From contig JAHBVL010000012.1 of the NCBI GenBank assembly GCA_019637585.1, positions 1 through 64,000 of the forward strand: DNA of 64,000 nucleotides, read 5' to 3'. How positions within the stretch are numbered: the first letter of the stretch is position 1; each line of letters begins with the position of its first letter. Made by a program: the position numbers and the translations under genes. Shown here piece by piece: positions 1 to 64,000 of the stretch. The notes beneath the pieces were generated by a model. That model saw nothing but the letters and a program-made list of their open reading frames with translations, was not told where the DNA came from and searched no databases. This stretch comes from Thermomicrobiales bacterium (GTDB lineage: Bacteria > Chloroflexota > Chloroflexia > Thermomicrobiales > UBA6265).

Positions 1-111
1 GGGAGCCGGCCGATCTTCGAGCATGCGGCCGACTTCGATCTCGAGCTGGTCGAGAGCCGCACGTTCGACGGTCGCATTCTAGAGATCATCTACCGTCCCA
101 CACTCCATTGA
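1..111 (+). CDS. Dihydrofolate reductase-family protein, C-terminal end only (cut by window edge)
   Basis: The reading frame enters at base 1 and stops at 109-111. Its 36 codons match the last 36 codons of the complete DHFR/RibD-like gene at 2714-3292, with only synonymous changes seen by eye. It is therefore the tail of a close paralogue whose body lies left of the window. Function can only be carried over from the full copy: a small NADPH-dependent reductase-like fold of unknown substrate. Confidence 0.75.
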   Translation, partial: GSRPIFEHAADFDLELVESRTFDGRILEIIYRPTLH

Positions 112-239
112 GCACGGCAGTACGCACGCATTGCCTCGAGAACAGCCCGTCATGACAAAGCGAGTCCTGGAGGAAGCCAGGTGCTCCGCCGGAAATCGTC
201 TTCCCGTGTGACGCGACAGCGCCGCTGCGCCCGTCCCGG
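1..239 (+). repeat. Direct repeat, copy 1 (DHFR-like tail plus downstream DNA)
   Basis: Bases 1-239 align without gaps to 3182-3420, with about 13 differences counted by eye (roughly 95% identity). The repeat covers the last 36 codons of the DHFR-like gene and about 128 non-coding bases. Copy 1 ends exactly where the truncated ECF42 sigma remnant begins, so its right edge is a likely rearrangement junction. The left edge is cut by the window. Confidence 0.9.
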
Positions 240-600
240 CTCCCAGCGAAGGGAACTGGGTGTACAGGTGCCGGTGCAGGTCGCGGAGGACCGCCCAATC
301 CGTGCTGCCAGTGTGCTGACGAGCGCAGTGCACTGCCTGGATGGCCGCCTCCAACTGGTAGCGACCAAGGGAGCGCAGGCCATACGCCACGCGCAGGTGC
401 TCGTTGCCCCGATCGATCAGACTCCGATCCCAGTCATTGGGTCCCTGCTCAGCGAGCGGGATGAGGTGACCTTTGTCGTCCATACGCGCCGTCGCGCTGG
501 CGGTCGACAGGCAGATGAGTGCTGCCAAACCGTGGGCTTCCGCATCATCGGGCGCCGGATCGGCCAGGGTCTCCGCGAGATAGAGCGCCTCGGCGTCGAG
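237..600 (-). pseudogene. Remnant of an ECF42-type sigma factor (C-terminal TPR-like part)
   Basis: A minus-strand frame encodes about 120 residues that align with the C-terminal extension of the intact sigma factor at 1292-2560. Shared landmarks are a His-Leu-Ile-Pro-Leu-Ala-Glu-Gln block (GRLITLADQD in the intact gene), an Asp-Arg-Ser-Leu-Ile helix and a TDW motif near the end. Regions 2 and 4, needed to bind polymerase and promoter, are absent. The 3' end runs into the direct repeat at 239. It cannot make a working sigma factor. A frame remains open from 738 to 79, so a nonsense protein could still be made. Confidence 0.7.
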
Positions 601-616
601 CGTCGCACGTTCTTGA

Positions 617-686
617 GTTCCTGAGATCTGCCTGACACGTCGCCTTCCGCCGGCTCGACGTTGTGCAACAACAATGCCCATCTCAT
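617..686 (-). pseudogene. Possible start of a decayed DGPF (YCII) gene
   Basis: On the minus strand a TAGGAG ribosome site lies just upstream of an ATG at 686. The first residues (MRWALLLHNVEPAEGD) resemble the MKYFVLL-type beginning of DGPF proteins such as the one at 976. The frame soon departs from the family, and the sigma remnant follows in another frame. The simplest reading is an internal deletion joining the first codons of a DGPF gene to the end of its sigma partner. The match is short, so this is tentative. Confidence 0.35.
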
Positions 687-744
687 ATCGATCGCTCCTA
701 TTCACACGAATTCTGCACGGCGCGAGTTGCCGCTGCACTAGAGT

Positions 745-771
745 GACGACTCAGCAGAGACCGAATCGACA
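745..771 (-). promoter_or_regulatory. ECF42-type promoter upstream of the decayed module
   Basis: Read on the minus strand, TGTCGA (771-766), a 17-base gap and CGTC (748-745) reproduce the pattern at 901-927 and 2591-2617. It points at the sigma/DGPF remnant. The consensus TGTCGA with CG(A/T)C is the one I recall as established for ECF42 sigma factors; assignment here is by pattern. Confidence 0.55.
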
Positions 772-900
772 CATTCGGAGCCGAGGCCAGTAATGGGCGC
801 CCATGGAGATCGCGCGCACCTCCCCGATCACCTCCCCAGCAATGCAAATGACGCCGGAAGCAGCGATCTGGGAAGATCTCAGCAGAACTCGCCTTGGAGT
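772..900. other. Intergenic region between divergent ECF42-type promoters
   Basis: About 130 bases separate the two outward-facing ECF42-type promoters. I see no convincing reading frame, hairpin terminator or further repeat here. A long minus-strand frame crosses it but is an antisense shadow of the DGPF and sigma genes. Confidence 0.4.
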
Positions 901-927
901 TGTCGATTTCGGATCGCGTTGCGCGTC
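901..927 (+). promoter_or_regulatory. ECF42-type promoter of the DGPF-sigma operon
   Basis: TGTCGA at 901-906, 17 bases, then CGTC at 924-927. Transcription would start near 934, giving a leader of about 40 bases with a GAGAGGAG ribosome site at 963-970. This suggests the sigma factor drives its own operon, as known for ECF42 systems. Confidence 0.6.
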
Positions 928-975
928 ATCGTATTGCCGGCGGTGGTCGCCGGTTGAGCGTCGAGAGGAGATTCG

Positions 976-1329
976 ATGAAGTACTTTGTTCTGCTCGCCG
1001 GCTATGGCGAGCTGCCTGCGTGGGATGACCTGACCGCCGAGGAGCAGGAAGCGCAGATGGCCCAGCTCGGAGCGTTCTATGAGGCGTGTGCGGCTCGGCC
1101 GGGAGTCGAGATGTTGAGCCAGGCGCCGCTGGGCGATGGCTCGATGGCGACGACGTTGCGCACCCGTGGTGGAGAGGTGATCATCACCGACGGTCCATTT
1201 GCCGAAGCGGCCGAACAGATCGGCGGCTTCTATCTGCTGGACGCTCCCGACCTGGATACCGTGATCGAGTTGTGCAAGGTCCTCCCTGCCTATGACATCG
1301 ACATCCGACCAGTCCTCGAGGAAGGCTGA
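976..1329 (+). CDS. DGPF-family (YCII-related) protein
   Basis: A 117-residue protein of the DGPF/YCII family with a ferredoxin-like fold. The family signature DGPF is visible near residue 74, followed by the usual QIGGFYLLDA stretch. DGPF proteins are typically encoded beside ECF42 sigma factors and are their main known targets; their biochemical role is not settled. The start is supported by GAGAGGAG six bases upstream. The gene overlaps the sigma gene by 38 bases, so translation is probably coupled. Confidence 0.88.
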   Translation: MKYFVLLAGYGELPAWDDLTAEEQEAQMAQLGAFYEACAARPGVEMLSQAPLGDGSMATTLRTRGGEVIITDGPFAEAAEQIGGFYLLDAPDLDTVIELCKVLPAYDIDIRPVLEEG

Positions 1330-2560
1330 CGGCGCCATCGAGGGAGTTTTCCGGGCCGAGTGGGGCCGGCTGCTGGCGTTGCTGGTTTCGCGAACTCGTC
1401 GCCTCGATCTGGCTGAAGATGCCCTGAGCGAAGCCTTCGCCAGGGCATCTGAGCGATGGCCGGAGAAGGGAGTCCCGGCCAACCCACCGGGCTGGCTGTA
1501 CGCCACCGCGTATCGCGCCATCATCGGGCAGCTGCGAACGGAAGCGGTGGCGGGTCGCAAGGCGCCGCTGCTGGCGGTGCGGCCGGACTGGGAACCGGCC
1601 AGCGACACATCAGATGAGCTGCCCGACGAGCGACTCCAACTCATACTCCTGTGCTGCCATCCTGCGCTTCCGCCCGTAGCGCGCTCGGCGCTCGCCCTAC
1701 GCCTGGTCATGGAAACGCCGACCGAGCAGATTGCCCGGCTTTTCCTCGTTTCCACGGCGACGATGGCCGCACGCCTGACCCGCGCCAAGCGCAAAATCGT
1801 GCTGGCCGGTATTCCGCTGGCAAGACCGGTCGGGGAGGAGCTGCAAGCGCGCCTTGATGAGGTGTGCCGAACGATCTACCTCGCCTTCACTGCCGGCTAC
1901 ACGCCTGGCGAGGGTCCCGACCTGCTGCGCGCCGATCTGGCCGGAGAAGCGGTGAGTCTCGCCGCGTTGCTTCATCAACTCGTCCCCGACGCGGCCCAGG
2001 TGCGGGCGATGCTCGCCCTCCTGCAGCTCCAGCATTCGCGACGAGACGCCCGCCAGCAGAAAGGGCGTCTCATCACCCTTGCCGACCAGGATCGCTCGTT
2101 GTGGCGCCGCGACGAAATCCGGACCGGGCTCGATCTCGTTGCTTCCCTTGTGCCCACAGAAGGATATGCCGAAGAGCTCCGGCTTCAAGCCCTCATTGCA
2201 GCGGAGCATGCCATCGCTCCAACGGCAGCGGCGACCGACTGGACCGCTATCGCACGGCACTACGCGAGCCTCGAAGCGCGAACCGCCTCGCCGGTCGTTC
2301 GACTCAACCGCGCGGTTGCCGTTGCCGAGGCATTCGGCCCTCGAGCCGCCTTCCCCCTCCTCGACGGACTCGACGACACGTTGCCCGGCAACCACCGCGT
2401 TGCCTCGATTCGCGCCGACCTCGCCCTTCGAGCCGGCGATATCGAACTCGCCCGCGCGTCCTACCGCGCCGCCATCGATCTCTGCTCCAATGACATCGAG
2501 CGAGACCACCTGAACGCCCGTCTCGACACACTCCAGACGGCGGCTCCGTCAACCTCCTGA
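1292..2560 (+). CDS. ECF42-family RNA polymerase sigma factor with C-terminal TPR-like domain
   Basis: At 422 residues it is about twice the length of a plain ECF sigma factor. Region 2 lies in about the first 80 residues (an ALSEAFARA helix and a PPGWLYATAYR segment) and region 4 around 105-170. The long C-terminal half has the GRLITLADQDRSLW block and TDW motif typical of the ECF42 extension (DUF6596). No anti-sigma gene is adjacent; in this family the extension is thought to control activity. The start inside the DGPF gene keeps the standard N-terminus. It probably directs transcription from the TGTCGA-type promoters at 745, 901 and 2591. Confidence 0.88.
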   Translation: MTSTSDQSSRKADGAIEGVFRAEWGRLLALLVSRTRRLDLAEDALSEAFARASERWPEKGVPANPPGWLYATAYRAIIGQLRTEAVAGRKAPLLAVRPDWEPASDTSDELPDERLQLILLCCHPALPPVARSALALRLVMETPTEQIARLFLVSTATMAARLTRAKRKIVLAGIPLARPVGEELQARLDEVCRTIYLAFTAGYTPGEGPDLLRADLAGEAVSLAALLHQLVPDAAQVRAMLALLQLQHSRRDARQQKGRLITLADQDRSLWRRDEIRTGLDLVASLVPTEGYAEELRLQALIAAEHAIAPTAAATDWTAIARHYASLEARTASPVVRLNRAVAVAEAFGPRAAFPLLDGLDDTLPGNHRVASIRADLALRAGDIELARASYRAAIDLCSNDIERDHLNARLDTLQTAAPSTS

Positions 2561-2590
2561 GTCCTCTCATCGGCGGGAAATCTCGTGCAG

Positions 2591-2617
2591 TGTCGATCGC
2601 TGATCGTCGCAATCGAC
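2591..2617 (+). promoter_or_regulatory. ECF42-type promoter of the DHFR-like gene
   Basis: TGTCGA at 2591-2596, 17 bases, then CGAC at 2614-2617. This is the same architecture as the promoter before the DGPF gene. Transcription would start near 2624, about 90 bases before the ATG at 2714. It makes the DHFR-like gene a candidate target of the neighbouring sigma factor. Confidence 0.6.
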
Positions 2618-2713
2618 AACCTGTCAAACCTGCCATTGGCGCCCACTGAGACCCTCAGGAAGACAGGCAGGAAGATCATTGGCAATGGTGGATCAAACCC
2701 ATAAGGAGACGGC

Positions 2714-3292
2714 ATGACCGCTACATACACCTTCGATGTCTTTTGCACCCTGGACGGCTATGGCTCCTACGGCCCCGATGGCGATTGGGGCGGATATTGG
2801 GGCAAGCAGGGTCCCGAGTTCCTCGATCACCGCCGATCGCAGTATTTCCGCGAGCAGCGAATGGTTTTCGGCGCCAACACGTTCCGGCAGTTCATGCAAA
2901 TGCTGGGCACAGACAACAGTGACGCTGCGACAGATGCCTGGATCCCGTTGATGCGCGCCACGCCGGCAACAGTGGTGTCGACAACACCGCAGGGTCCTTT
3001 CAACTGGCCGGACGCGACCGTTGTGAGTGGCGACGCAGTCGACATCATCGACCGGCTTAAGCAGGATTCCGAGACGCCCTTGCGCTCGCATGGCAGTCTT
3101 TCGCTGAACCGGGCGCTGATGCAAGCTGGTCTGGTCGACTTCGTGCAGGTAACGATCTTTCCGGTCATCAGTGGGAAGACCGGGAGCCGGCCGATCTTCG
3201 AGCATGCGGCCGACTTCGATCTCGAGCTGGTCGAAAGCCGCACGTTCGACGGCCGCATTCTAGAGATCATCTACCGTCCCACACTCCATTGA
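2714..3292 (+). CDS. Dihydrofolate reductase / RibD C-terminal-family protein
   Basis: A 192-residue protein of the DHFR-like family that includes the RibD reductase domain. It begins with a beta-strand followed by a 'TLDGYGSYGPDGDWG' region, has a VFGANTFRQF segment and ends in the IFPVISGKTGSRPIF strand-turn typical of the family. The AAGGAG ribosome site at 2703-2708 fixes the ATG. Such genes are common near DGPF-sigma modules and are probably oxidoreductases of unknown substrate rather than folate enzymes. Its 3' end is duplicated at the start of the window. Confidence 0.8.
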   Translation: MTATYTFDVFCTLDGYGSYGPDGDWGGYWGKQGPEFLDHRRSQYFREQRMVFGANTFRQFMQMLGTDNSDAATDAWIPLMRATPATVVSTTPQGPFNWPDATVVSGDAVDIIDRLKQDSETPLRSHGSLSLNRALMQAGLVDFVQVTIFPVISGKTGSRPIFEHAADFDLELVESRTFDGRILEIIYRPTLH

Positions 3293-3420
3293 GCACGGCC
3301 GCACGCCCGCATTGCCTCGAGAACAGCCCATCATGACAAAGCGAGTCATGGAGGAAGCCAGGTGCTCGGCCGGAAGTCGTCTTCTCGTGCGACGCGACAG
3401 CGTCCCTGCGCCCGTCCCGA
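3182..3420 (+). repeat. Direct repeat, copy 2 (DHFR-like tail plus downstream DNA)
   Basis: This is the second copy of the roughly 239-base repeat at the left edge, about 95% identical by eye. It contains the 3' end of the DHFR-like gene and about 128 downstream bases. After 3420 the two copies diverge at once. Between here and 3490 I see no gene. Confidence 0.9.
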
Positions 3421-3490
3421 CGGTGATCAGCTTCGATCTGTCGCTCCGCCACGCAGGCGCACTCGGCTCTGATGTCGTTCACCTCCGCTG

Positions 3491-3550
3491 ATGTCAAGCT
3501 TATTTGACATTTCAGTGCGCCTCACCTAGAATGTCAAGTACGTTTGACAT
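3491..3550 (+). promoter_or_regulatory. Promoter bracketed by two identical-arm palindromic operators
   Basis: Two perfect palindromes ATGTCAA-N6-TTGACAT lie at 3491-3510 and 3531-3550, centres exactly 40 bases apart. The right arm of the first supplies a consensus -35 TTGACA (3504-3509). A -10 TAGAAT (3527-3532) follows after exactly 17 bases and overlaps the second palindrome, which also covers the predicted start site. The layout predicts tight repression of the operon at 3573-4180, most simply by its own XRE protein. Confidence 0.8.
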
Positions 3551-3572
3551 CGCGACGAGCGGAGGGCGACTC

Positions 3573-3989
3573 ATGCAAGTACACAACCCGACCCGTGGCC
3601 ACCGGGAGGCGAACAGGGCGACCGCTGAACTCATGCTCTGGACATTCGCCTGGGTCGCAACCCTTGCCCTGGCCAGATTCGGCCCCACACACATATGGGA
3701 TTCGCAACCTGCAGCGAGCTGGACCGCAATTGCCATCAACCTTGCCTCTGGCGTCGGATGGATCATGGCCCACGCCCGCTTTCTGCAGGGAATCGATGAG
3801 CTACAACGAAAGATCATGCAGGACGCGCTGGCGATCACCCTTGGCGTGGGGTGGGTGGGCGGATTCGCCTATGTCGTCGCTGACGCCGCCGAGCTCATCA
3901 GCCGCGACGTCAACATCGCGATCTTCCCCGTGCTGCTGGGGGTCGCTTACATGCTCGCCATCGCCGCTGGCCATCTTCGGTACCGATGA
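3573..3989 (+). CDS. Small four-helix membrane protein
   Basis: A 138-residue protein with about four hydrophobic segments (roughly residues 20-37, 50-67, 85-105 and 114-133) and short polar loops. It has no recognised catalytic motif. The frame is open further upstream, but that start would lie inside an operator; the ATG at 3573 has GGAGGG at 3561-3566. It overlaps the XRE gene by four bases (ATGA). Pairs of a small multi-spanning protein and a 60-70 residue XRE regulator are widespread, with mostly unknown roles. Confidence 0.7.
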   Translation: MQVHNPTRGHREANRATAELMLWTFAWVATLALARFGPTHIWDSQPAASWTAIAINLASGVGWIMAHARFLQGIDELQRKIMQDALAITLGVGWVGGFAYVVADAAELISRDVNIAIFPVLLGVAYMLAIAAGHLRYR

Positions 3990-4180
3990 AGAACCGCGTC
4001 AAAGAGCTCCGGACCGAACGCAACTGGACCCAGGCAGACCTGGCTCAGCATGCCGGCGTGTCGAGACAGACGATCAACGCTATCGAAAAAGACAAGTTCG
4101 ACCCGAGTCTCCCGCTCGCCTTCCGACTCGCCAGGCTGTTCGATCTGGCGATCGAGGAGATCTTTCTCGACGATCAATGA
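3986..4180 (+). CDS. XRE-family helix-turn-helix transcriptional regulator
   Basis: A 64-residue protein that is essentially one HTH domain. The two recognition helices are visible as LRTERNWTQADLAQHAGVSR followed by QTINAIEKDKFDPSL. Its size and sequence fit the minimal regulators that sit beside membrane proteins. It probably binds as a dimer to the twin palindromes at 3491-3550 and represses its own operon. That link is inference from position and symmetry. Confidence 0.88.
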   Translation: MKNRVKELRTERNWTQADLAQHAGVSRQTINAIEKDKFDPSLPLAFRLARLFDLAIEEIFLDDQ

Positions 4181-4189
4181 CGGCCAGGT

Positions 4190-4205
4190 GATGTAGACTT
4201 ACATC
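4190..4205 (+). promoter_or_regulatory. Inverted repeat touching the antitoxin start codon; possible leaderless promoter
   Basis: GATGTA-N4-TACATC is a perfect 6-base inverted repeat ending one base before the ATG at 4206. Inside it, TAGACT (4194-4199) fits a -10 box six bases from the ATG, so the mRNA may have no leader. Ribbon-helix-helix antitoxins commonly bind such sites to autoregulate. No good -35 is seen. Confidence 0.5.
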
Positions 4206-4466
4206 ATGAGCCACCGAACGCAGATCACCCTTACCGACGACCAGTACGAGCGACTCCTCACCGAGTCCGAACGGACCGGACTCAGTATTGCGGAACTAGT
4301 GCGACGATCGATCGACGACCTGTACCCTTCGCGTCGTTCGCACAGCGAATTCGTTGCTGCGCTGAACGCGACGTTTGGGATATGGTCCGATCGCGAAGAA
4401 ACGGCCGAAGAGTATGTTGACCGGTTGCGACCGGGGCTTGGCGAGCGCCTCGCGAAGGTCTCGTGA
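4206..4466 (+). CDS. Ribbon-helix-helix antitoxin (VapB-type)
   Basis: An 86-residue protein whose first 45 residues fit the ribbon-helix-helix fold: a short strand (RTQITLTDDQ) then two helices ending in LVRRSIDDL. The C-terminal 35 residues are acidic and would wrap the toxin. It overlaps the PIN toxin gene by four bases (GTGA), the classic arrangement for coupled translation. It should neutralise the toxin and, with it, repress the operon through the repeat at 4190-4205. Confidence 0.8.
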   Translation: MSHRTQITLTDDQYERLLTESERTGLSIAELVRRSIDDLYPSRRSHSEFVAALNATFGIWSDREETAEEYVDRLRPGLGERLAKVS

Positions 4467-4840
4467 TTGTTCTCGATACAACCATTGTCATTGACCACCT
4501 TCGAGGTCACCCGGCGGCCCAACAGGCAGTCTCGAACGCTTCCGCACGCGATGTGCGGCTTGCTTGCTCGGTTGTCACGAAAGTGGAAATCCTCAGCGGG
4601 ATGCGCGCATACGAGGAACCACAGATCCGTGGTCTTTTTGCAGGCATTGAGTGGGTAGATGTCAGCGATGAGATCGCCGAACTCGCTGGGCTAACCGCAA
4701 ATCAGTTTATGCGGTCCTACCCCGGCATCGACACCGCCGACTACATCATCGCCGCCACCGCAGCGAGACTGACCGCCGTTCTTTGGACAACCAACCTCAA
4801 ACACTTTCCGATGTTCGAGAACTTGACCCGTCCGTACTGA
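4463..4840 (+). CDS. PIN-domain ribonuclease toxin (VapC-type)
   Basis: A 125-residue PIN domain. The acidic active-site set is visible: Asp5 in VLDTTIVID, the Glu of TKVEIL near residue 43, and the acidic cluster in GIDTADYIIAA near 94-97. VapC toxins are Mg-dependent RNases that cut tRNA or rRNA. The GTG start overlaps the antitoxin stop. The downstream hairpin at 4868-4894 belongs mainly to the tmRNA on the other strand. Confidence 0.87.
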   Translation: MIVLDTTIVIDHLRGHPAAQQAVSNASARDVRLACSVVTKVEILSGMRAYEEPQIRGLFAGIEWVDVSDEIAELAGLTANQFMRSYPGIDTADYIIAATAARLTAVLWTTNLKHFPMFENLTRPY

Positions 4841-4857
4841 TTTCACCAGCCACGCAC

Positions 4858-4894
4858 AGAAATCGAAAGGGCCCCGGCAATGTGCCAGGGCCCT
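4858..4894 (-). terminator. Intrinsic terminator of ssrA
   Basis: AGGGCCC (4868-4874) pairs with GGGCCCT (4888-4894), with a further GGCA/TGCC pair and a three-base loop. On the minus strand the hairpin is followed by a T-rich run. It lies just beyond the tmRNA 3' end and may also stop transcripts from the vapC side. Confidence 0.7.
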
Positions 4895-4901
4895 ACTCTT
4901 C

Positions 4902-5262
4902 GGTGGAGATGGGGGGATTCGAACCCCCGTCCAGAACCATCGATCGAATACATGCTACGTGCGTAGTCGGTGTTTCATGTGCTGATCGATCTTCCCGCCG
5001 ACTGGATATCGATCAGTGAGTTGGACTGTCTTAGATGGTTTCGCTCCAACGGACTTCACCATCGCGCCCTTGCCTGGGTGACGCCCGTACCCGGTCCCGG
5101 CAGGGAAAGGTCCGGACGGACGCGCTGACTAGAGGTTGTGTAACTTAGGCAGCGAGAGGCATCTCAGAGGTGCCAGTTCTTGTTTTGCCCATTTTTACGA
5201 AGGCCTGGGCGCTTCGGCACGCAGTAAACTAACCTCCGACCCTGTCGAAACCAAACATCCCC
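4902..5262 (-). ncRNA. ssrA: Transfer-messenger RNA (tmRNA)
   Basis: The minus strand carries a full tmRNA. The 5' end (5262) reads GGGGATG and pairs with CATCTCC near the 3' end (4911-4905) as the acceptor stem. A GGTTTCGACAGG-type segment follows the 5' end, and the T arm with GTTCGAATCC is at the 3' end, as in tRNA. The discriminator A is encoded at 4904; the final A of CCA is not, so CCA is finished by a nucleotidyltransferase. tmRNA with SmpB rescues stalled ribosomes and tags the nascent protein. smpB lies just upstream on the same strand. A plus-strand frame across this RNA is spurious. Confidence 0.95.
5145..5189 (-). other. tmRNA proteolysis-tag reading frame
   Basis: Inside ssrA the minus strand reads GKTRTGTSEMPLAA and then TAA. 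With the tRNA-donated alanine the tag would be AGKTRTGTSEMPLAA. It ends in Leu-Ala-Ala, as recognised by ClpXP in many bacteria. The resume codon GGC follows a CGTAAAAAT stretch; the exact resume point is inferred from position and the terminal LAA. Confidence 0.75.
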
Positions 5263-5353
5263 ATGGATGCGCACATTCGTGCAACCGATATTCTAGCACA
5301 TTTGATCGATCAAGCACCCCGGACTCCAGACTCGGAGCTTCGGACCCCGTCCG

Positions 5354-5842
5354 TCACTCCCGGTCCCGGAGTGACCGCTGGATGTCCCGTTTCGACTGGC
5401 GCTCCGCCTCCGCATCCCGTTTGTCGTACAGCTTTTTGGCGCGCGCCACACCGATATCGACCTTCGCTTTTCCCCGCCGCAACGCCACCCGGAGCGGCAC
5501 GAGGGTCATGCCCTTCTGTTCTACAGTCCGGCGCAGCTCGTCAATTTCGTCGGCATGCGCCAGCAATTTTCTTGGGCGCGCCGGCTCATGGTTGGCGTAT
5601 GCCCCATGGGAATACGGTGAGATGTGCGCGCCGATCAACCAGAGCTCACCGTCATCGATGCGGGCATACGCTTCGGCCAGGGAGATCTTTCCGGCCCGGA
5701 TCGACTTGATTTCACTTCCTGTCAGGACGATGCCCGTTTCGAGCGTATCCTGTATGAAGTAGTCATGAAACGCGCGCCGATTCGAGGCAACGACTCGATC
5801 GTTTCCGCTCTCTTGTTGTTCGTTCTTTTTCGACTTAGCCAT
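5354..5842 (-). CDS. smpB: SsrA-binding protein SmpB
   Basis: A 162-residue SmpB. Hallmarks are the AFHDYFIQDTLETGIVLTGSE block near residues 24-44, IKSIRAGKISLAEAYA, and the basic tail ending KKLYDKRDAEAERQSKRD. SmpB binds the tRNA-like part of tmRNA and mimics the anticodon arm in the ribosomal A site. ssrA follows it on the same strand, a common pairing. A GTCACTCC/GGAGTGAC hairpin (5353-5375) overlaps the stop codon and may shape the 3' end. Confidence 0.96.
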   Translation of the reverse strand: MAKSKKNEQQESGNDRVVASNRRAFHDYFIQDTLETGIVLTGSEIKSIRAGKISLAEAYARIDDGELWLIGAHISPYSHGAYANHEPARPRKLLAHADEIDELRRTVEQKGMTLVPLRVALRRGKAKVDIGVARAKKLYDKRDAEAERQSKRDIQRSLRDRE

Positions 5843-5913
5843 CGTTCTATTGACCTATACAATGCAGACAAAACCGCTGCCATGCGGCTCCCTAGAGAGA
5901 ATCAGGTGGGACT

Positions 5914-6681
5914 TTGCAGGACGCTTACGCCTCAATCGCGGAATTCTACGACCTCGAACATGACGAGTTCACCGACGATGTCGATTTCCTGTTGCAGTTC
6001 GTCGAATCAATCGGCGACCCCGTGCTCGAGCTGGCTTGCGGAACTGGCCGCATTGCCGTCCCGATTTCCGCGGCGGGATATCGCATCACGGGGTCCGACA
6101 TTTCCGGTCCCATGCTCGAGCGGGCTCGCGCCCGGGCGCTCGATCACCGGGTCGACGTCCAGTGGCATCTGGCGGCGCTGGAAGATGCGCACACGATTCC
6201 CGGCGGGCCGTTCGGCGTTGTGATCATGGCGCTGGGAGCGTTGAACCACCTGCCCACCCAGGAGGAACAGATCGCGGCGTTGACCAGCGCCAGGCGCGCC
6301 CTCGACCCTCGCGGCGCGCTTCTGCTGGACGTCCTCCATCCATCGCCCCATCGTCTCACCGCCCTCGACGGGTCGAACACGCTCGATGGCTGCTGGCCCA
6401 CGGACGACGGTGGAACCGTGCAGCGATTCTCATCGCACACCGTCTATCCAGCCAGCCAGACGATCGATACCCAGATCTGGTACGACGAGATTGCCCCATC
6501 GGGTACGCTGCAGCGCCATCTGTTGCGTATGACCCAGCGCTATTGCCCGCCGGGCGAACTCCTGATGATGCTCCGGGAAGCGGGATTCGAGGATGCCATC
6601 ATCTACGGCTCGTATGACCTCGAACCATTCAGCGACACCTCGGAGCGGATGCTCGTGGTTGCCGAAGCGACGAAGACCTGA
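5914..6681 (+). CDS. Class I SAM-dependent methyltransferase
   Basis: A 255-residue protein with the Rossmann methyltransferase fold. Motif I is VLELACGTGRIA near residues 37-48, followed by GSDISGPML (motif II) and an LGALNHL segment. The second half has the strand pattern of small-molecule methyltransferases; the substrate is unknown. The start is TTG with AGGTGG four to five bases upstream. It runs convergent with aroC, three bases apart. Confidence 0.8.
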   Translation: MQDAYASIAEFYDLEHDEFTDDVDFLLQFVESIGDPVLELACGTGRIAVPISAAGYRITGSDISGPMLERARARALDHRVDVQWHLAALEDAHTIPGGPFGVVIMALGALNHLPTQEEQIAALTSARRALDPRGALLLDVLHPSPHRLTALDGSNTLDGCWPTDDGGTVQRFSSHTVYPASQTIDTQIWYDEIAPSGTLQRHLLRMTQRYCPPGELLMMLREAGFEDAIIYGSYDLEPFSDTSERMLVVAEATKT

Positions 6682-6684
6682 CCC

Positions 6685-7758
6685 CTACCGCCATTCGATG
6701 CGCGCGGAACGGTTACGCAGCACCAGATCGGCCAGCACATTCGCCAACATGGCTTCGGCGACCGGCACGGCCCGGGGACAGACCGACGGATCGTGCCTGC
6801 CCTCGACGATGATCGTCGCTGGATTCATGTCGATGTCGACCGTTTTCTGCTCCCGCTCGACCGACGATGTCGGCTTGACCGCGATCCGGACGACGACTTC
6901 TTCACCGGTGGTCAGCCCACCGAGCGTGCCGCCCGCATTGTTGCTCAGCGTTCGGATACGGCCGTTTTCCACGGTGAACCCATCGTTCGACTCGGAGCCC
7001 CGCTTGCGCGTGACCGCGAATCCTTCGCCGATCTCCACCGCTTTGACTGCCGGGATACTCAGCATCGCCTGCCCGATCAGCGCCTCGACTTTGTCGTAGA
7101 TCGGTTCGCCAAGACCAACCGGCACACCAACGGCCCGGATTTCCACAATGCCGCCCAGCGAGTCTTTTTCCTCTTTCGCCACACCAATCGCGTCGATCAT
7201 CTTCTCGGCGGCCACCGGATCGGGACAGCGAACGATGTTCTGCTCGATCTGGTCACGGTCGAAGGTCTCCATGGCAATGCCACCCAGCTCCCGGACGAAG
7301 CCGAAGACTTCACATCCCACCGTTGCCAGAATCTTGCGAGCAATGGCGCCGGTGGCCACCCTCCCCCAGGTCTCTCGCGCTGACGACCGCCCGCCGCCCC
7401 GGTGGTCGCGATGCCCGTATTTGGCCCAGTAGGTGTAATCGGCATGACCGGGCCGGAAGAGATGGCGGATGATGTCGTACTTGGTCGAGTCTGCGTCTGC
7501 GTTGTAGGTGATGATCGAAATCGGCGCGCCGGTGGTCAGGCCTTCGAACACGCCGGAGAGGATTTCGGCCCGGTCCTTCTCACCACGCGGCGAGGTCACT
7601 TTGCTTTGGCCAACGCGCCGCCGGTCGAGCTGCCCCTGGATGTCCTCGACGGACAGCGGAATCCCGGCCGGACACCCTTCCACGACGACCCCTAGCGCTG
7701 GACCGTGCGATTCGCCCCACGTCGTGAAGCGAAAAATCCCTCCGAATGAACTTCCCAT
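6685..7758 (-). CDS. aroC: Chorismate synthase
   Basis: A 357-residue chorismate synthase, which converts EPSP to chorismate with reduced FMN in the last shikimate step. Signatures are the N-terminal FRFTTWGESHGPALG, the GGRSSARET block near residue 120 and the late SNNAGGTLGG segment. Length matches the family. No other shikimate gene is adjacent. Confidence 0.96.
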   Translation of the reverse strand: MGSSFGGIFRFTTWGESHGPALGVVVEGCPAGIPLSVEDIQGQLDRRRVGQSKVTSPRGEKDRAEILSGVFEGLTTGAPISIITYNADADSTKYDIIRHLFRPGHADYTYWAKYGHRDHRGGGRSSARETWGRVATGAIARKILATVGCEVFGFVRELGGIAMETFDRDQIEQNIVRCPDPVAAEKMIDAIGVAKEEKDSLGGIVEIRAVGVPVGLGEPIYDKVEALIGQAMLSIPAVKAVEIGEGFAVTRKRGSESNDGFTVENGRIRTLSNNAGGTLGGLTTGEEVVVRIAVKPTSSVEREQKTVDIDMNPATIIVEGRHDPSVCPRAVPVAEAMLANVLADLVLRNRSARIEWR

Positions 7759-7811
7759 CGTCTGCGATTCTTTCTGATCAGCGTAAAAACGCGATTGATT
7801 CCAGCGTAAGT

Positions 7812-8672
7812 CTATCGATTCACGAACATCCGGCCATAGATGCGGTACATGTCCGACTCCGTTCGCTTGAATCCGAGTCTGCTGTAGAGCCGCTGCGACC
7901 GCCAGTTGTTGACCTGCGTGCTCAGTCCAACCGTCGCACAGCCGAGCTCGGCGAGCCGGTGGATACCGAACCGGGTCAGATCATCTCCCAGCCGCTTCCC
8001 TTGCCAGGCCGGACGCACTGCCAACCGGTCGATATGCCCCCACGGACCGTAGGTGGTGATGCCGATGTAGCTGATCAGCCGGCCACCGTCGAACTGTCCC
8101 CACAGTTCGACTTCGGGAGACGCTCCGTAGTGTTCGAACTCTGCCCGGCTATTGATCCACAGCCACTCGAACGCCTCGTGATCGACTTCGACGAGCTGAT
8201 CCACAACATCCGGTCTGGTGGCATCCAGAAAATGGATCGGAGCTGACGGCGTCCCCACACCCGGAAAGCGTTTCTGTACCACCTCGAGTGGGACAACCCC
8301 ATCCAGCAGATCGAACCCCGCCGAGGCGTAGAGGGTCGGATTCAGCGTTTCGTTCCACTCGATAACGACAATGCCGTCCATTCCCAGCGAGAAGGCCCGT
8401 TCCGCCGCCGCGCTCATCAGCTCCCGCCGATGGCGTACGGCATGCACGCCAAACACACTGGCCATCTCAGCCCTTCTGCGCCAGCCACCCACGATCACGC
8501 ATTCGCGGGCCGGTTCCAGCCAGACAGAGCGGCCGGGGTAGTCCCTGACAATCTGTCTCGCCTGATCGAGGTCGAACGTGTGGTGCCAGTAGGCGGCCAT
8601 GCGGTCGAACGCGTCGAGATCGAGCATGGTTGGGGTGACTGCGGGAGACCAGATATCCGAGATCGCCATCAC
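7812..8672 (-). CDS. GNAT-family N-acetyltransferase (two-domain)
   Basis: A 286-residue protein. Its C-terminal half has the acetyl-CoA site: a strand ending HIDRLAVRPAWQGKRLGDDL (motif A, about 215-235) and the NNWRSQRLYSRLGF helix (motif B). The N-terminal half looks like a decayed copy of the same fold. The substrate is unknown. It ends four bases upstream of nothing shared but starts just after the solute-binding gene, so the two may be cotranscribed. Confidence 0.75.
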   Translation of the reverse strand: MMAISDIWSPAVTPTMLDLDAFDRMAAYWHHTFDLDQARQIVRDYPGRSVWLEPARECVIVGGWRRRAEMASVFGVHAVRHRRELMSAAAERAFSLGMDGIVVIEWNETLNPTLYASAGFDLLDGVVPLEVVQKRFPGVGTPSAPIHFLDATRPDVVDQLVEVDHEAFEWLWINSRAEFEHYGASPEVELWGQFDGGRLISYIGITTYGPWGHIDRLAVRPAWQGKRLGDDLTRFGIHRLAELGCATVGLSTQVNNWRSQRLYSRLGFKRTESDMYRIYGRMFVNR

Positions 8673-8675
8673 CAG

Positions 8676-10340
8676 TCAGACTCCGGCAATCGTGACGCGA
8701 TCGAGGTAGAGCAGACCGAGGGGGGTCATCGTCAGATTCTGCACATAGGGTCGCATCAGTGTGTAGGCGACATCATGGTAAAGGGGCACAACCACCGCGT
8801 CATCGAGGAGCATCTGATTGGCCTCCCGGTAGATCGCGACCCGGGCGGCCGGGTCGACTTCCAAAGCGGCCTGGCTCATCAGGGTATCGAATTCCGGGTT
8901 CTGATAATCGACATAGTTGTCTGACGCCCCCGATCCAAAGAGGGAGAGGAGAAAACTCTCCGGGTCGGGATAGTCCGCCCCCCAGTAGAGCAGATACGCT
9001 GGGTACTCCCGATTCTGCAATCCGTCCAGATAACTCACCCAATCGACGGCGACCACATCGATGTGCAGTCCGAGTGACGCAGTGAGCGCATCCCGAAACG
9101 ACTCCGCTCGTTGCGACGCTGACGCGTAGATCGTGATCGCCGGCACATTCTCCGGTGATCCGTAGCTCGATTCGCCGATCAACTGCCGGGCGAGCTCGAT
9201 ATCGGCCTCCCGGGTTGTGGCCCATGCCTCCACGCCCAACATGCCATCGGGAACGACGCCAAATGCCGCTCCGACGCGGTTGTTGAGCGACACGCTGGCC
9301 ACCCGGTCCGCCGGGAACGCGACCTGAAGCGCTTCCCGGATTTTGGGATCGTCGAACGGCGCGACATCGGTTCGAAACGCGATGTACTCGGTGGCGAAAA
9401 GGGGCGTGACGGTCATCTCAGACGACATCGGATTGGCGGGATCGGCGATGCGCTCGATATTCTGCCAATCGACGCCAACCAGATCGATCTGACCTGTTTC
9501 GTAGAGATTCAAGCCGCCAAACGCCGCATCGCCGATCCGAACCTGCACGCCCTTCACCACGGGCTGGCCCAGCACATAGTGCTCGTTGGGTTCGAGTGAG
9601 ATCGTCGAATTCGCCCAGCTGGCGATGGCAAAGGGGCCGGACGCATTTGGCGACATCCACCACTCGTCGCCCAGCGACATGTCGCCCGAATCGACGATCG
9701 ACGCGGGAGAAGAAGCCAATCGCATCAGAAACGTCGAGCGGGGTTGTTCGAGTCTGATTTCGACGGTTCGCTCGTCGATGGCCACGACCCCGGCGAGACT
9801 CTCGGCACGTCTGCTCAGCATCTCGCCGGCGCCGGCGATATCGGCCAGAAAGGTGGGCGCCGACAGCGCGGAAACGACGCCATCCGCGATCGACGGATCG
9901 AATGCCCGAGTCAGGGAGAAAACAACATCCTCCGCCACGATCTGCCGCCCACTCCAGAATCTGGCGTTCTCATCCAGATGAAAGGTGTAGACCAATCCAT
10001 CATCTGAGATCTCCCAGGAACTGGCGATGGCGGGGATGGGTTGCAAATCGTCATCGAATCGCACTAGTCCGGCGAATATCTGGCGAACTAGGAACATGTG
10101 GCCAAGATCGCGCACCAACCCCGGATCGAGCGAGGTCAGCTGGACCGGCCCAACGAGCCGCAAATAGCCATCAGCACTCGGCGAAACGGCAAACGGCCCG
10201 CCGCCTGTTCCATCCTGCCCGTCCTGGAATGGGAGAGGAGCGTCAGGCAGATCAGGCGAAGCAACGACGCCCGAGGGCAGGGCAAGGAAGAGACAAGCGA
10301 ACAGAATGTGGAGAAAGCGGCGGCCGCAGATCAACAGCAT
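8676..10340 (-). CDS. ABC transporter substrate-binding protein, family 5 (peptide/nickel type)
   Basis: A 554-residue solute-binding protein of the DppA/OppA class. It starts with a signal peptide (MLLICGRRFLHILFACLFLA...), followed by the LTSLDPGLVRDLGHMFLVRQ region, FAGLVRFDDD, and the C-terminal YPAYLLYWGADYPDPESFL block. The frame is open to 10394, but that start would overlap the P-loop gene and hide the signal peptide. The ATG at 10340 has a TACAAT -10 (10352-10347) six bases away and no ribosome site, suggesting a leaderless mRNA. No permease or ATPase genes are adjacent. Confidence 0.85.
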   Translation of the reverse strand: MLLICGRRFLHILFACLFLALPSGVVASPDLPDAPLPFQDGQDGTGGGPFAVSPSADGYLRLVGPVQLTSLDPGLVRDLGHMFLVRQIFAGLVRFDDDLQPIPAIASSWEISDDGLVYTFHLDENARFWSGRQIVAEDVVFSLTRAFDPSIADGVVSALSAPTFLADIAGAGEMLSRRAESLAGVVAIDERTVEIRLEQPRSTFLMRLASSPASIVDSGDMSLGDEWWMSPNASGPFAIASWANSTISLEPNEHYVLGQPVVKGVQVRIGDAAFGGLNLYETGQIDLVGVDWQNIERIADPANPMSSEMTVTPLFATEYIAFRTDVAPFDDPKIREALQVAFPADRVASVSLNNRVGAAFGVVPDGMLGVEAWATTREADIELARQLIGESSYGSPENVPAITIYASASQRAESFRDALTASLGLHIDVVAVDWVSYLDGLQNREYPAYLLYWGADYPDPESFLLSLFGSGASDNYVDYQNPEFDTLMSQAALEVDPAARVAIYREANQMLLDDAVVVPLYHDVAYTLMRPYVQNLTMTPLGLLYLDRVTIAGV

Positions 10341-10365
10341 GTCCGAATTGTAGCGGGTTCCCCAG

Positions 10366-10764
10366 CTATCTCCCCTGCCGTTGCCGCCGCTCACCGATCG
10401 CGTCCAGATAGGTCAGGGATGCGTCCAGCGTCTCGTCTTCCGAGCTGACGCTGGTGTCGACAATGAGCCCAGACGCTTCGTATGCGCGCTGCAAACGTTC
10501 GATCTGGGCATCGAAGATCACTTTCGACCATCCCGCGCCGCGTCGCTGCCGGATCGTCGCGAGGTCGGTTTTCAGACCAATGACGGCGTCAGGCCGTTGA
10601 TGATTCCAGAGATCCGGGACGCCACTGTGCTCCTGGCTGGTCACCCACGCGTCGTAGCCTGCCGCCTGCAGCCGCTCCACCAGCGTCGTTTTTCCGGATG
10701 CGCACGGCCCCACAACCGTCACCCGCATCGGAGCTCTGCTATCCGCTGGCTCGTCGGCGCTCAC
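10366..10764 (-). CDS. Small P-loop NTPase (predicted nucleoside/adenylate kinase-like)
   Basis: A 132-residue P-loop protein with Walker A GPCASGKT near residues 19-26. The rest resembles small predicted ATPases with a kinase-like core: a DAVIGLKTDLATIRQRR segment and a KVIFDAQIERL helix. The substrate is not evident. The start may be the first ATG or the internal Met13. It lies 15 bases downstream of the phosphatase gene, probably in one transcript. Confidence 0.6.
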   Translation of the reverse strand: MSADEPADSRAPMRVTVVGPCASGKTTLVERLQAAGYDAWVTSQEHSGVPDLWNHQRPDAVIGLKTDLATIRQRRGAGWSKVIFDAQIERLQRAYEASGLIVDTSVSSEDETLDASLTYLDAIGERRQRQGR

Positions 10765-10779
10765 AGCGCACCTCCGTGG

Positions 10780-11493
10780 TCAGGGAAGGGGGATTCTCAT
10801 GTTGATCGTGCGAACGAGCGGATTCTCCGCCTGCTCGGAAACTGTCAGGACGATCACGGCCATATCATCCGCCGGGCGGCCACTGTCACGCGCGACGGCT
10901 TCGTCGAGAATCGCCTGGGCGACAGAGAGCGATGTGGCCGCAACAGGTTTCACCGCTTGCAGCCAGCCCGCCACATCGAATGCGCCGGTTCGCGTGCGAT
11001 TGCCCGAACCGAAGATACCATCCGTATAGCTGACGACCATCAACCCTGCCTTCAGCGGCAACCGAACCACACTTGGCCGGGTGAAGTGATAGAGACCTAC
11101 TGGCCCCGCTTCGGGTTGGACCGAGGAAATCTCGTCTCCGTCGGCGACGACCAGGGGGTTGACGGCGTTGCGGGTGGCCACGATATCGTTGGTTTTCAGG
11201 TCGGCGGAGAGGATGTCCAGGGTGGCGGAGACCTTGCCCCCGCGAAAGGCGAACAGGGTGTCGTGCACAGCGCGAGCCACCACACCATCGCGAACCCCAT
11301 CCTTGAGCAATCCAACCGCACGTGATGTCAGCTGCAGACTGAGTGACTTTGCCGCGGCGCCGCTTCCTTGCCCATCAACCATCACGGCAGAGAATCCGCC
11401 GGTCGGCCGCTCGACAAACTCGACGGTGTCGCCACTCTCCCGGCTCGCATACTTGTTCGTTTTGGCTGTGGCCAGATCGATCGCCAGACCCAT
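10780..11493 (-). CDS. SpoIIE/PP2C-type serine phosphatase
   Basis: A 237-residue protein with the PP2C-like SpoIIE domain. Visible metal-site blocks are SAVMVDGQGSGAAAK near residue 40, VSYTDGIFGSGN near 150 and RPADDMAVIVL near 215. Such phosphatases reset partner-switching anti-sigma antagonists, but no STAS or kinase partner is nearby. The ATG at 11493 has GGAG upstream; the longer frame adds a non-conserved leader. Confidence 0.75.
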   Translation of the reverse strand: MGLAIDLATAKTNKYASRESGDTVEFVERPTGGFSAVMVDGQGSGAAAKSLSLQLTSRAVGLLKDGVRDGVVARAVHDTLFAFRGGKVSATLDILSADLKTNDIVATRNAVNPLVVADGDEISSVQPEAGPVGLYHFTRPSVVRLPLKAGLMVVSYTDGIFGSGNRTRTGAFDVAGWLQAVKPVAATSLSVAQAILDEAVARDSGRPADDMAVIVLTVSEQAENPLVRTINMRIPLP

Positions 11494-11604
11494 CGATACT
11501 CCAATCGTCCGAAAGCGCCCAAACACCGGCCCAATGGTGTCAGCGCATTGTAGATGTGGGAAGATGACTGGTGGGCACACTGCTGGTCGTGTCGGAGCAT
11601 GGGA

Positions 11605-12159
11605 ATGTCATTATCCGGAAACGCCGAGGCACTTGTCGCCACGATTGCCGGTATGCCTGAATTGGGCGTACACGCGACGCGAGTGACGAGCCTTGCCGTG
11701 AGGATTGTGGAATTGCGGGCCGACGCGTCTGACGCGATGATCGACGTCGCCGTCCAATCCGCTCACTGGCACGATCTGGGGAAGCTGGCCATTCCCGCAA
11801 CGATCCTGGACAAACCAGCCCGCCTGACCGAGCAGGAGTACACCCTCGTGCAGCAACATCCAGCTATCAGCCATGCAATGGCCACAACGATGGCGGTCGA
11901 CGAAGACGTTTGTCTCGCTGCCCGCCATCATCACGAGTGGTGGAACGGCAGAGGGTATCCCGACCGGCTGACCGGTGAGTCGATTCCGCTGATGGCCAGG
12001 ATCATCGCCGTTGCCGATGCCTATGACGCCATGACCAGCGACCGTCCCTACCGCGCCGCCATGCCCGCCAGCGAAGCGATCGCGGAACTGGAGCGAGGCG
12101 CCGGCGTTCAGTTCGATCCCTCGATTGTGCCCCTCCTGGTTCGTCTGGAGACGACATGA
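11605..12159 (+). CDS. HD-GYP-type metal-dependent phosphohydrolase
   Basis: A 184-residue HD domain. The metal ligands appear as an upstream His, SAHWHDLGK, HHHEWWNGRGYP (the GYP signature) and the VADAYDAMTSDRPY helix. HD-GYP proteins usually hydrolyse cyclic di-GMP or related nucleotides. There is no receiver or sensor domain, so input must come from elsewhere. The ATG at 11605 has GGAG seven bases upstream. It overlaps the HAD gene by four bases. Confidence 0.85.
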   Translation: MSLSGNAEALVATIAGMPELGVHATRVTSLAVRIVELRADASDAMIDVAVQSAHWHDLGKLAIPATILDKPARLTEQEYTLVQQHPAISHAMATTMAVDEDVCLAARHHHEWWNGRGYPDRLTGESIPLMARIIAVADAYDAMTSDRPYRAAMPASEAIAELERGAGVQFDPSIVPLLVRLETT

Positions 12160-12890
12160 CCGCCCTGACGATCGACTTCCACAACACCCTGGTCGAATGC
12201 GACGCCTGGTTCGAGCTCGAGGTGCGGTCGCTGGTCTCATCGGTACTGGCCTGGACTGATGAACACTACCGGCTGCCCCACCGTCCGGTCGATCCAGCAT
12301 CAGCCGATGCCGCCTACCGGAAACTTCGGTTGGCCATTCATCATCATGGCCACGAGCTGGATGCCACTCGTTCGACCGCAACCGTGCTCGACCGGCTCGG
12401 CGCTCACTTGCCCGATGCCGTCATCGACGAAGCCATCGACGCGCTGATGCTCGCCACGCTGGAATCGGCGGCGCCCGTCAAAGGAGCGCGAGAGCTGCTG
12501 GCCAGTGTCCACAGTCAGGGTGTCCCGATCGCGGTCGTGTCGAGTGCGGTGCATCACGGTTTCCTGGAATGGGCGCTCGAGCGTTTCGGAATGCGCGAGC
12601 ACCTTCAGGTGGTGACGACGTCGGCATCGGCTGGTTTCTACAAATCGCGCCCTGAGATCTACTGGACAGCGCTATCGGCGCTCGAGACGCCGATCGCCAC
12701 CGCGACCCACCTGGGAGACTCGCTCCGCTTCGATGTCGGCGGTGCGCATATGGCCGGCATGCGAGCCATCTGGTTCGATCGCCAGGCGAACGGAGCAAAT
12801 GGCGACACCGAACCGATGCCCGACCTCGTCGTTTCCGACCTGCTGGCCAGCGGGCCGGACATTCTCGATCTCATCACTGTGCGGCGATGA
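12156..12890 (+). CDS. HAD-superfamily hydrolase
   Basis: A 244-residue HAD protein. Motif I is IDFHNTLV; motif II is VVSSAV; motif III/IV appear as KSRPEIYWTAL and HLGDSLRFDVGGA. The second position of motif I is His instead of the Asp used by phosphatases, which departs from the DxD rule and makes phosphatase activity uncertain. It overlaps both neighbours by ATGA, in an operon HD-GYP, HAD, trmD. Confidence 0.8.
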   Translation: MTALTIDFHNTLVECDAWFELEVRSLVSSVLAWTDEHYRLPHRPVDPASADAAYRKLRLAIHHHGHELDATRSTATVLDRLGAHLPDAVIDEAIDALMLATLESAAPVKGARELLASVHSQGVPIAVVSSAVHHGFLEWALERFGMREHLQVVTTSASAGFYKSRPEIYWTALSALETPIATATHLGDSLRFDVGGAHMAGMRAIWFDRQANGANGDTEPMPDLVVSDLLASGPDILDLITVRR

Positions 12891-13600
12891 CCCAGCAACC
12901 ATCCCTACACATCGACATCTTCACCCTCTTTCCCGGGATGTTCGAGGGGCCATTTCGGGAGAGCATCGTGGCCCGGGCGGTCGAGTCGGGTCAGGCGACC
13001 ATCGCCCTGCACGACATTCGCGACTGGACGCACGACCGGCACCGCTCGGTGGACGATCGTCCCTACGGCGGTGGCGCCGGCATGGTGATGATGGCCCCGC
13101 CAGTCGTCGAGAGTGTCGAGTCGGTGCTCGGAGAGGACCTCGAGAAGACCAGAATTCTGTTGATGTCACCAGCCGGTGTGCGGTTTACGCAGGGGATGGC
13201 CCGGGAGATCGCCGGTTCGGCGCGACTGGCGCTGATATGCGGTCACTATGAAGGCATCGACGCGCGCGTGGAGACCATTCTCGGCGCTGAGACGGTGTCG
13301 ATCGGCGATTATGTCCTCACCGGGGGCGAACTGCCTGCGATGGTCATTGTCGACGCGGTCGCCCGGCTCCTACCGGGGGTGATTCGCGCCGAGTCGACGG
13401 ATGAAGAGTCGCATGAGGGGGCGGGAGTGGAATACCCCCACTTCACACGGCCGGTCGAGTACCGCGGCGAAGTAGTGCCGGACATTCTGCTCAGCGGACA
13501 CCACCAGAACATCCGGGAGTGGCGCGCCGCGCAGGCTGCCGAGGTTCTGGAACGACGCAACCAGCGAGAGACCGCGCCGCCCGGCGATCAGACCGAGTAA
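12887..13600 (+). CDS. trmD: tRNA (guanine37-N1)-methyltransferase TrmD
   Basis: A 237-residue TrmD, which methylates G37 of tRNA to prevent frameshifting. Visible are IDIFTLFPGMFEG at the start, DDRPYGGGAGMVM near residue 57, the trefoil-knot block ICGHYEGIDARVE, and SIGDYVLTGGELPA. Length fits. The usual partners rpsP, rimM and rplS are not adjacent. The 3' end overlaps recO by 13 bases in convergent orientation. Confidence 0.96.
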   Translation: MTQQPSLHIDIFTLFPGMFEGPFRESIVARAVESGQATIALHDIRDWTHDRHRSVDDRPYGGGAGMVMMAPPVVESVESVLGEDLEKTRILLMSPAGVRFTQGMAREIAGSARLALICGHYEGIDARVETILGAETVSIGDYVLTGGELPAMVIVDAVARLLPGVIRAESTDEESHEGAGVEYPHFTRPVEYRGEVVPDILLSGHHQNIREWRAAQAAEVLERRNQRETAPPGDQTE

Positions 13601-14373
13601 GAGCCGGTTTGCTCCCTGATCTCTCGCAACACCCGCAGGCTGGTCAGATCACGTTCCAGCACCGATGAGGTGTACGCGGCCATCACCCGTTCGACCTCGG
13701 AGGCCACGGCAGGAGAGATTCTGACGCTCGATGCGGACCGAATCCCCTCCCGACTGAGCAACCGCAGATATTTCTGGGCGTTCACCGAAATCTGCATAGC
13801 CTGGCCGTCTCCAGTGCGGCAACCGGGACACAACATCCCGCCCGTCCGCAACCCGAGGAAATTCGGCTCGGCGCCGAGTTCTCGCTGGCACCCCGCACAA
13901 CTCCAGAAATCGAGTTGATAGCCCACAGCAGTCAGCACATTGACCTCGAACCAGCGAACCAGGGGCAAGTCATCCTCCGCGACTCCCAGGTGGCGCAATG
14001 ACAGGTGCAGAAGGTCGTACACGGCCGGATAGACCTCGCCCTCCTGCACAAGCTTGCCGGTCAGCTCGACCATGTGGGACGCATGCGCGAGACGAGCGAG
14101 ACTGCTCTCCAGATTGGTGGGACGGTCGAGGAGCTCGGCGGAGGTCACGACGTCCAGATCGCGGCCGCGGGCCAGCATGAATCTGCTTCGCGCGAAATAC
14201 TCGGTCGCCGGACCGGAGCGCGCCGTCGGTTTGCGCGCCCCCTTGGCGATCACCGAGATTTTGCCCGATTCACGGCTGAAAAGCGTGACGATTCGGTCGG
14301 TTTCGCCAAAGTCCCGACGGCCCAGCACGATCGCTTCGACTCGGTAGTTTCGGTCTCGTTCGGCAGTCATCAC
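13588..14373 (-). CDS. recO: DNA repair protein RecO
   Basis: A 261-residue RecO, which loads RecA onto SSB-coated DNA together with RecR. The N-terminal OB-fold begins YRVEAIVLGRRDFGETDRIV. A zinc module with two CxxC pairs (CAGC and CPGC) lies near residues 150-180. recR is also in this window (26051). The end overlaps trmD. Confidence 0.92.
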   Translation of the reverse strand: MMTAERDRNYRVEAIVLGRRDFGETDRIVTLFSRESGKISVIAKGARKPTARSGPATEYFARSRFMLARGRDLDVVTSAELLDRPTNLESSLARLAHASHMVELTGKLVQEGEVYPAVYDLLHLSLRHLGVAEDDLPLVRWFEVNVLTAVGYQLDFWSCAGCQRELGAEPNFLGLRTGGMLCPGCRTGDGQAMQISVNAQKYLRLLSREGIRSASSVRISPAVASEVERVMAAYTSSVLERDLTSLRVLREIREQTGSYSV

Positions 14374-14487
14374 TCAAGGGCTGGCCGGAGGCAGTGAAAG
14401 GCCGGAAGGTGGTAGCATCTGCGGGTAATTGCCTGTTGACGGCGCGGCACCAGCAACGCTGAAATCAGAGCAACTCAGGTATACATC

Positions 14488-15234
14488 ATGGTCCCAGAAG
14501 TCACAATCATCGCCGCGTTCGTCGCCGGTGTGCTGTCGATCTCCTCCCCCTGTGTTCTGCCGCTGATCCCGCTCTATCTGGGACACCTGGCCGGCGTTTC
14601 GACGACTCCCGGCGGAGTCGTGGAGCGGCGGAGCGTCCTGATCAACGCGATCGCCTACGTGGCGGGATTCGCGGCGGTTTTCGTGGCGGTCGGAATCGCG
14701 CTCGGCGCCGCCGGTTCTCTCGTTTCGACGGCCTCGATCGTTGCCGGCAATCGCGTCTGGCTGGTTCGGATCGGCGGCATCATCCTGATGCTGCTCGGAC
14801 TTCAGCAACTTGGCGTGATCACGATTCCGGGGCTTGGCCGGGAACGGCGTCTCCAGAACCGCGTACGGTCGACCGGCTCCATCGGATCCTCATTTCTGAT
14901 CGGCGCTACGTTTGGCGCTGGCTGGTCGCCCTGCGCCGGACCAATTCTCGGCGCGATCCTGACCATGGCGGCCGGACAGGGTGATCCCCAGCGGTCTGCG
15001 TTCCTGTTGTTCATCTACTCGCTTGGTCTCGCGGTGCCCTTCCTGATTTTCGCCATGATCGGCACCAGTTCTCGTATCGTTAAGGGAATGAGTCGCCACT
15101 TGGCGACTGTGACAGCGGCAAGCGGCGCCATCATGGTCGGTGTCGGCGCCATCATGATTCTTGGCATCTATCAGCAACTCTTCGTCCGGATCGCCGCCAT
15201 CGTTCCGTGGACGCCCTGGGAACCAACGATCTAA
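14488..15234 (+). CDS. ccdA: Cytochrome c biogenesis protein CcdA
   Basis: A 248-residue polytopic membrane protein of the CcdA/DsbD family with about six helices. The redox cysteines sit in SISSPCVLPLIPLYL (near residue 21) and GWSPCAGPILGA (near 150). CcdA carries reductant from cytoplasmic thioredoxin across the membrane to keep apocytochrome cysteines reduced. It heads the operon ccdA, resB, ccsB, tlpA-like. Confidence 0.92.
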   Translation: MVPEVTIIAAFVAGVLSISSPCVLPLIPLYLGHLAGVSTTPGGVVERRSVLINAIAYVAGFAAVFVAVGIALGAAGSLVSTASIVAGNRVWLVRIGGIILMLLGLQQLGVITIPGLGRERRLQNRVRSTGSIGSSFLIGATFGAGWSPCAGPILGAILTMAAGQGDPQRSAFLLFIYSLGLAVPFLIFAMIGTSSRIVKGMSRHLATVTAASGAIMVGVGAIMILGIYQQLFVRIAAIVPWTPWEPTI

Positions 15235-15265
15235 CCCGTCAGCCTCTCTCGTCAGAAAGCGTTTC

Positions 15266-16750
15266 ATGGCTCAGGCAACAGTCGACACCCGCGGTTCTCG
15301 CCGCTCGCCACTCGAGATGGTGGTCGACCGCATTTGGCGATTCTTCTGCTCGGTTCGCGCCGCGGTCGTCGAGATCATCATTTTGGCCGTCCTGGTTCTC
15401 CTCGGCACGCTGCGCGGCAGCGACGCACCCCAATGGCTGGCCGACGCCATTCCAGCCACGCAGCCCGCGGTGGACTGGCTCTACGACTGGGATGTCTTCC
15501 ACTCCCTGCCATTGATGCTGATCCTGGGCGTGCTGTGCGTGGCCATCGTGGTCTGCACGCTCAATCGGGTTCCCGGTATCTGGAAAACGATCGTCGACCC
15601 GACGATCCGCACAAACCGAAGCTTTCTTGAGAACGCCGAGCTCTCAGCCGCCTATCAATCAGCCGCCGCGCCTGCGGCGGCCGTCGGCGAGCTCTCCGAA
15701 TCGCTCCAGAAGCACCGGTACCGGGTTCTGCACGAGGAACGAGGCGCCGACATCCACCTCTATGCAGACAAGAATCGCTACGCCAAGCTCGGCACCTTCC
15801 CCTTTCACCTCGCCCTGATTCTGATTCTGCTGGGTGGGATCGTGGGCGCCCGGTATGGCTTTCGGGAGATGACCTTCGTGGTGCCAGAAGGCTCGGTGCG
15901 CGAAGTCGGGCATGGCACCGGCCTGAGCGTCGAGCTGATCCAGTTCATCGACTCATGGCGTGAAGAAGGCATCCCGTCCGAATATCGCAGCGACCTGGTG
16001 ATCTGGAAAAATGGTGAGAAGGTCAAAGAAGGCACGATCACCGTCAACAACCCGATCAGCTACGACAACGTCACCTTCTACCAGTCGAGCTATGGGCAGG
16101 CGGCGGCATTCCGCATCACCGACACGGACGGCAATCTCCTCTTCGATGACTCCATCCCGCTCGGACAGTACACCGCTGTCAACAACCCGGACGCGCCGGC
16201 CGGATTGCAGCAACTTCCCCAGATCGGCAGTCAGCTCAATGTGATCGGCCAGGATCAGGATCCTCAGAATGCTCCCGAGCTGGACGATCTGCAGCTGGAA
16301 AACGGTCAGATGTTTCTCCAGCTGCGCCAAACCGCCGATGACGGTTCGGTGGAGATCCTGACCGGGGTTGTCGATCCTGGTGAGACGATCCAGCTCGGTT
16401 CGGTCAACATCGAGTACCTGCGCGAAAAGCGATTCACCTTGATGCAGGTGGCCAGCAACCCTGGCATTCCGATCTTCTTCGCCGCCTCATTTCTCCTTGT
16501 GGCCGGACTCGCCGTGACCTTTTACTTTCCGCACCGGAGAATTCGGGGCATCATCGGGCCGGGCTCCGATCAGACCGGTTCCCGCGTCCTGATGGCGCCG
16601 CTCGCTCGCTGGGATTGGTCCGGCCAGCGCGACTTTCGCCGTATCATTGAGAGAATCGAAACCGAGTCGAGGATCGCCGTCACGATCAACGAGCGTCCTC
16701 GCGAACATGCCGCCAGCCGATCCGAATCGGCCGCAGATGCATCTGAGTAG
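15266..16750 (+). CDS. resB: Cytochrome c biogenesis protein ResB (Ccs1)
   Basis: A 494-residue ResB-family protein of System II cytochrome c maturation. Transmembrane segments lie near residues 30-47, 80-98, 180-200 and 415-435, with a large extracytoplasmic domain between the last two. With CcsB it exports heme and ligates it to apocytochrome. The upstream frame extension to 15161 overlaps ccdA and is not conserved-looking; the ATG at 15266 is preferred. Confidence 0.9.
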   Translation: MAQATVDTRGSRRSPLEMVVDRIWRFFCSVRAAVVEIIILAVLVLLGTLRGSDAPQWLADAIPATQPAVDWLYDWDVFHSLPLMLILGVLCVAIVVCTLNRVPGIWKTIVDPTIRTNRSFLENAELSAAYQSAAAPAAAVGELSESLQKHRYRVLHEERGADIHLYADKNRYAKLGTFPFHLALILILLGGIVGARYGFREMTFVVPEGSVREVGHGTGLSVELIQFIDSWREEGIPSEYRSDLVIWKNGEKVKEGTITVNNPISYDNVTFYQSSYGQAAAFRITDTDGNLLFDDSIPLGQYTAVNNPDAPAGLQQLPQIGSQLNVIGQDQDPQNAPELDDLQLENGQMFLQLRQTADDGSVEILTGVVDPGETIQLGSVNIEYLREKRFTLMQVASNPGIPIFFAASFLLVAGLAVTFYFPHRRIRGIIGPGSDQTGSRVLMAPLARWDWSGQRDFRRIIERIETESRIAVTINERPREHAASRSESAADASE

Positions 16751-16789
16751 ATAGTCGCAATGTAGTCTGGCTGCAACCGGGGAAGTGCC

Positions 16790-17695
16790 ATGGAATCACT
16801 CGTCAAACTCTCGTTCTACTGCTTCGCTGCCGGAAGCATCGCAGTGGCAGCATCCTGGGTCAGCTACGTGCTCTTCACCATCGGTCGAGTGCGGCTCAGG
16901 CAAGCGGAATTGCAGACGAGCGCCGGCACGACCGTTCGTGCGTCGAAGGCGGAGTTCGCGCCCGGATGGACCTCCGCCGGCCGGTTCGGCTCCATGATGG
17001 CCTGGTTCGGCGTGGTGATGATGGGGCTATCCGTCATCTTCCGGACCGCGGCGTCGCACCGCGGTCCGTACAGCAATATGTACGAGTTCAGTCTCGCGTT
17101 TGTCTTCGTACTGCTGCTGATCTATCTCCTGTTCGAGCGGTTCTACGAGGTCAAGCAGCTCGGCGTGATCGTCCTGACGATCGCCGGCGCCATGTGCCTC
17201 TATATCTGGTCCCTGCCCTCCTACATGCGGGAAGTGGACGCACTCAATCCGGCGCTTCAGAACAGACCGCTGATGACCGTCCATGTGTCCTCTGCGATCC
17301 TGGCCTATGCAACGTTCGCCGTATCGTTCGCCGCCGCAATCCTCTACCTGATTCAGGTCCGCAAGAACGTCAGCTGGTTGCCCAGCGCGGATATGCTCGA
17401 CGACATCGGCTATCGAGCCGTGACCGTCGGATTCCCGCTGCTGGCCCTCGTGCTGATCCTGGGTTCGGTCTGGGCGCATGAAGCGTGGGGCGCCTACTGG
17501 TCGTGGGACCCGAAGGAAACGGCTGCTCTCTTCACCTGGCTCGTTTACGGCGTCTATCTGCACACGCGAACACTGCGTGGATGGCGGGGCGAACGGAGCG
17601 CCTACGTCCTCCTCTTCGGTTTCGCGGCGGTCGTTTTCACCTATTACGGCAACTACTTCTTCGGCGGAATGCACGCGTATGGCGGAGTCAACTAG
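16790..17695 (+). CDS. ccsB: Cytochrome c biogenesis protein CcsB (ResC/CcsA family)
   Basis: A 301-residue heme-handling membrane protein with about eight helices. The tryptophan-rich heme motif WGAYWSWDPKE is near residue 240, and histidines such as that in TVHVSSAILAYA are placed to bind heme. It partners ResB. The last 17 bases overlap the thioredoxin-like gene. Confidence 0.93.
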   Translation: MESLVKLSFYCFAAGSIAVAASWVSYVLFTIGRVRLRQAELQTSAGTTVRASKAEFAPGWTSAGRFGSMMAWFGVVMMGLSVIFRTAASHRGPYSNMYEFSLAFVFVLLLIYLLFERFYEVKQLGVIVLTIAGAMCLYIWSLPSYMREVDALNPALQNRPLMTVHVSSAILAYATFAVSFAAAILYLIQVRKNVSWLPSADMLDDIGYRAVTVGFPLLALVLILGSVWAHEAWGAYWSWDPKETAALFTWLVYGVYLHTRTLRGWRGERSAYVLLFGFAAVVFTYYGNYFFGGMHAYGGVN

Positions 17696-18296
17696 CCCCT
17701 CGGACGCACCGGTCACGGTCGAGTCACCTGAGTCCGCCCCAAAGCTGACCAGGCGTCAGGCTACCGCCGGACTCGGGGCGGCCGCCGCCATTCTGGTCGG
17801 TGGCTGGTTCGTGGCCGGCAAGGCTGGCCTCGACACCATGGGCCGCGGCGGGATGAACCAGAACCTGCTGCCCAAGGTTGGGGACGAAGCGCCCGATTTC
17901 ACCACCGTGTCCCTCAGAGGCGAGATCGTCTCCTTGTCCGATTTCCGGGGTCTTCAGCCGGTCTGGATCAATTTCTGGGGTGCCTGGTGTGCACCCTGCC
18001 GCGCCGAAATGCCCGATATCCAGGTGGCGTGGGAAACCCTCGAACCAGCAGGACTGATGCTCCTCGCGGTCAGCCTGAGAGACAAGCCATCCGAAGCGGC
18101 GGCGTTCGCCACCAAAGTCGGCGCGACATTTCCGATCCTTGTCGACCCTGACCAGTCGCTGACAGGTGAGCACTACCCGATCTACAACTTCCCGACCCAC
18201 ATCTTCGTCGACGAGCAGGGCATCGTCCGGGAAATCGTCCTGTCGCCCATGACCAGCGAGCAGGCAATCGCCACGGCGCAGTCGGTTCTGGCCTGA
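17679..18296 (+). CDS. Membrane-anchored thiol-disulfide oxidoreductase (TlpA/ResA type)
   Basis: A 205-residue protein with one N-terminal membrane anchor (about residues 25-48) and a thioredoxin-like domain. The active site is WGAWCAPC near residue 103, and the cis-Pro loop is YNFPTHIFVD. It likely reduces apocytochrome CxxCH cysteines with electrons from CcdA. The ATG at 17679 lies in the end of ccsB, fitting translational coupling. Confidence 0.9.
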   Translation: MAESTSPSDAPVTVESPESAPKLTRRQATAGLGAAAAILVGGWFVAGKAGLDTMGRGGMNQNLLPKVGDEAPDFTTVSLRGEIVSLSDFRGLQPVWINFWGAWCAPCRAEMPDIQVAWETLEPAGLMLLAVSLRDKPSEAAAFATKVGATFPILVDPDQSLTGEHYPIYNFPTHIFVDEQGIVREIVLSPMTSEQAIATAQSVLA

Positions 18297-18348
18297 AGAG
18301 CGGAGTCCGGGGTCCGTGGTCCGGAGTCCGTAGCCCGAATCCGCAACG

Positions 18349-18617
18349 GTCATTCCGAGCGCAGCCGAGGAATCTCTCGTTCGCGTAGGAAGCGCTGCTC
18401 CTCCGCAGCGACTCCCGCCCTCAACGAGAGATTCCTCCACTCCGCTTCGCTTCGGTCGGAATGACGACGCATGGAGCAGTCAATCGGACCATGTCCAGCC
18501 GGTGCTGTCCTGAAAGCCACGCCGATAGTCCGCAACGGCTTACCGTCCAGCGACTCCCGCCCTCAACGAGAGATTCCTCCACTCCGCTTCGCTTCGGTCG
18601 GAATGACGACGCATGGA
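18349..18617. repeat. Intergenic palindromic repeat with a 70-base direct duplication
   Basis: A left arm at 18349-18381 (GTCATTCCGAGCGCAGC...) is the imperfect inverse of 18425-18465 (...TCGGTCGGAATGAC), making a long hairpin. A 70-base unit including the right arm occurs twice, at 18406-18475 and 18548-18617, almost unchanged. No protein is coded here. The bases before it (18300-18345) repeat GGAGTCCG-type words also found near 5320 and 29335. Confidence 0.8.
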
Positions 18618-18673
18618 AGAGCTTCAGCGCATGGCGCTTTGGTCAGTCGGAATGAGGGTGCGTGTGAACGGCG

Positions 18674-19348
18674 CTACGCGCGAGCCGCGCGTACTGCCTC
18701 GACCAGACTCGCGGCGCGGCGGGTGATTTCGGCCCAGGCACCCTTGCTCACAGTTCCACCATCGACGAGATTGCTGCCCAGCGCCACAGCCACGGCTCCG
18801 GCTTTGATGAAGTCGCCGGCATTCTCCAGCGAGACGCCGCCCGAAGGGATCAGCTTGAGCTGGGGTAGCGGACCGAGAATATCCTTGAAGTAGCGCGGTC
18901 CACCCAGACCGGCCGGATGCACTTTGATATAGCTGGCGCCCGCTTCCCAGGCCGTCAGCATCTCAGTCGCGGTGAATGCGCCGATGACAGTCGGAATCGA
19001 GTAGCGCCGGCACATCTCGATCGTCGCTTCCTTGGTGGTGGGCGTCACGATGTACTCAGCCCCGGCCAGAATGGCGATACGGGCGGTCTCCGGGTCGAGC
19101 ACGGTGCCGGCGCCGATATATGCCTCTTCCCCAACGGCTTTGCGAACCGCTGAAATCGCTTCGGCCGCGGTCGGGTTTGTGAAGGTGAATTCGACATTGG
19201 TCACGCCGCCGGCCACCAGCGCCTCCGTCACCGCAACAGCCTGGGAGAGATCGTCCAGCCGGACAACGGCCACGACTCCTGATGATTCGATTCTGCTCTG
19301 GCTGGACAATGGATTCGCCCTTTCATTCGGCTCGACAACCCTCGTCAT
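18674..19348 (-). CDS. eda: KDPG/KHG aldolase family protein
   Basis: A 224-residue TIM-barrel aldolase of the Eda family, which cleaves 2-keto-3-deoxy-6-phosphogluconate or 4-hydroxy-2-oxoglutarate. The Schiff-base lysine is in SYIKVHPAG near residue 145; the general base Glu is in VEFTF near 54. The first 20 residues look like an extension. It is transcribed divergently from the NrtR-like gene. An edd dehydratase is not in the window. Confidence 0.88.
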   Translation of the reverse strand: MTRVVEPNERANPLSSQSRIESSGVVAVVRLDDLSQAVAVTEALVAGGVTNVEFTFTNPTAAEAISAVRKAVGEEAYIGAGTVLDPETARIAILAGAEYIVTPTTKEATIEMCRRYSIPTVIGAFTATEMLTAWEAGASYIKVHPAGLGGPRYFKDILGPLPQLKLIPSGGVSLENAGDFIKAGAVAVALGSNLVDGGTVSKGAWAEITRRAASLVEAVRAARA

Positions 19349-19411
19349 GATGATACTCGGTTGCCTCTCCCGTACACTGTTGGGAGCAGCGCTGGAATCG
19401 TTTGGAACCGA

Positions 19412-20113
19412 ATGATGATCGTCACATCAGCAACCCAGAATGCGACCGAACGAGGCTCCACTGCCGGAGCGCCGGTCGTCGAGCTGCGCGTTGCCGCGTT
19501 GACCTTCGCCCGGGGCGAGCTCTACACACTCCTCGCGTCGGAACCAGCTGGCCCGACCCTGCCACACACCAAACCGGAGGAGAGCCAGTCACTCGACGAA
19601 ACGGCCATGCGACTAGTGAGAACAACGCTCGGCTTTTCCGAGCAATACATGGAACAGCTCTATTCCCTCAGCCACTCCGAAGGGGACGACTGGTCGATCA
19701 TCGTCAGCTACATCGCATTGATACGAACGCCGGATGAGCTGGTCGCGCCATTCGAGGGCGCCTGGGTGAGGCAAGCGGTGCTCACACCCCTCTCCTCCTC
19801 CGATCAACGGGTGCTGGACTACGCCCTCTTTCGCCTGCGCGCCAAGCTTGGTTACACCACGATCGCTTTTCACCTCATGCCGGAGCTCTTCACGCTGAGC
19901 GAGTTGCAGTCCGTTTTCGAGACGATTCTCGGCCGGACGCTGGATAAGCGAAACTTCCGTCGCCGGATGGCCACACTGGGCATCCTGGCGGGAACGCGAG
20001 AAACCCGGCGGGACGGCAGCCATCGGCCAGCCCGCCTCTACCGCTTCCTGCCCGACCGTGACCCGACCGACTATCTCACACCACCGTGGGCATCGACCCA
20101 GCCAGACGAATAG
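19412..20113 (+). CDS. NrtR-like NUDIX-related transcriptional regulator
   Basis: A 233-residue protein with two parts. The N-terminal half fits a degenerate NUDIX domain with no intact NUDIX box. The C-terminal half is the winged-helix domain of NrtR: YALFRLRAKLGYTTIAFHLM, then LSELQSVFETILGRTLDKRN and an RRRMATLGIL wing. NrtR regulators sense ADP-ribose and repress NAD genes. The adjacent nadK, seven bases downstream, supports this. A CTCCC/GGGAG inverted repeat (19367-19386) upstream is a candidate operator. Start may be either of two adjacent ATGs. Confidence 0.75.
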   Translation: MMIVTSATQNATERGSTAGAPVVELRVAALTFARGELYTLLASEPAGPTLPHTKPEESQSLDETAMRLVRTTLGFSEQYMEQLYSLSHSEGDDWSIIVSYIALIRTPDELVAPFEGAWVRQAVLTPLSSSDQRVLDYALFRLRAKLGYTTIAFHLMPELFTLSELQSVFETILGRTLDKRNFRRRMATLGILAGTRETRRDGSHRPARLYRFLPDRDPTDYLTPPWASTQPDE

Positions 20114-20120
20114 GCTCGAG

Positions 20121-21014
20121 ATGACAGAATCGCACTATCGGGCGCAGCAGCAAGCGCCCACATCGGTTGGACTCGTTGCCGCGCTGAGCAAGCCAGAGGC
20201 GCAGGAGCTTGCGCCCGAGATCACCCGCTTTCTCACCGAGCACGATGTCACAGTCGTTCCCGAGCGGGCGCTCTCCCCCGACGCGACGTCCCAGGTCGGC
20301 GCGATCATCGTCCTGGGTGGCGATGGGCTCATGATGCGGGCGGCACAGTCGTACGCCGATGTACCCCTGCTGGGTATCAATTTCGGGAAAGTCGGTTTTC
20401 TGGCTCATGTGGAGCGGGACGACTGGCGCCCGGCACTGGAAGCGGTAGTGGCTGGCAACTTCGCCATTCAGGAAAGCTCGACGCTCGACGCCACGATCGA
20501 ATCGAGTCATGGCTCGGAACCGCAGGGATGGGCGATCAACGACGTGGTCATTCGCAGCGGTGTGCGGATGATCGACATCGAGGTTTATGTCGACGGCTAC
20601 TTCGTGAACACCTATCCCGGCGACGGCATGATCGTGGCGACCTCGAGGGGAAGCACCGCCTACTGCATGGCCGCCGGTGGTCCGATTCTCACCACCGGGG
20701 TGCGTGGCTTTGCCATCGTGCCGATTTCCTGCCACTCGCCGATCCGTACTCCGCTCGTCGTCGACGAATCGGCCCAGATCGACCTGCTCTTCACGTCACG
20801 GCACGACGCGTCGCTCATTCTGGACGGCAAGGTCACCAGCGAGCTGGCGCCCGACGATGTCGTGGCGATCCGGCGCGGCAAACACTCGTGCCGGCTCATC
20901 TCGGTGGCGAACACCGATTTCTATGAAGCGTTCAGGACGAAATTCAACTTCCGCATCCGCCCGGATGCCGCCGCAACGGGGCTGCCGTCGACGCGGAAAA
21001 ATGACGTTCAGTAG
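20121..21014 (+). CDS. nadK: NAD kinase
   Basis: A 297-residue NAD kinase, which makes NADP from NAD and ATP or polyphosphate. The GGDG motif is in VLGGDGLMMRAA near residue 68; NDVVIRSG near 140 and the glycine-rich GSTAYCMAAGGP near 182 complete the site. The ATG at 20121 follows the regulator gene closely. It is likely cotranscribed with the NrtR-like gene. Confidence 0.94.
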   Translation: MTESHYRAQQQAPTSVGLVAALSKPEAQELAPEITRFLTEHDVTVVPERALSPDATSQVGAIIVLGGDGLMMRAAQSYADVPLLGINFGKVGFLAHVERDDWRPALEAVVAGNFAIQESSTLDATIESSHGSEPQGWAINDVVIRSGVRMIDIEVYVDGYFVNTYPGDGMIVATSRGSTAYCMAAGGPILTTGVRGFAIVPISCHSPIRTPLVVDESAQIDLLFTSRHDASLILDGKVTSELAPDDVVAIRRGKHSCRLISVANTDFYEAFRTKFNFRIRPDAAATGLPSTRKNDVQ

Positions 21015-21029
21015 GAGCTGCTAAGCCGA

Positions 21030-21878
21030 TCAGGCTCGCTCTGAGACAGGAGCCGTTGGCTCCTCTTCGCTGGCGGGCTCGGATTCGGACTCGGCGACTG
21101 GCGAACCACCCGGTCCGCTGCCGTCTGGGGCATCACTCGTCGCTCCGTTCGATGGGGTGTCGCCAGCTGCTTTCAGGGCTCTGGTCCGGCGACGGTCGAA
21201 CAGGCGGATCGGTTCGGTCGGCTCGGATTCCTCATCGTCGAACGGATCCGCAAACATCTGCATTCCCGGTTCGATCCCCGGCGCGGCGAAGACGGGACCG
21301 ATGAACTCCTCGCTCGCGCCAAAATCGAGCTGGCTCGAAGAGGCGGTGATCGTCGCGGCCGGAGGTTGCAGGGGGGCGAATGCGCCAGCGCCCCGCTCGA
21401 CAAAGCGCTCTTCCGGTTGCGGCAACTGTTCGCGAATGATCGCGGCCCGTTCACCCTGATTCACGCCGCAGAAAGCGCAGACCGTCCATTTGGTGTCGAT
21501 CATCTTGCCGCATCCGACACACGCATCCTTGAGCATGGTCTGACAATGCGGGCAGAGCATGTAGTCCTCTTCAACCGGCCGCTTGCAGGAGTGGCAGACT
21601 GAGACCTCTTCAAGGTCCTGAAGGAGGTATTCCTCTTCCAGCGACCGCTGGTAGGCCTCGTCGAGCGTTTCTTTCGGCCGGAGCAGGAGGTAAAGCAGTG
21701 CGCCCGGAATGGAGAAGAGCACGACGAGGAGCGTCCCGACGATCTGCGTGACAACGCTCTGACTCCGGGCATTGATATCCCGGTACGCCCACACGGCCAG
21801 CGCAAACCAGAGAGCCAGAAGGTAGGCTGCGGAAAGTGCAAGAAAAATCTGCACTCCACGAGCTAGGGCTTCTTCCAC
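21030..21878 (-). CDS. Membrane protein with double zinc ribbon
   Basis: A 282-residue protein with two N-terminal membrane helices (about residues 9-31 and 44-67), then a double zinc ribbon with four Cys pairs: CHSC, CPHC, CVGC and CAFC between about 94 and 140. The rest is acidic, Pro/Ser-rich and likely disordered. The function is unknown. It is last in the recR to darA-like minus-strand run. Confidence 0.75.
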   Translation of the reverse strand: MEEALARGVQIFLALSAAYLLALWFALAVWAYRDINARSQSVVTQIVGTLLVVLFSIPGALLYLLLRPKETLDEAYQRSLEEEYLLQDLEEVSVCHSCKRPVEEDYMLCPHCQTMLKDACVGCGKMIDTKWTVCAFCGVNQGERAAIIREQLPQPEERFVERGAGAFAPLQPPAATITASSSQLDFGASEEFIGPVFAAPGIEPGMQMFADPFDDEESEPTEPIRLFDRRRTRALKAAGDTPSNGATSDAPDGSGPGGSPVAESESEPASEEEPTAPVSERA

Positions 21879-21917
21879 GCTGCCATCTCCATCGGTGCGA
21901 ACAATGCGGGGGTGACC

Positions 21918-22250
21918 CTATCTGATCCGTTCGTAGCGTCGCAACCGCAACAGGTAGACCGTGACGCCACCCTCGATCGAGGGAACAGGGCTGCCCACAT
22001 GATACTCTGCCGGATCGACCAGCGACAGAAACGGATTTGCCTGCGTGACAACCGTTCCCCCATGCCGGGCAATGACCTCGTACAGCAATGGCACCGCATC
22101 ATCATTGACGGCAGCAACAGCTGACGTGCGGTTGCCGTCCGATCCGACATGCTCGTGACTGATCACGCTGACTGCCAGTCCACGCTCGGTCAGCGCCTGA
22201 ACCACCGCGTCTCCCGCGCCTCCGCGCATGTGCATCAATGCCATTTTCAT
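21918..22250 (-). CDS. DarA/PstA-like PII-fold protein (possible cyclic di-AMP receptor)
   Basis: A 110-residue protein matching the DarA (YaaQ) family in size and in the ending: SIEGGVTVYLLRLRRYERI corresponds to the glycine-rich strand and tail of DarA. It starts with a PII-type strand and helix (MKMALMHM, AVVQALTERG). In Firmicutes darA sits beside tmk, as here. Key cyclic di-AMP contacts cannot be confirmed by eye, so ligand binding is inference. Confidence 0.65.
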   Translation of the reverse strand: MKMALMHMRGGAGDAVVQALTERGLAVSVISHEHVGSDGNRTSAVAAVNDDAVPLLYEVIARHGGTVVTQANPFLSLVDPAEYHVGSPVPSIEGGVTVYLLRLRRYERIR

Positions 22251-22287
22251 CGGTCAGGCGTCTCGAATGGGAACATGCGAGTTCGGA

Positions 22288-22929
22288 TCACAATCCGGCG
22301 AATTCAGGAAAGAGCCGCCGCAATCCGAGGACAATTTCCTCGGATACCGCGGTTGCCGGCTGGTCGCCATCGACCACGAGCCATTGTGTAGGATACGTCC
22401 TGGCGCGATCCTGAAAAACCGCTTGCACTCTGCTGTGAAAGTCGAGCCCGGCCCGGTCGATCCAGTTGACCTCCTCGTCGACTCCGAATCGCCGTTGCAA
22501 CCCTACTTCGACATCCACTGCTATGAGAACGCGCAGGTCCGGTTCGCAGTTTCCGACGGCGAAAGACTGAAGTTCCAGGAGTTCGTCGATCGGCAGACCG
22601 GAGCCGCCTCCCTGGTAGGCCAGCGTCGAATCGAGAAACCGGTCACACAGCACGTGCGTGCCCGAGGCGACCGCCGGTTCGATCCTCCTGGCGACGTGCT
22701 CGGCGCGAGCGGCTGTGTGCAGGAGCGCCACAGTCCTCGGGGCAGCACCCGCTCCCGCTTCCGAGAAGAGCAAGGTGCGGATTGCCTCACCGGCCGGTGT
22801 TCCACCTGGCTCCCGTGTGACATCAACCGGCAACCCGGCCGCACGCATCCGCTCGCCGAGCAGGCGCACCTGCGTCGATTTGCCGCTCCCCTCGGTCCCC
22901 TCGAAGACAATGAATCGCCCGGGGCTCAC
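22288..22929 (-). CDS. tmk: Thymidylate kinase
   Basis: A 213-residue dTMP kinase. Walker A is FEGTEGSGKST near residues 8-18, with the TREPGGTPAGEAIR block near 40 and the CDRFLDSTLAYQGGG LID region near 95. The frame extends to 23040 inside the upstream gene, but the GTG at 22929 gives the usual N-terminus (GRFIVFEG) and follows that gene's stop by one base. Confidence 0.95.
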   Translation of the reverse strand: MSPGRFIVFEGTEGSGKSTQVRLLGERMRAAGLPVDVTREPGGTPAGEAIRTLLFSEAGAGAAPRTVALLHTAARAEHVARRIEPAVASGTHVLCDRFLDSTLAYQGGGSGLPIDELLELQSFAVGNCEPDLRVLIAVDVEVGLQRRFGVDEEVNWIDRAGLDFHSRVQAVFQDRARTYPTQWLVVDGDQPATAVSEEIVLGLRRLFPEFAGL

Positions 22930-22930
22930 C

Positions 22931-24754
22931 CTAGTAGATGCTTCCGCGGAAGATCTCCACGCGCCGGTGGGGCTCCTTGCCCCGGCTGCGGGAGCTGACG
23001 TTGTAACGATCGGCCAGCTCGTGCTGCATACGCCGGACATGCTTGGTCTGCGGTGTCAGGGCAATACTGGGCATACCCCGCATCACCGCGCCGATCGCGT
23101 CTTCCGCCTCCTCCAACGCCGCGGTCACCGCTCCGGTGCCGCTTTCACGGGATCGAGAATGGATCGGCTGGACAGGTTGGACGACAGGTGAGGTGGACCT
23201 GTCATCCTCCGTTTCTACCGGCTCGGGCAGCAACGGTGACAGCGCGTTTTGCATCTGCGCAATGGTGTTCGAGCGAAGCACGTAGACCGGCGTGCCCCGC
23301 AGTTCGGCATCGCGAACTGGTTGCGGTTTGGTCCGGTAGTAGTTCTTGAGCGTCATCACCATGTCGGCGTCGCGGGCATCCCGGACGATCGCGCCGTTCA
23401 GTCCCAAACTGCGCATCGCCTGTTCGAGACGGTTCCGGCTGACGCCGAATGGATAGACCCGCAATGGCTTGCCGGGAGCGCCCCTGCCCCGCAATCCGGG
23501 ATAGTTGACGATCGGCCCGTACGCGGCATCCGGAGCCTCCGTCCCACCCTGCGGAGGATCGTGCGCATCGGCTCCGTTCGTTCCGGACGCTCGCGACGCC
23601 AGATCCCACTCGTTCGACGACGAACGCCGCGTCAGCTGCTGCTGAGCGCGAAGGATGGGCGACATCGGATCGCGCCGTGCCTCATCGGCTTCGGAGAAGG
23701 AGATCGTGCCGTCCTGGGACCGATGCCGGATTTCCGGGCGAACCGGCGCCCCTCGCAAGAGTGCGTCGACCGTGGCCGCCACCTCTTTATGGACGGCCAC
23801 TTCATCCCGGCCGAGCAATTCGACCATCATGCCGAACGTCGGTGGCGCTTTTCGTTCGAGAATCGATTTCTGCGTGCCGCGGCGTCGCGCTTCCTCATCG
23901 GACAGGGTGACCGACTGAATACCGCCGATCAGATCGGACAGAGTCGGATTGAGCATCAGGTTTTCCAGCGAGTTGCCGTGGGCAGTGCCGATCAGCTGCA
24001 CGCCTCGTTCGGCGATCGTCCTGGCCGCCATGGCTTCCAGTTCGGTGCCGATCTCGTCGATGACGATGACCTGCGGCATGTGGTTCTCCACCGCCTCGAT
24101 CATCACCGCATGTTGCGCGGTCGGCGTCGGAACCTGCATTCGGCGGGCCCGGCCAATCGCGGGATGGGGGATGTCGCCGTCGCCGGCGATTTCGTTGCTC
24201 GTATCGACCACGATCACGCGCTTGCTCAGGTCGTCGGCCAGCACGCGCGCCGTTTCGCGCAGAAGGGTCGTTTTTCCCACACCTGGCCGACCTACGAGCA
24301 GGATGCTCTCCCCAGACTCGATCAGGTCGCGAATGATGGAGATCGTGCCATACACGGCCCGGCCCACCCGGCAGGTCAGCCCGACGATTTCGCCGGACCG
24401 GTTGCGAATCGCCGAAATGCGATGCAGGGTCCGCTCGATACCGGCCCGGTTGTCGTCGCCGAAACTGCCGATGCGCTCGGCGACATGGAGCAGATCGTCG
24501 CGGGTGACATCCAGCGCCCCGATCTGCTGCTCAGACGAGGCGAAGCGCACCTCGGGCAACCGGCCCAGGTCCATCACGATCTCGACGATGGCGCCACGCT
24601 GGTGGTCGGCGACAACCGTGCCAATCTGGGCGGCGATTCTCGGTGGAAGCACCGCCAGCAAATCCTCGAGGTTGTCGGTCGTTTCGTACTCGACCTCCGG
24701 AAGCACGAGCGCTGGCTTCTGTTCAGGTGGACGGATGACCACATCAGTTTCCAA
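22931..24754 (-). CDS. Ycf45/SpoIIIAA-like AAA ATPase with R3H domain
   Basis: A 607-residue ATPase. Walker A is GRPGVGKT near residues 155-162, Walker B is VIVIDEIG near 230, and a GTAHGN sensor follows. The family comprises chloroplast Ycf45 and the related SpoIIIAA ATPases. The C-terminal 80 residues hold an R3H nucleic-acid-binding motif (the [13 protein letters not shown] helix). It may act on RNA or DNA; its role is unknown. It is not evidence of sporulation, as no other spo genes are seen. Confidence 0.82.
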
Positions 24755-24760
24755 TACTGC

Positions 24761-25993
24761 TCACTCCACAGCTGGGTGCGCCGGCCGGACAGCGAATCCG
24801 GCGGGCGAACGTTCGTTCAATGCGTGCAATGTCTGTTTTGCATGATTCCTGCTGTCGGAACCAGTGTAATAGGCCGGTACATGTTTCGGTCTGCGCTCCA
24901 GGGCTTCAGCGTCGTGCAACACCGCGTCTGCAGTTTGAACGCGCAACGGCGCGGTCGTGTATCGGATGTAGAGCTCTTGTTCGAGCCAGAGCCCGAATCC
25001 CCGCGCCGTGAGAAAGGTCTCGAGCTCCGAGTTGTACCCCCGAACGGCCAGATACATCTCTCCATCATGCGGACCCAGCCGCCGGCTGGTCATCAACGCG
25101 TCGATCATCGATGCCGCGTCCCGGGCGCGCCCCGGGGCGTAGATCACGTCGAGAACCTGACGCCGGCGGGCTGATTCACTCCGCACGTATACCACCGGTC
25201 CTTCGGACCCCTCATGAATCCAGGCCCGTACGGCGCCGGTTTCCTCCGACCGTCCTTCCGCCAGTTCCCAACGATGACTGGTGTATGCCTCTATATTCAC
25301 CACCTCGCGTGGCACCGAATGGTTGTACAGCTGGTGGACGGCCCAGGTATCGGTCCGCTCCTGCTCCCGGAACCGCAGATCAGAAGGCTGTGCCCTGAAA
25401 CCCGCTGTCGAATAGACCCGTTCTCTGGCATACGGCGCATATCCTGCCCGCCGCAGTGAATCTCCGACCGGCGAATCGACCGGCGCTCTGGCATAGAGCC
25501 TTTTCACACCTGCCGCTCCCGCAAATCGCGTGCCCTCTTCCAGAAGCGGCGCCCAGATCGGCTGTGGATCGTCCGAAACGTTCACCAGTCCAATGGTCCA
25601 CAGATGCCACCGCAGATCGGGCATGCACGGACGGAACTCGCTGTATCCGAGGAGATGACCCTGCGCCTCGGCGAGCAGCACAACCGGCTTTCGTTCGCCA
25701 CGCGCGGTGACCACCTGAGCGACACGCCCCAGGGGATTCCGGTTGGCCAGCATCGACTCGGGCTGATTCAGGCGGTAGGTCAGATCGACGGAGCGAATGT
25801 TCAGCAGATCGCGCAGACCAGCCTGGCGAATCGACAGCTCCCGAAAAGGAATCGATCGCGCCGGGGTTTCGTCATCGCCGGAGGCGGTGGGCAGCTCGAA
25901 AAGGGGATTGCCAGGACCATCGTACTGCCCGAGGTGCGCTGCACCTCGATCGTTTCCACGAGCTCCTGGTTCAACACGAAGCACGTTCACCAT
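24761..25993 (-). CDS. GNAT-like protein of unknown substrate
   Basis: A 410-residue protein. The middle and C-terminal parts show acetyltransferase-like strand-helix order, for example VKRLYARAPVDSPVGDSLRRAG and a later FLTARGFGLWLEQELYIRY. There may be two GNAT-like modules. No firm acetyl-CoA loop is visible, so activity is uncertain. It sits six bases upstream of the Ycf45-like gene and likely shares its transcript. Confidence 0.5.
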   Translation of the reverse strand: MVNVLRVEPGARGNDRGAAHLGQYDGPGNPLFELPTASGDDETPARSIPFRELSIRQAGLRDLLNIRSVDLTYRLNQPESMLANRNPLGRVAQVVTARGERKPVVLLAEAQGHLLGYSEFRPCMPDLRWHLWTIGLVNVSDDPQPIWAPLLEEGTRFAGAAGVKRLYARAPVDSPVGDSLRRAGYAPYARERVYSTAGFRAQPSDLRFREQERTDTWAVHQLYNHSVPREVVNIEAYTSHRWELAEGRSEETGAVRAWIHEGSEGPVVYVRSESARRRQVLDVIYAPGRARDAASMIDALMTSRRLGPHDGEMYLAVRGYNSELETFLTARGFGLWLEQELYIRYTTAPLRVQTADAVLHDAEALERRPKHVPAYYTGSDSRNHAKQTLHALNERSPAGFAVRPAHPAVE

Positions 25994-26050
25994 TATCGCA
26001 AGTGTAGCGGTCCGAAGGCCTGGCGAAAAGAGCCAGCGATGAGGTTCGGA

Positions 26051-26662
26051 TCACAGAACCCGGCGGCCGCTCAGGGCGCGCCCTAGCGTCACCTCGTCCG
26101 CGTACTCGAGATCGCCCCCGGCCGGCAGACCGGTGGCCGGTCGCGAAACAGTCACGCCCAAGGGCACGAGCAACCGGTGCAGATAGGTCGCGGTGGCGTC
26201 GCCGGGGATATCGAGGTTGGTGGCCAGAATCACCTCGTTCGGCTTTTCCTCTTTGACTCGCTCGATCAGCTCGGCAATCTTCAGACGGCCTGGTCCGATG
26301 CCATCGATCGGAGAAATCGCGCCGTGCAGCACGTGGTAGCGACCCCGGAACTGGCCAGTTCGATCGAGCGCCTGCACATCGAGCGGCTCTTCGACGACAC
26401 AAATCGCGGCTTCGCGCGTAGGGTCAGAGCAGACCGGGCAGGGGTTCTGTTCGCTGAAATTGAAGCAAACCGAGCACAGCACGATGCGATCCTTCACATC
26501 CAGGATCGCCTCAGCCAGCTGAGCGGCATTCTGTCGAGAGTCGCGGAGAATGTGATAGGCCAGTCGCGTCGCGGTTTTTGGCCCGATACCGGGCAGTTTA
26601 GAGAGCTCCTCGACCAGATTGGCGACGGGGCGGGCAGTCACGCCAGGGCGGGCAGAAGACAC
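26051..26662 (-). CDS. recR: Recombination protein RecR
   Basis: A 203-residue RecR. The helix-hairpin-helix LSKLPGIGPKTATRLA, a Cys4 zinc site (CSVC and CPVC) and a Toprim domain beginning ICVVEEPLDVQALD are in the family order. It works with RecO in gap repair. The GTG at 26662 has AAAGGA seven bases upstream and gives the usual length; a TACTAT -10 lies further upstream. The earlier GTG at 26716 would add an unusual leader. Confidence 0.94.
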   Translation of the reverse strand: MSSARPGVTARPVANLVEELSKLPGIGPKTATRLAYHILRDSRQNAAQLAEAILDVKDRIVLCSVCFNFSEQNPCPVCSDPTREAAICVVEEPLDVQALDRTGQFRGRYHVLHGAISPIDGIGPGRLKIAELIERVKEEKPNEVILATNLDIPGDATATYLHRLLVPLGVTVSRPATGLPAGGDLEYADEVTLGRALSGRRVL

Positions 26663-26789
26663 GGGAGTCCTTTCAATCGGAGCAACGAGCTCGATCGCCT
26701 CGATAGTACACCCCACTCAAACACAACGCTCGACTATTCCGCGAAAGTGCGCTTTCCACGCTGCAGATGCCGCATCCGGCGCTGCCGCT

Positions 26790-26940
26790 GGGTGTCATCT
26801 GCAGTTCCGCGAGATCCGCCCGGCCGTAAACGGGCCGGGCTCACAGTGCGAAGGTCTTTCAGACCTAAGCCCCAGCCCCGCGGGGGCTTCGCACCGTGAG
26901 CGGCGCCGTTCACGGCGCTGCGGTCGCGTGGACGGCACGA
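26790..26940. repeat. Dispersed palindromic repeat, copy A
   Basis: About 150 bases beginning CAGTTCCGCGAGA are closely related to 56297-56430 in the same orientation. Both contain a hairpin of the type CCCGGCCGTAAACGG.CCGGG, a GGGCTCACAGTGCGAAGGTC block and a GGCGCCG...CGGCGC hairpin. The stretch between ftsK and recR holds no protein gene that I can support. Confidence 0.8.
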
Positions 26941-27002
26941 TCCGTGCCTCTCACAACCTGTTGCGTTCACGCGAATGGAGGGCTTTCGTCGCGGGTGATG
27001 AA

Positions 27003-29228
27003 CTAGAAATCGTCGGTGATGATCGGCCGGCCCTTGATGCCATCCGCCGGACCGATGATGCCGTCTGCTTCCATCTGCTCGATGAGCCGCGCGGCACGGT
27101 TGTAGCCAATCCGGAGGCGGCGCTGCAGCATCGACGCCGATGCCACACCCTGACTTCGCACGACTTCGAGCGCTTTTTCCATCAGAGGATCTTCTTCACC
27201 GTCGAGGTCGTCATCCCCGCCGGCCGATGAGGGCAGGTTCAGCCATTCTTCGGCGTATTTCGGCAGGGGAGCGACCGAGTGCCAGTGCTGCACCAGATAG
27301 TGGACATCGTTGTCCTCGATAAACGCTCCCTGAATTCTCGCCGGCTTGGCCGCGTCGGGAGGCAGGAAGAGCATGTCGCCGCGTCCCAGGAGACGTTCGG
27401 CTCCGGGCATGTCCAAAATGACGCGGCTGTCGGTCTGCGATGACACCGCAAAGGCAATGCGGGTTGGGACGTTGGCTTTGATCACGCCGGTCACCACGTC
27501 CACTGATGGCCGCTGGGTCGCCAGGATCAGGTGAATACCCGCAGCACGCCCCATCTGGGCAATACGCTGCAGCAGCGCCTCGACATCCATCGGCGACGTC
27601 AGCATCAGGTCGGCGAGCTCGTCGATGATCACGACGAGATAGGGCACCTTCTCGGCTTTTGGCTCGTCCTCGACCTTCAATCGGTAGCCGTCGAGATTGC
27701 GCACGCCATTCTTGCTGAAGAGGTCGTAGCGGCGCTGCATTTCCTGCACCACCAGCCGCAAAGCGCCAACCACCTTGTCCATTTCGGTGATCACGGGGCA
27801 CTGGAGATGCGGGACGCCGTTGTAGCCGGTCAGCTCGACCATCTTGGGGTCGATCATCAGCAATTTCAGCTCGGCCGGCGTCCGCGTCAGCATGAATGTG
27901 GAGATGATCGTGTTGATACAGACGCTCTTGCCCGCCCCCGTTGCTCCGGCGATGAGCACGTGCGGCATCTTGGCGATATCGTGGACCACATGCTTGCCGT
28001 TGACGTCGCGGCCAAGCGGAATGGGCAACTTGAACTTGTTTCGCTGGAACGCCGGCGACTCGAGCATTTCCCGCAGTCCCACTGTGGCGACCTGCTCGTT
28101 GGGAATCTCGATACCGACCCGGGCCATGCCTGGAACGGGCGCTTCGATGCGGATACTCGGCGCCGCCATAGCCAGGGCGAGATCGTTCTGCAGTTCAGTG
28201 ATGCGGCGAACTTTGACTCCACTGCCCGGTTCGAGGGTGTACTGGGTCACGGTCGGGCCGGGATTGATTTCCCGGACATGCGCGTCGACCTTGAAGCTGA
28301 TCAGCGTCTCCTCGATCAACCGCGCTTTGGCCTCCAGATCGGCGGTGTCGGGTTCGACGCCTTCGTAGTACTGAAGCTTCGTCAGATTGGGCAGGGGCAT
28401 CTTTTCCGCCGATTTGGTCGACGTCACAGCAGCGGAAGATTTTTTCTTGTCGGCGGCAGTCTCCACTGTTTTGGGCATGTTGATGACAGGTGGCAGCGCC
28501 ATCTGCGTCACCTGAGCCATTTCTTCCCTGCTCACCGGCGGAGGCGGTGTGGTGAAATCGATCTCCTTGCGCGGAGGCTTGCGCTTCGGTTCGGCAACGA
28601 CCGGCGCAACTGGGGTGCGATTGGCTCCGGTGATGTCGGAGATTTCGTGCACCAGCTTCCATGGAGTCATGCGGCTCAGCAGAAAGATGCCAGCGAAACC
28701 CAGCGCGAGAAAGGCCATGGCCGCCGGAATCTCACTCGTCCATCGATAGGCAAGTGAAACTGCGGCATGTCCGAGCTTGCCTCCTCCATCTTCGAGATCG
28801 GGTTCGGTCAACGCCAGAATGCCCAGGAGTGCGAAGAGGAGAATGGCTCCCCCGGCGATGTGCCACCAGAGGAGGAGTGGCTGGGTATTGCGCAGCACGC
28901 CCCGCAGACCGACGATGACCAACACCAGGGGAATGAGGAATGCACCCTTGCCGGCGAGCGTCTGCATGGCGCCCTGGAGCCAGGAAGCGATCGGCCCGCT
29001 CTCCCCCCCGGCAATGAGTAGCCACGCCGCCACAATACCCATGGCCAGCAACAACGCGCCGATCAGACGGCGACGGCGTTTCTCAGTTTCTCGCTGGGCA
29101 TGCAGCCAGATGGGAACCCGGTCCCGGATCGAGGTAAACCGGCTGGTAGGAGTCTCTGCCCGGCTGCGGGACCGGCTGGCCTGCTTGGTTTTTGGCTGGC
29201 TGGCCCGGACTCGGGTGCTGGTGGCCAT
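27003..29228 (-). CDS. ftsK: DNA translocase FtsK/SpoIIIE
   Basis: A 741-residue FtsK. Four membrane helices occupy about residues 55-190, then a basic linker, an alpha domain, the RecA-like motor (Walker A AGATGAGKSVCINT near 400, Walker B VVIIDELADLM near 500) and the C-terminal gamma winged helix that reads KOPS-type sequences. It pumps DNA at the closing septum for XerCD resolution. The ATG at 29228 has AGGAA upstream; the longer frame to 29378 reads through intergenic repeats. Confidence 0.95.
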   Translation of the reverse strand: MATSTRVRASQPKTKQASRSRSRAETPTSRFTSIRDRVPIWLHAQRETEKRRRRLIGALLLAMGIVAAWLLIAGGESGPIASWLQGAMQTLAGKGAFLIPLVLVIVGLRGVLRNTQPLLLWWHIAGGAILLFALLGILALTEPDLEDGGGKLGHAAVSLAYRWTSEIPAAMAFLALGFAGIFLLSRMTPWKLVHEISDITGANRTPVAPVVAEPKRKPPRKEIDFTTPPPPVSREEMAQVTQMALPPVINMPKTVETAADKKKSSAAVTSTKSAEKMPLPNLTKLQYYEGVEPDTADLEAKARLIEETLISFKVDAHVREINPGPTVTQYTLEPGSGVKVRRITELQNDLALAMAAPSIRIEAPVPGMARVGIEIPNEQVATVGLREMLESPAFQRNKFKLPIPLGRDVNGKHVVHDIAKMPHVLIAGATGAGKSVCINTIISTFMLTRTPAELKLLMIDPKMVELTGYNGVPHLQCPVITEMDKVVGALRLVVQEMQRRYDLFSKNGVRNLDGYRLKVEDEPKAEKVPYLVVIIDELADLMLTSPMDVEALLQRIAQMGRAAGIHLILATQRPSVDVVTGVIKANVPTRIAFAVSSQTDSRVILDMPGAERLLGRGDMLFLPPDAAKPARIQGAFIEDNDVHYLVQHWHSVAPLPKYAEEWLNLPSSAGGDDDLDGEEDPLMEKALEVVRSQGVASASMLQRRLRIGYNRAARLIEQMEADGIIGPADGIKGRPIITDDF

Positions 29229-29425
29229 TGCGGTTCCTGCGGTGGCGGGCAGTGCGAGTGCGCGTTCGTGACGCTCTGACGGACAGAGTGTACGTACAGA
29301 TAGTTTGGACAGTATACACGAGAGTTCGAAGTCCAGGGTCCGGAGTCCGAAGCTCGGCATACGGAAACCCGTTTCCATCTCCTATTTCCCATTTCCTATT
29401 TCCTATTTCCCTACACGCTCCTTCA

Positions 29426-29454
29426 TTGCACGAACAGAACATTTGTTCTATCAT
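29426..29454 (+). promoter_or_regulatory. SOS promoter with LexA (DinR-type) box
   Basis: A -35 TTGCAC (29426-29431) and -10 TATCAT (29449-29454) are 17 bases apart. The spacer carries AGAACATTTGTTCT (29436-29449), a palindrome of the GAAC-N4-GTTC type bound by Gram-positive LexA. A repressor there would block polymerase directly. The transcript would start near 29461, with GGAG at 29484-29487 before the imuB-like ATG at 29495. Confidence 0.82.
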
Positions 29455-29494
29455 CCTGTCAGATGCTGTTTCGATTGATTGCCGGAGCTCAGCA

Positions 29495-30682
29495 ATGGCT
29501 ATTGCCTGCATCCTGATTCCGCATTTTTCCCTGCGAATGACTCTGCTCGACCGCCCCGATCTCGACGGGTTGCCCCTGGTGCTGACCTCGCCACCCAATG
29601 CCCGCACCTGCGTTGTCGATTGCAGTCCGGAAGCCGCCCAACGAGGCGTACGACCGGGAATGCTCCTCCGCGAGGTCACTGCCCTTGTCCCGGAGGCGGT
29701 CTTCATCGAACCCAATCCCGTCCGGGAAGCGACGACCTTCGAGCGGATTCTGGCTGCACTGGAAACTGTCAGCCCATCGGTCGAACCGGAGGGCACCAGT
29801 CGCTGTTATGTCGATATCAGTGGTCTGGGAAGACACTACCCCTCCCCTCAGGCCGCTGCTCAACGATTGCTCGATCTCATCCCTTCGATTTTGCGACCGC
29901 GAGCGGGAATCGCTCCCGGGAAATTCACCGCTCTGGTCGCGGCACGTCAGGCGAAAGCCGGTGGTGTCCGCTTTGTGAGCGAAGAAGATGTACACACCTT
30001 TTTGAAAACCGTACCCGCTTCCTGGCTGCCGATCGAGCTCGACGTCGCGAGACGGCTGGAACGACTGGGGCTGATCACCCTCGGCGATCTGGCTTCGTTG
30101 CCCGCTACCGCAATGCAAGCGCGATTTGGTCCGCAGGGAAGGCATATCTGGAATCTGGCCAGTGGTATCGATGATGTCACCATCACGTCGCGCCCCCAGC
30201 AGGAATCGGTCACTGAAGCCCTCGATCTGCCCGCACCATCCAGCAGCCGGGAGATGTTGCTGATCGGTCTGCGCCAGCTGGTGCACAAAGCGTTCACCCG
30301 GCCGGAGCTGCGGTACCGGCACGTTCGGCAAGCCCGTTTGCAGGTGCTGATCGAAGACCATCGCTCCTGGGAGAAAGAGATGACGTTCGGCGAGCCTGCG
30401 GACCACTCCCGGGTGATCGAAATTCTGATGCACCGGTTGCAGGCGCTCGAACTGCCCGGCGCCGCCGAACGTCTGATCCTGACCCTGATCGGTCTGGTTT
30501 CAGAAATCACCAAACAGGAACGGCTTCCCACGTTCTATGCACGGAAACCGCCTTCTCTGGTGGCGGCAACCCGGCAACTGAAGCGGCGATATGGAAGATC
30601 GCCTTTGTATCACATTGTGGAGGTGGAACCATGGTCAAGAATCCCCGAACGCCGGCACGCCCTGATCAGCTACGACCCCTGA
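29495..30682 (+). CDS. imuB: ImuB-like Y-family polymerase homologue, probably non-catalytic
   Basis: A 395-residue Y-family protein. Motifs stand in polymerase order, but the catalytic acids are gone: the first motif reads CILIPHFSL where active enzymes have VDMD, and the second reads GTSRCYVDIS where they have SIDEAYLD, so both metal-binding Asp/Glu are lost. This is the pattern of ImuB, which links DnaE2 to the clamp. It has a GIAPGKFTALVAARQAKAG palm helix, an HhH region near 190-215 and a little-finger domain. It opens the SOS cassette imuB, DUF6504, dnaE2. Confidence 0.82.
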   Translation: MAIACILIPHFSLRMTLLDRPDLDGLPLVLTSPPNARTCVVDCSPEAAQRGVRPGMLLREVTALVPEAVFIEPNPVREATTFERILAALETVSPSVEPEGTSRCYVDISGLGRHYPSPQAAAQRLLDLIPSILRPRAGIAPGKFTALVAARQAKAGGVRFVSEEDVHTFLKTVPASWLPIELDVARRLERLGLITLGDLASLPATAMQARFGPQGRHIWNLASGIDDVTITSRPQQESVTEALDLPAPSSSREMLLIGLRQLVHKAFTRPELRYRHVRQARLQVLIEDHRSWEKEMTFGEPADHSRVIEILMHRLQALELPGAAERLILTLIGLVSEITKQERLPTFYARKPPSLVAATRQLKRRYGRSPLYHIVEVEPWSRIPERRHALISYDP

Positions 30683-30909
30683 ACCGGCCACTCCCGATTC
30701 GGGTGGAAACCGAGCAGCATCTGCCCGTGGCGCTCTCCAGTGCCAACCGGCAGCGACATGCCATCGTCGAGGTTCAGGACACCTGGAACGTCGACGATGA
30801 ATGGTGGCGCGAACCGATCCACCGTCGCTACTACCGGGTCCAGCTGGACAACGGCTCGCTCCACACAATCTACGCCGATGCCGGCGCCTGGCACGAGCAG
30901 CGATATTAA
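30631..30909 (+). CDS. DUF6504-family protein
   Basis: A 92-residue protein ending in the conserved block WWREPIHRRYYRVQLDNGS followed by a Trp and His near the end. This family occurs beside imuB and dnaE2 genes. Its role is unknown; it may be a further mutasome part. GGAGG lies about seven bases upstream of the ATG. It overlaps imuB by 52 bases in a different frame. Confidence 0.72.
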   Translation: MVKNPRTPARPDQLRPLNRPLPIRVETEQHLPVALSSANRQRHAIVEVQDTWNVDDEWWREPIHRRYYRVQLDNGSLHTIYADAGAWHEQRY

Positions 30910-30937
30910 GGAGGCACTGGGCACTGGGGAAAAGTAT

Positions 30938-31138
30938 GAGAACCCTCTCCCGCGGTCGGGAGAGGGCAGGGTGAGGGATATCCCCGCGCTGTGGATGAGC
31001 GAATTGAGAACCCTCTCCCGCGGTCGGGAGAGGGCAGGGTGAGGGATATATCCCCGCAGTGGATGAGCGGATTGAGAACCCTCTCCCGCGGTCGGGAGAG
31101 GGCAGGGTGAGGGATATCCCCGCAGTGGATGAGCGGGT
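30938..31138 (+). repeat. Tandem 68-base repeat, three copies, each with a strong hairpin
   Basis: Units start at 30938, 31006 and 31074, so the period is exactly 68. Each holds CCCTCTCCCG-CGGT-CGGGAGAGGG, a perfect 10-base stem. A related inverted copy of the hairpin lies at about 31206-31230. The array fills the gap between the DUF6504 gene and dnaE2; the rest of the gap (31139-31312) shows only short CTTGCCG word repeats. No gene is present. Confidence 0.92.
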
Positions 31139-31312
31139 AGGGTGCTGAACGCACTGTAGTCAGCCGAGGAGGAAGTGGCGACCGCGGAAAATCCCTCACC
31201 CCCGGCCCCTCTCCCGACCGCGGGAGAGGGGAGTTAGGTTCCCGCCTTTGCCTTTGGGCTTTCTTCTGGCCGTCTTGCCGTCTTGCCGACTTGCCGACTT
31301 TCCGTCTCGCCC

Positions 31313-34300
31313 ATGTACACCGAACTCCACGCCCATACCGCCTTTTCCCTCCTCGACGGCGCATCGCTGCCTGAGGAGATGGCTGACCGCGCCGTCGAGC
31401 TCGGCTACTCCGCGATGGCGATCACCGATCACGATGGGCTTTATGGGTCCATGGAATTTGCCCAGAAGGCCGCCGCCGCCGGTCTTTTCCCGATTACCGG
31501 CGCTGAATTGACCCTCACCGATGAGTCGCACATCACATTGCTCGCATCATCCAAAGAGGGATATGCCAATCTCTCCAAGCTGATCACCGAAGCGCATCGC
31601 CTCCCCCCGGAAGCTATTCGTCCCAGTCGCTTCCTGCACCGTGATCCGGAGTTGGGTATCGATCTCTCGATGCAGGGGATCGGCAAAACCCCTCCCCAGT
31701 ACCATCCTGACGATCGTGTGCCCCGTCTCGATCCCACATTGCTGGCATCCCATGCTGAAGGGTTGATTCTGCTCACCGGCTGCCGGCAGGGAAAGGTTTC
31801 ACAGTTGGTCGATCAGGGACGTATAAGCGAAGCGGCCGAATTGCTGCGCACCTACCGGGAGTGGCTCGGTCCGGAGAATGTCTTCGTCGAGCTTCAGCAC
31901 AATCTGGTCTATGGCGATACCCAGCGGGTGCGAAAACTGGTCGCACTGGCCAACGAAACGGGGCTGGGCTACGTCGCCACCGGCAACGTCCACTACCATG
32001 TCCAGGATCGGCACCGGCTGCAGGATGTCCTGGTCGCGATCAAACACCGCACCACGCTCGACAATTCCCACCAGCTCCGGCGGCCAAACGCCGAGTTCTA
32101 CCTCCGCTCTCCCCAGGAAATGACCAGCCATTTTGCCGATCTCCCATTGTCGTTGACGACAACACTGGAAATCGCCGAGCGCTGCCGGGATTTCAATCTT
32201 GCCGAGGATCTGAAGTACGTCTTCCCCGACTACGACACCCAAACCGGAGAAACTCCAGATGAGATGCTCGAACGCGTCTGTAAGGAGGCTTTCGCCGAAC
32301 GGTACAAAGCCAGCTACAAAAAACTACCCGAGGCTCAACAACGGCTGGACGAAGAGCTCGAGATCATCGCGCACCACAACCTCTCCGGGTTCTTCCTGCT
32401 CTATCGCGATCTCCTCCTGCTGGGTGGCGAGATCGCCGACGAGGTGCGCGGTCGCAGCAGCGCCCGGGCCGCCGCAAAACTCCCGCCTGGGCGGGGCCGG
32501 GGATCATCGGTCAGCTCGATCGTCTGCTACCTGATCGGTCTCTCCCATATTGATCCTGTCAAGCACGATCTCTTCTTCGGTCGCTTCATGAACAAGGAGC
32601 TCCACTCGATTCCCGATATCGACCTCGATTTTCCTCGCGAAATCCGGGAGCGGTTGATCGAGAGAGTTTACGAACGATACGGTCATGACCACGTAGGACT
32701 AGTCTGCGCGTTCTCTACCTACCGGCTGCGCAGCGCGGTGCGCGATGTCGGTAAAGCGCTCGGACTCCCCCTCCCCGAGCTCGACAAGATCGCGAAGCTG
32801 AGCGAACCCCACTCTTCGAAAGAGCTCGGCAATGAGCTGGCTCGCGTTCCCGGTTACGCCCAGCGCAAGCATTCCCCTCCCTGGTGTTATCTGATCGAAC
32901 TGGCCGAGCAGCTGAGTCATTTCCCTCGCCACATCACCCAGCACGTCGGCGGCATGATCATCTCATCCGAGCCGCTGAGCAATCTTGTGCCGATCCAGCC
33001 TGCCGCCATGCAGGGCCGGTTCCTCTGCCAGTGGGATAAAGACTCCGTCGAGGATTTGCGTGCCGTGAAGATCGATTTCCTCGCTCTCGGCATGCTTTCA
33101 CTCGTGGAGGAATGTCTCGAGCTGATCGTCCAGCAAGGCAAGGAGCCGATCGATCTGAGCCAAATCGATTTCGATGCTCCCGAGATTTACGACATGATTC
33201 AGCGCGGCGACACGATCGGCGTGTTTCAGATCGAAAGCCGGGCTCAAATTCAGATGCTGCCGCGCACCGGTCCGCGCACCCTGGATGATCTGGTCGTGCA
33301 GGTGGCAATCGTCCGGCCCGGACCGATCATCGGCGGCGCCGTCAAACCCTATGTCGCCCAGCGACGGCAGCAGCGGCAGTTCGAGCGCACCAGCTTTCTG
33401 CCGATCGAGCCGCATTACGATCATGATTCACTGATCCCTGTGCTGCAGGAGACGCATGGCGTTGTCCTCTATCAGGAACAAGTCATTCAGGTGGCAATGG
33501 AGCTGGCCGGCTTCACCGCCGGGCAAGCCGATCAACTCCGCCGCTCGATGACCCGCAAGCGTTCCCGCGAGGCGATGATCGCAATGTGGGATGAGTTTCG
33601 TGAGGGCGCGGCCGAGCGAGGAGTATCCAGGGAGATTGCCCGCACTGTCTTCAAGAAGCTGCTCGGTTTTGCAGCATATGGGTTCCCCAAGGCTCACGCG
33701 GTTGCGTTTGCGGTGTTGGCGTATCAATCATGCTGGCTGAAGTACTACCACCCCGCAGAATTCACCTGCGCCTTGTTGAACAACCAGCCGATGGGCTTCT
33801 ACCCTCCTCATGTGCTCACCAACGACGCCAAGCGGCACGGACTGCGCGTTTTCAGACCTGACATCAATCTGAGCGAGTTGCGCTGCTCAGTCGAAGAAGG
33901 CAATGCCATTCGTATCGGACTTGGGTATGTTCAGGGAATGGGTACAGAAACCGCCCGGAGCATCGTGATCGAGCGACGGAGCAATGGCGACTACCAATCC
34001 CTGGCCGACTTTCTGAGACGAGTTCCGCTCGCCACCGAAGCGGTCGAAAACCTGGTGATGGTTGGCGCGTTCGACGGGTTCGGCGTCGGACGCCGGGAAG
34101 CCCTCTGGCAGATCGGGTTGTTCATTCCGTCAAAACGGGTGGGAACACCGAAAACGGACAAAGGCCGCCAGCTGGCGCTGGCTCTGCCGATCGAGCAGGA
34201 CCAGGTCGCATTGAAACCCTTCAATTCATGGGACAGGATGGCAGCCGACTACGAAATCATCGGACTCTCGCCCCACTATCATCCACTCGGTCTCCTGCGC

Positions 34301-34705
34301 CCCCGTCTTCCCGCTCATCTGGCGACAACAGCCGATCTCGAGCACCGGGAAAACCATTCGATCGTGCAGATTGCCGGACTCGTCGTTTGCCGGCAACGAC
34401 CGGGCACCGCCAAGGAGATCACCTTCCTGCTCATGGAGGATGAGCTGGGGCTGGCCAACATCATCGTCTATCCCGATCTCTATCAGCAGAACCGGTTAGT
34501 GGTGCGCGGCGAGCCGTTCCTGCTCGTGGAAGGAAAGTTGCAGCGCGAGGAAGGGGTCATCAACGTCATTGCCCACAGGATCGCTGCACTCCAGGGAGCC
34601 CGCAGCCAGTTCAATGCTCCGCAACCGGATGTCTATGAAGACATCTTCCCGGAAACAACCGTCACCAGAGAAGCGCTCTCTCCGGCGAGTCATAACTATC
34701 GGTAG
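31313..34705 (+). CDS. dnaE2: Error-prone DNA polymerase DnaE2
   Basis: A 1130-residue C-family polymerase of the DnaE2 type. The PHP domain begins YTELHAHTAFSLLDGAS. The polymerase core has the PDIDLDFP metal motif near residue 440, GRGRGSSVSSIV and the fingers region; an OB domain lies near 960-1050. DnaE2 is shorter than replicative DnaE and does damage bypass with ImuB after SOS induction. The ATG at 31313 is preferred over the upstream Met because it begins the PHP domain. No separate LexA box is seen before it. Confidence 0.93.
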   Translation: MYTELHAHTAFSLLDGASLPEEMADRAVELGYSAMAITDHDGLYGSMEFAQKAAAAGLFPITGAELTLTDESHITLLASSKEGYANLSKLITEAHRLPPEAIRPSRFLHRDPELGIDLSMQGIGKTPPQYHPDDRVPRLDPTLLASHAEGLILLTGCRQGKVSQLVDQGRISEAAELLRTYREWLGPENVFVELQHNLVYGDTQRVRKLVALANETGLGYVATGNVHYHVQDRHRLQDVLVAIKHRTTLDNSHQLRRPNAEFYLRSPQEMTSHFADLPLSLTTTLEIAERCRDFNLAEDLKYVFPDYDTQTGETPDEMLERVCKEAFAERYKASYKKLPEAQQRLDEELEIIAHHNLSGFFLLYRDLLLLGGEIADEVRGRSSARAAAKLPPGRGRGSSVSSIVCYLIGLSHIDPVKHDLFFGRFMNKELHSIPDIDLDFPREIRERLIERVYERYGHDHVGLVCAFSTYRLRSAVRDVGKALGLPLPELDKIAKLSEPHSSKELGNELARVPGYAQRKHSPPWCYLIELAEQLSHFPRHITQHVGGMIISSEPLSNLVPIQPAAMQGRFLCQWDKDSVEDLRAVKIDFLALGMLSLVEECLELIVQQGKEPIDLSQIDFDAPEIYDMIQRGDTIGVFQIESRAQIQMLPRTGPRTLDDLVVQVAIVRPGPIIGGAVKPYVAQRRQQRQFERTSFLPIEPHYDHDSLIPVLQETHGVVLYQEQVIQVAMELAGFTAGQADQLRRSMTRKRSREAMIAMWDEFREGAAERGVSREIARTVFKKLLGFAAYGFPKAHAVAFAVLAYQSCWLKYYHPAEFTCALLNNQPMGFYPPHVLTNDAKRHGLRVFRPDINLSELRCSVEEGNAIRIGLGYVQGMGTETARSIVIERRSNGDYQSLADFLRRVPLATEAVENLVMVGAFDGFGVGRREALWQIGLFIPSKRVGTPKTDKGRQLALALPIEQDQVALKPFNSWDRMAADYEIIGLSPHYHPLGLLRPRLPAHLATTADLEHRENHSIVQIAGLVVCRQRPGTAKEITFLLMEDELGLANIIVYPDLYQQNRLVVRGEPFLLVEGKLQREEGVINVIAHRIAALQGARSQFNAPQPDVYEDIFPETTVTREALSPASHNYR

Positions 34706-34707
34706 AT

Positions 34708-34756
34708 GGGCAAAGGGCAAAGGGCAAAGGGCAAAGGGCAAAGGGCAAAGGGCAAA
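34708..34756 (+). repeat. Heptanucleotide tandem repeat (GGGCAAA)7
   Basis: Seven perfect GGGCAAA units run from 34708 to 34756, just after the dnaE2 stop and before the 3' end of the facing PIN gene. Such short tandem arrays change copy number by slippage. No coding role is likely. Confidence 0.97.
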
Positions 34757-34762
34757 GGAAAT

Positions 34763-35212
34763 CTAATCGCTGGGAGAACTGAGCACAAGAAGATCGAGGC
34801 CCTGGAACTGGGAAAATGCTGCGTCCGTCGTGACCATCTGGTAGCCACCAGCTCGCGCAAATGCCGCCAGATAGGCGTCCATCCAGAGCTTGGGTGACGC
34901 GCTGTTCCGACCCGAAAACCGTTCCCAGAGGACTTCCAGCCCCGCGGGTTCCCGCATCTGGAAAGAAATCCGGTCATCACGCAGCAACGCGTTGAAAGAG
35001 CTCCACGCCTGCTGGTTGGAGCGCGGAGCGAGCTCATAAAGGCGCATCACCGACGCCATTGTTATGAGTCGCAAGAACGACTGCTGTGTCGCCCGGCAAA
35101 AATGCACCGAACCAGGCTCGGAAATAGAGTCAAACCAGGCACTGGCAACATTGTGATGGCTATGCGAATCGACCGTTAGGGCAAGCCAGACATTGCTATC
35201 GCACAAGATCAT
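34763..35212 (-). CDS. PIN-domain ribonuclease toxin (VapC-type), second system
   Basis: A 149-residue PIN protein. Active-site acids: Asp5 in ILCDSNVWLA, an Asp near 112 in KLWMDAYLAA, and Asp129 in VTTDAAF. The expected middle Glu is not clear; a Gln stands in the ATQQSFLRL segment, as in one PIN subgroup. It overlaps its antitoxin gene by 17 bases. It should be an RNase toxin. Confidence 0.82.
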   Translation of the reverse strand: MILCDSNVWLALTVDSHSHHNVASAWFDSISEPGSVHFCRATQQSFLRLITMASVMRLYELAPRSNQQAWSSFNALLRDDRISFQMREPAGLEVLWERFSGRNSASPKLWMDAYLAAFARAGGYQMVTTDAAFSQFQGLDLLVLSSPSD

Positions 35213-35459
35213 TGACTTCCTGCTCCAGCAAGAGCTCCGACAAACGCTCTGGAGTCAGCTCTTCACCTGGTTTTGCCGGATGCCCCCCCGTGATCAATGG
35301 CAACTTCACCCGGTGGCGAATCTGCTGCTCAGCGGGAGGCTGACAAAGACCCTTCCGCAGCAATTCGGCAACCATGTCTTTGAGCTTTCGATCTTCTTCG
35401 ATCGCACGCATCTTGACTTCACGCATCAATTCGTCTGGGAGTTCGAATGTTGTCTTCAT
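35196..35459 (-). CDS. Ribbon-helix-helix antitoxin (VapB-type), second system
   Basis: An 87-residue protein. It begins MKTTFELPDELMREVKMRA, a ribbon-helix-helix start, with a second helix DMVAELLRKGL. The C-terminal part (TPERLSELLLEQEVNDLV) is acidic and likely binds the toxin. The promoter region holds a TAATAT -10 and the palindrome at 35464-35491, a candidate autoregulatory site. Confidence 0.8.
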   Translation of the reverse strand: MKTTFELPDELMREVKMRAIEEDRKLKDMVAELLRKGLCQPPAEQQIRHRVKLPLITGGHPAKPGEELTPERLSELLLEQEVNDLVR

Positions 35460-35463
35460 AGAC

Positions 35464-35491
35464 CCATATTACCATTAAACTGGTTTTATGG
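35464..35491 (-). promoter_or_regulatory. Candidate operator/promoter of the second toxin-antitoxin pair
   Basis: An imperfect palindrome has 11-base arms (CCATATTACCA and TGGTTTTATGG), matching at 9 of 11 positions around TTAAAC. It lies just upstream of the antitoxin start and contains TAATAT on the minus strand, a fair -10 box. It is AT-rich against a GC-rich background. Confidence 0.5.
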
Positions 35492-35512
35492 GCGCCAAGC
35501 ATACCTCGCCCA

Positions 35513-37180
35513 CTAAACCTCCATGACCATCGGCAACACCATTGGCCTGCGCCCGGTTTCCTTCTGCAGATACTGCTGCGCGGCGTTTCGTAGCTGGCGC
35601 GAGAGATACTGACCGTCTTCAGAGTGGTGGTCGCCGGTGTAATTGCCCAGGACGTCCACAATCCGTTGTTTCGCCGACTCCAGAAGCTCGGCCGATTCTC
35701 CGGCGTGGACAAATCCGCGCGTGACCAGCTCCGGTCCGGAGACAATCGCCCCGGTTTCCCTGTCGACTGCCACCACCGCCAGGACGATTCCATCGTCGGC
35801 GAGTACCTGCCGATCCCGCAAAACGACCTCGCCGATCTCCCCGACCGAACCACCATCGACATAGACAGGCGTGGCCGAAATATGTTCGACGATCTGAACC
35901 GAATCTGGCGTGACCTCGACGATATCCCCCACTTCGACTCTGGTGAAGCGATCGCTTCCCATACCGTGCTCCAACGCCAGATCGGCATAGAGCGCCAGCA
36001 TGCGTTGCTCGCCGTGGAAGGGCATCACATGCTGTGGACGGGTCAGCTCGATGACTTTGGAGATCTCGTCCCGGCTGCCATGCCCGGAAACATGAACCCG
36101 CGCTCTGGCGCTGTAGAGCACGTCCGCGCCCTGCCGGAAAAGACTGTCGATGATCTTGTAGACGGCAGTTTCATTGCCCGGAATCGGAGTGGCGGCGACG
36201 ATGACGGTATCCCCCTCCCCGACTTTGATCTCTTTGTGATCCCCGTTGGCAATGCGGGAGAGGACCGACATGGGTTCGCCCTGGCTACCGGTCACGATGT
36301 AGACAATGCGTCCCGGTTCGACGCTCTGAGCGTCCTTGGCATCGATCAGCACGCGGTTCGGATCGCTCAGATACCCAAGCTCCAGCGCGATCTCAGCATT
36401 CTTCACCATGCTCCGGCCCAGAATCGCCACCCGGCGGTTGTGCCGGCCCGCTGTTTCGATCACCTGCTGGATCCTGGCGATCAACGAGGCGAAGGTCGCA
36501 ATGACGATTCGCCCGCTGGCGGCGTCAAAAATCTCGTCATATGACTCCGCCAGCACCCGTTCCGACTGCGTATGTCCGGCCGCCTCGATATGGGTGCAGT
36601 CGGAAATGAGTAACCGCACCCCCTGGTCGCCATACCGCTGCAGGGCGTCCAGATCGAAATGCTGATTGTCGATCGGCGTCGCGTCGATCTTGAAGTCGCC
36701 CGTATGAACGATCAGTCCGCTCGGCGTCGAGATGGCAAACCCGACGCAATCGGGAATGCTATGCGTCACCCGGAATGGCTCGATGAGAAAGGGGCCGAGC
36801 TCAAAAATCTGATCGGCGCCCGGTTTGATCTCGTGCAGCTTGGCTTGTTCGAGGTAGCCGACTTCGGCCAGTTTTCCGGCGATCAAACCGAGCGTCAGTC
36901 TTGTCGCATAGAGCGGGCATCGAAGGTCGGGAAGCAGAAACGGCAACGCGCCAATGTGGTCCTCATGCCCATGCGTCACGATGATGCCCAGAACGCGATC
37001 GCGCCGCGCGCGCAACCAGTCGATGTTGGGCAGAACCAGATCGACCCCGGGTTGGTCTTCCGTTGGGAACCCGACCCCGCAATCGACCACGACGATGCCA
37101 TCGTCGTGATCGATCACCATCATGTTCCGGCCGATCTCGGCAGCACCGCCGAGAAACAGAATGCGCGTGGTGGTATTCAC
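35513..37180 (-). CDS. rnj: Ribonuclease J
   Basis: A 555-residue RNase J with metallo-beta-lactamase and beta-CASP domains. The metal motif is THGHEDHIGALP near residue 73; further motifs are DCTH, GSQGEPMSVLSRIA and HVSGHGSRDE. RNase J has 5' exonuclease and endonuclease activity in mRNA decay and rRNA maturation. The GTG at 37180 has AGAGGA upstream; the longer frame carries an Arg-rich leader that is antisense to the glycosylase gene end. Confidence 0.94.
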   Translation of the reverse strand: MNTTTRILFLGGAAEIGRNMMVIDHDDGIVVVDCGVGFPTEDQPGVDLVLPNIDWLRARRDRVLGIIVTHGHEDHIGALPFLLPDLRCPLYATRLTLGLIAGKLAEVGYLEQAKLHEIKPGADQIFELGPFLIEPFRVTHSIPDCVGFAISTPSGLIVHTGDFKIDATPIDNQHFDLDALQRYGDQGVRLLISDCTHIEAAGHTQSERVLAESYDEIFDAASGRIVIATFASLIARIQQVIETAGRHNRRVAILGRSMVKNAEIALELGYLSDPNRVLIDAKDAQSVEPGRIVYIVTGSQGEPMSVLSRIANGDHKEIKVGEGDTVIVAATPIPGNETAVYKIIDSLFRQGADVLYSARARVHVSGHGSRDEISKVIELTRPQHVMPFHGEQRMLALYADLALEHGMGSDRFTRVEVGDIVEVTPDSVQIVEHISATPVYVDGGSVGEIGEVVLRDRQVLADDGIVLAVVAVDRETGAIVSGPELVTRGFVHAGESAELLESAKQRIVDVLGNYTGDHHSEDGQYLSRQLRNAAQQYLQKETGRRPMVLPMVMEV

Positions 37181-37220
37181 GAAGAGTTCCTCTTTTCGCC
37201 GATCCGGCGCTCGCTGCCCG

Positions 37221-37874
37221 CTAGAAGAGCGACATCTGTTCCGGGGGCGCTTCTTTCGGGGCTTCCGGCTCCGCTTCCCGCAGGCGGTCCGCCTGCGCCT
37301 TGTCCAGAATCGACCGCAACCGGGCAAAGTCCTCCTGAATCACTGGTTTCAGATTTCCCTGGTGGAGAGCGGCGGCAGGGTGAAACATCGGCACGATGGT
37401 CCTGGCGCCGACCTTTTTCGGTTGCCCATGGATGCGCGTGATCCGCTCGCCCGGAAACCATTTCGACATCGAAAAGCGGCCGAGTGTGACGATGACCGTC
37501 GGATCGATGGAGTCGATCTGTCGCTGCAGATAGCCGCCGCAGGCGGCCATCTCGTCCGGGAGGGGATCCCGGTTGCCGGGAGGACGGCACTTCACCACAT
37601 TCGTGATGAACACATCCTCACGCTTCAGACCCGCGTGGTCGAGCAGCTCGGAGAGGAATTTTCCCGCCGCGCCGACGAAGGGGCGCCCCTGCTGATCTTC
37701 GTTCAATCCCGGACCTTCGCCGATGAACATGATCGGCGCCCGTTCTGGTCCCTCTCCCGGTACGGCGTGCGTTCGGGTTCGTGCCAGTTCACACAATTGG
37801 CAGACTCGGACTTCGGCGGCAATTTCCTCGAGCATGGCGTCCTCCAGCGGGGTTGCCCGCATGACTGCGAGCAT
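37221..37874 (-). CDS. Uracil-DNA glycosylase, family 4 (iron-sulfur)
   Basis: A 217-residue family 4 UDG, which removes uracil from DNA. Motif GEGPGLNEDQQGRPFVG near residue 53 and MFHPAA near 163 form the active site. Cysteines at 25 and 28, with later Cys in the NVVKCRPPGN and AACGGYL segments, can hold the 4Fe-4S cluster. The C-terminal 40 residues are charged. It lies between the nuclease fusion and rnj. Confidence 0.9.
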   Translation of the reverse strand: MLAVMRATPLEDAMLEEIAAEVRVCQLCELARTRTHAVPGEGPERAPIMFIGEGPGLNEDQQGRPFVGAAGKFLSELLDHAGLKREDVFITNVVKCRPPGNRDPLPDEMAACGGYLQRQIDSIDPTVIVTLGRFSMSKWFPGERITRIHGQPKKVGARTIVPMFHPAAALHQGNLKPVIQEDFARLRSILDKAQADRLREAEPEAPKEAPPEQMSLF

Positions 37875-37912
37875 GGCGGTTCGCGACGCTGGAGTATAGC
37901 CAAGTCGGCGGC

Positions 37913-42201
<4,289 letters not shown>

Positions 42202-42206
42202 ACGCG

Positions 42207-42428
42207 ATGGGTGGTTACGCGGTTCCGTCCCGCGAAGATGACCCGGTCCACACTGTCCGCACCATCGGCCGGATCTGCCAGATCATTCTTGAGCTGCGCG
42301 AAGAGTATGTGCAGCGTCCTCGCCCGGAAATCCTGGCGCAGATCGATCAGCGCCTCGAGGATCTCCTCGCTCAACAGGAGCAGCTGCGGGCGCGAATGGC
42401 GGCATCGAGTCAGCGGCCGGAGGAATAG
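42207..42428 (+). CDS. Small coiled-coil protein, unknown
   Basis: A 73-residue charged protein with a heptad-like stretch between about residues 20 and 62 (leucines in ILAQIDQRLEDLLAQQEQL). AAGGAG overlaps the ligA stop, giving a good start. It may be a small partner of ligA, but no family is recognised. Confidence 0.55.
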   Translation: MGGYAVPSREDDPVHTVRTIGRICQIILELREEYVQRPRPEILAQIDQRLEDLLAQQEQLRARMAASSQRPEE

Positions 42429-42476
42429 CGCGGTCGAGCGGGCCGCGACCAGGAAACAAACGGGAGAACCACCTTC

Positions 42477-43838
42477 ATGGCCACACGAAAACTCACGCTC
42501 GTCGGCGGCGGCGGCGTCCGGGGACCGCTCTTTGTCGAGAGCGTCATTGCTCGCGCCAGCGAGCTGGACATCGCCGAGATCGTACTCCTTGATGTCGACC
42601 AGCGACGGCTCCGGCTCCTCGGAGGACTGTCGCAGCAACTCGCCTCCGCACATGGTCTGCGCGTCACGGCCACCACCGATGCGCGGAGCGCGTTGTCCGG
42701 CGCGGATTTCGTCGTCATGACGATCCGCCCCGGCGGTGATGCAACCCGGGCATCGGACGAGCGGATCGCTCTCGCCCACGGCGTGCTCGGGCAGGAGACA
42801 ACTGGGCCTGGTGGATTCGCCATGGCCTGCCGAACGATTCCGATCATTCTCGAATACGCAGAGCTGCTCGGCGAGGTCAGTCCGGACGCCTGGTTGTTCA
42901 ACTTCACAAACCCGGCGGGACTCGTCACACAAGCATTGCGGGACAGTGGTTTCGCGCGCAGTATCGGCATCTGCGATAGCGCGAATCTGGCGCAGCACGC
43001 GGTTGCCGCGTATCACGGCGTAGCCCCCAGTGACGTGCGTCCGGAAGTCTACGGACTCAATCACCTCTCATGGGTCCGGGCGGTTCGGGATGCCAGCGGC
43101 GCCGATCTTCTCCAGCCACTGCTGCGCAATCCTGAGTTTCGCGCTGCCACCACGCAGCGATTCTTCCCCCTCGAGCTGGTCGATCTCACCGGAACATGGA
43201 TGAACGAGTATCTCTTCTACTACTACTTCGCCGAGCAGGCGGTGGAAGCGATCTCTGGCGAGGAGAGCACGCGCGGCGAAGAGATCCAGGTTCGCAATCA
43301 GCAGCTTCTCGACGATCTCGAGGCCGCATCCACCACTGGCGACGCGTCAGCGGTGCTCGATATCTATCGCCGGTACGAAAGCGATCGCCGGGGCGGTTAC
43401 ATGCACTATGCCGAACCCGAAAACGGGTCGACCGGCGAGCGCAATCTTGGCGAAGGATCAGACGGCTATGCCGGCGTGGCGCTCGACATCATCGAAGCAC
43501 TGGTCGGAGGCCCACCCCGCTACACAGCGGCCAACATTCCCCATGAGGGCAACATCGCGGACCTCGAACCCGGCGATGTCGCCGAGATCAGCGTCGTCGT
43601 CGATGCCAACGGCATCCATCCCCTGCCGATCGGGGCGATACCTACACTTCAGTCTGGTCTAATGCGCCAGGTGAAGCAGTACGAGCGACTCACGGTCGAA
43701 GCGATCCTCACCCGGTCGAAAGCGACCGCCGTCGCCGCGCTTATGTCGCATCCGCTCGTTCTCTCGTACTCCCGGGCGAGTGCGCTGGTCGACGACTACC
43801 TCGCTGCCAACCCCGAAACCATGAGCGGCTGGTCGTGA
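42477..43838 (+). CDS. Glycoside hydrolase family 4 (6-phospho-glycosidase type)
   Basis: A 453-residue GH4 enzyme. It has an N-terminal Rossmann NAD site (LVGGGGVRGP), a DVDQRRL segment, NFTNPAGL, the metal-ligand Cys in SIGICDSANL and His in YGLNHLSW. GH4 hydrolyses glycosides by NAD- and Mn-dependent redox chemistry, usually on 6-phosphosugars. Substrate preference cannot be read. It overlaps the PfkB kinase gene by four bases (GTGA), suggesting a sugar-use operon. Confidence 0.88.
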   Translation: MATRKLTLVGGGGVRGPLFVESVIARASELDIAEIVLLDVDQRRLRLLGGLSQQLASAHGLRVTATTDARSALSGADFVVMTIRPGGDATRASDERIALAHGVLGQETTGPGGFAMACRTIPIILEYAELLGEVSPDAWLFNFTNPAGLVTQALRDSGFARSIGICDSANLAQHAVAAYHGVAPSDVRPEVYGLNHLSWVRAVRDASGADLLQPLLRNPEFRAATTQRFFPLELVDLTGTWMNEYLFYYYFAEQAVEAISGEESTRGEEIQVRNQQLLDDLEAASTTGDASAVLDIYRRYESDRRGGYMHYAEPENGSTGERNLGEGSDGYAGVALDIIEALVGGPPRYTAANIPHEGNIADLEPGDVAEISVVVDANGIHPLPIGAIPTLQSGLMRQVKQYERLTVEAILTRSKATAVAALMSHPLVLSYSRASALVDDYLAANPETMSGWS

Positions 43839-44788
43839 ACCGGGAGATTCTCGTTTTCGGCGATCCCTACATGGATCACATTTTTGCCGATGTCGAACGC
43901 TGGCCCGTGCTCGGCCAGGAAGTCTTCGCTTCCACCCTCTCGTCGCAACCGGGTGGCGCCTTCATCAATTCGCTGGCCCTCCACCGGCTGGAGGTCAATG
44001 CGGCATGGGTAGCGGACCTGGGAAACGACGACGTAAGCCGCGCGATTCGTGCTGCCGCCGACGCCGAGGGAGTGAACACGGCTGCATTTCTCGAGTACGA
44101 CCATTCCCGCCGGAGAATCACTGTAGCGGTGACGCACGAAGGGAATCGCGGATTCATCTCGTTCAAGGATCCGATTGAGCCGCCAGATCTTGCCGAGATC
44201 ATTCGTCAACGCCGGCCAGGCTACGTTCATAGCTCGGGGTTGATCGTCGGCCGCCCCTGGTGTGAAATCGCCCACGCCTGCGCGGAGGTCGGCGCCCGCC
44301 TCCTGCTCGACCCGCAACACAACGAGCTGAGGATCGACGACCCCGATCTGGTGCACCTGCTGGGACACGTCGAGGTCATATTGCCCAATGTAGAAGAAGC
44401 AATGGCCATGACCGGCCAGCGCGACGCGGGCAGCGCTGCTGAAGCGCTGGGCAGATTCGTGCCGATCGTGGTGGTCAAGGATGGTTGTCGCGGCGCCCTC
44501 CTGCATCACAACGGCAAGACCGAACGGATCCCAGTGCCGATCGCGACGACCGTGGTGGACACTGTCGGCGCCGGGGATTGTTTCGATTCGGGATTCGTCG
44601 CCGCCTTCGCCCACGATCTGCCCTTGCGCGCCTGCACAGAGTTGGCGGTGATCTGTGGTTCTATCTCGGTTGGAGGGAGCGGCGGGAGCGCGTCACCCAG
44701 AGCCAGCGAGCTTGCCGTGGATTACCCGCACCTGGTGCCGTGGGCGTTGGGGAAAGAAGGCTCGATGTTGTCGGGCTCCGATGGCTGA
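43835..44788 (+). CDS. PfkB-family carbohydrate kinase
   Basis: A 317-residue ribokinase-like kinase. The N-terminal GG motif region (QPGGAFINSLALH) and the C-terminal DTVGAGDCFDSGFVAA with the catalytic Asp are clear. The start is GTG, coupled to the GH4 gene. It probably phosphorylates a sugar or nucleoside linked to the GH4 step. The 3' end touches the inverted-repeat element at 44783. Confidence 0.88.
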   Translation: MNREILVFGDPYMDHIFADVERWPVLGQEVFASTLSSQPGGAFINSLALHRLEVNAAWVADLGNDDVSRAIRAAADAEGVNTAAFLEYDHSRRRITVAVTHEGNRGFISFKDPIEPPDLAEIIRQRRPGYVHSSGLIVGRPWCEIAHACAEVGARLLLDPQHNELRIDDPDLVHLLGHVEVILPNVEEAMAMTGQRDAGSAAEALGRFVPIVVVKDGCRGALLHHNGKTERIPVPIATTVVDTVGAGDCFDSGFVAAFAHDLPLRACTELAVICGSISVGGSGGSASPRASELAVDYPHLVPWALGKEGSMLSGSDG

Positions 44789-44950
44789 AAGCCAACGGCT
44801 AACACGCCTTGTTCGGGGTGACGAATCCGTCACCGATCAATCACGGTCGCGTTGGATAGACCGCCGATTGACCCATCCTGAAGAATGGTTGCTCAGACAG
44901 CGACCTCATCGAGACGAACGAGGAGTGTTAGCCGCCGGTTTTCAACCGGT
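44783..44950. repeat. Palindromic element with inverted ends
   Basis: The left end (44783-44808, GCTGAAAGCCAACGGCTAAC...) and right end (44923-44948, reading back as ...GGCGGCTAACAC) are imperfect inverse copies of about 25 bases. They enclose about 115 bases without a gene. It resembles paired REP elements. It begins in the last codons of the PfkB gene. The interval up to pyrE (44981) has nothing else. Confidence 0.65.
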
Positions 44951-44980
44951 GGTTCCCCGCAACGACGCCCAATGTGGATG

Positions 44981-45568
44981 TCAGGATTCCGGTGCAGCGG
45001 TCGAGCCCGGTTTGACCACGGGAACACCGGCCGCGCACAGCGGACAGACATCCGGGCTCCAGGCATCGACGTTCATGCTGACCAACGGGATGAGCGGCAC
45101 ACCGGGGAATTGCACCTTCCCGGCGCTGCGATCGACGAGCACCGCCACCGCGACAACCTCGACCGGCTGTTTGGCCAGGGCGGCCAGTGTTTCGCGCACG
45201 GAGCCGCCGGTGGTCAAAATGTCATCGATGACCAGAACGCGAGAACCGGCGGCGAATGTCGTGCCTCGCTTGAACGTGCGCTCCGAACCCCCATCCGAGA
45301 CTCGTTCGGCATAAGCCGAGGCAACGCCCAGCTGCCGGGCCAACTCGAACGCCAGCAAGATGCCGCCCGTGGTCGGACCGGCCACGACATCGATACGCTC
45401 GTCCCGAAACCGGCTGGCCAGCGACCCGAGAAGCTCCGACGTCGCGGACGGGTTCCGCAACAGGTCGAATTTCTCGATGTAGCGGTCGCTGTGCAGCCCT
45501 GAGGCAAGGAGGAAATGCCCTTCCTTGAGCGCTCCGATCTCGATCAGCCGTTGTTCCAGTGGATTCAA
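44981..45568 (-). CDS. pyrE: Orotate phosphoribosyltransferase
   Basis: A 195-residue OPRT that makes OMP from orotate and PRPP. It has EGHFLLASGLHSDRY, the VVAGPTTGGILLA loop, and the PRPP motif VLVIDDILTTGGS near residue 120. The frame is open to an ATG at 45637, but the added residues are unlike the family and a TTG at 45568 with GGCGAG upstream gives the usual N-terminus. It is last in the pyr operon. Confidence 0.88.
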   Translation of the reverse strand: MNPLEQRLIEIGALKEGHFLLASGLHSDRYIEKFDLLRNPSATSELLGSLASRFRDERIDVVAGPTTGGILLAFELARQLGVASAYAERVSDGGSERTFKRGTTFAAGSRVLVIDDILTTGGSVRETLAALAKQPVEVVAVAVLVDRSAGKVQFPGVPLIPLVSMNVDAWSPDVCPLCAAGVPVVKPGSTAAPES

Positions 45569-45657
45569 TTGACTCGCCCTTCTCTCACCACCCTGGCCCA
45601 GCTCCCTAAAGGTCACTGCACAGTAGATGCAGACCATCGTGCCCTGGATCGACGTAG

Positions 45658-45679
45658 CGGTGGAGGCTTGTCTCCACCG
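45658..45679 (-). repeat. Hairpin between carB and pyrE
   Basis: CGGTGGAG pairs perfectly with CTCCACCG around a six-base loop. It follows a GTAG, like the GTAGCGGCGAGG units of the 56.5 kb array, so it may be a stray member of that repeat family. It may also trim expression of pyrE relative to carB. Confidence 0.5.
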
Positions 45680-45730
45680 GTGGCGGAACGGAGCGAAGCA
45701 ATGACGCCGCCCTCTTCACCTGAAATCACG

Positions 45731-48700
45731 CTAATAGCCCAGACCGGTCTTCCGGTACGCCGGCAGCGGCTGGACTGTGTAGGCATCGGAGGCATTGGCC
45801 ATCGCCGACACCAACGCTTTGGCCGTGTCGATCGAGGTGATGCAGGGGATGCCTCGCTCCACGGCTGCCCGGCGGATTTCCAGGCCGTCCAGAATCTCTT
45901 TGTCGGCTGGACCAGGGGTGTTGATCACCCCGTCGACGATCCCCTGCAGGATGACGTCGAGAATGTCGGGTTTGCCCCGGCCGATTCGCTTGGTCACCAT
46001 CTGCACCGGCATACCAGCGCGTTCGATCATCGCCGCGGTCCCTTCGGTGGCATAGAGTTTCATCCCCTGCCGGACCATCTGGCCGATCATCTCCAGCGAT
46101 TCGCCCTTGTCCTCGTCGGCGAGGGAAATGAGCACCGATCCTCGTGACGGGATGTCCAGTCCGGCGGAAATCAACGCCTTGTAGAACGCGGCATCGAATG
46201 TCCGGTCCAGACCCATGACTTCGCCAGTCGATTTCATCTCCGGACCGAGATTGACTTCCACTCCCCGCAGCTTGGCCATGGAGAAGACAGGAGCTTTCAC
46301 CCCGATCAGCGGTTGACGCGGCCAGAGACCACCCTCGTAGCCCTGCTCGGCCAGACTCCTGCCCAGCATGATGTTCGTGGCCAGTCTGACCATCGGCACA
46401 CCGGTGACCTTGCTCAGGAAGGGAACCGTTCGCGACGAGCGGGGGTTGACTTCCAGCACATAGAGCCGCCCGGCATGGATCACGTACTGGATATTGATCA
46501 GCCCCTTGGCCCGGATGCCCAAGGCGATGCGGGTCGTGTATTCGACGATCGTTTCGATTTCCGCGGGGAAAAGATTGATCCCGGGATAGACGGCGAATGA
46601 GTCGCCAGAATGCACGCCGGCCCGCTCGATATGCTCCATGATGCCGGGAATGAGCACCGATTCCCCATCGCTGATGGCATCGACTTCCACCTCCTTGCCC
46701 AGGAGGTACTTGTCGATCAACACCGGGTGATCGGGAGTCATCGACGTCGCCCGGCGGATATAGCGAGCCAGTTGATCGGGCCCGTAGACGACCTCCATCG
46801 CCCGGCCGCCGAGCACATAGGAGGGGCGCACCAGCACCGGATAGCCGATCCGGGCCGCGACATCCTCCGCATCCTCCAGCGATGTGACCGCGGCGCCATG
46901 CGGCTGCGGAATACCCAGCCGCCGCAGGAAGGCCTCGAACTGCTCCCGGTCCTCCGCCAGGTCGATCGACGCCAGCGACGATCCCATGATTCTGGCGGAG
47001 CGATCCTCCAGCGGTTTGGCCAGATTGATCGCCGTCTGACCGCCGAACTGGACGATCACCGGCGGGGTTGGCGCCGCTGCCGAACCATTCGACTCGTGGC
47101 GCAACACCTCCCAGACACTCTCCGCATCCAGCGGTTCGAAGTAGAGGCGATCGGACGCGTCGAAGTCGGTCGACACCGTTTCAGGATTCGAGTTGATCAT
47201 GATCGAGGCCACACCGGCGTCGTGCAGCGCCCGGGAAGCGTGGACCGAGCAATAGTCGAACTCGATCCCCTGCCCGATCCGGATCGGACCGGATCCGATG
47301 ACCAGCGCCCGGTCGGTGGCGATCGGAGTCGCCTCGTCCTCCATCTCATAGGTGGAATAGAAGTACGGGGTCGACGCGGCGAACTCCCCGGCACACGTAT
47401 CGACCATCTTGTAGACCGGGAGCATCCCCAGCTCGTCGCGCCGCTTGCGGACATCGGCTTCGGTCGATCCAATCAGCTGGGCGATCTGCTTGTCCGAAAA
47501 ACTGGCCCGCTTGGCGTTCCAGAGCCGCTCGGGGGAGAGACCCTCCGCCGCCAGCTCCCGTTCCTGATCCACAAGACCCTGCAGATGGTCGAGGAACCAG
47601 AGATCGATCCCGCTCCAGTCGTGAATCGTGTTCACCGAGACACCGCGCCGCAGCGCCGCCATGACCGCCCAGAGGCGCTGATCGTTCGGACGCTGAATCA
47701 GCTGCTCAATGACGGCATCGGTCCACTTGGGGTCGACCCAGGCCAGGTCCTTGGCGTCGGTTTCCAGCGACCGCACTGCTTTCTGCAGCGCACCCGGGAA
47801 CGACCGGTCGATCGCCATGACCTCACCGGTCGCTTTCATCTGGGTACCGATGGTTCGATCGGCTCGCCCGAATTTGTCAAACGGCCAGCGGGGAATCTTG
47901 ACGACGACATAGTCGAGCGCCGGTTCGAATGCCGCGGTCGTCTTGCCGGTCACGGCGTTGCGCAGCACGTCGAGCCGCTTGCCGATGGCGATTTTTGCCG
48001 CCATCCGCGCGATGGGATAGCCCGTCGCTTTCGACGCCAGCGCCGACGACCGGCTGACCCGGGGATTGACCTCAATCACCGAATAGTTGAAGGAGTTGGG
48101 ATCGAGGGCATACTGGATATTGCAGCCCCCTTCGATCTTCAGCGCCCGAATGATCTTCAACGCCGACGAGCGGAGCATCTGATATTCGTAGTCGGAGAGC
48201 GTCTGGGATGGAGCGACCACGATGGAGTCGCCCGTGTGCACTCCCATCGGGTCGAGGTTTTCCATGTTGCAGATCGTGATGCAGGTGTCCGCGCCGTCCC
48301 GCATCACCTCGTACTCGATCTCTTTCCAGCCGGTCAATGACCGCTCCAGGAGAATCTGGTGAATGGGACTGGCGTTGAGACCGCTGGTGACGATTCGGTC
48401 GAGCTCTTCGGGAGTGGTGGCCACGCCGCCACCCGTTCCACCCAGGGTGAAGGCCGGACGAATGACCAGCGGCAGCGGAACGTCTTTCGCAAACGCCCGC
48501 GCTTCGCCGATGCTCTCCACGATCGCGCTTTCGACCGCAGGTTCACCGATGTCTTCGAGAAGTTGCTTAAAGAGGGCGCGATCCTCGGCCATCTTGATCG
48601 ATTCGAGCTGGGTGCCGAGAAGCCTGACGCCATATTGGTCGAGAATGCCCGCTTCGGCCACCCGAACGGCGAGATTGAGCCCGGTTTGCCCACCCAGGGT

Positions 48701-48973
48701 CGGCAGGAGCCCGTCCGGTTTTTCTCGCTGAATGACCCGCCGAATGACCTCCGGCGTCAACGGCTCGATGTAGACCGCGTCGGCGACGTCCTCATCGGTC
48801 ATGATCGTGGCCGGATTCGAGTTGACGAGAATCGTCCGGATTCCCTCTTCCCGCAACGCCCGGCATGCCTGAGTGCCGGCATAGTCGAATTCGGCGGCCT
48901 GGCCGATCACGATCGGACCCGATCCCAGCACCAGAACGCTGGAAACGGCCGGCTGCTCCTGGTGGCTAGACAC
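45731..48973 (-). CDS. carB: Carbamoyl-phosphate synthase large subunit
   Basis: A 1080-residue CarB. Two ATP-grasp halves are evident: the first begins [20 protein letters not shown], the second [18 protein letters not shown] near residue 560. An MGS-like allosteric domain ends the protein. It makes carbamoyl phosphate for pyrimidines and arginine with CarA. It overlaps carA by eight bases. A 576-codon plus-strand frame inside it is an antisense shadow. Confidence 0.97.
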
Positions 48974-50117
48974 GCTGACTCCGTTTCTCGATCATCGACA
49001 GAAATTCATCGAACAGAATGCCGGAGTCCCATGGGCCGGGCGACGCTTCAGGATGGAACTGCACGGAGATCACCGCGCGTTCACTATTCCGCAACCCTTC
49101 GACGGTGCCATCGTTGAGATTGACCATAGCCACTTTCCATGGGGAATCGGACGGAAACGAGTCCCGCTCCACGTAATACCCATGATTCTGGGCCGTGATC
49201 GAGACCATCCCATTGTCGAGATCGTAGACGGGATGATTGCCGCCACGATGACCGAATTTCAGCTTGCTGGTCTGGGCGCCGATCGACCTGGCCAGGAGTT
49301 GGTGCCCCAGGCAGATGCCGAAGTAGGGCAGGCCCGATTCGAGCGTCGCATTCACCGCGTCGAGGCCATCATCGAGATTGGCCGGGTCTCCGGGTCCAGG
49401 CGACACGACGACCCCATCGGGACCGAGCGCGCTGATATCGGCGAAGGGCGTGCCATATGGCACCACGGTGACCTGGGCGCCACGCTGAACAAAGGATTCG
49501 ACGATGTTCCGTTTGACGCCGCAATCGATGACGACGATATGCGGTCCGTTCCCATCGCCAAACCGGGCGACCTCATCGGCGATGACTTCGCCGACGACAT
49601 CCCCCTCTCCCGGCAAGGGTGCTCTCCGGGCCATGGACACGAGATCAGCATCGCTGAGTCCTGCGGCATGGCGAACGAGCGCCGCCCGGATGTCCCCGGC
49701 TTCACGAATGTGCCGGGTCACGGCTCGAGTGTCGATACCGCTGATCGCCGGAATCCCGGCGTCCTCCAGGTAGGAGTGGAAACTTCCTTCCGACCGCCAG
49801 TTGCTGGGATGTCCACACGCTTCACGAACGATCATGCCGGCAATCCAGGGACGGCGGGACTCGTCGTCGGTCGGATTGACGCCATAGTTGCCAATGAGCG
49901 GGTAGGTCATGCAGACGATCTGCCCCCGGAAGGAGGGATCGGTCGCGACTTCCTGATACCCGGTCATCGTGGTGGTGAAAACGGCCTCGCCCAAGGCATC
50001 AACATTCGCGCCGAAACCGGTGCCGCGAAACACCGCGCCATCGGCTAGAACGAGCGCCGCATCCCAGGGCGGCTGAAAGCGAACAGATTCAGGTGCTGGC
50101 CGCGTTGCGCTCATCAT
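48966..50117 (-). CDS. carA: Carbamoyl-phosphate synthase small subunit
   Basis: A 383-residue CarA, the glutamine amidotransferase subunit. The nucleophile elbow is [12 protein letters not shown] near residue 270, and the His/Glu pair is in [11 protein letters not shown] near 355. The N-terminal half begins [15 protein letters not shown]. It supplies ammonia to CarB. Confidence 0.97.
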
Positions 50118-50129
50118 CTCTCCAGTCGA

Positions 50130-51455
50130 TCAGGCGGCGTGGACTTCATTGCCGGCGACAAAGGTGCGCACCACTCTGCCCTGTAGGGTCATTCCCAGGA
50201 GCGGGGTGTTGGGACTGAGTGTTTTCAGCGCATCAGGCGTCACCTGCCAGCGCTGCTCAGGATTCCAGACAACGACATCGGCCGGCGATCCCGGTGATAG
50301 CCTCCCACCCGGCAAATCGAAGATCTCGGCCGGTTTGCTGGTCATCCACCGCACCAGCTGCGGGATGTCGAAGTGTCCCGCTCGCACAAGGGCAAGTATC
50401 GATGGTAGCGCCACCTCGAAACCGCTCATGCCGAATGCCGCGGCCTCGATCGGAATACCCACTTTCTCCGACATCGCATGGGGTGCATGGTCGGTGGCGA
50501 TGACGTCGATGGTCCCGTCCAGCAGTCCCTCCAGCAGGGCACGGGCGTCGGCGGCGGTGCGCAATGGCGGATTCACTTTGGCCAGAGCGTCGGGCGCTTC
50601 AGTTGGCTCACCATCAGGTTCATTGCAGTTGACGAAGTGGCGGCGGCCGGCCACCCACTCGGCGGTCATGATGAGGTGGTGGGGCATCGCTTCGGCGGTG
50701 ACATTGACGCCGCGAGCCTTGTACTCCCGCACCAGCTCCACCCCTCGCGCGGTGGAAACATGCAGGCCGTAGAGCCAGCCCCCCGTCATCTCAGCCAGCA
50801 TCAGGTCGCGACCGAGAATGATTTCCTCCGCAGCCGCCGGAAGTCCTTTCACTCCCAGCTCAGCGGACACCGCCCCTTCATGCATGGCGCCGCCTACGAG
50901 GCCGCGATCCTCGCAATGGACCATCACCGGAGCGCCGAGACGGGTTGTCGCCCGCAATGCCTCGGCCATCACGCCGCTATCGATAGTGGAGTCGCCGTCA
51001 TCGGAAAACGCCACGGCGCCGGCGGCGATCACCGCGTCGTAGTCAATCGACGCCAGCCCCTGCCGTTCGGCGGAAATCGTGGCGATCGGCAGGATGCGGA
51101 CGCAGCTCTCGGCATCGATCCGCGCGATGAGTTCCTTCACCGTCTGGGCGTTGTCGAGCGGTGGGCGGGTGTTGGGCATGCAGAGCACAGTGGTGAACCC
51201 GCCGGCGGCGGCCGATGCCGACCCGGTGGCCAGTGTTTCCTTGTGTTCGAAACCGGGAACGCGAAGATGGGCGTGAAGGTCGATGAACCCTGGCGAAACG
51301 ATGTTGCCCGTGCAATCGACCTCAGTTGCTGAGGAGTCCTCGACGTCGATACCGGCGACCACGCCGTCCCGGAGGAGCACCGACCCGACCCGGTCGATGC
51401 CGTTCGCCGGATCGACAATGCGGCCATTTTTCAGCAGCACAGCTGGAGCGCTCAT
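50130..51455 (-). CDS. pyrC: Dihydroorotase
   Basis: A 441-residue dihydroorotase of the amidohydrolase superfamily. Metal ligands appear in FIDLHAHLRVPG near residue 60, a His in the MVHCEDRGL region, and ATDHAPHAMSEK near 305. It makes dihydroorotate from carbamoyl aspartate. It is the first gene of the operon, 12 bases before carA. Aspartate transcarbamylase (pyrB) is not next to it. Confidence 0.95.
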   Translation of the reverse strand: MSAPAVLLKNGRIVDPANGIDRVGSVLLRDGVVAGIDVEDSSATEVDCTGNIVSPGFIDLHAHLRVPGFEHKETLATGSASAAAGGFTTVLCMPNTRPPLDNAQTVKELIARIDAESCVRILPIATISAERQGLASIDYDAVIAAGAVAFSDDGDSTIDSGVMAEALRATTRLGAPVMVHCEDRGLVGGAMHEGAVSAELGVKGLPAAAEEIILGRDLMLAEMTGGWLYGLHVSTARGVELVREYKARGVNVTAEAMPHHLIMTAEWVAGRRHFVNCNEPDGEPTEAPDALAKVNPPLRTAADARALLEGLLDGTIDVIATDHAPHAMSEKVGIPIEAAAFGMSGFEVALPSILALVRAGHFDIPQLVRWMTSKPAEIFDLPGGRLSPGSPADVVVWNPEQRWQVTPDALKTLSPNTPLLGMTLQGRVVRTFVAGNEVHAA

Positions 51456-51494
51456 CGCATGTTCACCACGGAGCCACCATCAACCAGCGGGCAC

Positions 51495-51517
51495 AAAAAA
51501 AGAGCCCCAGGCTCTTC
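51495..51517 (-). terminator. Intrinsic terminator in the pyr leader (candidate attenuator)
   Basis: On the minus strand AGAGCC, a three-base loop and GGCTCT are followed directly by a run of Ts (forward A7 at 51495-51501). It lies 40 bases before pyrC and about 100 bases after the predicted start of transcription. Placed inside the leader, it must be read through for the operon to be made, so it is a likely attenuator. Confidence 0.75.
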
Positions 51518-51610
51518 ATTTCCCAGCGCTCCGGATTGGGCAGGCATAGCGATCACATTTCCCTCGAACACGGCACACACATGCTGCGGGCGCAGGCAGT
51601 CCGTCGGGTA

Positions 51611-51639
51611 ATGGTAGGGGGATTGGCGGATTTCGTCAA
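51611..51639 (-). promoter_or_regulatory. Promoter of the pyr operon
   Basis: Minus-strand TTGACG (51639-51634), a 17-base spacer and TACCAT (51616-51611). Transcription would begin near 51604, giving a leader of about 150 bases before pyrC. Near 51525-51545 the leader RNA contains CAAUCCGGAGCGCU, which partly matches the PyrR-binding loop consensus (ARUCCNGNGAGGYU). Confidence 0.65.
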
Positions 51640-51660
51640 ACCGGGCGGGGGCCACCTCAA

Positions 51661-51702
51661 TTGCGCCAGTCGACCGGGAGTGACTCCGGTCAACTGGCGC
51701 AA
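51661..51702 (-). terminator. Hairpin terminator of the polyamine-type binding protein gene
   Basis: TTGCGCCAGT pairs with ACTGGCGCAA, extended by GACCGG/CCGGTC around a short loop, an unusually long stem. It begins 21 bases after the gene's stop codon. There is no T-run, so it may act as an mRNA 3' stabiliser or a bidirectional stop. Confidence 0.65.
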
Positions 51703-51722
51703 GGGCGCTTCAGGTGCTCAGC

Positions 51723-52892
51723 CTATCCGGCCGTTCCTTCCTGCCAGACCTGGATCCACTTGTCCAGATTCGGCACATGCGTCCACATGTGGAGCTTCTC
51801 GAAGTTGCCCGCCACGTCATCAAGGAAAAGCTCCGTGCGACGAGCCGGGTCGAGTGCTTCGACGACCTTCCTGTTAGTGACCGCGTAGTGGTTGTGCTCG
51901 ATCACACCCATCTGACCGCCGGGGCCGATCATGAAGTCAATCCACTCGTAGCAACGATCGACGTCCCGTGCCCCGGTGGTGATCATCCACGAGTCAGACC
52001 ATCCGGTGGTGCCTTCGTCCGGAATGACCGCTCCAATGGACTTGCCTTGCTGATTGGCGAGCGCCACTGTCAATGACAGAGGATCGGAAATCACGATGTC
52101 GCCATTGACGAAGAGGTCGGCGCCCTCGGCCGCGAAATCCCAGTACGCGCGAACGAGCGGGCGCTGCCTGATCAGCAGATCCTTGATCTGCGCCAGCTGT
52201 TCGTCATCCAGCACATAGGGATCCTCTGGTATCGGATCGAGCAACAGCGCGTACTTGGCAATCTGGATCGGGTAGTTCCAGACCCCGATTTTTCCCGAGT
52301 ATTGCTCGTCGAACAGGGCGTTCCACGACGTGGGAGCCTCCGTGATGACCTCGGTGTCATAGGCGAGAAGCGTCGGTCCCCAGGCAAAGTTCACGCCGTA
52401 GAGCTGATCGTTGAAGGTGATGTACTCCGGATGCTGAAACTGCTCGTAGAGGTCCGGAAAGTTGGTCAGCCTGGCAGGATCGATCGGCTGCACAAGCCCC
52501 GCATCGAAGAGACGCTGGTTGACGTCGTTGGAGGCGGAAACGACGTCGAAGTTGGCGCCGCCACCCGCCTGCAATTCCGCAAAGGCATCGTCCGATATCG
52601 CCATGAACGTCGTGTTGATCGTGACGTCATGCGCTTCCGTGAATTCGCTGGCGAACGACTCATCGGTATAGCCTTCCCAGACGAATGCGTTGAGCTCACC
52701 GGCGGCTCCGGCGCCCTCGCCGAACAGCTGGGCGCCCATCGCCGTCATGCCCAGGGCGCCGAAAAGCTTCATCAGATCACGACGGCTGACAAGTCCTGCG
52801 CTGTACTTCTCCATCACCTCGGCGGGTGACAGTTGCTTCAACTCGGCGACACCCGTCTGACCCGATCGCATATCCGCGGCGTCAATAGCCAT
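51723..52892 (-). CDS. Spermidine/putrescine-type extracellular solute-binding protein
   Basis: A 389-residue PotD/PotF-like binding protein. A twin-arginine-like signal (SRRDLMKLFGALGMTAMGA) starts near residue 38, so export by Tat is likely. The mature part begins LNAFVWEGYTDESF, followed by FNDQLYGVNFAWGPTLLAYD and the SDSWMITTGARD block. The second of two adjacent ATGs (52892) has better spacing from GGGGGAG. No permease or ATPase is near, so it is an orphan. Confidence 0.85.
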   Translation of the reverse strand: MAIDAADMRSGQTGVAELKQLSPAEVMEKYSAGLVSRRDLMKLFGALGMTAMGAQLFGEGAGAAGELNAFVWEGYTDESFASEFTEAHDVTINTTFMAISDDAFAELQAGGGANFDVVSASNDVNQRLFDAGLVQPIDPARLTNFPDLYEQFQHPEYITFNDQLYGVNFAWGPTLLAYDTEVITEAPTSWNALFDEQYSGKIGVWNYPIQIAKYALLLDPIPEDPYVLDDEQLAQIKDLLIRQRPLVRAYWDFAAEGADLFVNGDIVISDPLSLTVALANQQGKSIGAVIPDEGTTGWSDSWMITTGARDVDRCYEWIDFMIGPGGQMGVIEHNHYAVTNRKVVEALDPARRTELFLDDVAGNFEKLHMWTHVPNLDKWIQVWQEGTAG

Positions 52893-52984
52893 CATGCTCC
52901 CCCTGATTCCTAAGCGGTCGGCGCGGCACAAACTCTCGCGTCGCGAAAGGCGACACGTATCTTCAACTGTCTCCGACCACTCGC

Positions 52985-53013
52985 ACGGTACCGAAGATTC
53001 GATCCGACGTCAA
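52985..53013 (-). promoter_or_regulatory. Promoter of the polyamine-type binding protein gene
   Basis: Minus-strand TTGACG (53013-53008), 17 bases, TACCGT (52990-52985). It closely matches the pyr promoter in form. The leader would be about 85 bases. Confidence 0.55.
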
Positions 53014-53065
53014 GAGAATGTACGGGTCCACGACATGTGGGACGACTGCCGCGTGCACATCGCCG

Positions 53066-53071
53066 TACAAT
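53066..53071 (+). promoter_or_regulatory. -10 element next to the endonuclease III-like start codon
   Basis: TACAAT ends seven bases before the ATG at 53079, so transcription should start at or beside the start codon. No clear -35 is seen. Confidence 0.45.
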
Positions 53072-53078
53072 CAGGGGT

Positions 53079-53756
53079 ATGGAGGACGTGCAGGCGTGGC
53101 GAACGAGCCACATCGCCCAGCGGTTGGTCGAGCACTACGGGACGCGAAGGTGGTCGTCGTCGGGGGATCCGGTCGGCGAGCTGGTCGCGACAATCCTCTC
53201 GCAAAACACCTCTGACGTGAACTCGATGCGAGCGTACGCGTCGCTTCGGCGCAGTTTTCCGACATGGGAAGCCGTCATCGCGGCCCCGGAATCCGATCTC
53301 GCCGACTCGATCCGCAGCGGCGGGCTGGCCAACATCAAGGCTCCTCGCATTCAGGCGGTGCTGCGGGAGATCCTCGCCCAGTTCCCCAATGGCGATCTCA
53401 GTGAACTCGCGTCGCTGCCCGTCGAGGAAGCGCGGCGTGCACTGACCGATCTTCCCGGTGTCGGCATGAAAACCGCTTCCTGCGTGCTCCTCTTCAGTCT
53501 CGGACTTCCCGCGATGCCGGTCGACACCCATATCCATCGCGTATCGCGCCGCACCGGCATGATCGGTGAGCGAACCTCAGCCGACGCCGCACATGGGATA
53601 CTGGAGGGGAACCTGGCTGGCGATGTCGACAGCGCCTACCAGTTTCATCTCGACGTTATCCATCTCGGGCGTGAAATCTGTCTGGCGCGGACGCCCAAGT
53701 GTGCGATCTGCCCCATCACGGAGTATTGCGCCCACTATCAAACACATGGCCAATGA
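53079..53756 (+). CDS. nth: Endonuclease III-like DNA glycosylase/lyase (HhH-GPD)
   Basis: A 225-residue HhH-GPD protein. The catalytic helix region contains ILSQNTSDVNS near residue 40, the hairpin LTDLPGVGMKTASCVLLF near 125 and the catalytic Asp in MPVDTHIHRVSRR. Four cysteines at the end (CLARTPKCAICPITEYC) form the iron-sulfur loop. It removes oxidised pyrimidines. It is coupled to the phosphatase gene by a four-base overlap. Confidence 0.88.
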   Translation: MEDVQAWRTSHIAQRLVEHYGTRRWSSSGDPVGELVATILSQNTSDVNSMRAYASLRRSFPTWEAVIAAPESDLADSIRSGGLANIKAPRIQAVLREILAQFPNGDLSELASLPVEEARRALTDLPGVGMKTASCVLLFSLGLPAMPVDTHIHRVSRRTGMIGERTSADAAHGILEGNLAGDVDSAYQFHLDVIHLGREICLARTPKCAICPITEYCAHYQTHGQ

Positions 53757-54457
53757 CTGAATCCCAACCTTTTCCAATGTTCGGTTTGCAGATCGACGGC
53801 GCCACGCGCCTGATCGTGGTGAGGCATGGCGAAACGGCCGGCAATGTCGGCCAGCTCCTGCACGGCCACACCGATCTGCCACTCACCGAGCTCGGTCAGC
53901 GACAGGCGGAGCGCGTCGCCGCGCGCATTCACAGTGAGTTTCAGGTCGACGCCGTCGTCAGCAGTCCGTTGCGCCGGGCACACGGCACGGCGGCCGCGAT
54001 TGCCGATCGCTTCGGCGCGCCGGTCGAGCTGGAAACGAATCTGATGGAGATCAACTTCGGCGACTACGAAGGCATCGCCTACGCCCAGGTGCTGGCCGAC
54101 TTTCCGGATACTGCCAGGACGGCATTCGATCCGACGAGTCCCAACTGGCAGTTCCCCAATGGCGAGTCGCGAAATGGGTTCAACGAGCGCGTGGCCGGCG
54201 CCTTTTCCGATCTGGCGAGCCGTCACGTTGGGCAAACAGCGGTGGTGGTCACCCACGGTGGCGTGCTGACCTCGTTTCTGGCCCAGGCGCAGCAACTCTC
54301 AGCGGAACAGTGGATGAAGACCCGTTTCATCAATTGTTCGCTCACGTCAGTCGAGTTCGTGCGGATGGGGGTCTATTTCCACGCCGTGAACGATCACTCC
54401 CATCTGGACGAGTTTCTGTCGCTGACACCGAATCAGGAATCACCCCGAGCCAGGTGA
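53753..54457 (+). CDS. Histidine phosphatase (phosphoglycerate mutase-like)
   Basis: A 234-residue branch 1 histidine phosphatase. The catalytic motif is VVRHGETAGN near residue 25, with the second His in VVVTHGGVL near 165 and the MEINFGDYEG segment near 100. Substrate is unknown; many members are broad phosphatases. The ATG overlaps the upstream stop (ATGA). Confidence 0.85.
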   Translation: MTESQPFPMFGLQIDGATRLIVVRHGETAGNVGQLLHGHTDLPLTELGQRQAERVAARIHSEFQVDAVVSSPLRRAHGTAAAIADRFGAPVELETNLMEINFGDYEGIAYAQVLADFPDTARTAFDPTSPNWQFPNGESRNGFNERVAGAFSDLASRHVGQTAVVVTHGGVLTSFLAQAQQLSAEQWMKTRFINCSLTSVEFVRMGVYFHAVNDHSHLDEFLSLTPNQESPRAR

Positions 54458-54461
54458 CGGC

Positions 54462-55319
54462 ATGAGCGCGACGGTCAGAATCGGGCACTGGACACGCGAC
54501 GACGGTCGCTCCGGATGCACAGTCCTCCTCTTCGATGCGTTGACGCCGGCGGTCGTCGATGTCCGGGGCGGCGCGCCAGGGAGTCGCGAAACCGATCTGT
54601 TGCGGTCCGGATCGCTCGTCGGGTCGGTCGACGCCATTCTGCTGACCGGCGGCAGTGCGTTCGGTTTGTCCGCAGCAGACGGGGTGATGCGATACCTGCG
54701 AGAACAAGGTCGCGGCGTTCCAACCTCGGGTGGACCGGTGCCGATCGTCAGCGCCGCTGTGATCTTCGATCTCGATGGTGAGCTCCGACCACCTGACGCC
54801 AGCGCCGGATACGCGGCGAGTGAAACCGCCACGATGCTGACGTCCGATTTCGCCACCCGAGACGGCGTGGGAGCCGGCGCCACGTTTCAGAAGATGTGGG
54901 GACCGGCTTTTGTGCGCAGAGCGGGTGTGGCGGCGGCAACGGTGACCTCCAACGCGGGGAAGGTGACCGCGGTGGTTGCGCTCAATGCGATTGGCGCGCC
55001 TCTCGATTCGCCGCTGAAGCGTGAAGCGCTGCTCCACCTCCCATCAGCATCGACGGAGCGGGAAGCCACGACCATTGGTGCACTGATCGTAGATGGCGTC
55101 GCCGACCGGGACTTACTGACGCGATGCGCCATCGCCGCGCACGACGGTCTGGCTCGATCGATCGCGCCCTCGCACACCCTGCACGATGGTGACCTCTTCT
55201 TCGCCGCCGGTCCGGCTCCGGGCACGCCCGATCAGGTGGCCAGATTGCAGCTTCCCCTGGCGGCCGAGCTTGCCGTGGAGAGGGCCATTCAGTCCATTCT
55301 CCAGCTTCCTCAGCCTTAA
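54462..55319 (+). CDS. P1-family (S58) aminopeptidase-like protein
   Basis: A 285-residue Ntn-hydrolase-like protein of the DmpA/P1 family. Signatures include DVRGGAPGSRETDLL, LTGGSAFGLSAADGVMRYL and the late AIAAHDGLARSI helix. Family members self-cleave before a Ser or Thr; the conserved segment here reads EREATTIGALIVDG, so the nucleophile would be one of two Thr. The 285-residue length is short for DmpA but fits smaller relatives. Confidence 0.82.
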   Translation: MSATVRIGHWTRDDGRSGCTVLLFDALTPAVVDVRGGAPGSRETDLLRSGSLVGSVDAILLTGGSAFGLSAADGVMRYLREQGRGVPTSGGPVPIVSAAVIFDLDGELRPPDASAGYAASETATMLTSDFATRDGVGAGATFQKMWGPAFVRRAGVAAATVTSNAGKVTAVVALNAIGAPLDSPLKREALLHLPSASTEREATTIGALIVDGVADRDLLTRCAIAAHDGLARSIAPSHTLHDGDLFFAAGPAPGTPDQVARLQLPLAAELAVERAIQSILQLPQP

Positions 55320-55413
55320 TCGATTCGCCCTGTGGCGAGGATCACGAGTGGTAAACTCGTGCCAAACGACGGCTCCGCTCATCCGCCCAGCATTTCAGAA
55401 CGTATACAGAATC

Positions 55414-56241
55414 ATGGAACCGTCACTCAGACGTTCATTCAAAATCTCCGCTCTCAGCAGCCCGATGATCAAGGCTGATCACTTCGCCGCTCTCTCGTCG
55501 CGGGGCGCCGTGAGCGGCGTAGAAGTCGATCTCCTCGACTCGATGCGCTTTCGCATGCAAGGGTGGCAGAATGCCGGTCCGGCGACGCTGTCGAGTGTCG
55601 ACACCGTGTGGTTCCTGCCGCCCCTCGAGCAACGCGCTCCCGAGAAAGCGATTCACCTGATCGAACAACGCGCGTCGCTCGATTTGCCGACGAGGCTGGT
55701 GATCGATCAGCCGAGAGGCAGGCATGGGGATTCGCATGAGGCGCAAGTGAATCTGGCGATCAAGCTGCGACGGCAGGTTCCGGAATCGGTGCGCATTGCC
55801 ATCGGTATCCGGCCTCACCAGATTGCCAACACCCGGGCCCATCTGGCGCAGCTTTCCACGCTGAGGATGCAGGCGTCGGAGTGGGACCTCGATCTCGCCG
55901 TCGATCTTGGCCGCGAGATCGACTGGCTCTGGGAAGCCGAAGCCGCGCTCTACCGGATCATGGGTTCGCTGGCGCTGGTCCGGCTCTCCTACCCGACCTC
56001 GACCTTCGACGGCAGGTTCCGCGCGTCGCTGACGCAACGCGCCGTGCTCACCTGCGCCGAACTGGGCTATAGCGGGGACTTCTCCCTCGTCGTTCCCCTT
56101 CCCTGGTGGCACTGGCGCAACACCAGATCGCTGGAAGCAGCCAGTCTCGATGCCGTGAGCAGAATCAGCAGAGAGTTCGGGATCGATTTGGCGCAGTTCG
56201 GATCGGAATTGCAGTCGCCCCGTCTGGCAGACATGGCCTGA
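55414..56241 (+). CDS. Protein of unknown function, possibly a TIM-barrel
   Basis: A 275-residue protein with alternating predicted strands and helices, for example VRIAIGIRP, LDLAVDLGREIDWLWEAEAALYRI and SLALVRLSYPT. This pattern could fit a sugar-isomerase-like barrel, but no signature is recognised. The frame is open upstream into the P1 gene; the ATG at 55414 is the first that avoids it. No clear ribosome site is seen. Confidence 0.5.
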   Translation: MEPSLRRSFKISALSSPMIKADHFAALSSRGAVSGVEVDLLDSMRFRMQGWQNAGPATLSSVDTVWFLPPLEQRAPEKAIHLIEQRASLDLPTRLVIDQPRGRHGDSHEAQVNLAIKLRRQVPESVRIAIGIRPHQIANTRAHLAQLSTLRMQASEWDLDLAVDLGREIDWLWEAEAALYRIMGSLALVRLSYPTSTFDGRFRASLTQRAVLTCAELGYSGDFSLVVPLPWWHWRNTRSLEAASLDAVSRISREFGIDLAQFGSELQSPRLADMA

Positions 56242-56296
56242 GCAAAATTGCTCCTCGGCGACGGTCGCGGGGCTTGCCTTGCGGCATGTGCCTGGC

Positions 56297-56430
56297 CTAT
56301 CCACAGTTCCGCGAGACCCGCCCGGCCGTAAACGGACCGGGCTCACAGTGCGAAGGTCCTCCGGACCACAAATCCAGCCCCGCAGGGGCATCGCATTGTG
56401 AGCGGCGCCGTTTCACGGCGCTGCGGGCGT
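56297..56430. repeat. Dispersed palindromic repeat, copy B
   Basis: This copy matches 26790-26940 in order and orientation: CAGTTCCGCGAGACC, a CCCGGCCG...CCGGG hairpin, GGGCTCACAGTGCGAAGGTC, CCAGCCCCGC and a GGCGCCG...CGGCGC hairpin. The two copies are nearly 30 kb apart. No gene is coded. Confidence 0.8.
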
Positions 56431-56454
56431 ATGGACCGCTCTGGGGTTACCTAT

Positions 56455-56811
56455 CGGTCGCTGGGGTTGCGGTTGGCAACGCAGGCGTTGCCGCTACACC
56501 TGAACCGGGGCCACTCTGTGCGCGGCGCGGCCGCACCGGTGTAGCGGCGAGGCCTGCCTCGCCCATCGGTCGCCGGGGTTGCGGTTGGCGACGCAGGCGT
56601 CGCCGCTACACCTGAACCGGGGCCGCTCTGTGCGTGACGCGGCCGCATCGCTGTAGCGGCGAGGCAGGCCTCGCCCGTCGGTCGCCGGGGTTGCGGTGGG
56701 CAACGCAGGCGTTGCCGCTACCCGTCGCGGCGGTGTTGGGTGTAGCGGCGGGGCCTGCCTCGCCCATCGGTCGCCGGGGTTGCGGTTGGCGACGCAGGCG
56801 TCGCCGCTACA
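56455..56811. repeat. Degenerate tandem array of palindromic units, period about 112
   Basis: CGGTCGC-GGGGTTGCGG words recur at 56455, 56567, 56679 and 56768, so the spacing is 112, 112 and 89 bases. Each unit contains GGCGACGCAGGCGTCGCC and GGCGAGGC-CTGCCTCGCC, both self-complementary. The whole gap from 56242 to 56820 is repeat DNA with no supported gene. Confidence 0.85.
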
Positions 56812-56820
56812 CCGGCCATC

Positions 56821-56854
56821 GAAACGAAAACAGCGGCGCCAAATGGCGCCGCTG
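56821..56854 (-). terminator. Intrinsic terminator after rpsI
   Basis: CAGCGGCGCC and GGCGCCGCTG form a perfect 10-base stem with loop AAAT. On the minus strand it is followed by a T-rich run. It lies 31 bases after the rpsI stop and probably ends the ribosomal cluster transcript. Confidence 0.88.
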
Positions 56855-56884
56855 CATTCCTGATGAAAATTCAATGAAAGCGGA

Positions 56885-57286
56885 CTAGCGCTTCGTATAC
56901 TGAGGCGCCTTGCGGGCTCGCTTGAGACCGACCTTCTTGCGCTCCTTGACTCGCGCGTCGCGCGTCAGGAAACCGGCCTGCTTGAGCGCTGGACGCAGTT
57001 CATCGTCCGATTTGGCCAGCGCACGGGCGATGCCGTGCCGAACGGCTCCGGCCTGTCCGGCGTTGCCGCCGCCAACGACCTTGACCACGACATCATAGGT
57101 CGCAGTGGTGTTGGTCAACACGAGCGGCTGCTGAACGGTGGTGTGCAGGATCGAGCGGCCACCGAAGTAGTCCGCCATCTCCTTACCATTCACCGTGATC
57201 ACACCGGTGCCCGGGACCAGACGCACCCGCGCGACCGCGGATTTGCGGCGGCCGGTGCCATAGTGATAGCGAGTTGCAGTTGCCAC
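56885..57286 (-). CDS. rpsI: 30S ribosomal protein S9
   Basis: A 133-residue S9. It starts [20 protein letters not shown] and ends in the basic tail [14 protein letters not shown], whose last residues contact P-site tRNA. It follows rplM, the usual pair. Confidence 0.97.
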
Positions 57287-57305
57287 GCGTTGGGTTCCTC
57301 CCGGC

Positions 57306-57740
57306 CTAGACCGTCAGTTCTTTCGGATTGTGGGCGCCATGCGGATGGTCCGCGCCGGCATAGACCTTCAGTTTTCGGAGCTGGTCCTGGCCAAGCGCGC
57401 TCTTGGGCAGCATGCCCTGCACGGCCGACTTGATGATCCGCTCTGGATGCGTCTGCCGCGTCTGCCGCAGCGTCACCTGGGTAAGACCACCGGGATAGCC
57501 GGAGTGCCGGGAGTAGACCTTCTCGGTCTCCTTCTTACCGGTCACCTCGATCTTCTCGGCGTTGATCACAACAACGTAGTCGCCCATGTCCATATGAGGA
57601 GCATAGGTCGGCTTGTTCTTGCCACGAAGTGTGCTGGCAATAATCGTGGCCAGTCTCCCGAGTGTCTTGCCCTCAGCGTCGACGATGTACCAGTCGTGCT
57701 GGACATCTTTTGCCCTGGGGGACCAGGTTCGCCGTTCCAT
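57306..57740 (-). CDS. rplM: 50S ribosomal protein L13
   Basis: A 144-residue L13 with [17 protein letters not shown] near residue 17, the [14 protein letters not shown] block and [15 protein letters not shown] at the end. The ATG at 57740 has GAGGAG upstream; a TTG frame start 18 bases earlier lies inside that site and is rejected. Confidence 0.96.
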
Positions 57741-57800
57741 CCTCGTGTCGCTCCTCAAAATGCCCTGAACACGCGGGCCGTTTTCTGACTACGCTAGACG

Positions 57801-58607
57801 CTAACGCTCTTCATCATAGGGCGCGTATCCGACCGCCCATAATACCAGACCATCTGGCGGGGCGTTCTTCGGCGCTTTGCGCCGGTCCGCCACCTCGATC
57901 AACCCGGTCACATCGCTTTCGCCGAATGTGCCCCTGCCGACCTCCGCCAGCATTCCGGCGATGCCCCGCACCATGCGAGGCAGGAAACCATCGGCAACCA
58001 CACGAAGCTCGTATAGCTGCCCGGCTCCGGTCTCCGGACCCCACCACCGGTCGATCGTCCGCACGTCACAGGCCAGTATGGTTCTCTTGGCCCCGCGCTT
58101 TGCCTTGCTGCGCTCGGATCCGGGAACTCCCTCACCGCCGCTGGCAAAACTCGAGAAATCGTGCTCGCCGATCAGCCTACTCGCCGCCCGGTTCATCGCG
58201 CCGAGATCGAACGGACTTCGCAGCTGCCACGTCCACCCTTCAGCGAGCGGTTGCCGGACACCCGTCCAGATCCGGTATCGATACTCCCGCCATGTCGCCG
58301 AGTACCGGGCATGAAACCCGATCGGCATTCGCTCGACGGAGAGCACCGCGATATCGGCGCTCAGGTGATCGTTCATCGCCGCGACAATCGTGCTGTTTTC
58401 CAGCCGCTTGCCAGGCTCGGCGAAACTCGCCACCTGTCCCGCGGCATGAACGCCGCGGTCCGTTCTCCCTGCCAGGTAGACCGGAATCTCCTGGCCAAAC
58501 ACGCGTGCAGCGGCGGTTTCGAGCTCGCCCTGGACGGTTCGCTGACCCGCCTGCCGCTGCGATCCCCAGAATGCCCGGCCATCGTACGAAACCTGGAGCT
58601 TGATCAC
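57801..58607 (-). CDS. truA: tRNA pseudouridine synthase A
   Basis: A 268-residue TruA that forms pseudouridine 38-40 in tRNA. It begins KLQVSYDGRAFWGSQRQ; the catalytic Asp is in LAGRTDRGVHAAGQV near residue 48; FLPRMVRGIAGML near 205 is conserved. The GTG at 58607 matches the family start; the frame extension to 58742 overlaps rplQ. Confidence 0.93.
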   Translation of the reverse strand: MIKLQVSYDGRAFWGSQRQAGQRTVQGELETAAARVFGQEIPVYLAGRTDRGVHAAGQVASFAEPGKRLENSTIVAAMNDHLSADIAVLSVERMPIGFHARYSATWREYRYRIWTGVRQPLAEGWTWQLRSPFDLGAMNRAASRLIGEHDFSSFASGGEGVPGSERSKAKRGAKRTILACDVRTIDRWWGPETGAGQLYELRVVADGFLPRMVRGIAGMLAEVGRGTFGESDVTGLIEVADRRKAPKNAPPDGLVLWAVGYAPYDEER

Positions 58608-58635
58608 TCCAGTCCCGCGCGGGCGCGGTTTCTGA

Positions 58636-58989
58636 CTATTCAACAAACTCGATGAGCGCCATTGGCGCGGCATCGCCGCGTCGCGGCTCGAGCTTCGAAA
58701 TGCGGGTGTACCCGCCATTCGTCGATTCGTAGCGCGGCGCAATGACTTCGAACAACTTGATCGTCGCCACTGGGTTGTCGATCTTGCTCATGATCAGCTT
58801 GCGATTGGCTCCGGTGTCCTCACGGGCAACCGTGACCATCCTCTCGACCATCGGGCGCAGGGTCTTGGCCTTGGCTTCGGTGGTCGCGATGCGCTCGTGC
58901 ATGATCATCGAAATCGTGAGCTGACGCAGCATCGCCGCCCGCTGCGCGGGATTGCGGCCGAATTTGCGGCCCGCCTTTCGGTGCCTCAT
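58636..58989 (-). CDS. rplQ: 50S ribosomal protein L17
   Basis: A 117-residue L17. It opens MRHRKAGRKFGRNPAQRAAML and has RIATTEAKAKTLRPMVERMVT. It follows rpoA by six bases, the standard order. Confidence 0.97.
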   Translation of the reverse strand: MRHRKAGRKFGRNPAQRAAMLRQLTISMIMHERIATTEAKAKTLRPMVERMVTVAREDTGANRKLIMSKIDNPVATIKLFEVIAPRYESTNGGYTRISKLEPRRGDAAPMALIEFVE

Positions 58990-58995
58990 TGCGAA

Positions 58996-60027
58996 CTACT
59001 CCTCACCCTCTCCACCACCGGCGTCTTCGCCGCCGATTGCCAGCACGGCTTCCGCCGCTTCATCCCCGGCCTCGCCGGTCCCTTCATCATCTCCCTCGGT
59101 CATGTAGCCATGCTGCACGAGGGTGTCTTTGAGTTCCGTGAACGAACTGGGGCCGAAATTGCGAATCGACATCAGCTGCTCTTTTTCCATGGTCAGCACC
59201 TGGCCGACCTTGTCGATACCGCGGCTGCGCAACGCGTTCAGTACGCGGGGCGACAGGCCAAGCTCGGCCAGCGGTTTGAACATGACCTCGTCCGGCCATG
59301 GGGACGCCGCCGTTTCGGCGCCTGCGGCTCCAACCGAGTTGAACTCGGCGAAGACACGGGCATGCTCCACCAGAATCTGCGCCGCTTCGGAGAGCGCGTC
59401 ATCCGGCTCGACGGTGCCGTCGGTCAGAATCTCGAGAATCAGGCTGTCGAAGTCGGTCATCTGGCCAACGCGCGTGTGCTCCACGACGTAGTTGACCTTC
59501 TGCACCGGCGTGTAGATGGCGTCGATGGGAATCTCGCCGAGGGCGAAGGTTTCCTGGTTCTCAGCGGCGCGATAACCACGCCCCCGGTTGATCCAGATGT
59601 CCATGTCCAGCACGGCGTCCGGCGAGGTCAGCGTCGCGATCGGCTGGTCGGGGTTGATGATGTCGACTTCCGTCGGCCAACCCACATCGCCGGCAGTCAC
59701 GACGCGTTCGCCCGAGGCATCACCCTTTACGTAGAGGTGCCCACGCGCATAGCCATTCAGCTCCATCGCGCGGCGAAGCCGTACTTTTTTCAGGTTGAGA
59801 ACGATTTCGGTAACGTCCTCGCGGACGTTGTCGATGGTGGCGAACTCGTGCCAGACCCCCTCGATGCGGATGCGCGGAATCGCGACGCCTTCGAGAGAGC
59901 GCAGGAGAATGCGCCGCAGCGAGTTGCCCAGGGTCGTGCCGTATCCCGGTTCGAGTGGCTCGACCCGGTATCGCCCGTAGTTCAACCCCTCGGCGACGGT
60001 CTCAATGGTGAATCCCGGTCGCTCCAA
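58996..60027 (-). CDS. rpoA: RNA polymerase alpha subunit
   Basis: A 343-residue alpha subunit. The N-terminal dimer domain has YGTTLGNSLRRILLRSLEG near residue 30. The C-terminal domain near 245-310 has the ELGLSPRVLNALRSRGIDKVGQV helices that bind UP elements and activators. The tail is acidic and Gly-rich. The start is TTG with AAGGAGG upstream. It usually follows rpsD; here a vestige of rpsD lies upstream. Confidence 0.97.
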   Translation of the reverse strand: MERPGFTIETVAEGLNYGRYRVEPLEPGYGTTLGNSLRRILLRSLEGVAIPRIRIEGVWHEFATIDNVREDVTEIVLNLKKVRLRRAMELNGYARGHLYVKGDASGERVVTAGDVGWPTEVDIINPDQPIATLTSPDAVLDMDIWINRGRGYRAAENQETFALGEIPIDAIYTPVQKVNYVVEHTRVGQMTDFDSLILEILTDGTVEPDDALSEAAQILVEHARVFAEFNSVGAAGAETAASPWPDEVMFKPLAELGLSPRVLNALRSRGIDKVGQVLTMEKEQLMSIRNFGPSSFTELKDTLVQHGYMTEGDDEGTGEAGDEAAEAVLAIGGEDAGGGEGEE

Positions 60028-60112
60028 TGGTTTTTGCCTCCTTCACCCGCCGATGCCCCGGTACTGATGACCGAGGCAACGCGGCGTGTTTTTCACTACT
60101 CGACCGGTCGGA

Positions 60113-60148
60113 CTAGCGGCTGTAGTACTCGACGTTGAGTGCTGACGT
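60113..60148 (-). pseudogene. Vestige of rpsD (3' end of ribosomal protein S4 gene)
   Basis: Between rpsK and rpoA, exactly where rpsD normally lies, the minus strand reads ...ALNVEYYSR followed by TAG. VEYYSR (or VEFYSR) at the very C-terminus is the hallmark of S4. Upstream, the frame runs without S4 similarity back to the rpsK stop. The body of the gene appears to have been deleted, leaving about ten codons. A working rpsD must be elsewhere, as S4 is essential. Confidence 0.65.
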
Positions 60149-60196
60149 GTGTGTGACGTGACGCAGAATGATCCGGCCGCTCAGATCACCCCGAAA

Positions 60197-60610
60197 TTAG
60201 ACGCGGCGCCGCTTGGGTGGCCGGCAACCGTTGTGTGGAATCGGTGTGCGGTCGGTGATGGAGATGACCTGCACCCCGGCCGATTGCAGCGCCCGGATCG
60301 CCATTTCGCGACCAGACCCCGGTCCCTTCACATAGACATCGACCTGGCGCAGACCGTGCTCCATCGCCCGCCGGGCAGCCGCTTCCGCGGTTACCTGAGC
60401 GGCGTATGGGGTGCTCTTCCGCGAACCCTTGAACCCGTTCGATCCCGCGCTCGACCAGGAAATGACATTTCCGGACGGATCAGTCAGCGTGACGATCGTG
60501 TTGTTGAAGGTCGCGAGAATGAAACCCTTGCCGCGAGGGATGTTTTTCCGGTCTCGACGCCGAATTCGCGTCTTGCCTTTTGCCTGTCCGCTGCGCCGTC
60601 GCTCAGACAT
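60197..60610 (-). CDS. rpsK: 30S ribosomal protein S11
   Basis: A 137-residue S11 with [21 protein letters not shown] near residue 27 and the C-terminal [18 protein letters not shown] tail. It is followed by the rpsD vestige rather than rpsD. Confidence 0.97.
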
Positions 60611-60678
60611 GTCGTGTCAGGTCTCCTTCGATCAACTGCGCGAGGTCCACTCAGCTCGCGCCTTACGTGGTAATCCAG

Positions 60679-61047
60679 TTACTTCTTGCGGATGCCGACC
60701 CCACGGCGAGGTCCACGGCGGGTCCGGGCATTTGTCCGGGTCCGCTGGCCACGCACCGGCATACCCCGGCGATGCCGAAGCCCCCGGTAGCACCCGATAT
60801 CCATAAGTCGCTTGATGTTGAGCGAAACCTCGCGCCGCAGATCTCCCTCGACCCGCATTTCCTTTTCGATGATCTCGCGGAGCCGGTTCACCTCGTCGTC
60901 GGTAAGGTCCTTGACGCGTGTGTCCGGATTGACTCCGGTGCGGCTCAGGAGGGTCTGACTGGTATGCAGCCCGATTCCATAAATGTAGCGAAGCCCGGCT
61001 TCTACGCGCTTCTCTCGGGGGAGGTCCACTCCAGCGATTCTCGCCAT
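60679..61047 (-). CDS. rpsM: 30S ribosomal protein S13
   Basis: A 122-residue S13. It starts [19 protein letters not shown], and the C-terminal [20 protein letters not shown] is conserved. It follows rpmJ by about 47 bases. Confidence 0.97.
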
Positions 61048-61094
61048 GTTGGTTTCCTGCTCTCGCCTTACAACGTCTGGCCGTTCGGCTCAGA

Positions 61095-61208
61095 CTACCC
61101 TTGCCGCTGCTTGTGCTTCGGATTCGAACAAATCACACGGATGACACCGTGCCGACGAATGATCCGGCAGCGATCGCATCGCCTTTTTACTGATGCCGCG
61201 ACTTTCAT
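61095..61208 (-). CDS. rpmJ: 50S ribosomal protein L36
   Basis: A 37-codon minus-strand frame begins [15 protein letters not shown] and ends NPKHKQRQG. The Cys-Cys-Cys-His zinc site of L36 is clear. It is too short for usual frame cutoffs. It opens the rpmJ-rpsM-rpsK-rpoA-rplQ run. The usual infA is not between it and map. Confidence 0.95.
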
Positions 61209-61232
61209 TCGTAGCCCACGCTTTCCTGATTC

Positions 61233-61294
61233 GCCGCTGCGGACCAGCGGCTTGCATACTTATCGACATAAATTGTGGCCTGGAAAGACAGGCC
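61233..61294 (-). promoter_or_regulatory. Structured leader before rpmJ (two hairpins)
   Basis: Two perfect stems lie in the predicted leader: GGCCTG/CAGGCC (61277-61294) and GCCGCTG/CAGCGGC (61233-61251). They stand between the promoter at 61326-61356 and the rpmJ start. Such paired hairpins may bind a ribosomal protein and give feedback control. Confidence 0.45.
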
Positions 61295-61325
61295 GACACT
61301 CGCATCAGCGCGCGCCAGACAGGAA

Positions 61326-61356
61326 ATCATACCACAACCGCCAGCCGCGGCGTCAG
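61326..61356 (-). promoter_or_regulatory. Internal promoter before rpmJ
   Basis: On the minus strand, an extended -10 TGGTATGAT (TATGAT at 61331-61326) is preceded by CTGACG at 61356-61351, a 19-base spacing. The site overlaps the end of map. Start of transcription would be near 61319, giving a leader of about 110 bases. Confidence 0.5.
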
Positions 61357-62091
61357 GATTTCGGCTTCCCCATCCGTGATCACCACAGTGTGCTCGAAGT
61401 GCGCGGAACGCTTCCGGTCGGCGGTGACCACCGTCCAGCCATCGCCGAGCGTTTCGGTGTCATCCCCGCCCAGGTTGACCATCGGTTCGATGGCCAGGGT
61501 CATGCCCGGTCGCAATCGCACCCCATCGGAAGCTTTGCCGTGATTTGGCACATGCGGTTCTTCCCACATCGACCGGCCAATCCCGTGTCCGCCATACTCA
61601 CGGACCATTCCGTAACCCTCGGCGGTGACCAGCGATTCGACCGCCTCGCCAATGGCGCCAAGCCGGCTTCCAGCTCGTGCCGCGGCGATACCGACATAGA
61701 GTGACCGCTCAGTCACGTCGAGCAAGCGGCGGCTTTCCTCGTCGATTGCTCCAACGGCATAGGTCCATGCCGAGTCGCCATGGAAACCGTCGACGATCGC
61801 CCCGACATCGACGGAGATGATGTCGCCCTCTTTGAGGCGCTTTTTCCCTGGAATCCCATGCACGATCTCTTCGTTGACCGACGCACAAATCCGGCCGGTG
61901 AATCCGTGATGGCCGAGAAAGGACGAGGTTGCCCCTTCATCCCGAATGATCTGTTTGGCGATGTCATCAAGATCCCGCGTGGTGATGCCCGGTTCGATCG
62001 CTTTCTCAACGGCCACATGCACCTTGGCCACAACCAACCCGGCTCGCCGCATGGCATCGATTTCGCGAGCATTCTTGATGGTGATAGCCAT
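61327..62091 (-). CDS. map: Methionine aminopeptidase, type I
   Basis: A 254-residue MetAP that removes the starting Met. Metal ligands fall in GDIISVDVGAIVDGFHGD (two Asp), YGGHGIGRSMWEEP (His), TLAIEPMV (Glu) and a final Glu in the SAHFEHTVV strand. The ATG at 62091 follows adk; the longer frame is within adk. Confidence 0.96.
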   Translation of the reverse strand: MAITIKNAREIDAMRRAGLVVAKVHVAVEKAIEPGITTRDLDDIAKQIIRDEGATSSFLGHHGFTGRICASVNEEIVHGIPGKKRLKEGDIISVDVGAIVDGFHGDSAWTYAVGAIDEESRRLLDVTERSLYVGIAAARAGSRLGAIGEAVESLVTAEGYGMVREYGGHGIGRSMWEEPHVPNHGKASDGVRLRPGMTLAIEPMVNLGGDDTETLGDGWTVVTADRKRSAHFEHTVVITDGEAEILTPRLAVVV

Positions 62092-62093
62092 GA

Positions 62094-62753
62094 TCAGACT
62101 GCCCGCCCCTGAAGAACGTTCAGGATTGACTCCTCGACCGCTTCCATCGCCTGATCGCCATCGACATGGCTGACGATGCCTCGCTCGCCGTAGTAGTCGA
62201 GCAGCGGTTTCGTTGTTTCCGCAAAGATGGCGAGCCGTCGCTGAATCGCTTCCGGCGTATCGTCCGCGCGCTGCACGACACTGCCGCCGCACCGGTCGCA
62301 AATCGCGTCGTTGGCCGGCGGCGAATGGTCGATGTGATAGACAGCGCCGCAGCTCGAGCAGACCCGCCGCCCACTGAGACGATCGATCAGCTTCTCTTCC
62401 GAGATGTCGATCGACACCACATGTTCGATCGCCGCATCGCGACCGGCCAGGGCAGCATCCAGCGCTTCGGCCTGGCTCAGATTGCGCGGGAAACCGTCGA
62501 ACACCGCACCGCTGGCGGCGCCGGCATCGATTTGCTTGAGGCGTTCTTCGACGATGGCGATCGTCACGTCATCCGGCACCAGTTCGCCGGCATCGAGAAT
62601 ACCGGCCACAAGATTGCCGAGCTCGGTTCCCGCGGCCCGCTCGGCGCGGAAGAGCTCGCCGGTGGAAATCTTCATCACACCGAGACTGGCAACGAGCCGG
62701 TCGGCTTGGGTGCCTTTGCCGCTGCCCTGGGGTCCAATCAAAACGATGTACAT
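62094..62753 (-). CDS. adk: Adenylate kinase
   Basis: A 219-residue adenylate kinase. The P-loop is LIGPQGSGKGTQ near residues 6-17, then DGFPRNLSQAEAL near 85. The LID holds four Cys (CSSC and CDRC), the zinc-binding form seen in Gram-positive types. The ATG at 62753 fits the family; the longer frame is not conserved. Confidence 0.96.
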   Translation of the reverse strand: MYIVLIGPQGSGKGTQADRLVASLGVMKISTGELFRAERAAGTELGNLVAGILDAGELVPDDVTIAIVEERLKQIDAGAASGAVFDGFPRNLSQAEALDAALAGRDAAIEHVVSIDISEEKLIDRLSGRRVCSSCGAVYHIDHSPPANDAICDRCGGSVVQRADDTPEAIQRRLAIFAETTKPLLDYYGERGIVSHVDGDQAMEAVEESILNVLQGRAV

Positions 62754-62783
62754 GGGTTGACTGTCATTTCCTGGCCGGCCAGC

Positions 62784-62812
62784 GGCGGAACCGGTGTCAT
62801 GCCGGTTCCGCC
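62784..62812 (-). terminator. Hairpin between secY and adk
   Basis: GGCGGAACCGG and CCGGTTCCGCC form a perfect 11-base stem around a seven-base loop. There is no T-run on the minus strand, so it is likely an inter-gene mRNA processing or attenuation structure rather than a full stop. Confidence 0.45.
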
Positions 62813-62825
62813 CTCGCAAATCTGG

Positions 62826-64000
62826 CTAGCTGATAAAGCCTTCGTAATTCCTCATGACCAGCTGCGCTTCCAGCTGTCTCATGGTGTCCACTGCCACGCC
62901 GACCACGATGAGGATCGACGTCGCGCTGATCAACAGGTTTTGGATGCCGGTGATCTCCGACGCGATGTAGGGCAGGATTGCCACACCGCCAAGGAAGAGC
63001 GCGCCAACCAGCGTGATTCGCTGAATCACCCGCTGCAGATAGTCCGCGGTTGCCTTGCCGGGCCGAACACCCGGCACGAACGCCCCCTGCCGCTGCAGGT
63101 TTTCCGGGATCTTCTGCTGATAGAAGATGACCATTGTGTAGAAGTACGTGAACAGCACCACCAGCAGGAAATAGACGATCTGGTAGAGCAGGTTGTTCGG
63201 ACTGAAGATCCGCTGCAGATCGCCGCCCAAATCCCGCACCCAGTCGCGGTTCGAGCTGGCCAGGAAGTTGGCGATCAAACCGGGCATGACCATGATGCTC
63301 ACCGCGAAGATGAGCGGGATCATGCCGGCGGAATTCACCTTCAACGGAATGAAGGTGGTGTTGCCGCCGTACTGCTTGCCGCCCCGAATCCGCTTGGCAT
63401 AGTGAACCGGAATGCGCCGCTGTCCTTCGTTGACGAAGACGATGGCGACGATGGTGCCCAAACCGAGCAGGATGAAGAAGAGCGTTCCGATCAGGTTTTC
63501 GGAGAGCGATCCACCAGTCAGCAGACCACCGATGGCTCTGGGCAGACTGGCGATGATGCCGCCGAAGATGATGATCGAGATACCGTTGCCAATGCCGTAC
63601 TCGGTGATCAGCTCACCCAGCCAGACCAGGAGAATCGTACCCGCGGTCATCGTCAGCAACAGCGCCAGGCTGGAGAGCCAGGTGTCGCGATCGAAAAGCC
63701 CGAAATTCTCCAGCAGCGGAACCCCGCCCACCGACGTTCGCGAAAAGAGCAGCGCCTGGCCATAGCCCTGCAGAAACGCCAGGGGAATGGTCAGGTAGTG
63801 GGTGTACTTGTTGATGACATTACGGCCCTGTTGTCCTTCATTGGACAACTCATTGAGGCGCGGAATGACCGGCGTCATCAGCTGCATAATGATCGATGCG
63901 GTGATGTACGGATAAACACCGAGCGCAACGATCGAGAAGTTCGTCAATCCGCTTCCGGAGAAGAGGTTGAGCATACCCAGAAGCTGATTTCCTTCGATGT
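62826..64000 (-). CDS. secY: Preprotein translocase subunit SecY (5' end cut by window)
   Basis: The last 391 codons of SecY, the channel of the Sec translocon. Visible are LGVYPYITASIIMQL, NELSNEGQQGRNVINKYT, VNSAGMIPLIFAVSIM, and the C-terminal LIVVGVAVDTMRQLEAQLVMRNYEGF. The first roughly 45 codons lie beyond the window, as the frame continues to base 64000. It precedes adk and map in the usual order. Confidence 0.96.
   Translation of the reverse strand, partial: IEGNQLLGMLNLFSGSGLTNFSIVALGVYPYITASIIMQLMTPVIPRLNELSNEGQQGRNVINKYTHYLTIPLAFLQGYGQALLFSRTSVGGVPLLENFGLFDRDTWLSSLALLLTMTAGTILLVWLGELITEYGIGNGISIIIFGGIIASLPRAIGGLLTGGSLSENLIGTLFFILLGLGTIVAIVFVNEGQRRIPVHYAKRIRGGKQYGGNTTFIPLKVNSAGMIPLIFAVSIMVMPGLIANFLASSNRDWVRDLGGDLQRIFSPNNLLYQIVYFLLVVLFTYFYTMVIFYQQKIPENLQRQGAFVPGVRPGKATADYLQRVIQRITLVGALFLGGVAILPYIASEITGIQNLLISATSILIVVGVAVDTMRQLEAQLVMRNYEGFIS

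Follow-up and report, generated by a model that had tools for sequence, protein, structure and literature searches.

A probable remnant of a displaced rpsD between rpsK and rpoA in a Thermomicrobiales genome

Results

An rpsD remnant upstream of rpoA

The window analysed here is a stretch of 64,000 nucleotides from a Thermomicrobiales genome of 3.94 Mb (G000), whose alpha operon lies on contig C4. On the minus strand, rpsK and rpoA are separated by a gap of about 168 bp (60028-60196), which translates in the rpsK frame as FRGDLSGRIILRHVTHTSALNVEYYSR followed by a stop. The gap holds a degenerate 3' end of rpsD, made up of two blocks that flank a scrambled middle (Table 1). An in-frame ATG, GTG or TTG is absent before the relic stop, so that the fragment is not an open reading frame; with no start codon and with most of the reading frame missing, it has lost the status of a gene. 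The recognisable sequence amounts to 45 nt only. A search of the gap for a sigma-70 type promoter found none. Around the rpoA ribosome-binding site, many relatives (for example at loci L024, L017 and L025) share GGAGGCGAGTCCGCTTG, which reaches past the Shine-Dalgarno sequence; G000 has GGAGGCAAAAACCATTG there. Elsewhere in the window, downstream of rpsI, a palindromic repeat of 75 nt occurs four times within positions 56426-56813, at spacings of 112, 112 and 89 nt; the copies resemble interspersed palindromes of the REP/BIME type and yield false open reading frames in several frames.

Table 1 Features of the rpsK-rpoA region, in window coordinates
Feature	Position	Strand	Remarks
rpsK (uS11)	60197..60610	-	Upstream of the lost rpsD; NCBIfam TIGR03632, 187.6 bits
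rpsK stop codon	60197-60199	-	
rpsD fossil, whole	60113..60184	-	Matched by nhmmer and PSSM to the 19 intact rpsD genes of the family; probably the degenerate 3' end of a former operonic C+ S4 gene
Upstream block LSGRI, CTGAGCGGCCGGATC	60170..60184	-	18.3 bits; 0/5000 shuffles; 0/600 random window stretches
Scrambled middle	60143..60169	-	27 nt, 48 nt in intact genes; GTCAC-rich
Tail block ALNVEYYSR and stop TAG	60113..60142	-	26/30 to family consensus
rpoA	58996..60027	-	Downstream gene; TTG start after AAGGAGG; NCBIfam TIGR02027, 296.7 bits

The earlier note on this DNA, made from its letters, had proposed a fossil of rpsD in the place where that gene belongs. The slot is indeed that of rpsD: across 32 genomes of the family (Thermomicrobiales, Chloroflexota), 19 have an S4 gene between rpsK and rpoA. 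Four N-terminal cysteines mark these operonic proteins as C+ type, except in G010, which has lost them, and the intact genes end in ...LSGRVLNLPARDQIEVPxFNEALIVEHYSR and a stop. A DNA profile built from the last 93 nt of the 19 intact genes gave the tail 17.1 bits in nhmmer, the top match in the whole window (runner-up, 7.0), and the best of 5,000 dinucleotide shuffles of the gap reached 8.9 bits, so that none attained the score of the relic. The tail agrees with the family consensus about as well as intact genes do (23-29/30). Upstream of it, LSGRI matches the LSGR(V/I) of intact family genes, and the relic thus shows both their LSGR and their ALxVEYYSR block; slightly more of the gene survives than the earlier note allowed when it called everything but the tail gone. 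Between the blocks, profile positions 15-45 gave no fit to the scrambled middle (p = 0.72).

Chance resemblance in a random gap would be conceivable for so short a tail, given that the C-terminus of S4 is a common motif. The shuffles and the window-wide scan led us to reject it: the tail is the best match in 64 kb, it is accompanied by a second block, it lies on the expected strand, in the expected order and at the expected distance from rpoA, and an rpsD relic occurs in the sister genus as well. We therefore give chance next to no credence and conclude that the gap carries a real rpsD remnant. From the relic stop to the GNxLRR motif of rpoA the distance is 181 nt, compared with 137-231 nt in intact family genes (one at 374); together with the shared strand and the rpsK and rpoA flanks, this family-typical spacing places the relic where an operonic rpsD would be.

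The working S4 gene is of another type

The only S4 gene of G000, which NCBIfam recognises as a full S4, lies on contig C12 outside the alpha operon. Its product lacks all four zinc-binding cysteines that operonic relatives possess. The published criteria for the C-(IV) type (PMC3087516) are absence of the seven-residue indel of C+ proteins, Leu or Phe at residue 15 and Gly or Pro at residue 21; by our reading of the sequences against these criteria, the contig C12 protein can be assigned to C-(IV): its N-terminus is shorter, RALG replaces RREG and residue 21 is Pro. A tree of 69 S4 proteins separated the 31 operonic ones, without exception, from the solo S4s (support 99/89) and united the solo S4s of G000, G002, G019, G001, G007, G003, G021 and G026 in one clade (100/99). 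The nearest rows outside this clade belong to Kapabacteria and Bacteroidota (support 87/84), a weakly resolved donor lineage that may lie outside the phylum. No shared flanks of the solo rpsD were found between G000 and G002. L36 (rpmJ, 61095-61208) and S14 (rpsN in L098) retain their zinc cysteines; the absence of zinc ligands in S4 thus does not belong to a wider loss among the ribosomal proteins looked at.

These properties bear on whether rpsD was moved or replaced, alternatives that the earlier note had left side by side. A move of rpsD itself from the operon to contig C12, leaving its tail behind, would account for the single S4 gene elsewhere in the genome and for the similar protein endings (ALNVEYYSR in the relic, HLVVEYYSR in the genome's own S4). 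Yet the gene on contig C12 is zinc-free and does not group with any operonic S4 of the order; its last Ser-Arg codons are TCT CGG, whereas the relic has AGC CGC, as operonic genes do. Moreover, a relative, G007, possesses both genes. We therefore rejected a move as very improbable. The ending of the relic does resemble that of the genome's own S4, as had been anticipated, but the operonic type fits it better: the relic tail scored 38.1 bits against operonic ends and 22.3 bits against solo ends, and LSGRI likewise fits the operonic type better. Because the contig C12 gene is of another type outside the operonic clade and the relic fits operonic ends, we conclude that rpsD did not move but was replaced, another S4 gene now serving in its stead. 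Most probably, the relic is what is left of the zinc-ribbon (C+) rpsD that originally stood in the alpha operon and was displaced by a zinc-free S4, a reading to which we assign a probability of about 0.88.

Relatives span intact, coexisting, broken and empty states

The relatives' gaps do not differ at random, which, according to the earlier note, would have counted against a fossil. In the sister genome G002, the gap at the same place contains its own rpsD relic, PQFTEALIVEYSCR followed by a stop, which scored 22.8 bits with the same profile; G000 and G002 represent sister genera with support of 100/100 in a species tree of 19 proteins. G007 carries a C+ rpsD in the operon and a C- rpsD elsewhere. 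In nine further, more distant genomes with a gap (G001, G004, G006, G019, G020, G021, G026, G029 and G030), the profile gave at most 1.9 bits. None of these nine holds a convincing relic; we left out a weak AGCGGCAAGAT-like match in G021 and G026 (p 0.03-0.05 before correction) and a weak tail match in G006 (p 0.03). On the 19-protein species tree, the state 'relic' requires one change and the state 'lost without relic' at least five, with gains and regains counted alike.

Zinc-free S4 has arisen in this order in other ways too. G030 and the genera g30 and g31 of another family carry a zinc-free S4 unlike that of G000, which indicates that replacement occurred more than once. This different lineage comprises the solo rpsD genes of G030 (L068), G045/G050/G053 and G046/G060; it provides the sole S4 in some genomes and stands beside an operonic C+ gene in others. 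In G010 (L027) and G036 (L089), the operonic rpsD has kept its slot while its zinc-binding cysteines are gone; G023, the sister of G010, retains all four. Cysteine loss in place is thus a second route to zinc-free S4 within the same order.

One loss or two

Four-fold degenerate sites of rpoA, rpsK, rpsM and rplQ are 44% identical between G000 and G002, with 33% expected at random. The two relic tails are nonetheless identical at 23/30 nt (p about 3e-4 under 44%). At 39/45 positions, the agreement of the G000 blocks with the family consensus falls within the range of functional genes (34-40/45), although blocks recognised through good preservation bias this comparison towards little decay. Because the blocks have barely decayed while synonymous sites are near saturation, either recent, separate losses or selection is indicated, and we favour separate, fairly recent losses in the two lineages. 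The dating compares sister genera, and the deletion date is accordingly coarse.

Alternatively, rpsD may have been lost once, in the common ancestor of G000 and G002, and both lineages would then have inherited the relic passively. This would fit two sister genomes whose gaps each hold a relic of the rpsD 3' end and whose solo S4s belong to the same clade. Against this, neutral DNA of such age would be expected to be near-random, which neither the 23/30 identity of the tails nor the undecayed G000 blocks suggests. The recognisable extents are also unequal: LSGRI was recognised in G000 alone, and no LSG block in the G002 gap was significant. A common deletion breakpoint could not be demonstrated, and breakpoints cannot settle the choice between one loss and two. 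On balance we consider a single loss unlikely, though it keeps appreciable weight.

Is the tail under selection?

The alternative to recent loss is that the tail has been kept under selection as a cis element, RNA or DNA, for the expression of rpoA, in which case the seeming fossil would be a retained regulatory sequence. Apart from the similarity of the two tails at their level of four-fold identity, this idea draws on the intact genes, in which synonymous conservation within rpsD peaks at the last 8 codons (rank 1/170 in the family and 2/148 in other families) and, of 18 gene ends compared in the cluster, that of rpsD is the most conserved. The case for a uniquely constrained tail, strong at first, weakened once serine was excluded and genome sets were made equal, since other windows of the cluster then score as high. 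In other orders of the class these codons are variable; the exception, the AGC serine, counts little because it is hard to change synonymously. Nine genomes have lost rpsD without any such tail, LSGRI is equally undecayed although it lies outside the tail, and a conserved spacer element sought after the stop was not found. Retention as a cis element is therefore improbable, and a more specific version, in which rpoA needs a nucleotide-level element overlapping the rpsD 3' end and the deletion stopped there, is a shade less probable again. A remnant of the displaced C+ gene that is passively decaying remains our preferred interpretation.

Autoregulation by S4

It had further been suggested that the deletion freed the operon from S4 autoregulation. 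S4 regulation has been described in E. coli and B. subtilis (PMC10931766), and candidate S4 leaders have been listed in Bacteroidia, Clostridia, Flavobacteria and Fusobacteriales (PMC7247131). Searches with the Rfam S4 leader returned no match at E <= 1 in the G000 operon or at its solo rpsD locus, nor did four sampled relatives whose operonic rpsD is intact give one at the gathering score. Earlier S4 autoregulation of this operon, and with it the suggested release, thus finds no support; a leader of an undescribed kind is possible.

Discussion

The remnant, its position and the distribution of S4 types suggest a sequence of events. An ancestor within the family would have carried a second rpsD, of the zinc-free C-(IV) type, outside the operon; it was most likely gained horizontally, as judged from the tree and not from flanking genes. 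With both copies present, as they are in G007, the operonic gene may have become dispensable. A deletion of some 600-700 bp, beginning just past the rpsK stop and ending near codon -30, could then have removed most of it and left the last rpsD codons behind upstream of rpoA. Having no start codon, the remnant is untranslated, and it is most simply regarded as decaying DNA. In the G000 and G002 lineages, the final step seems to have been taken separately and fairly recently.

Together, these data make visible in DNA a swap that was formerly inferred from gene trees. Among the Thermomicrobiales, the operonic gene is intact in some genomes, accompanied by a solo gene in others, and elsewhere freshly broken or deleted without trace, with several separate losses. 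The order thus provides a natural series in which to ask for what reason rpsD leaves the alpha operon. The review section on rpsD separation treats that reason as an open question and describes no remnant (PMC10931766, 2024). A word search of open-access papers returned no report of a surviving remnant of a displaced C+ gene, which is not proof of priority.

Three known systems invite comparison. The separated rpsD of Bacilli (B. subtilis) and Alphaproteobacteria resembles the G000 arrangement, with rpsM-rpsK-rpoA-rplQ lacking rpsD and rpsD elsewhere; as covered in that review section, the separation there is fixed in whole classes, and the solo rpsD of B. subtilis has an autoregulatory leader (PMC10931766), whereas no known leader was found at the solo rpsD of G000. 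The loss of zinc ligands within the operon, giving the C-(I) to C-(III) types (PMC3087516), likewise results in a zinc-free S4 and is seen in G010 and G036; in those types the operonic gene mutates in place, whereas in G000 it was replaced and deleted. The closest counterpart is path B of Chen, Roberts and Luthey-Schulten (2009; PMC3087516), in which a C-(IV) gene arrives by horizontal transfer, coexists with the C+ gene and the latter is then lost. The G000 replacement matches this path: a C-(IV) S4 is the sole copy and lies outside the alpha operon, the original C+ gene is gone from the operon, and related genomes have both copies. It differs in that the loss was there deduced from trees and gene order and called likely ancient, in a text in which the word pseudogene does not occur, whereas here two sister genera retain a physical remnant of the C+ gene and appear to have lost that gene recently. 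The kind of event was thus already known from gene trees, and the physical intermediate is the new part.
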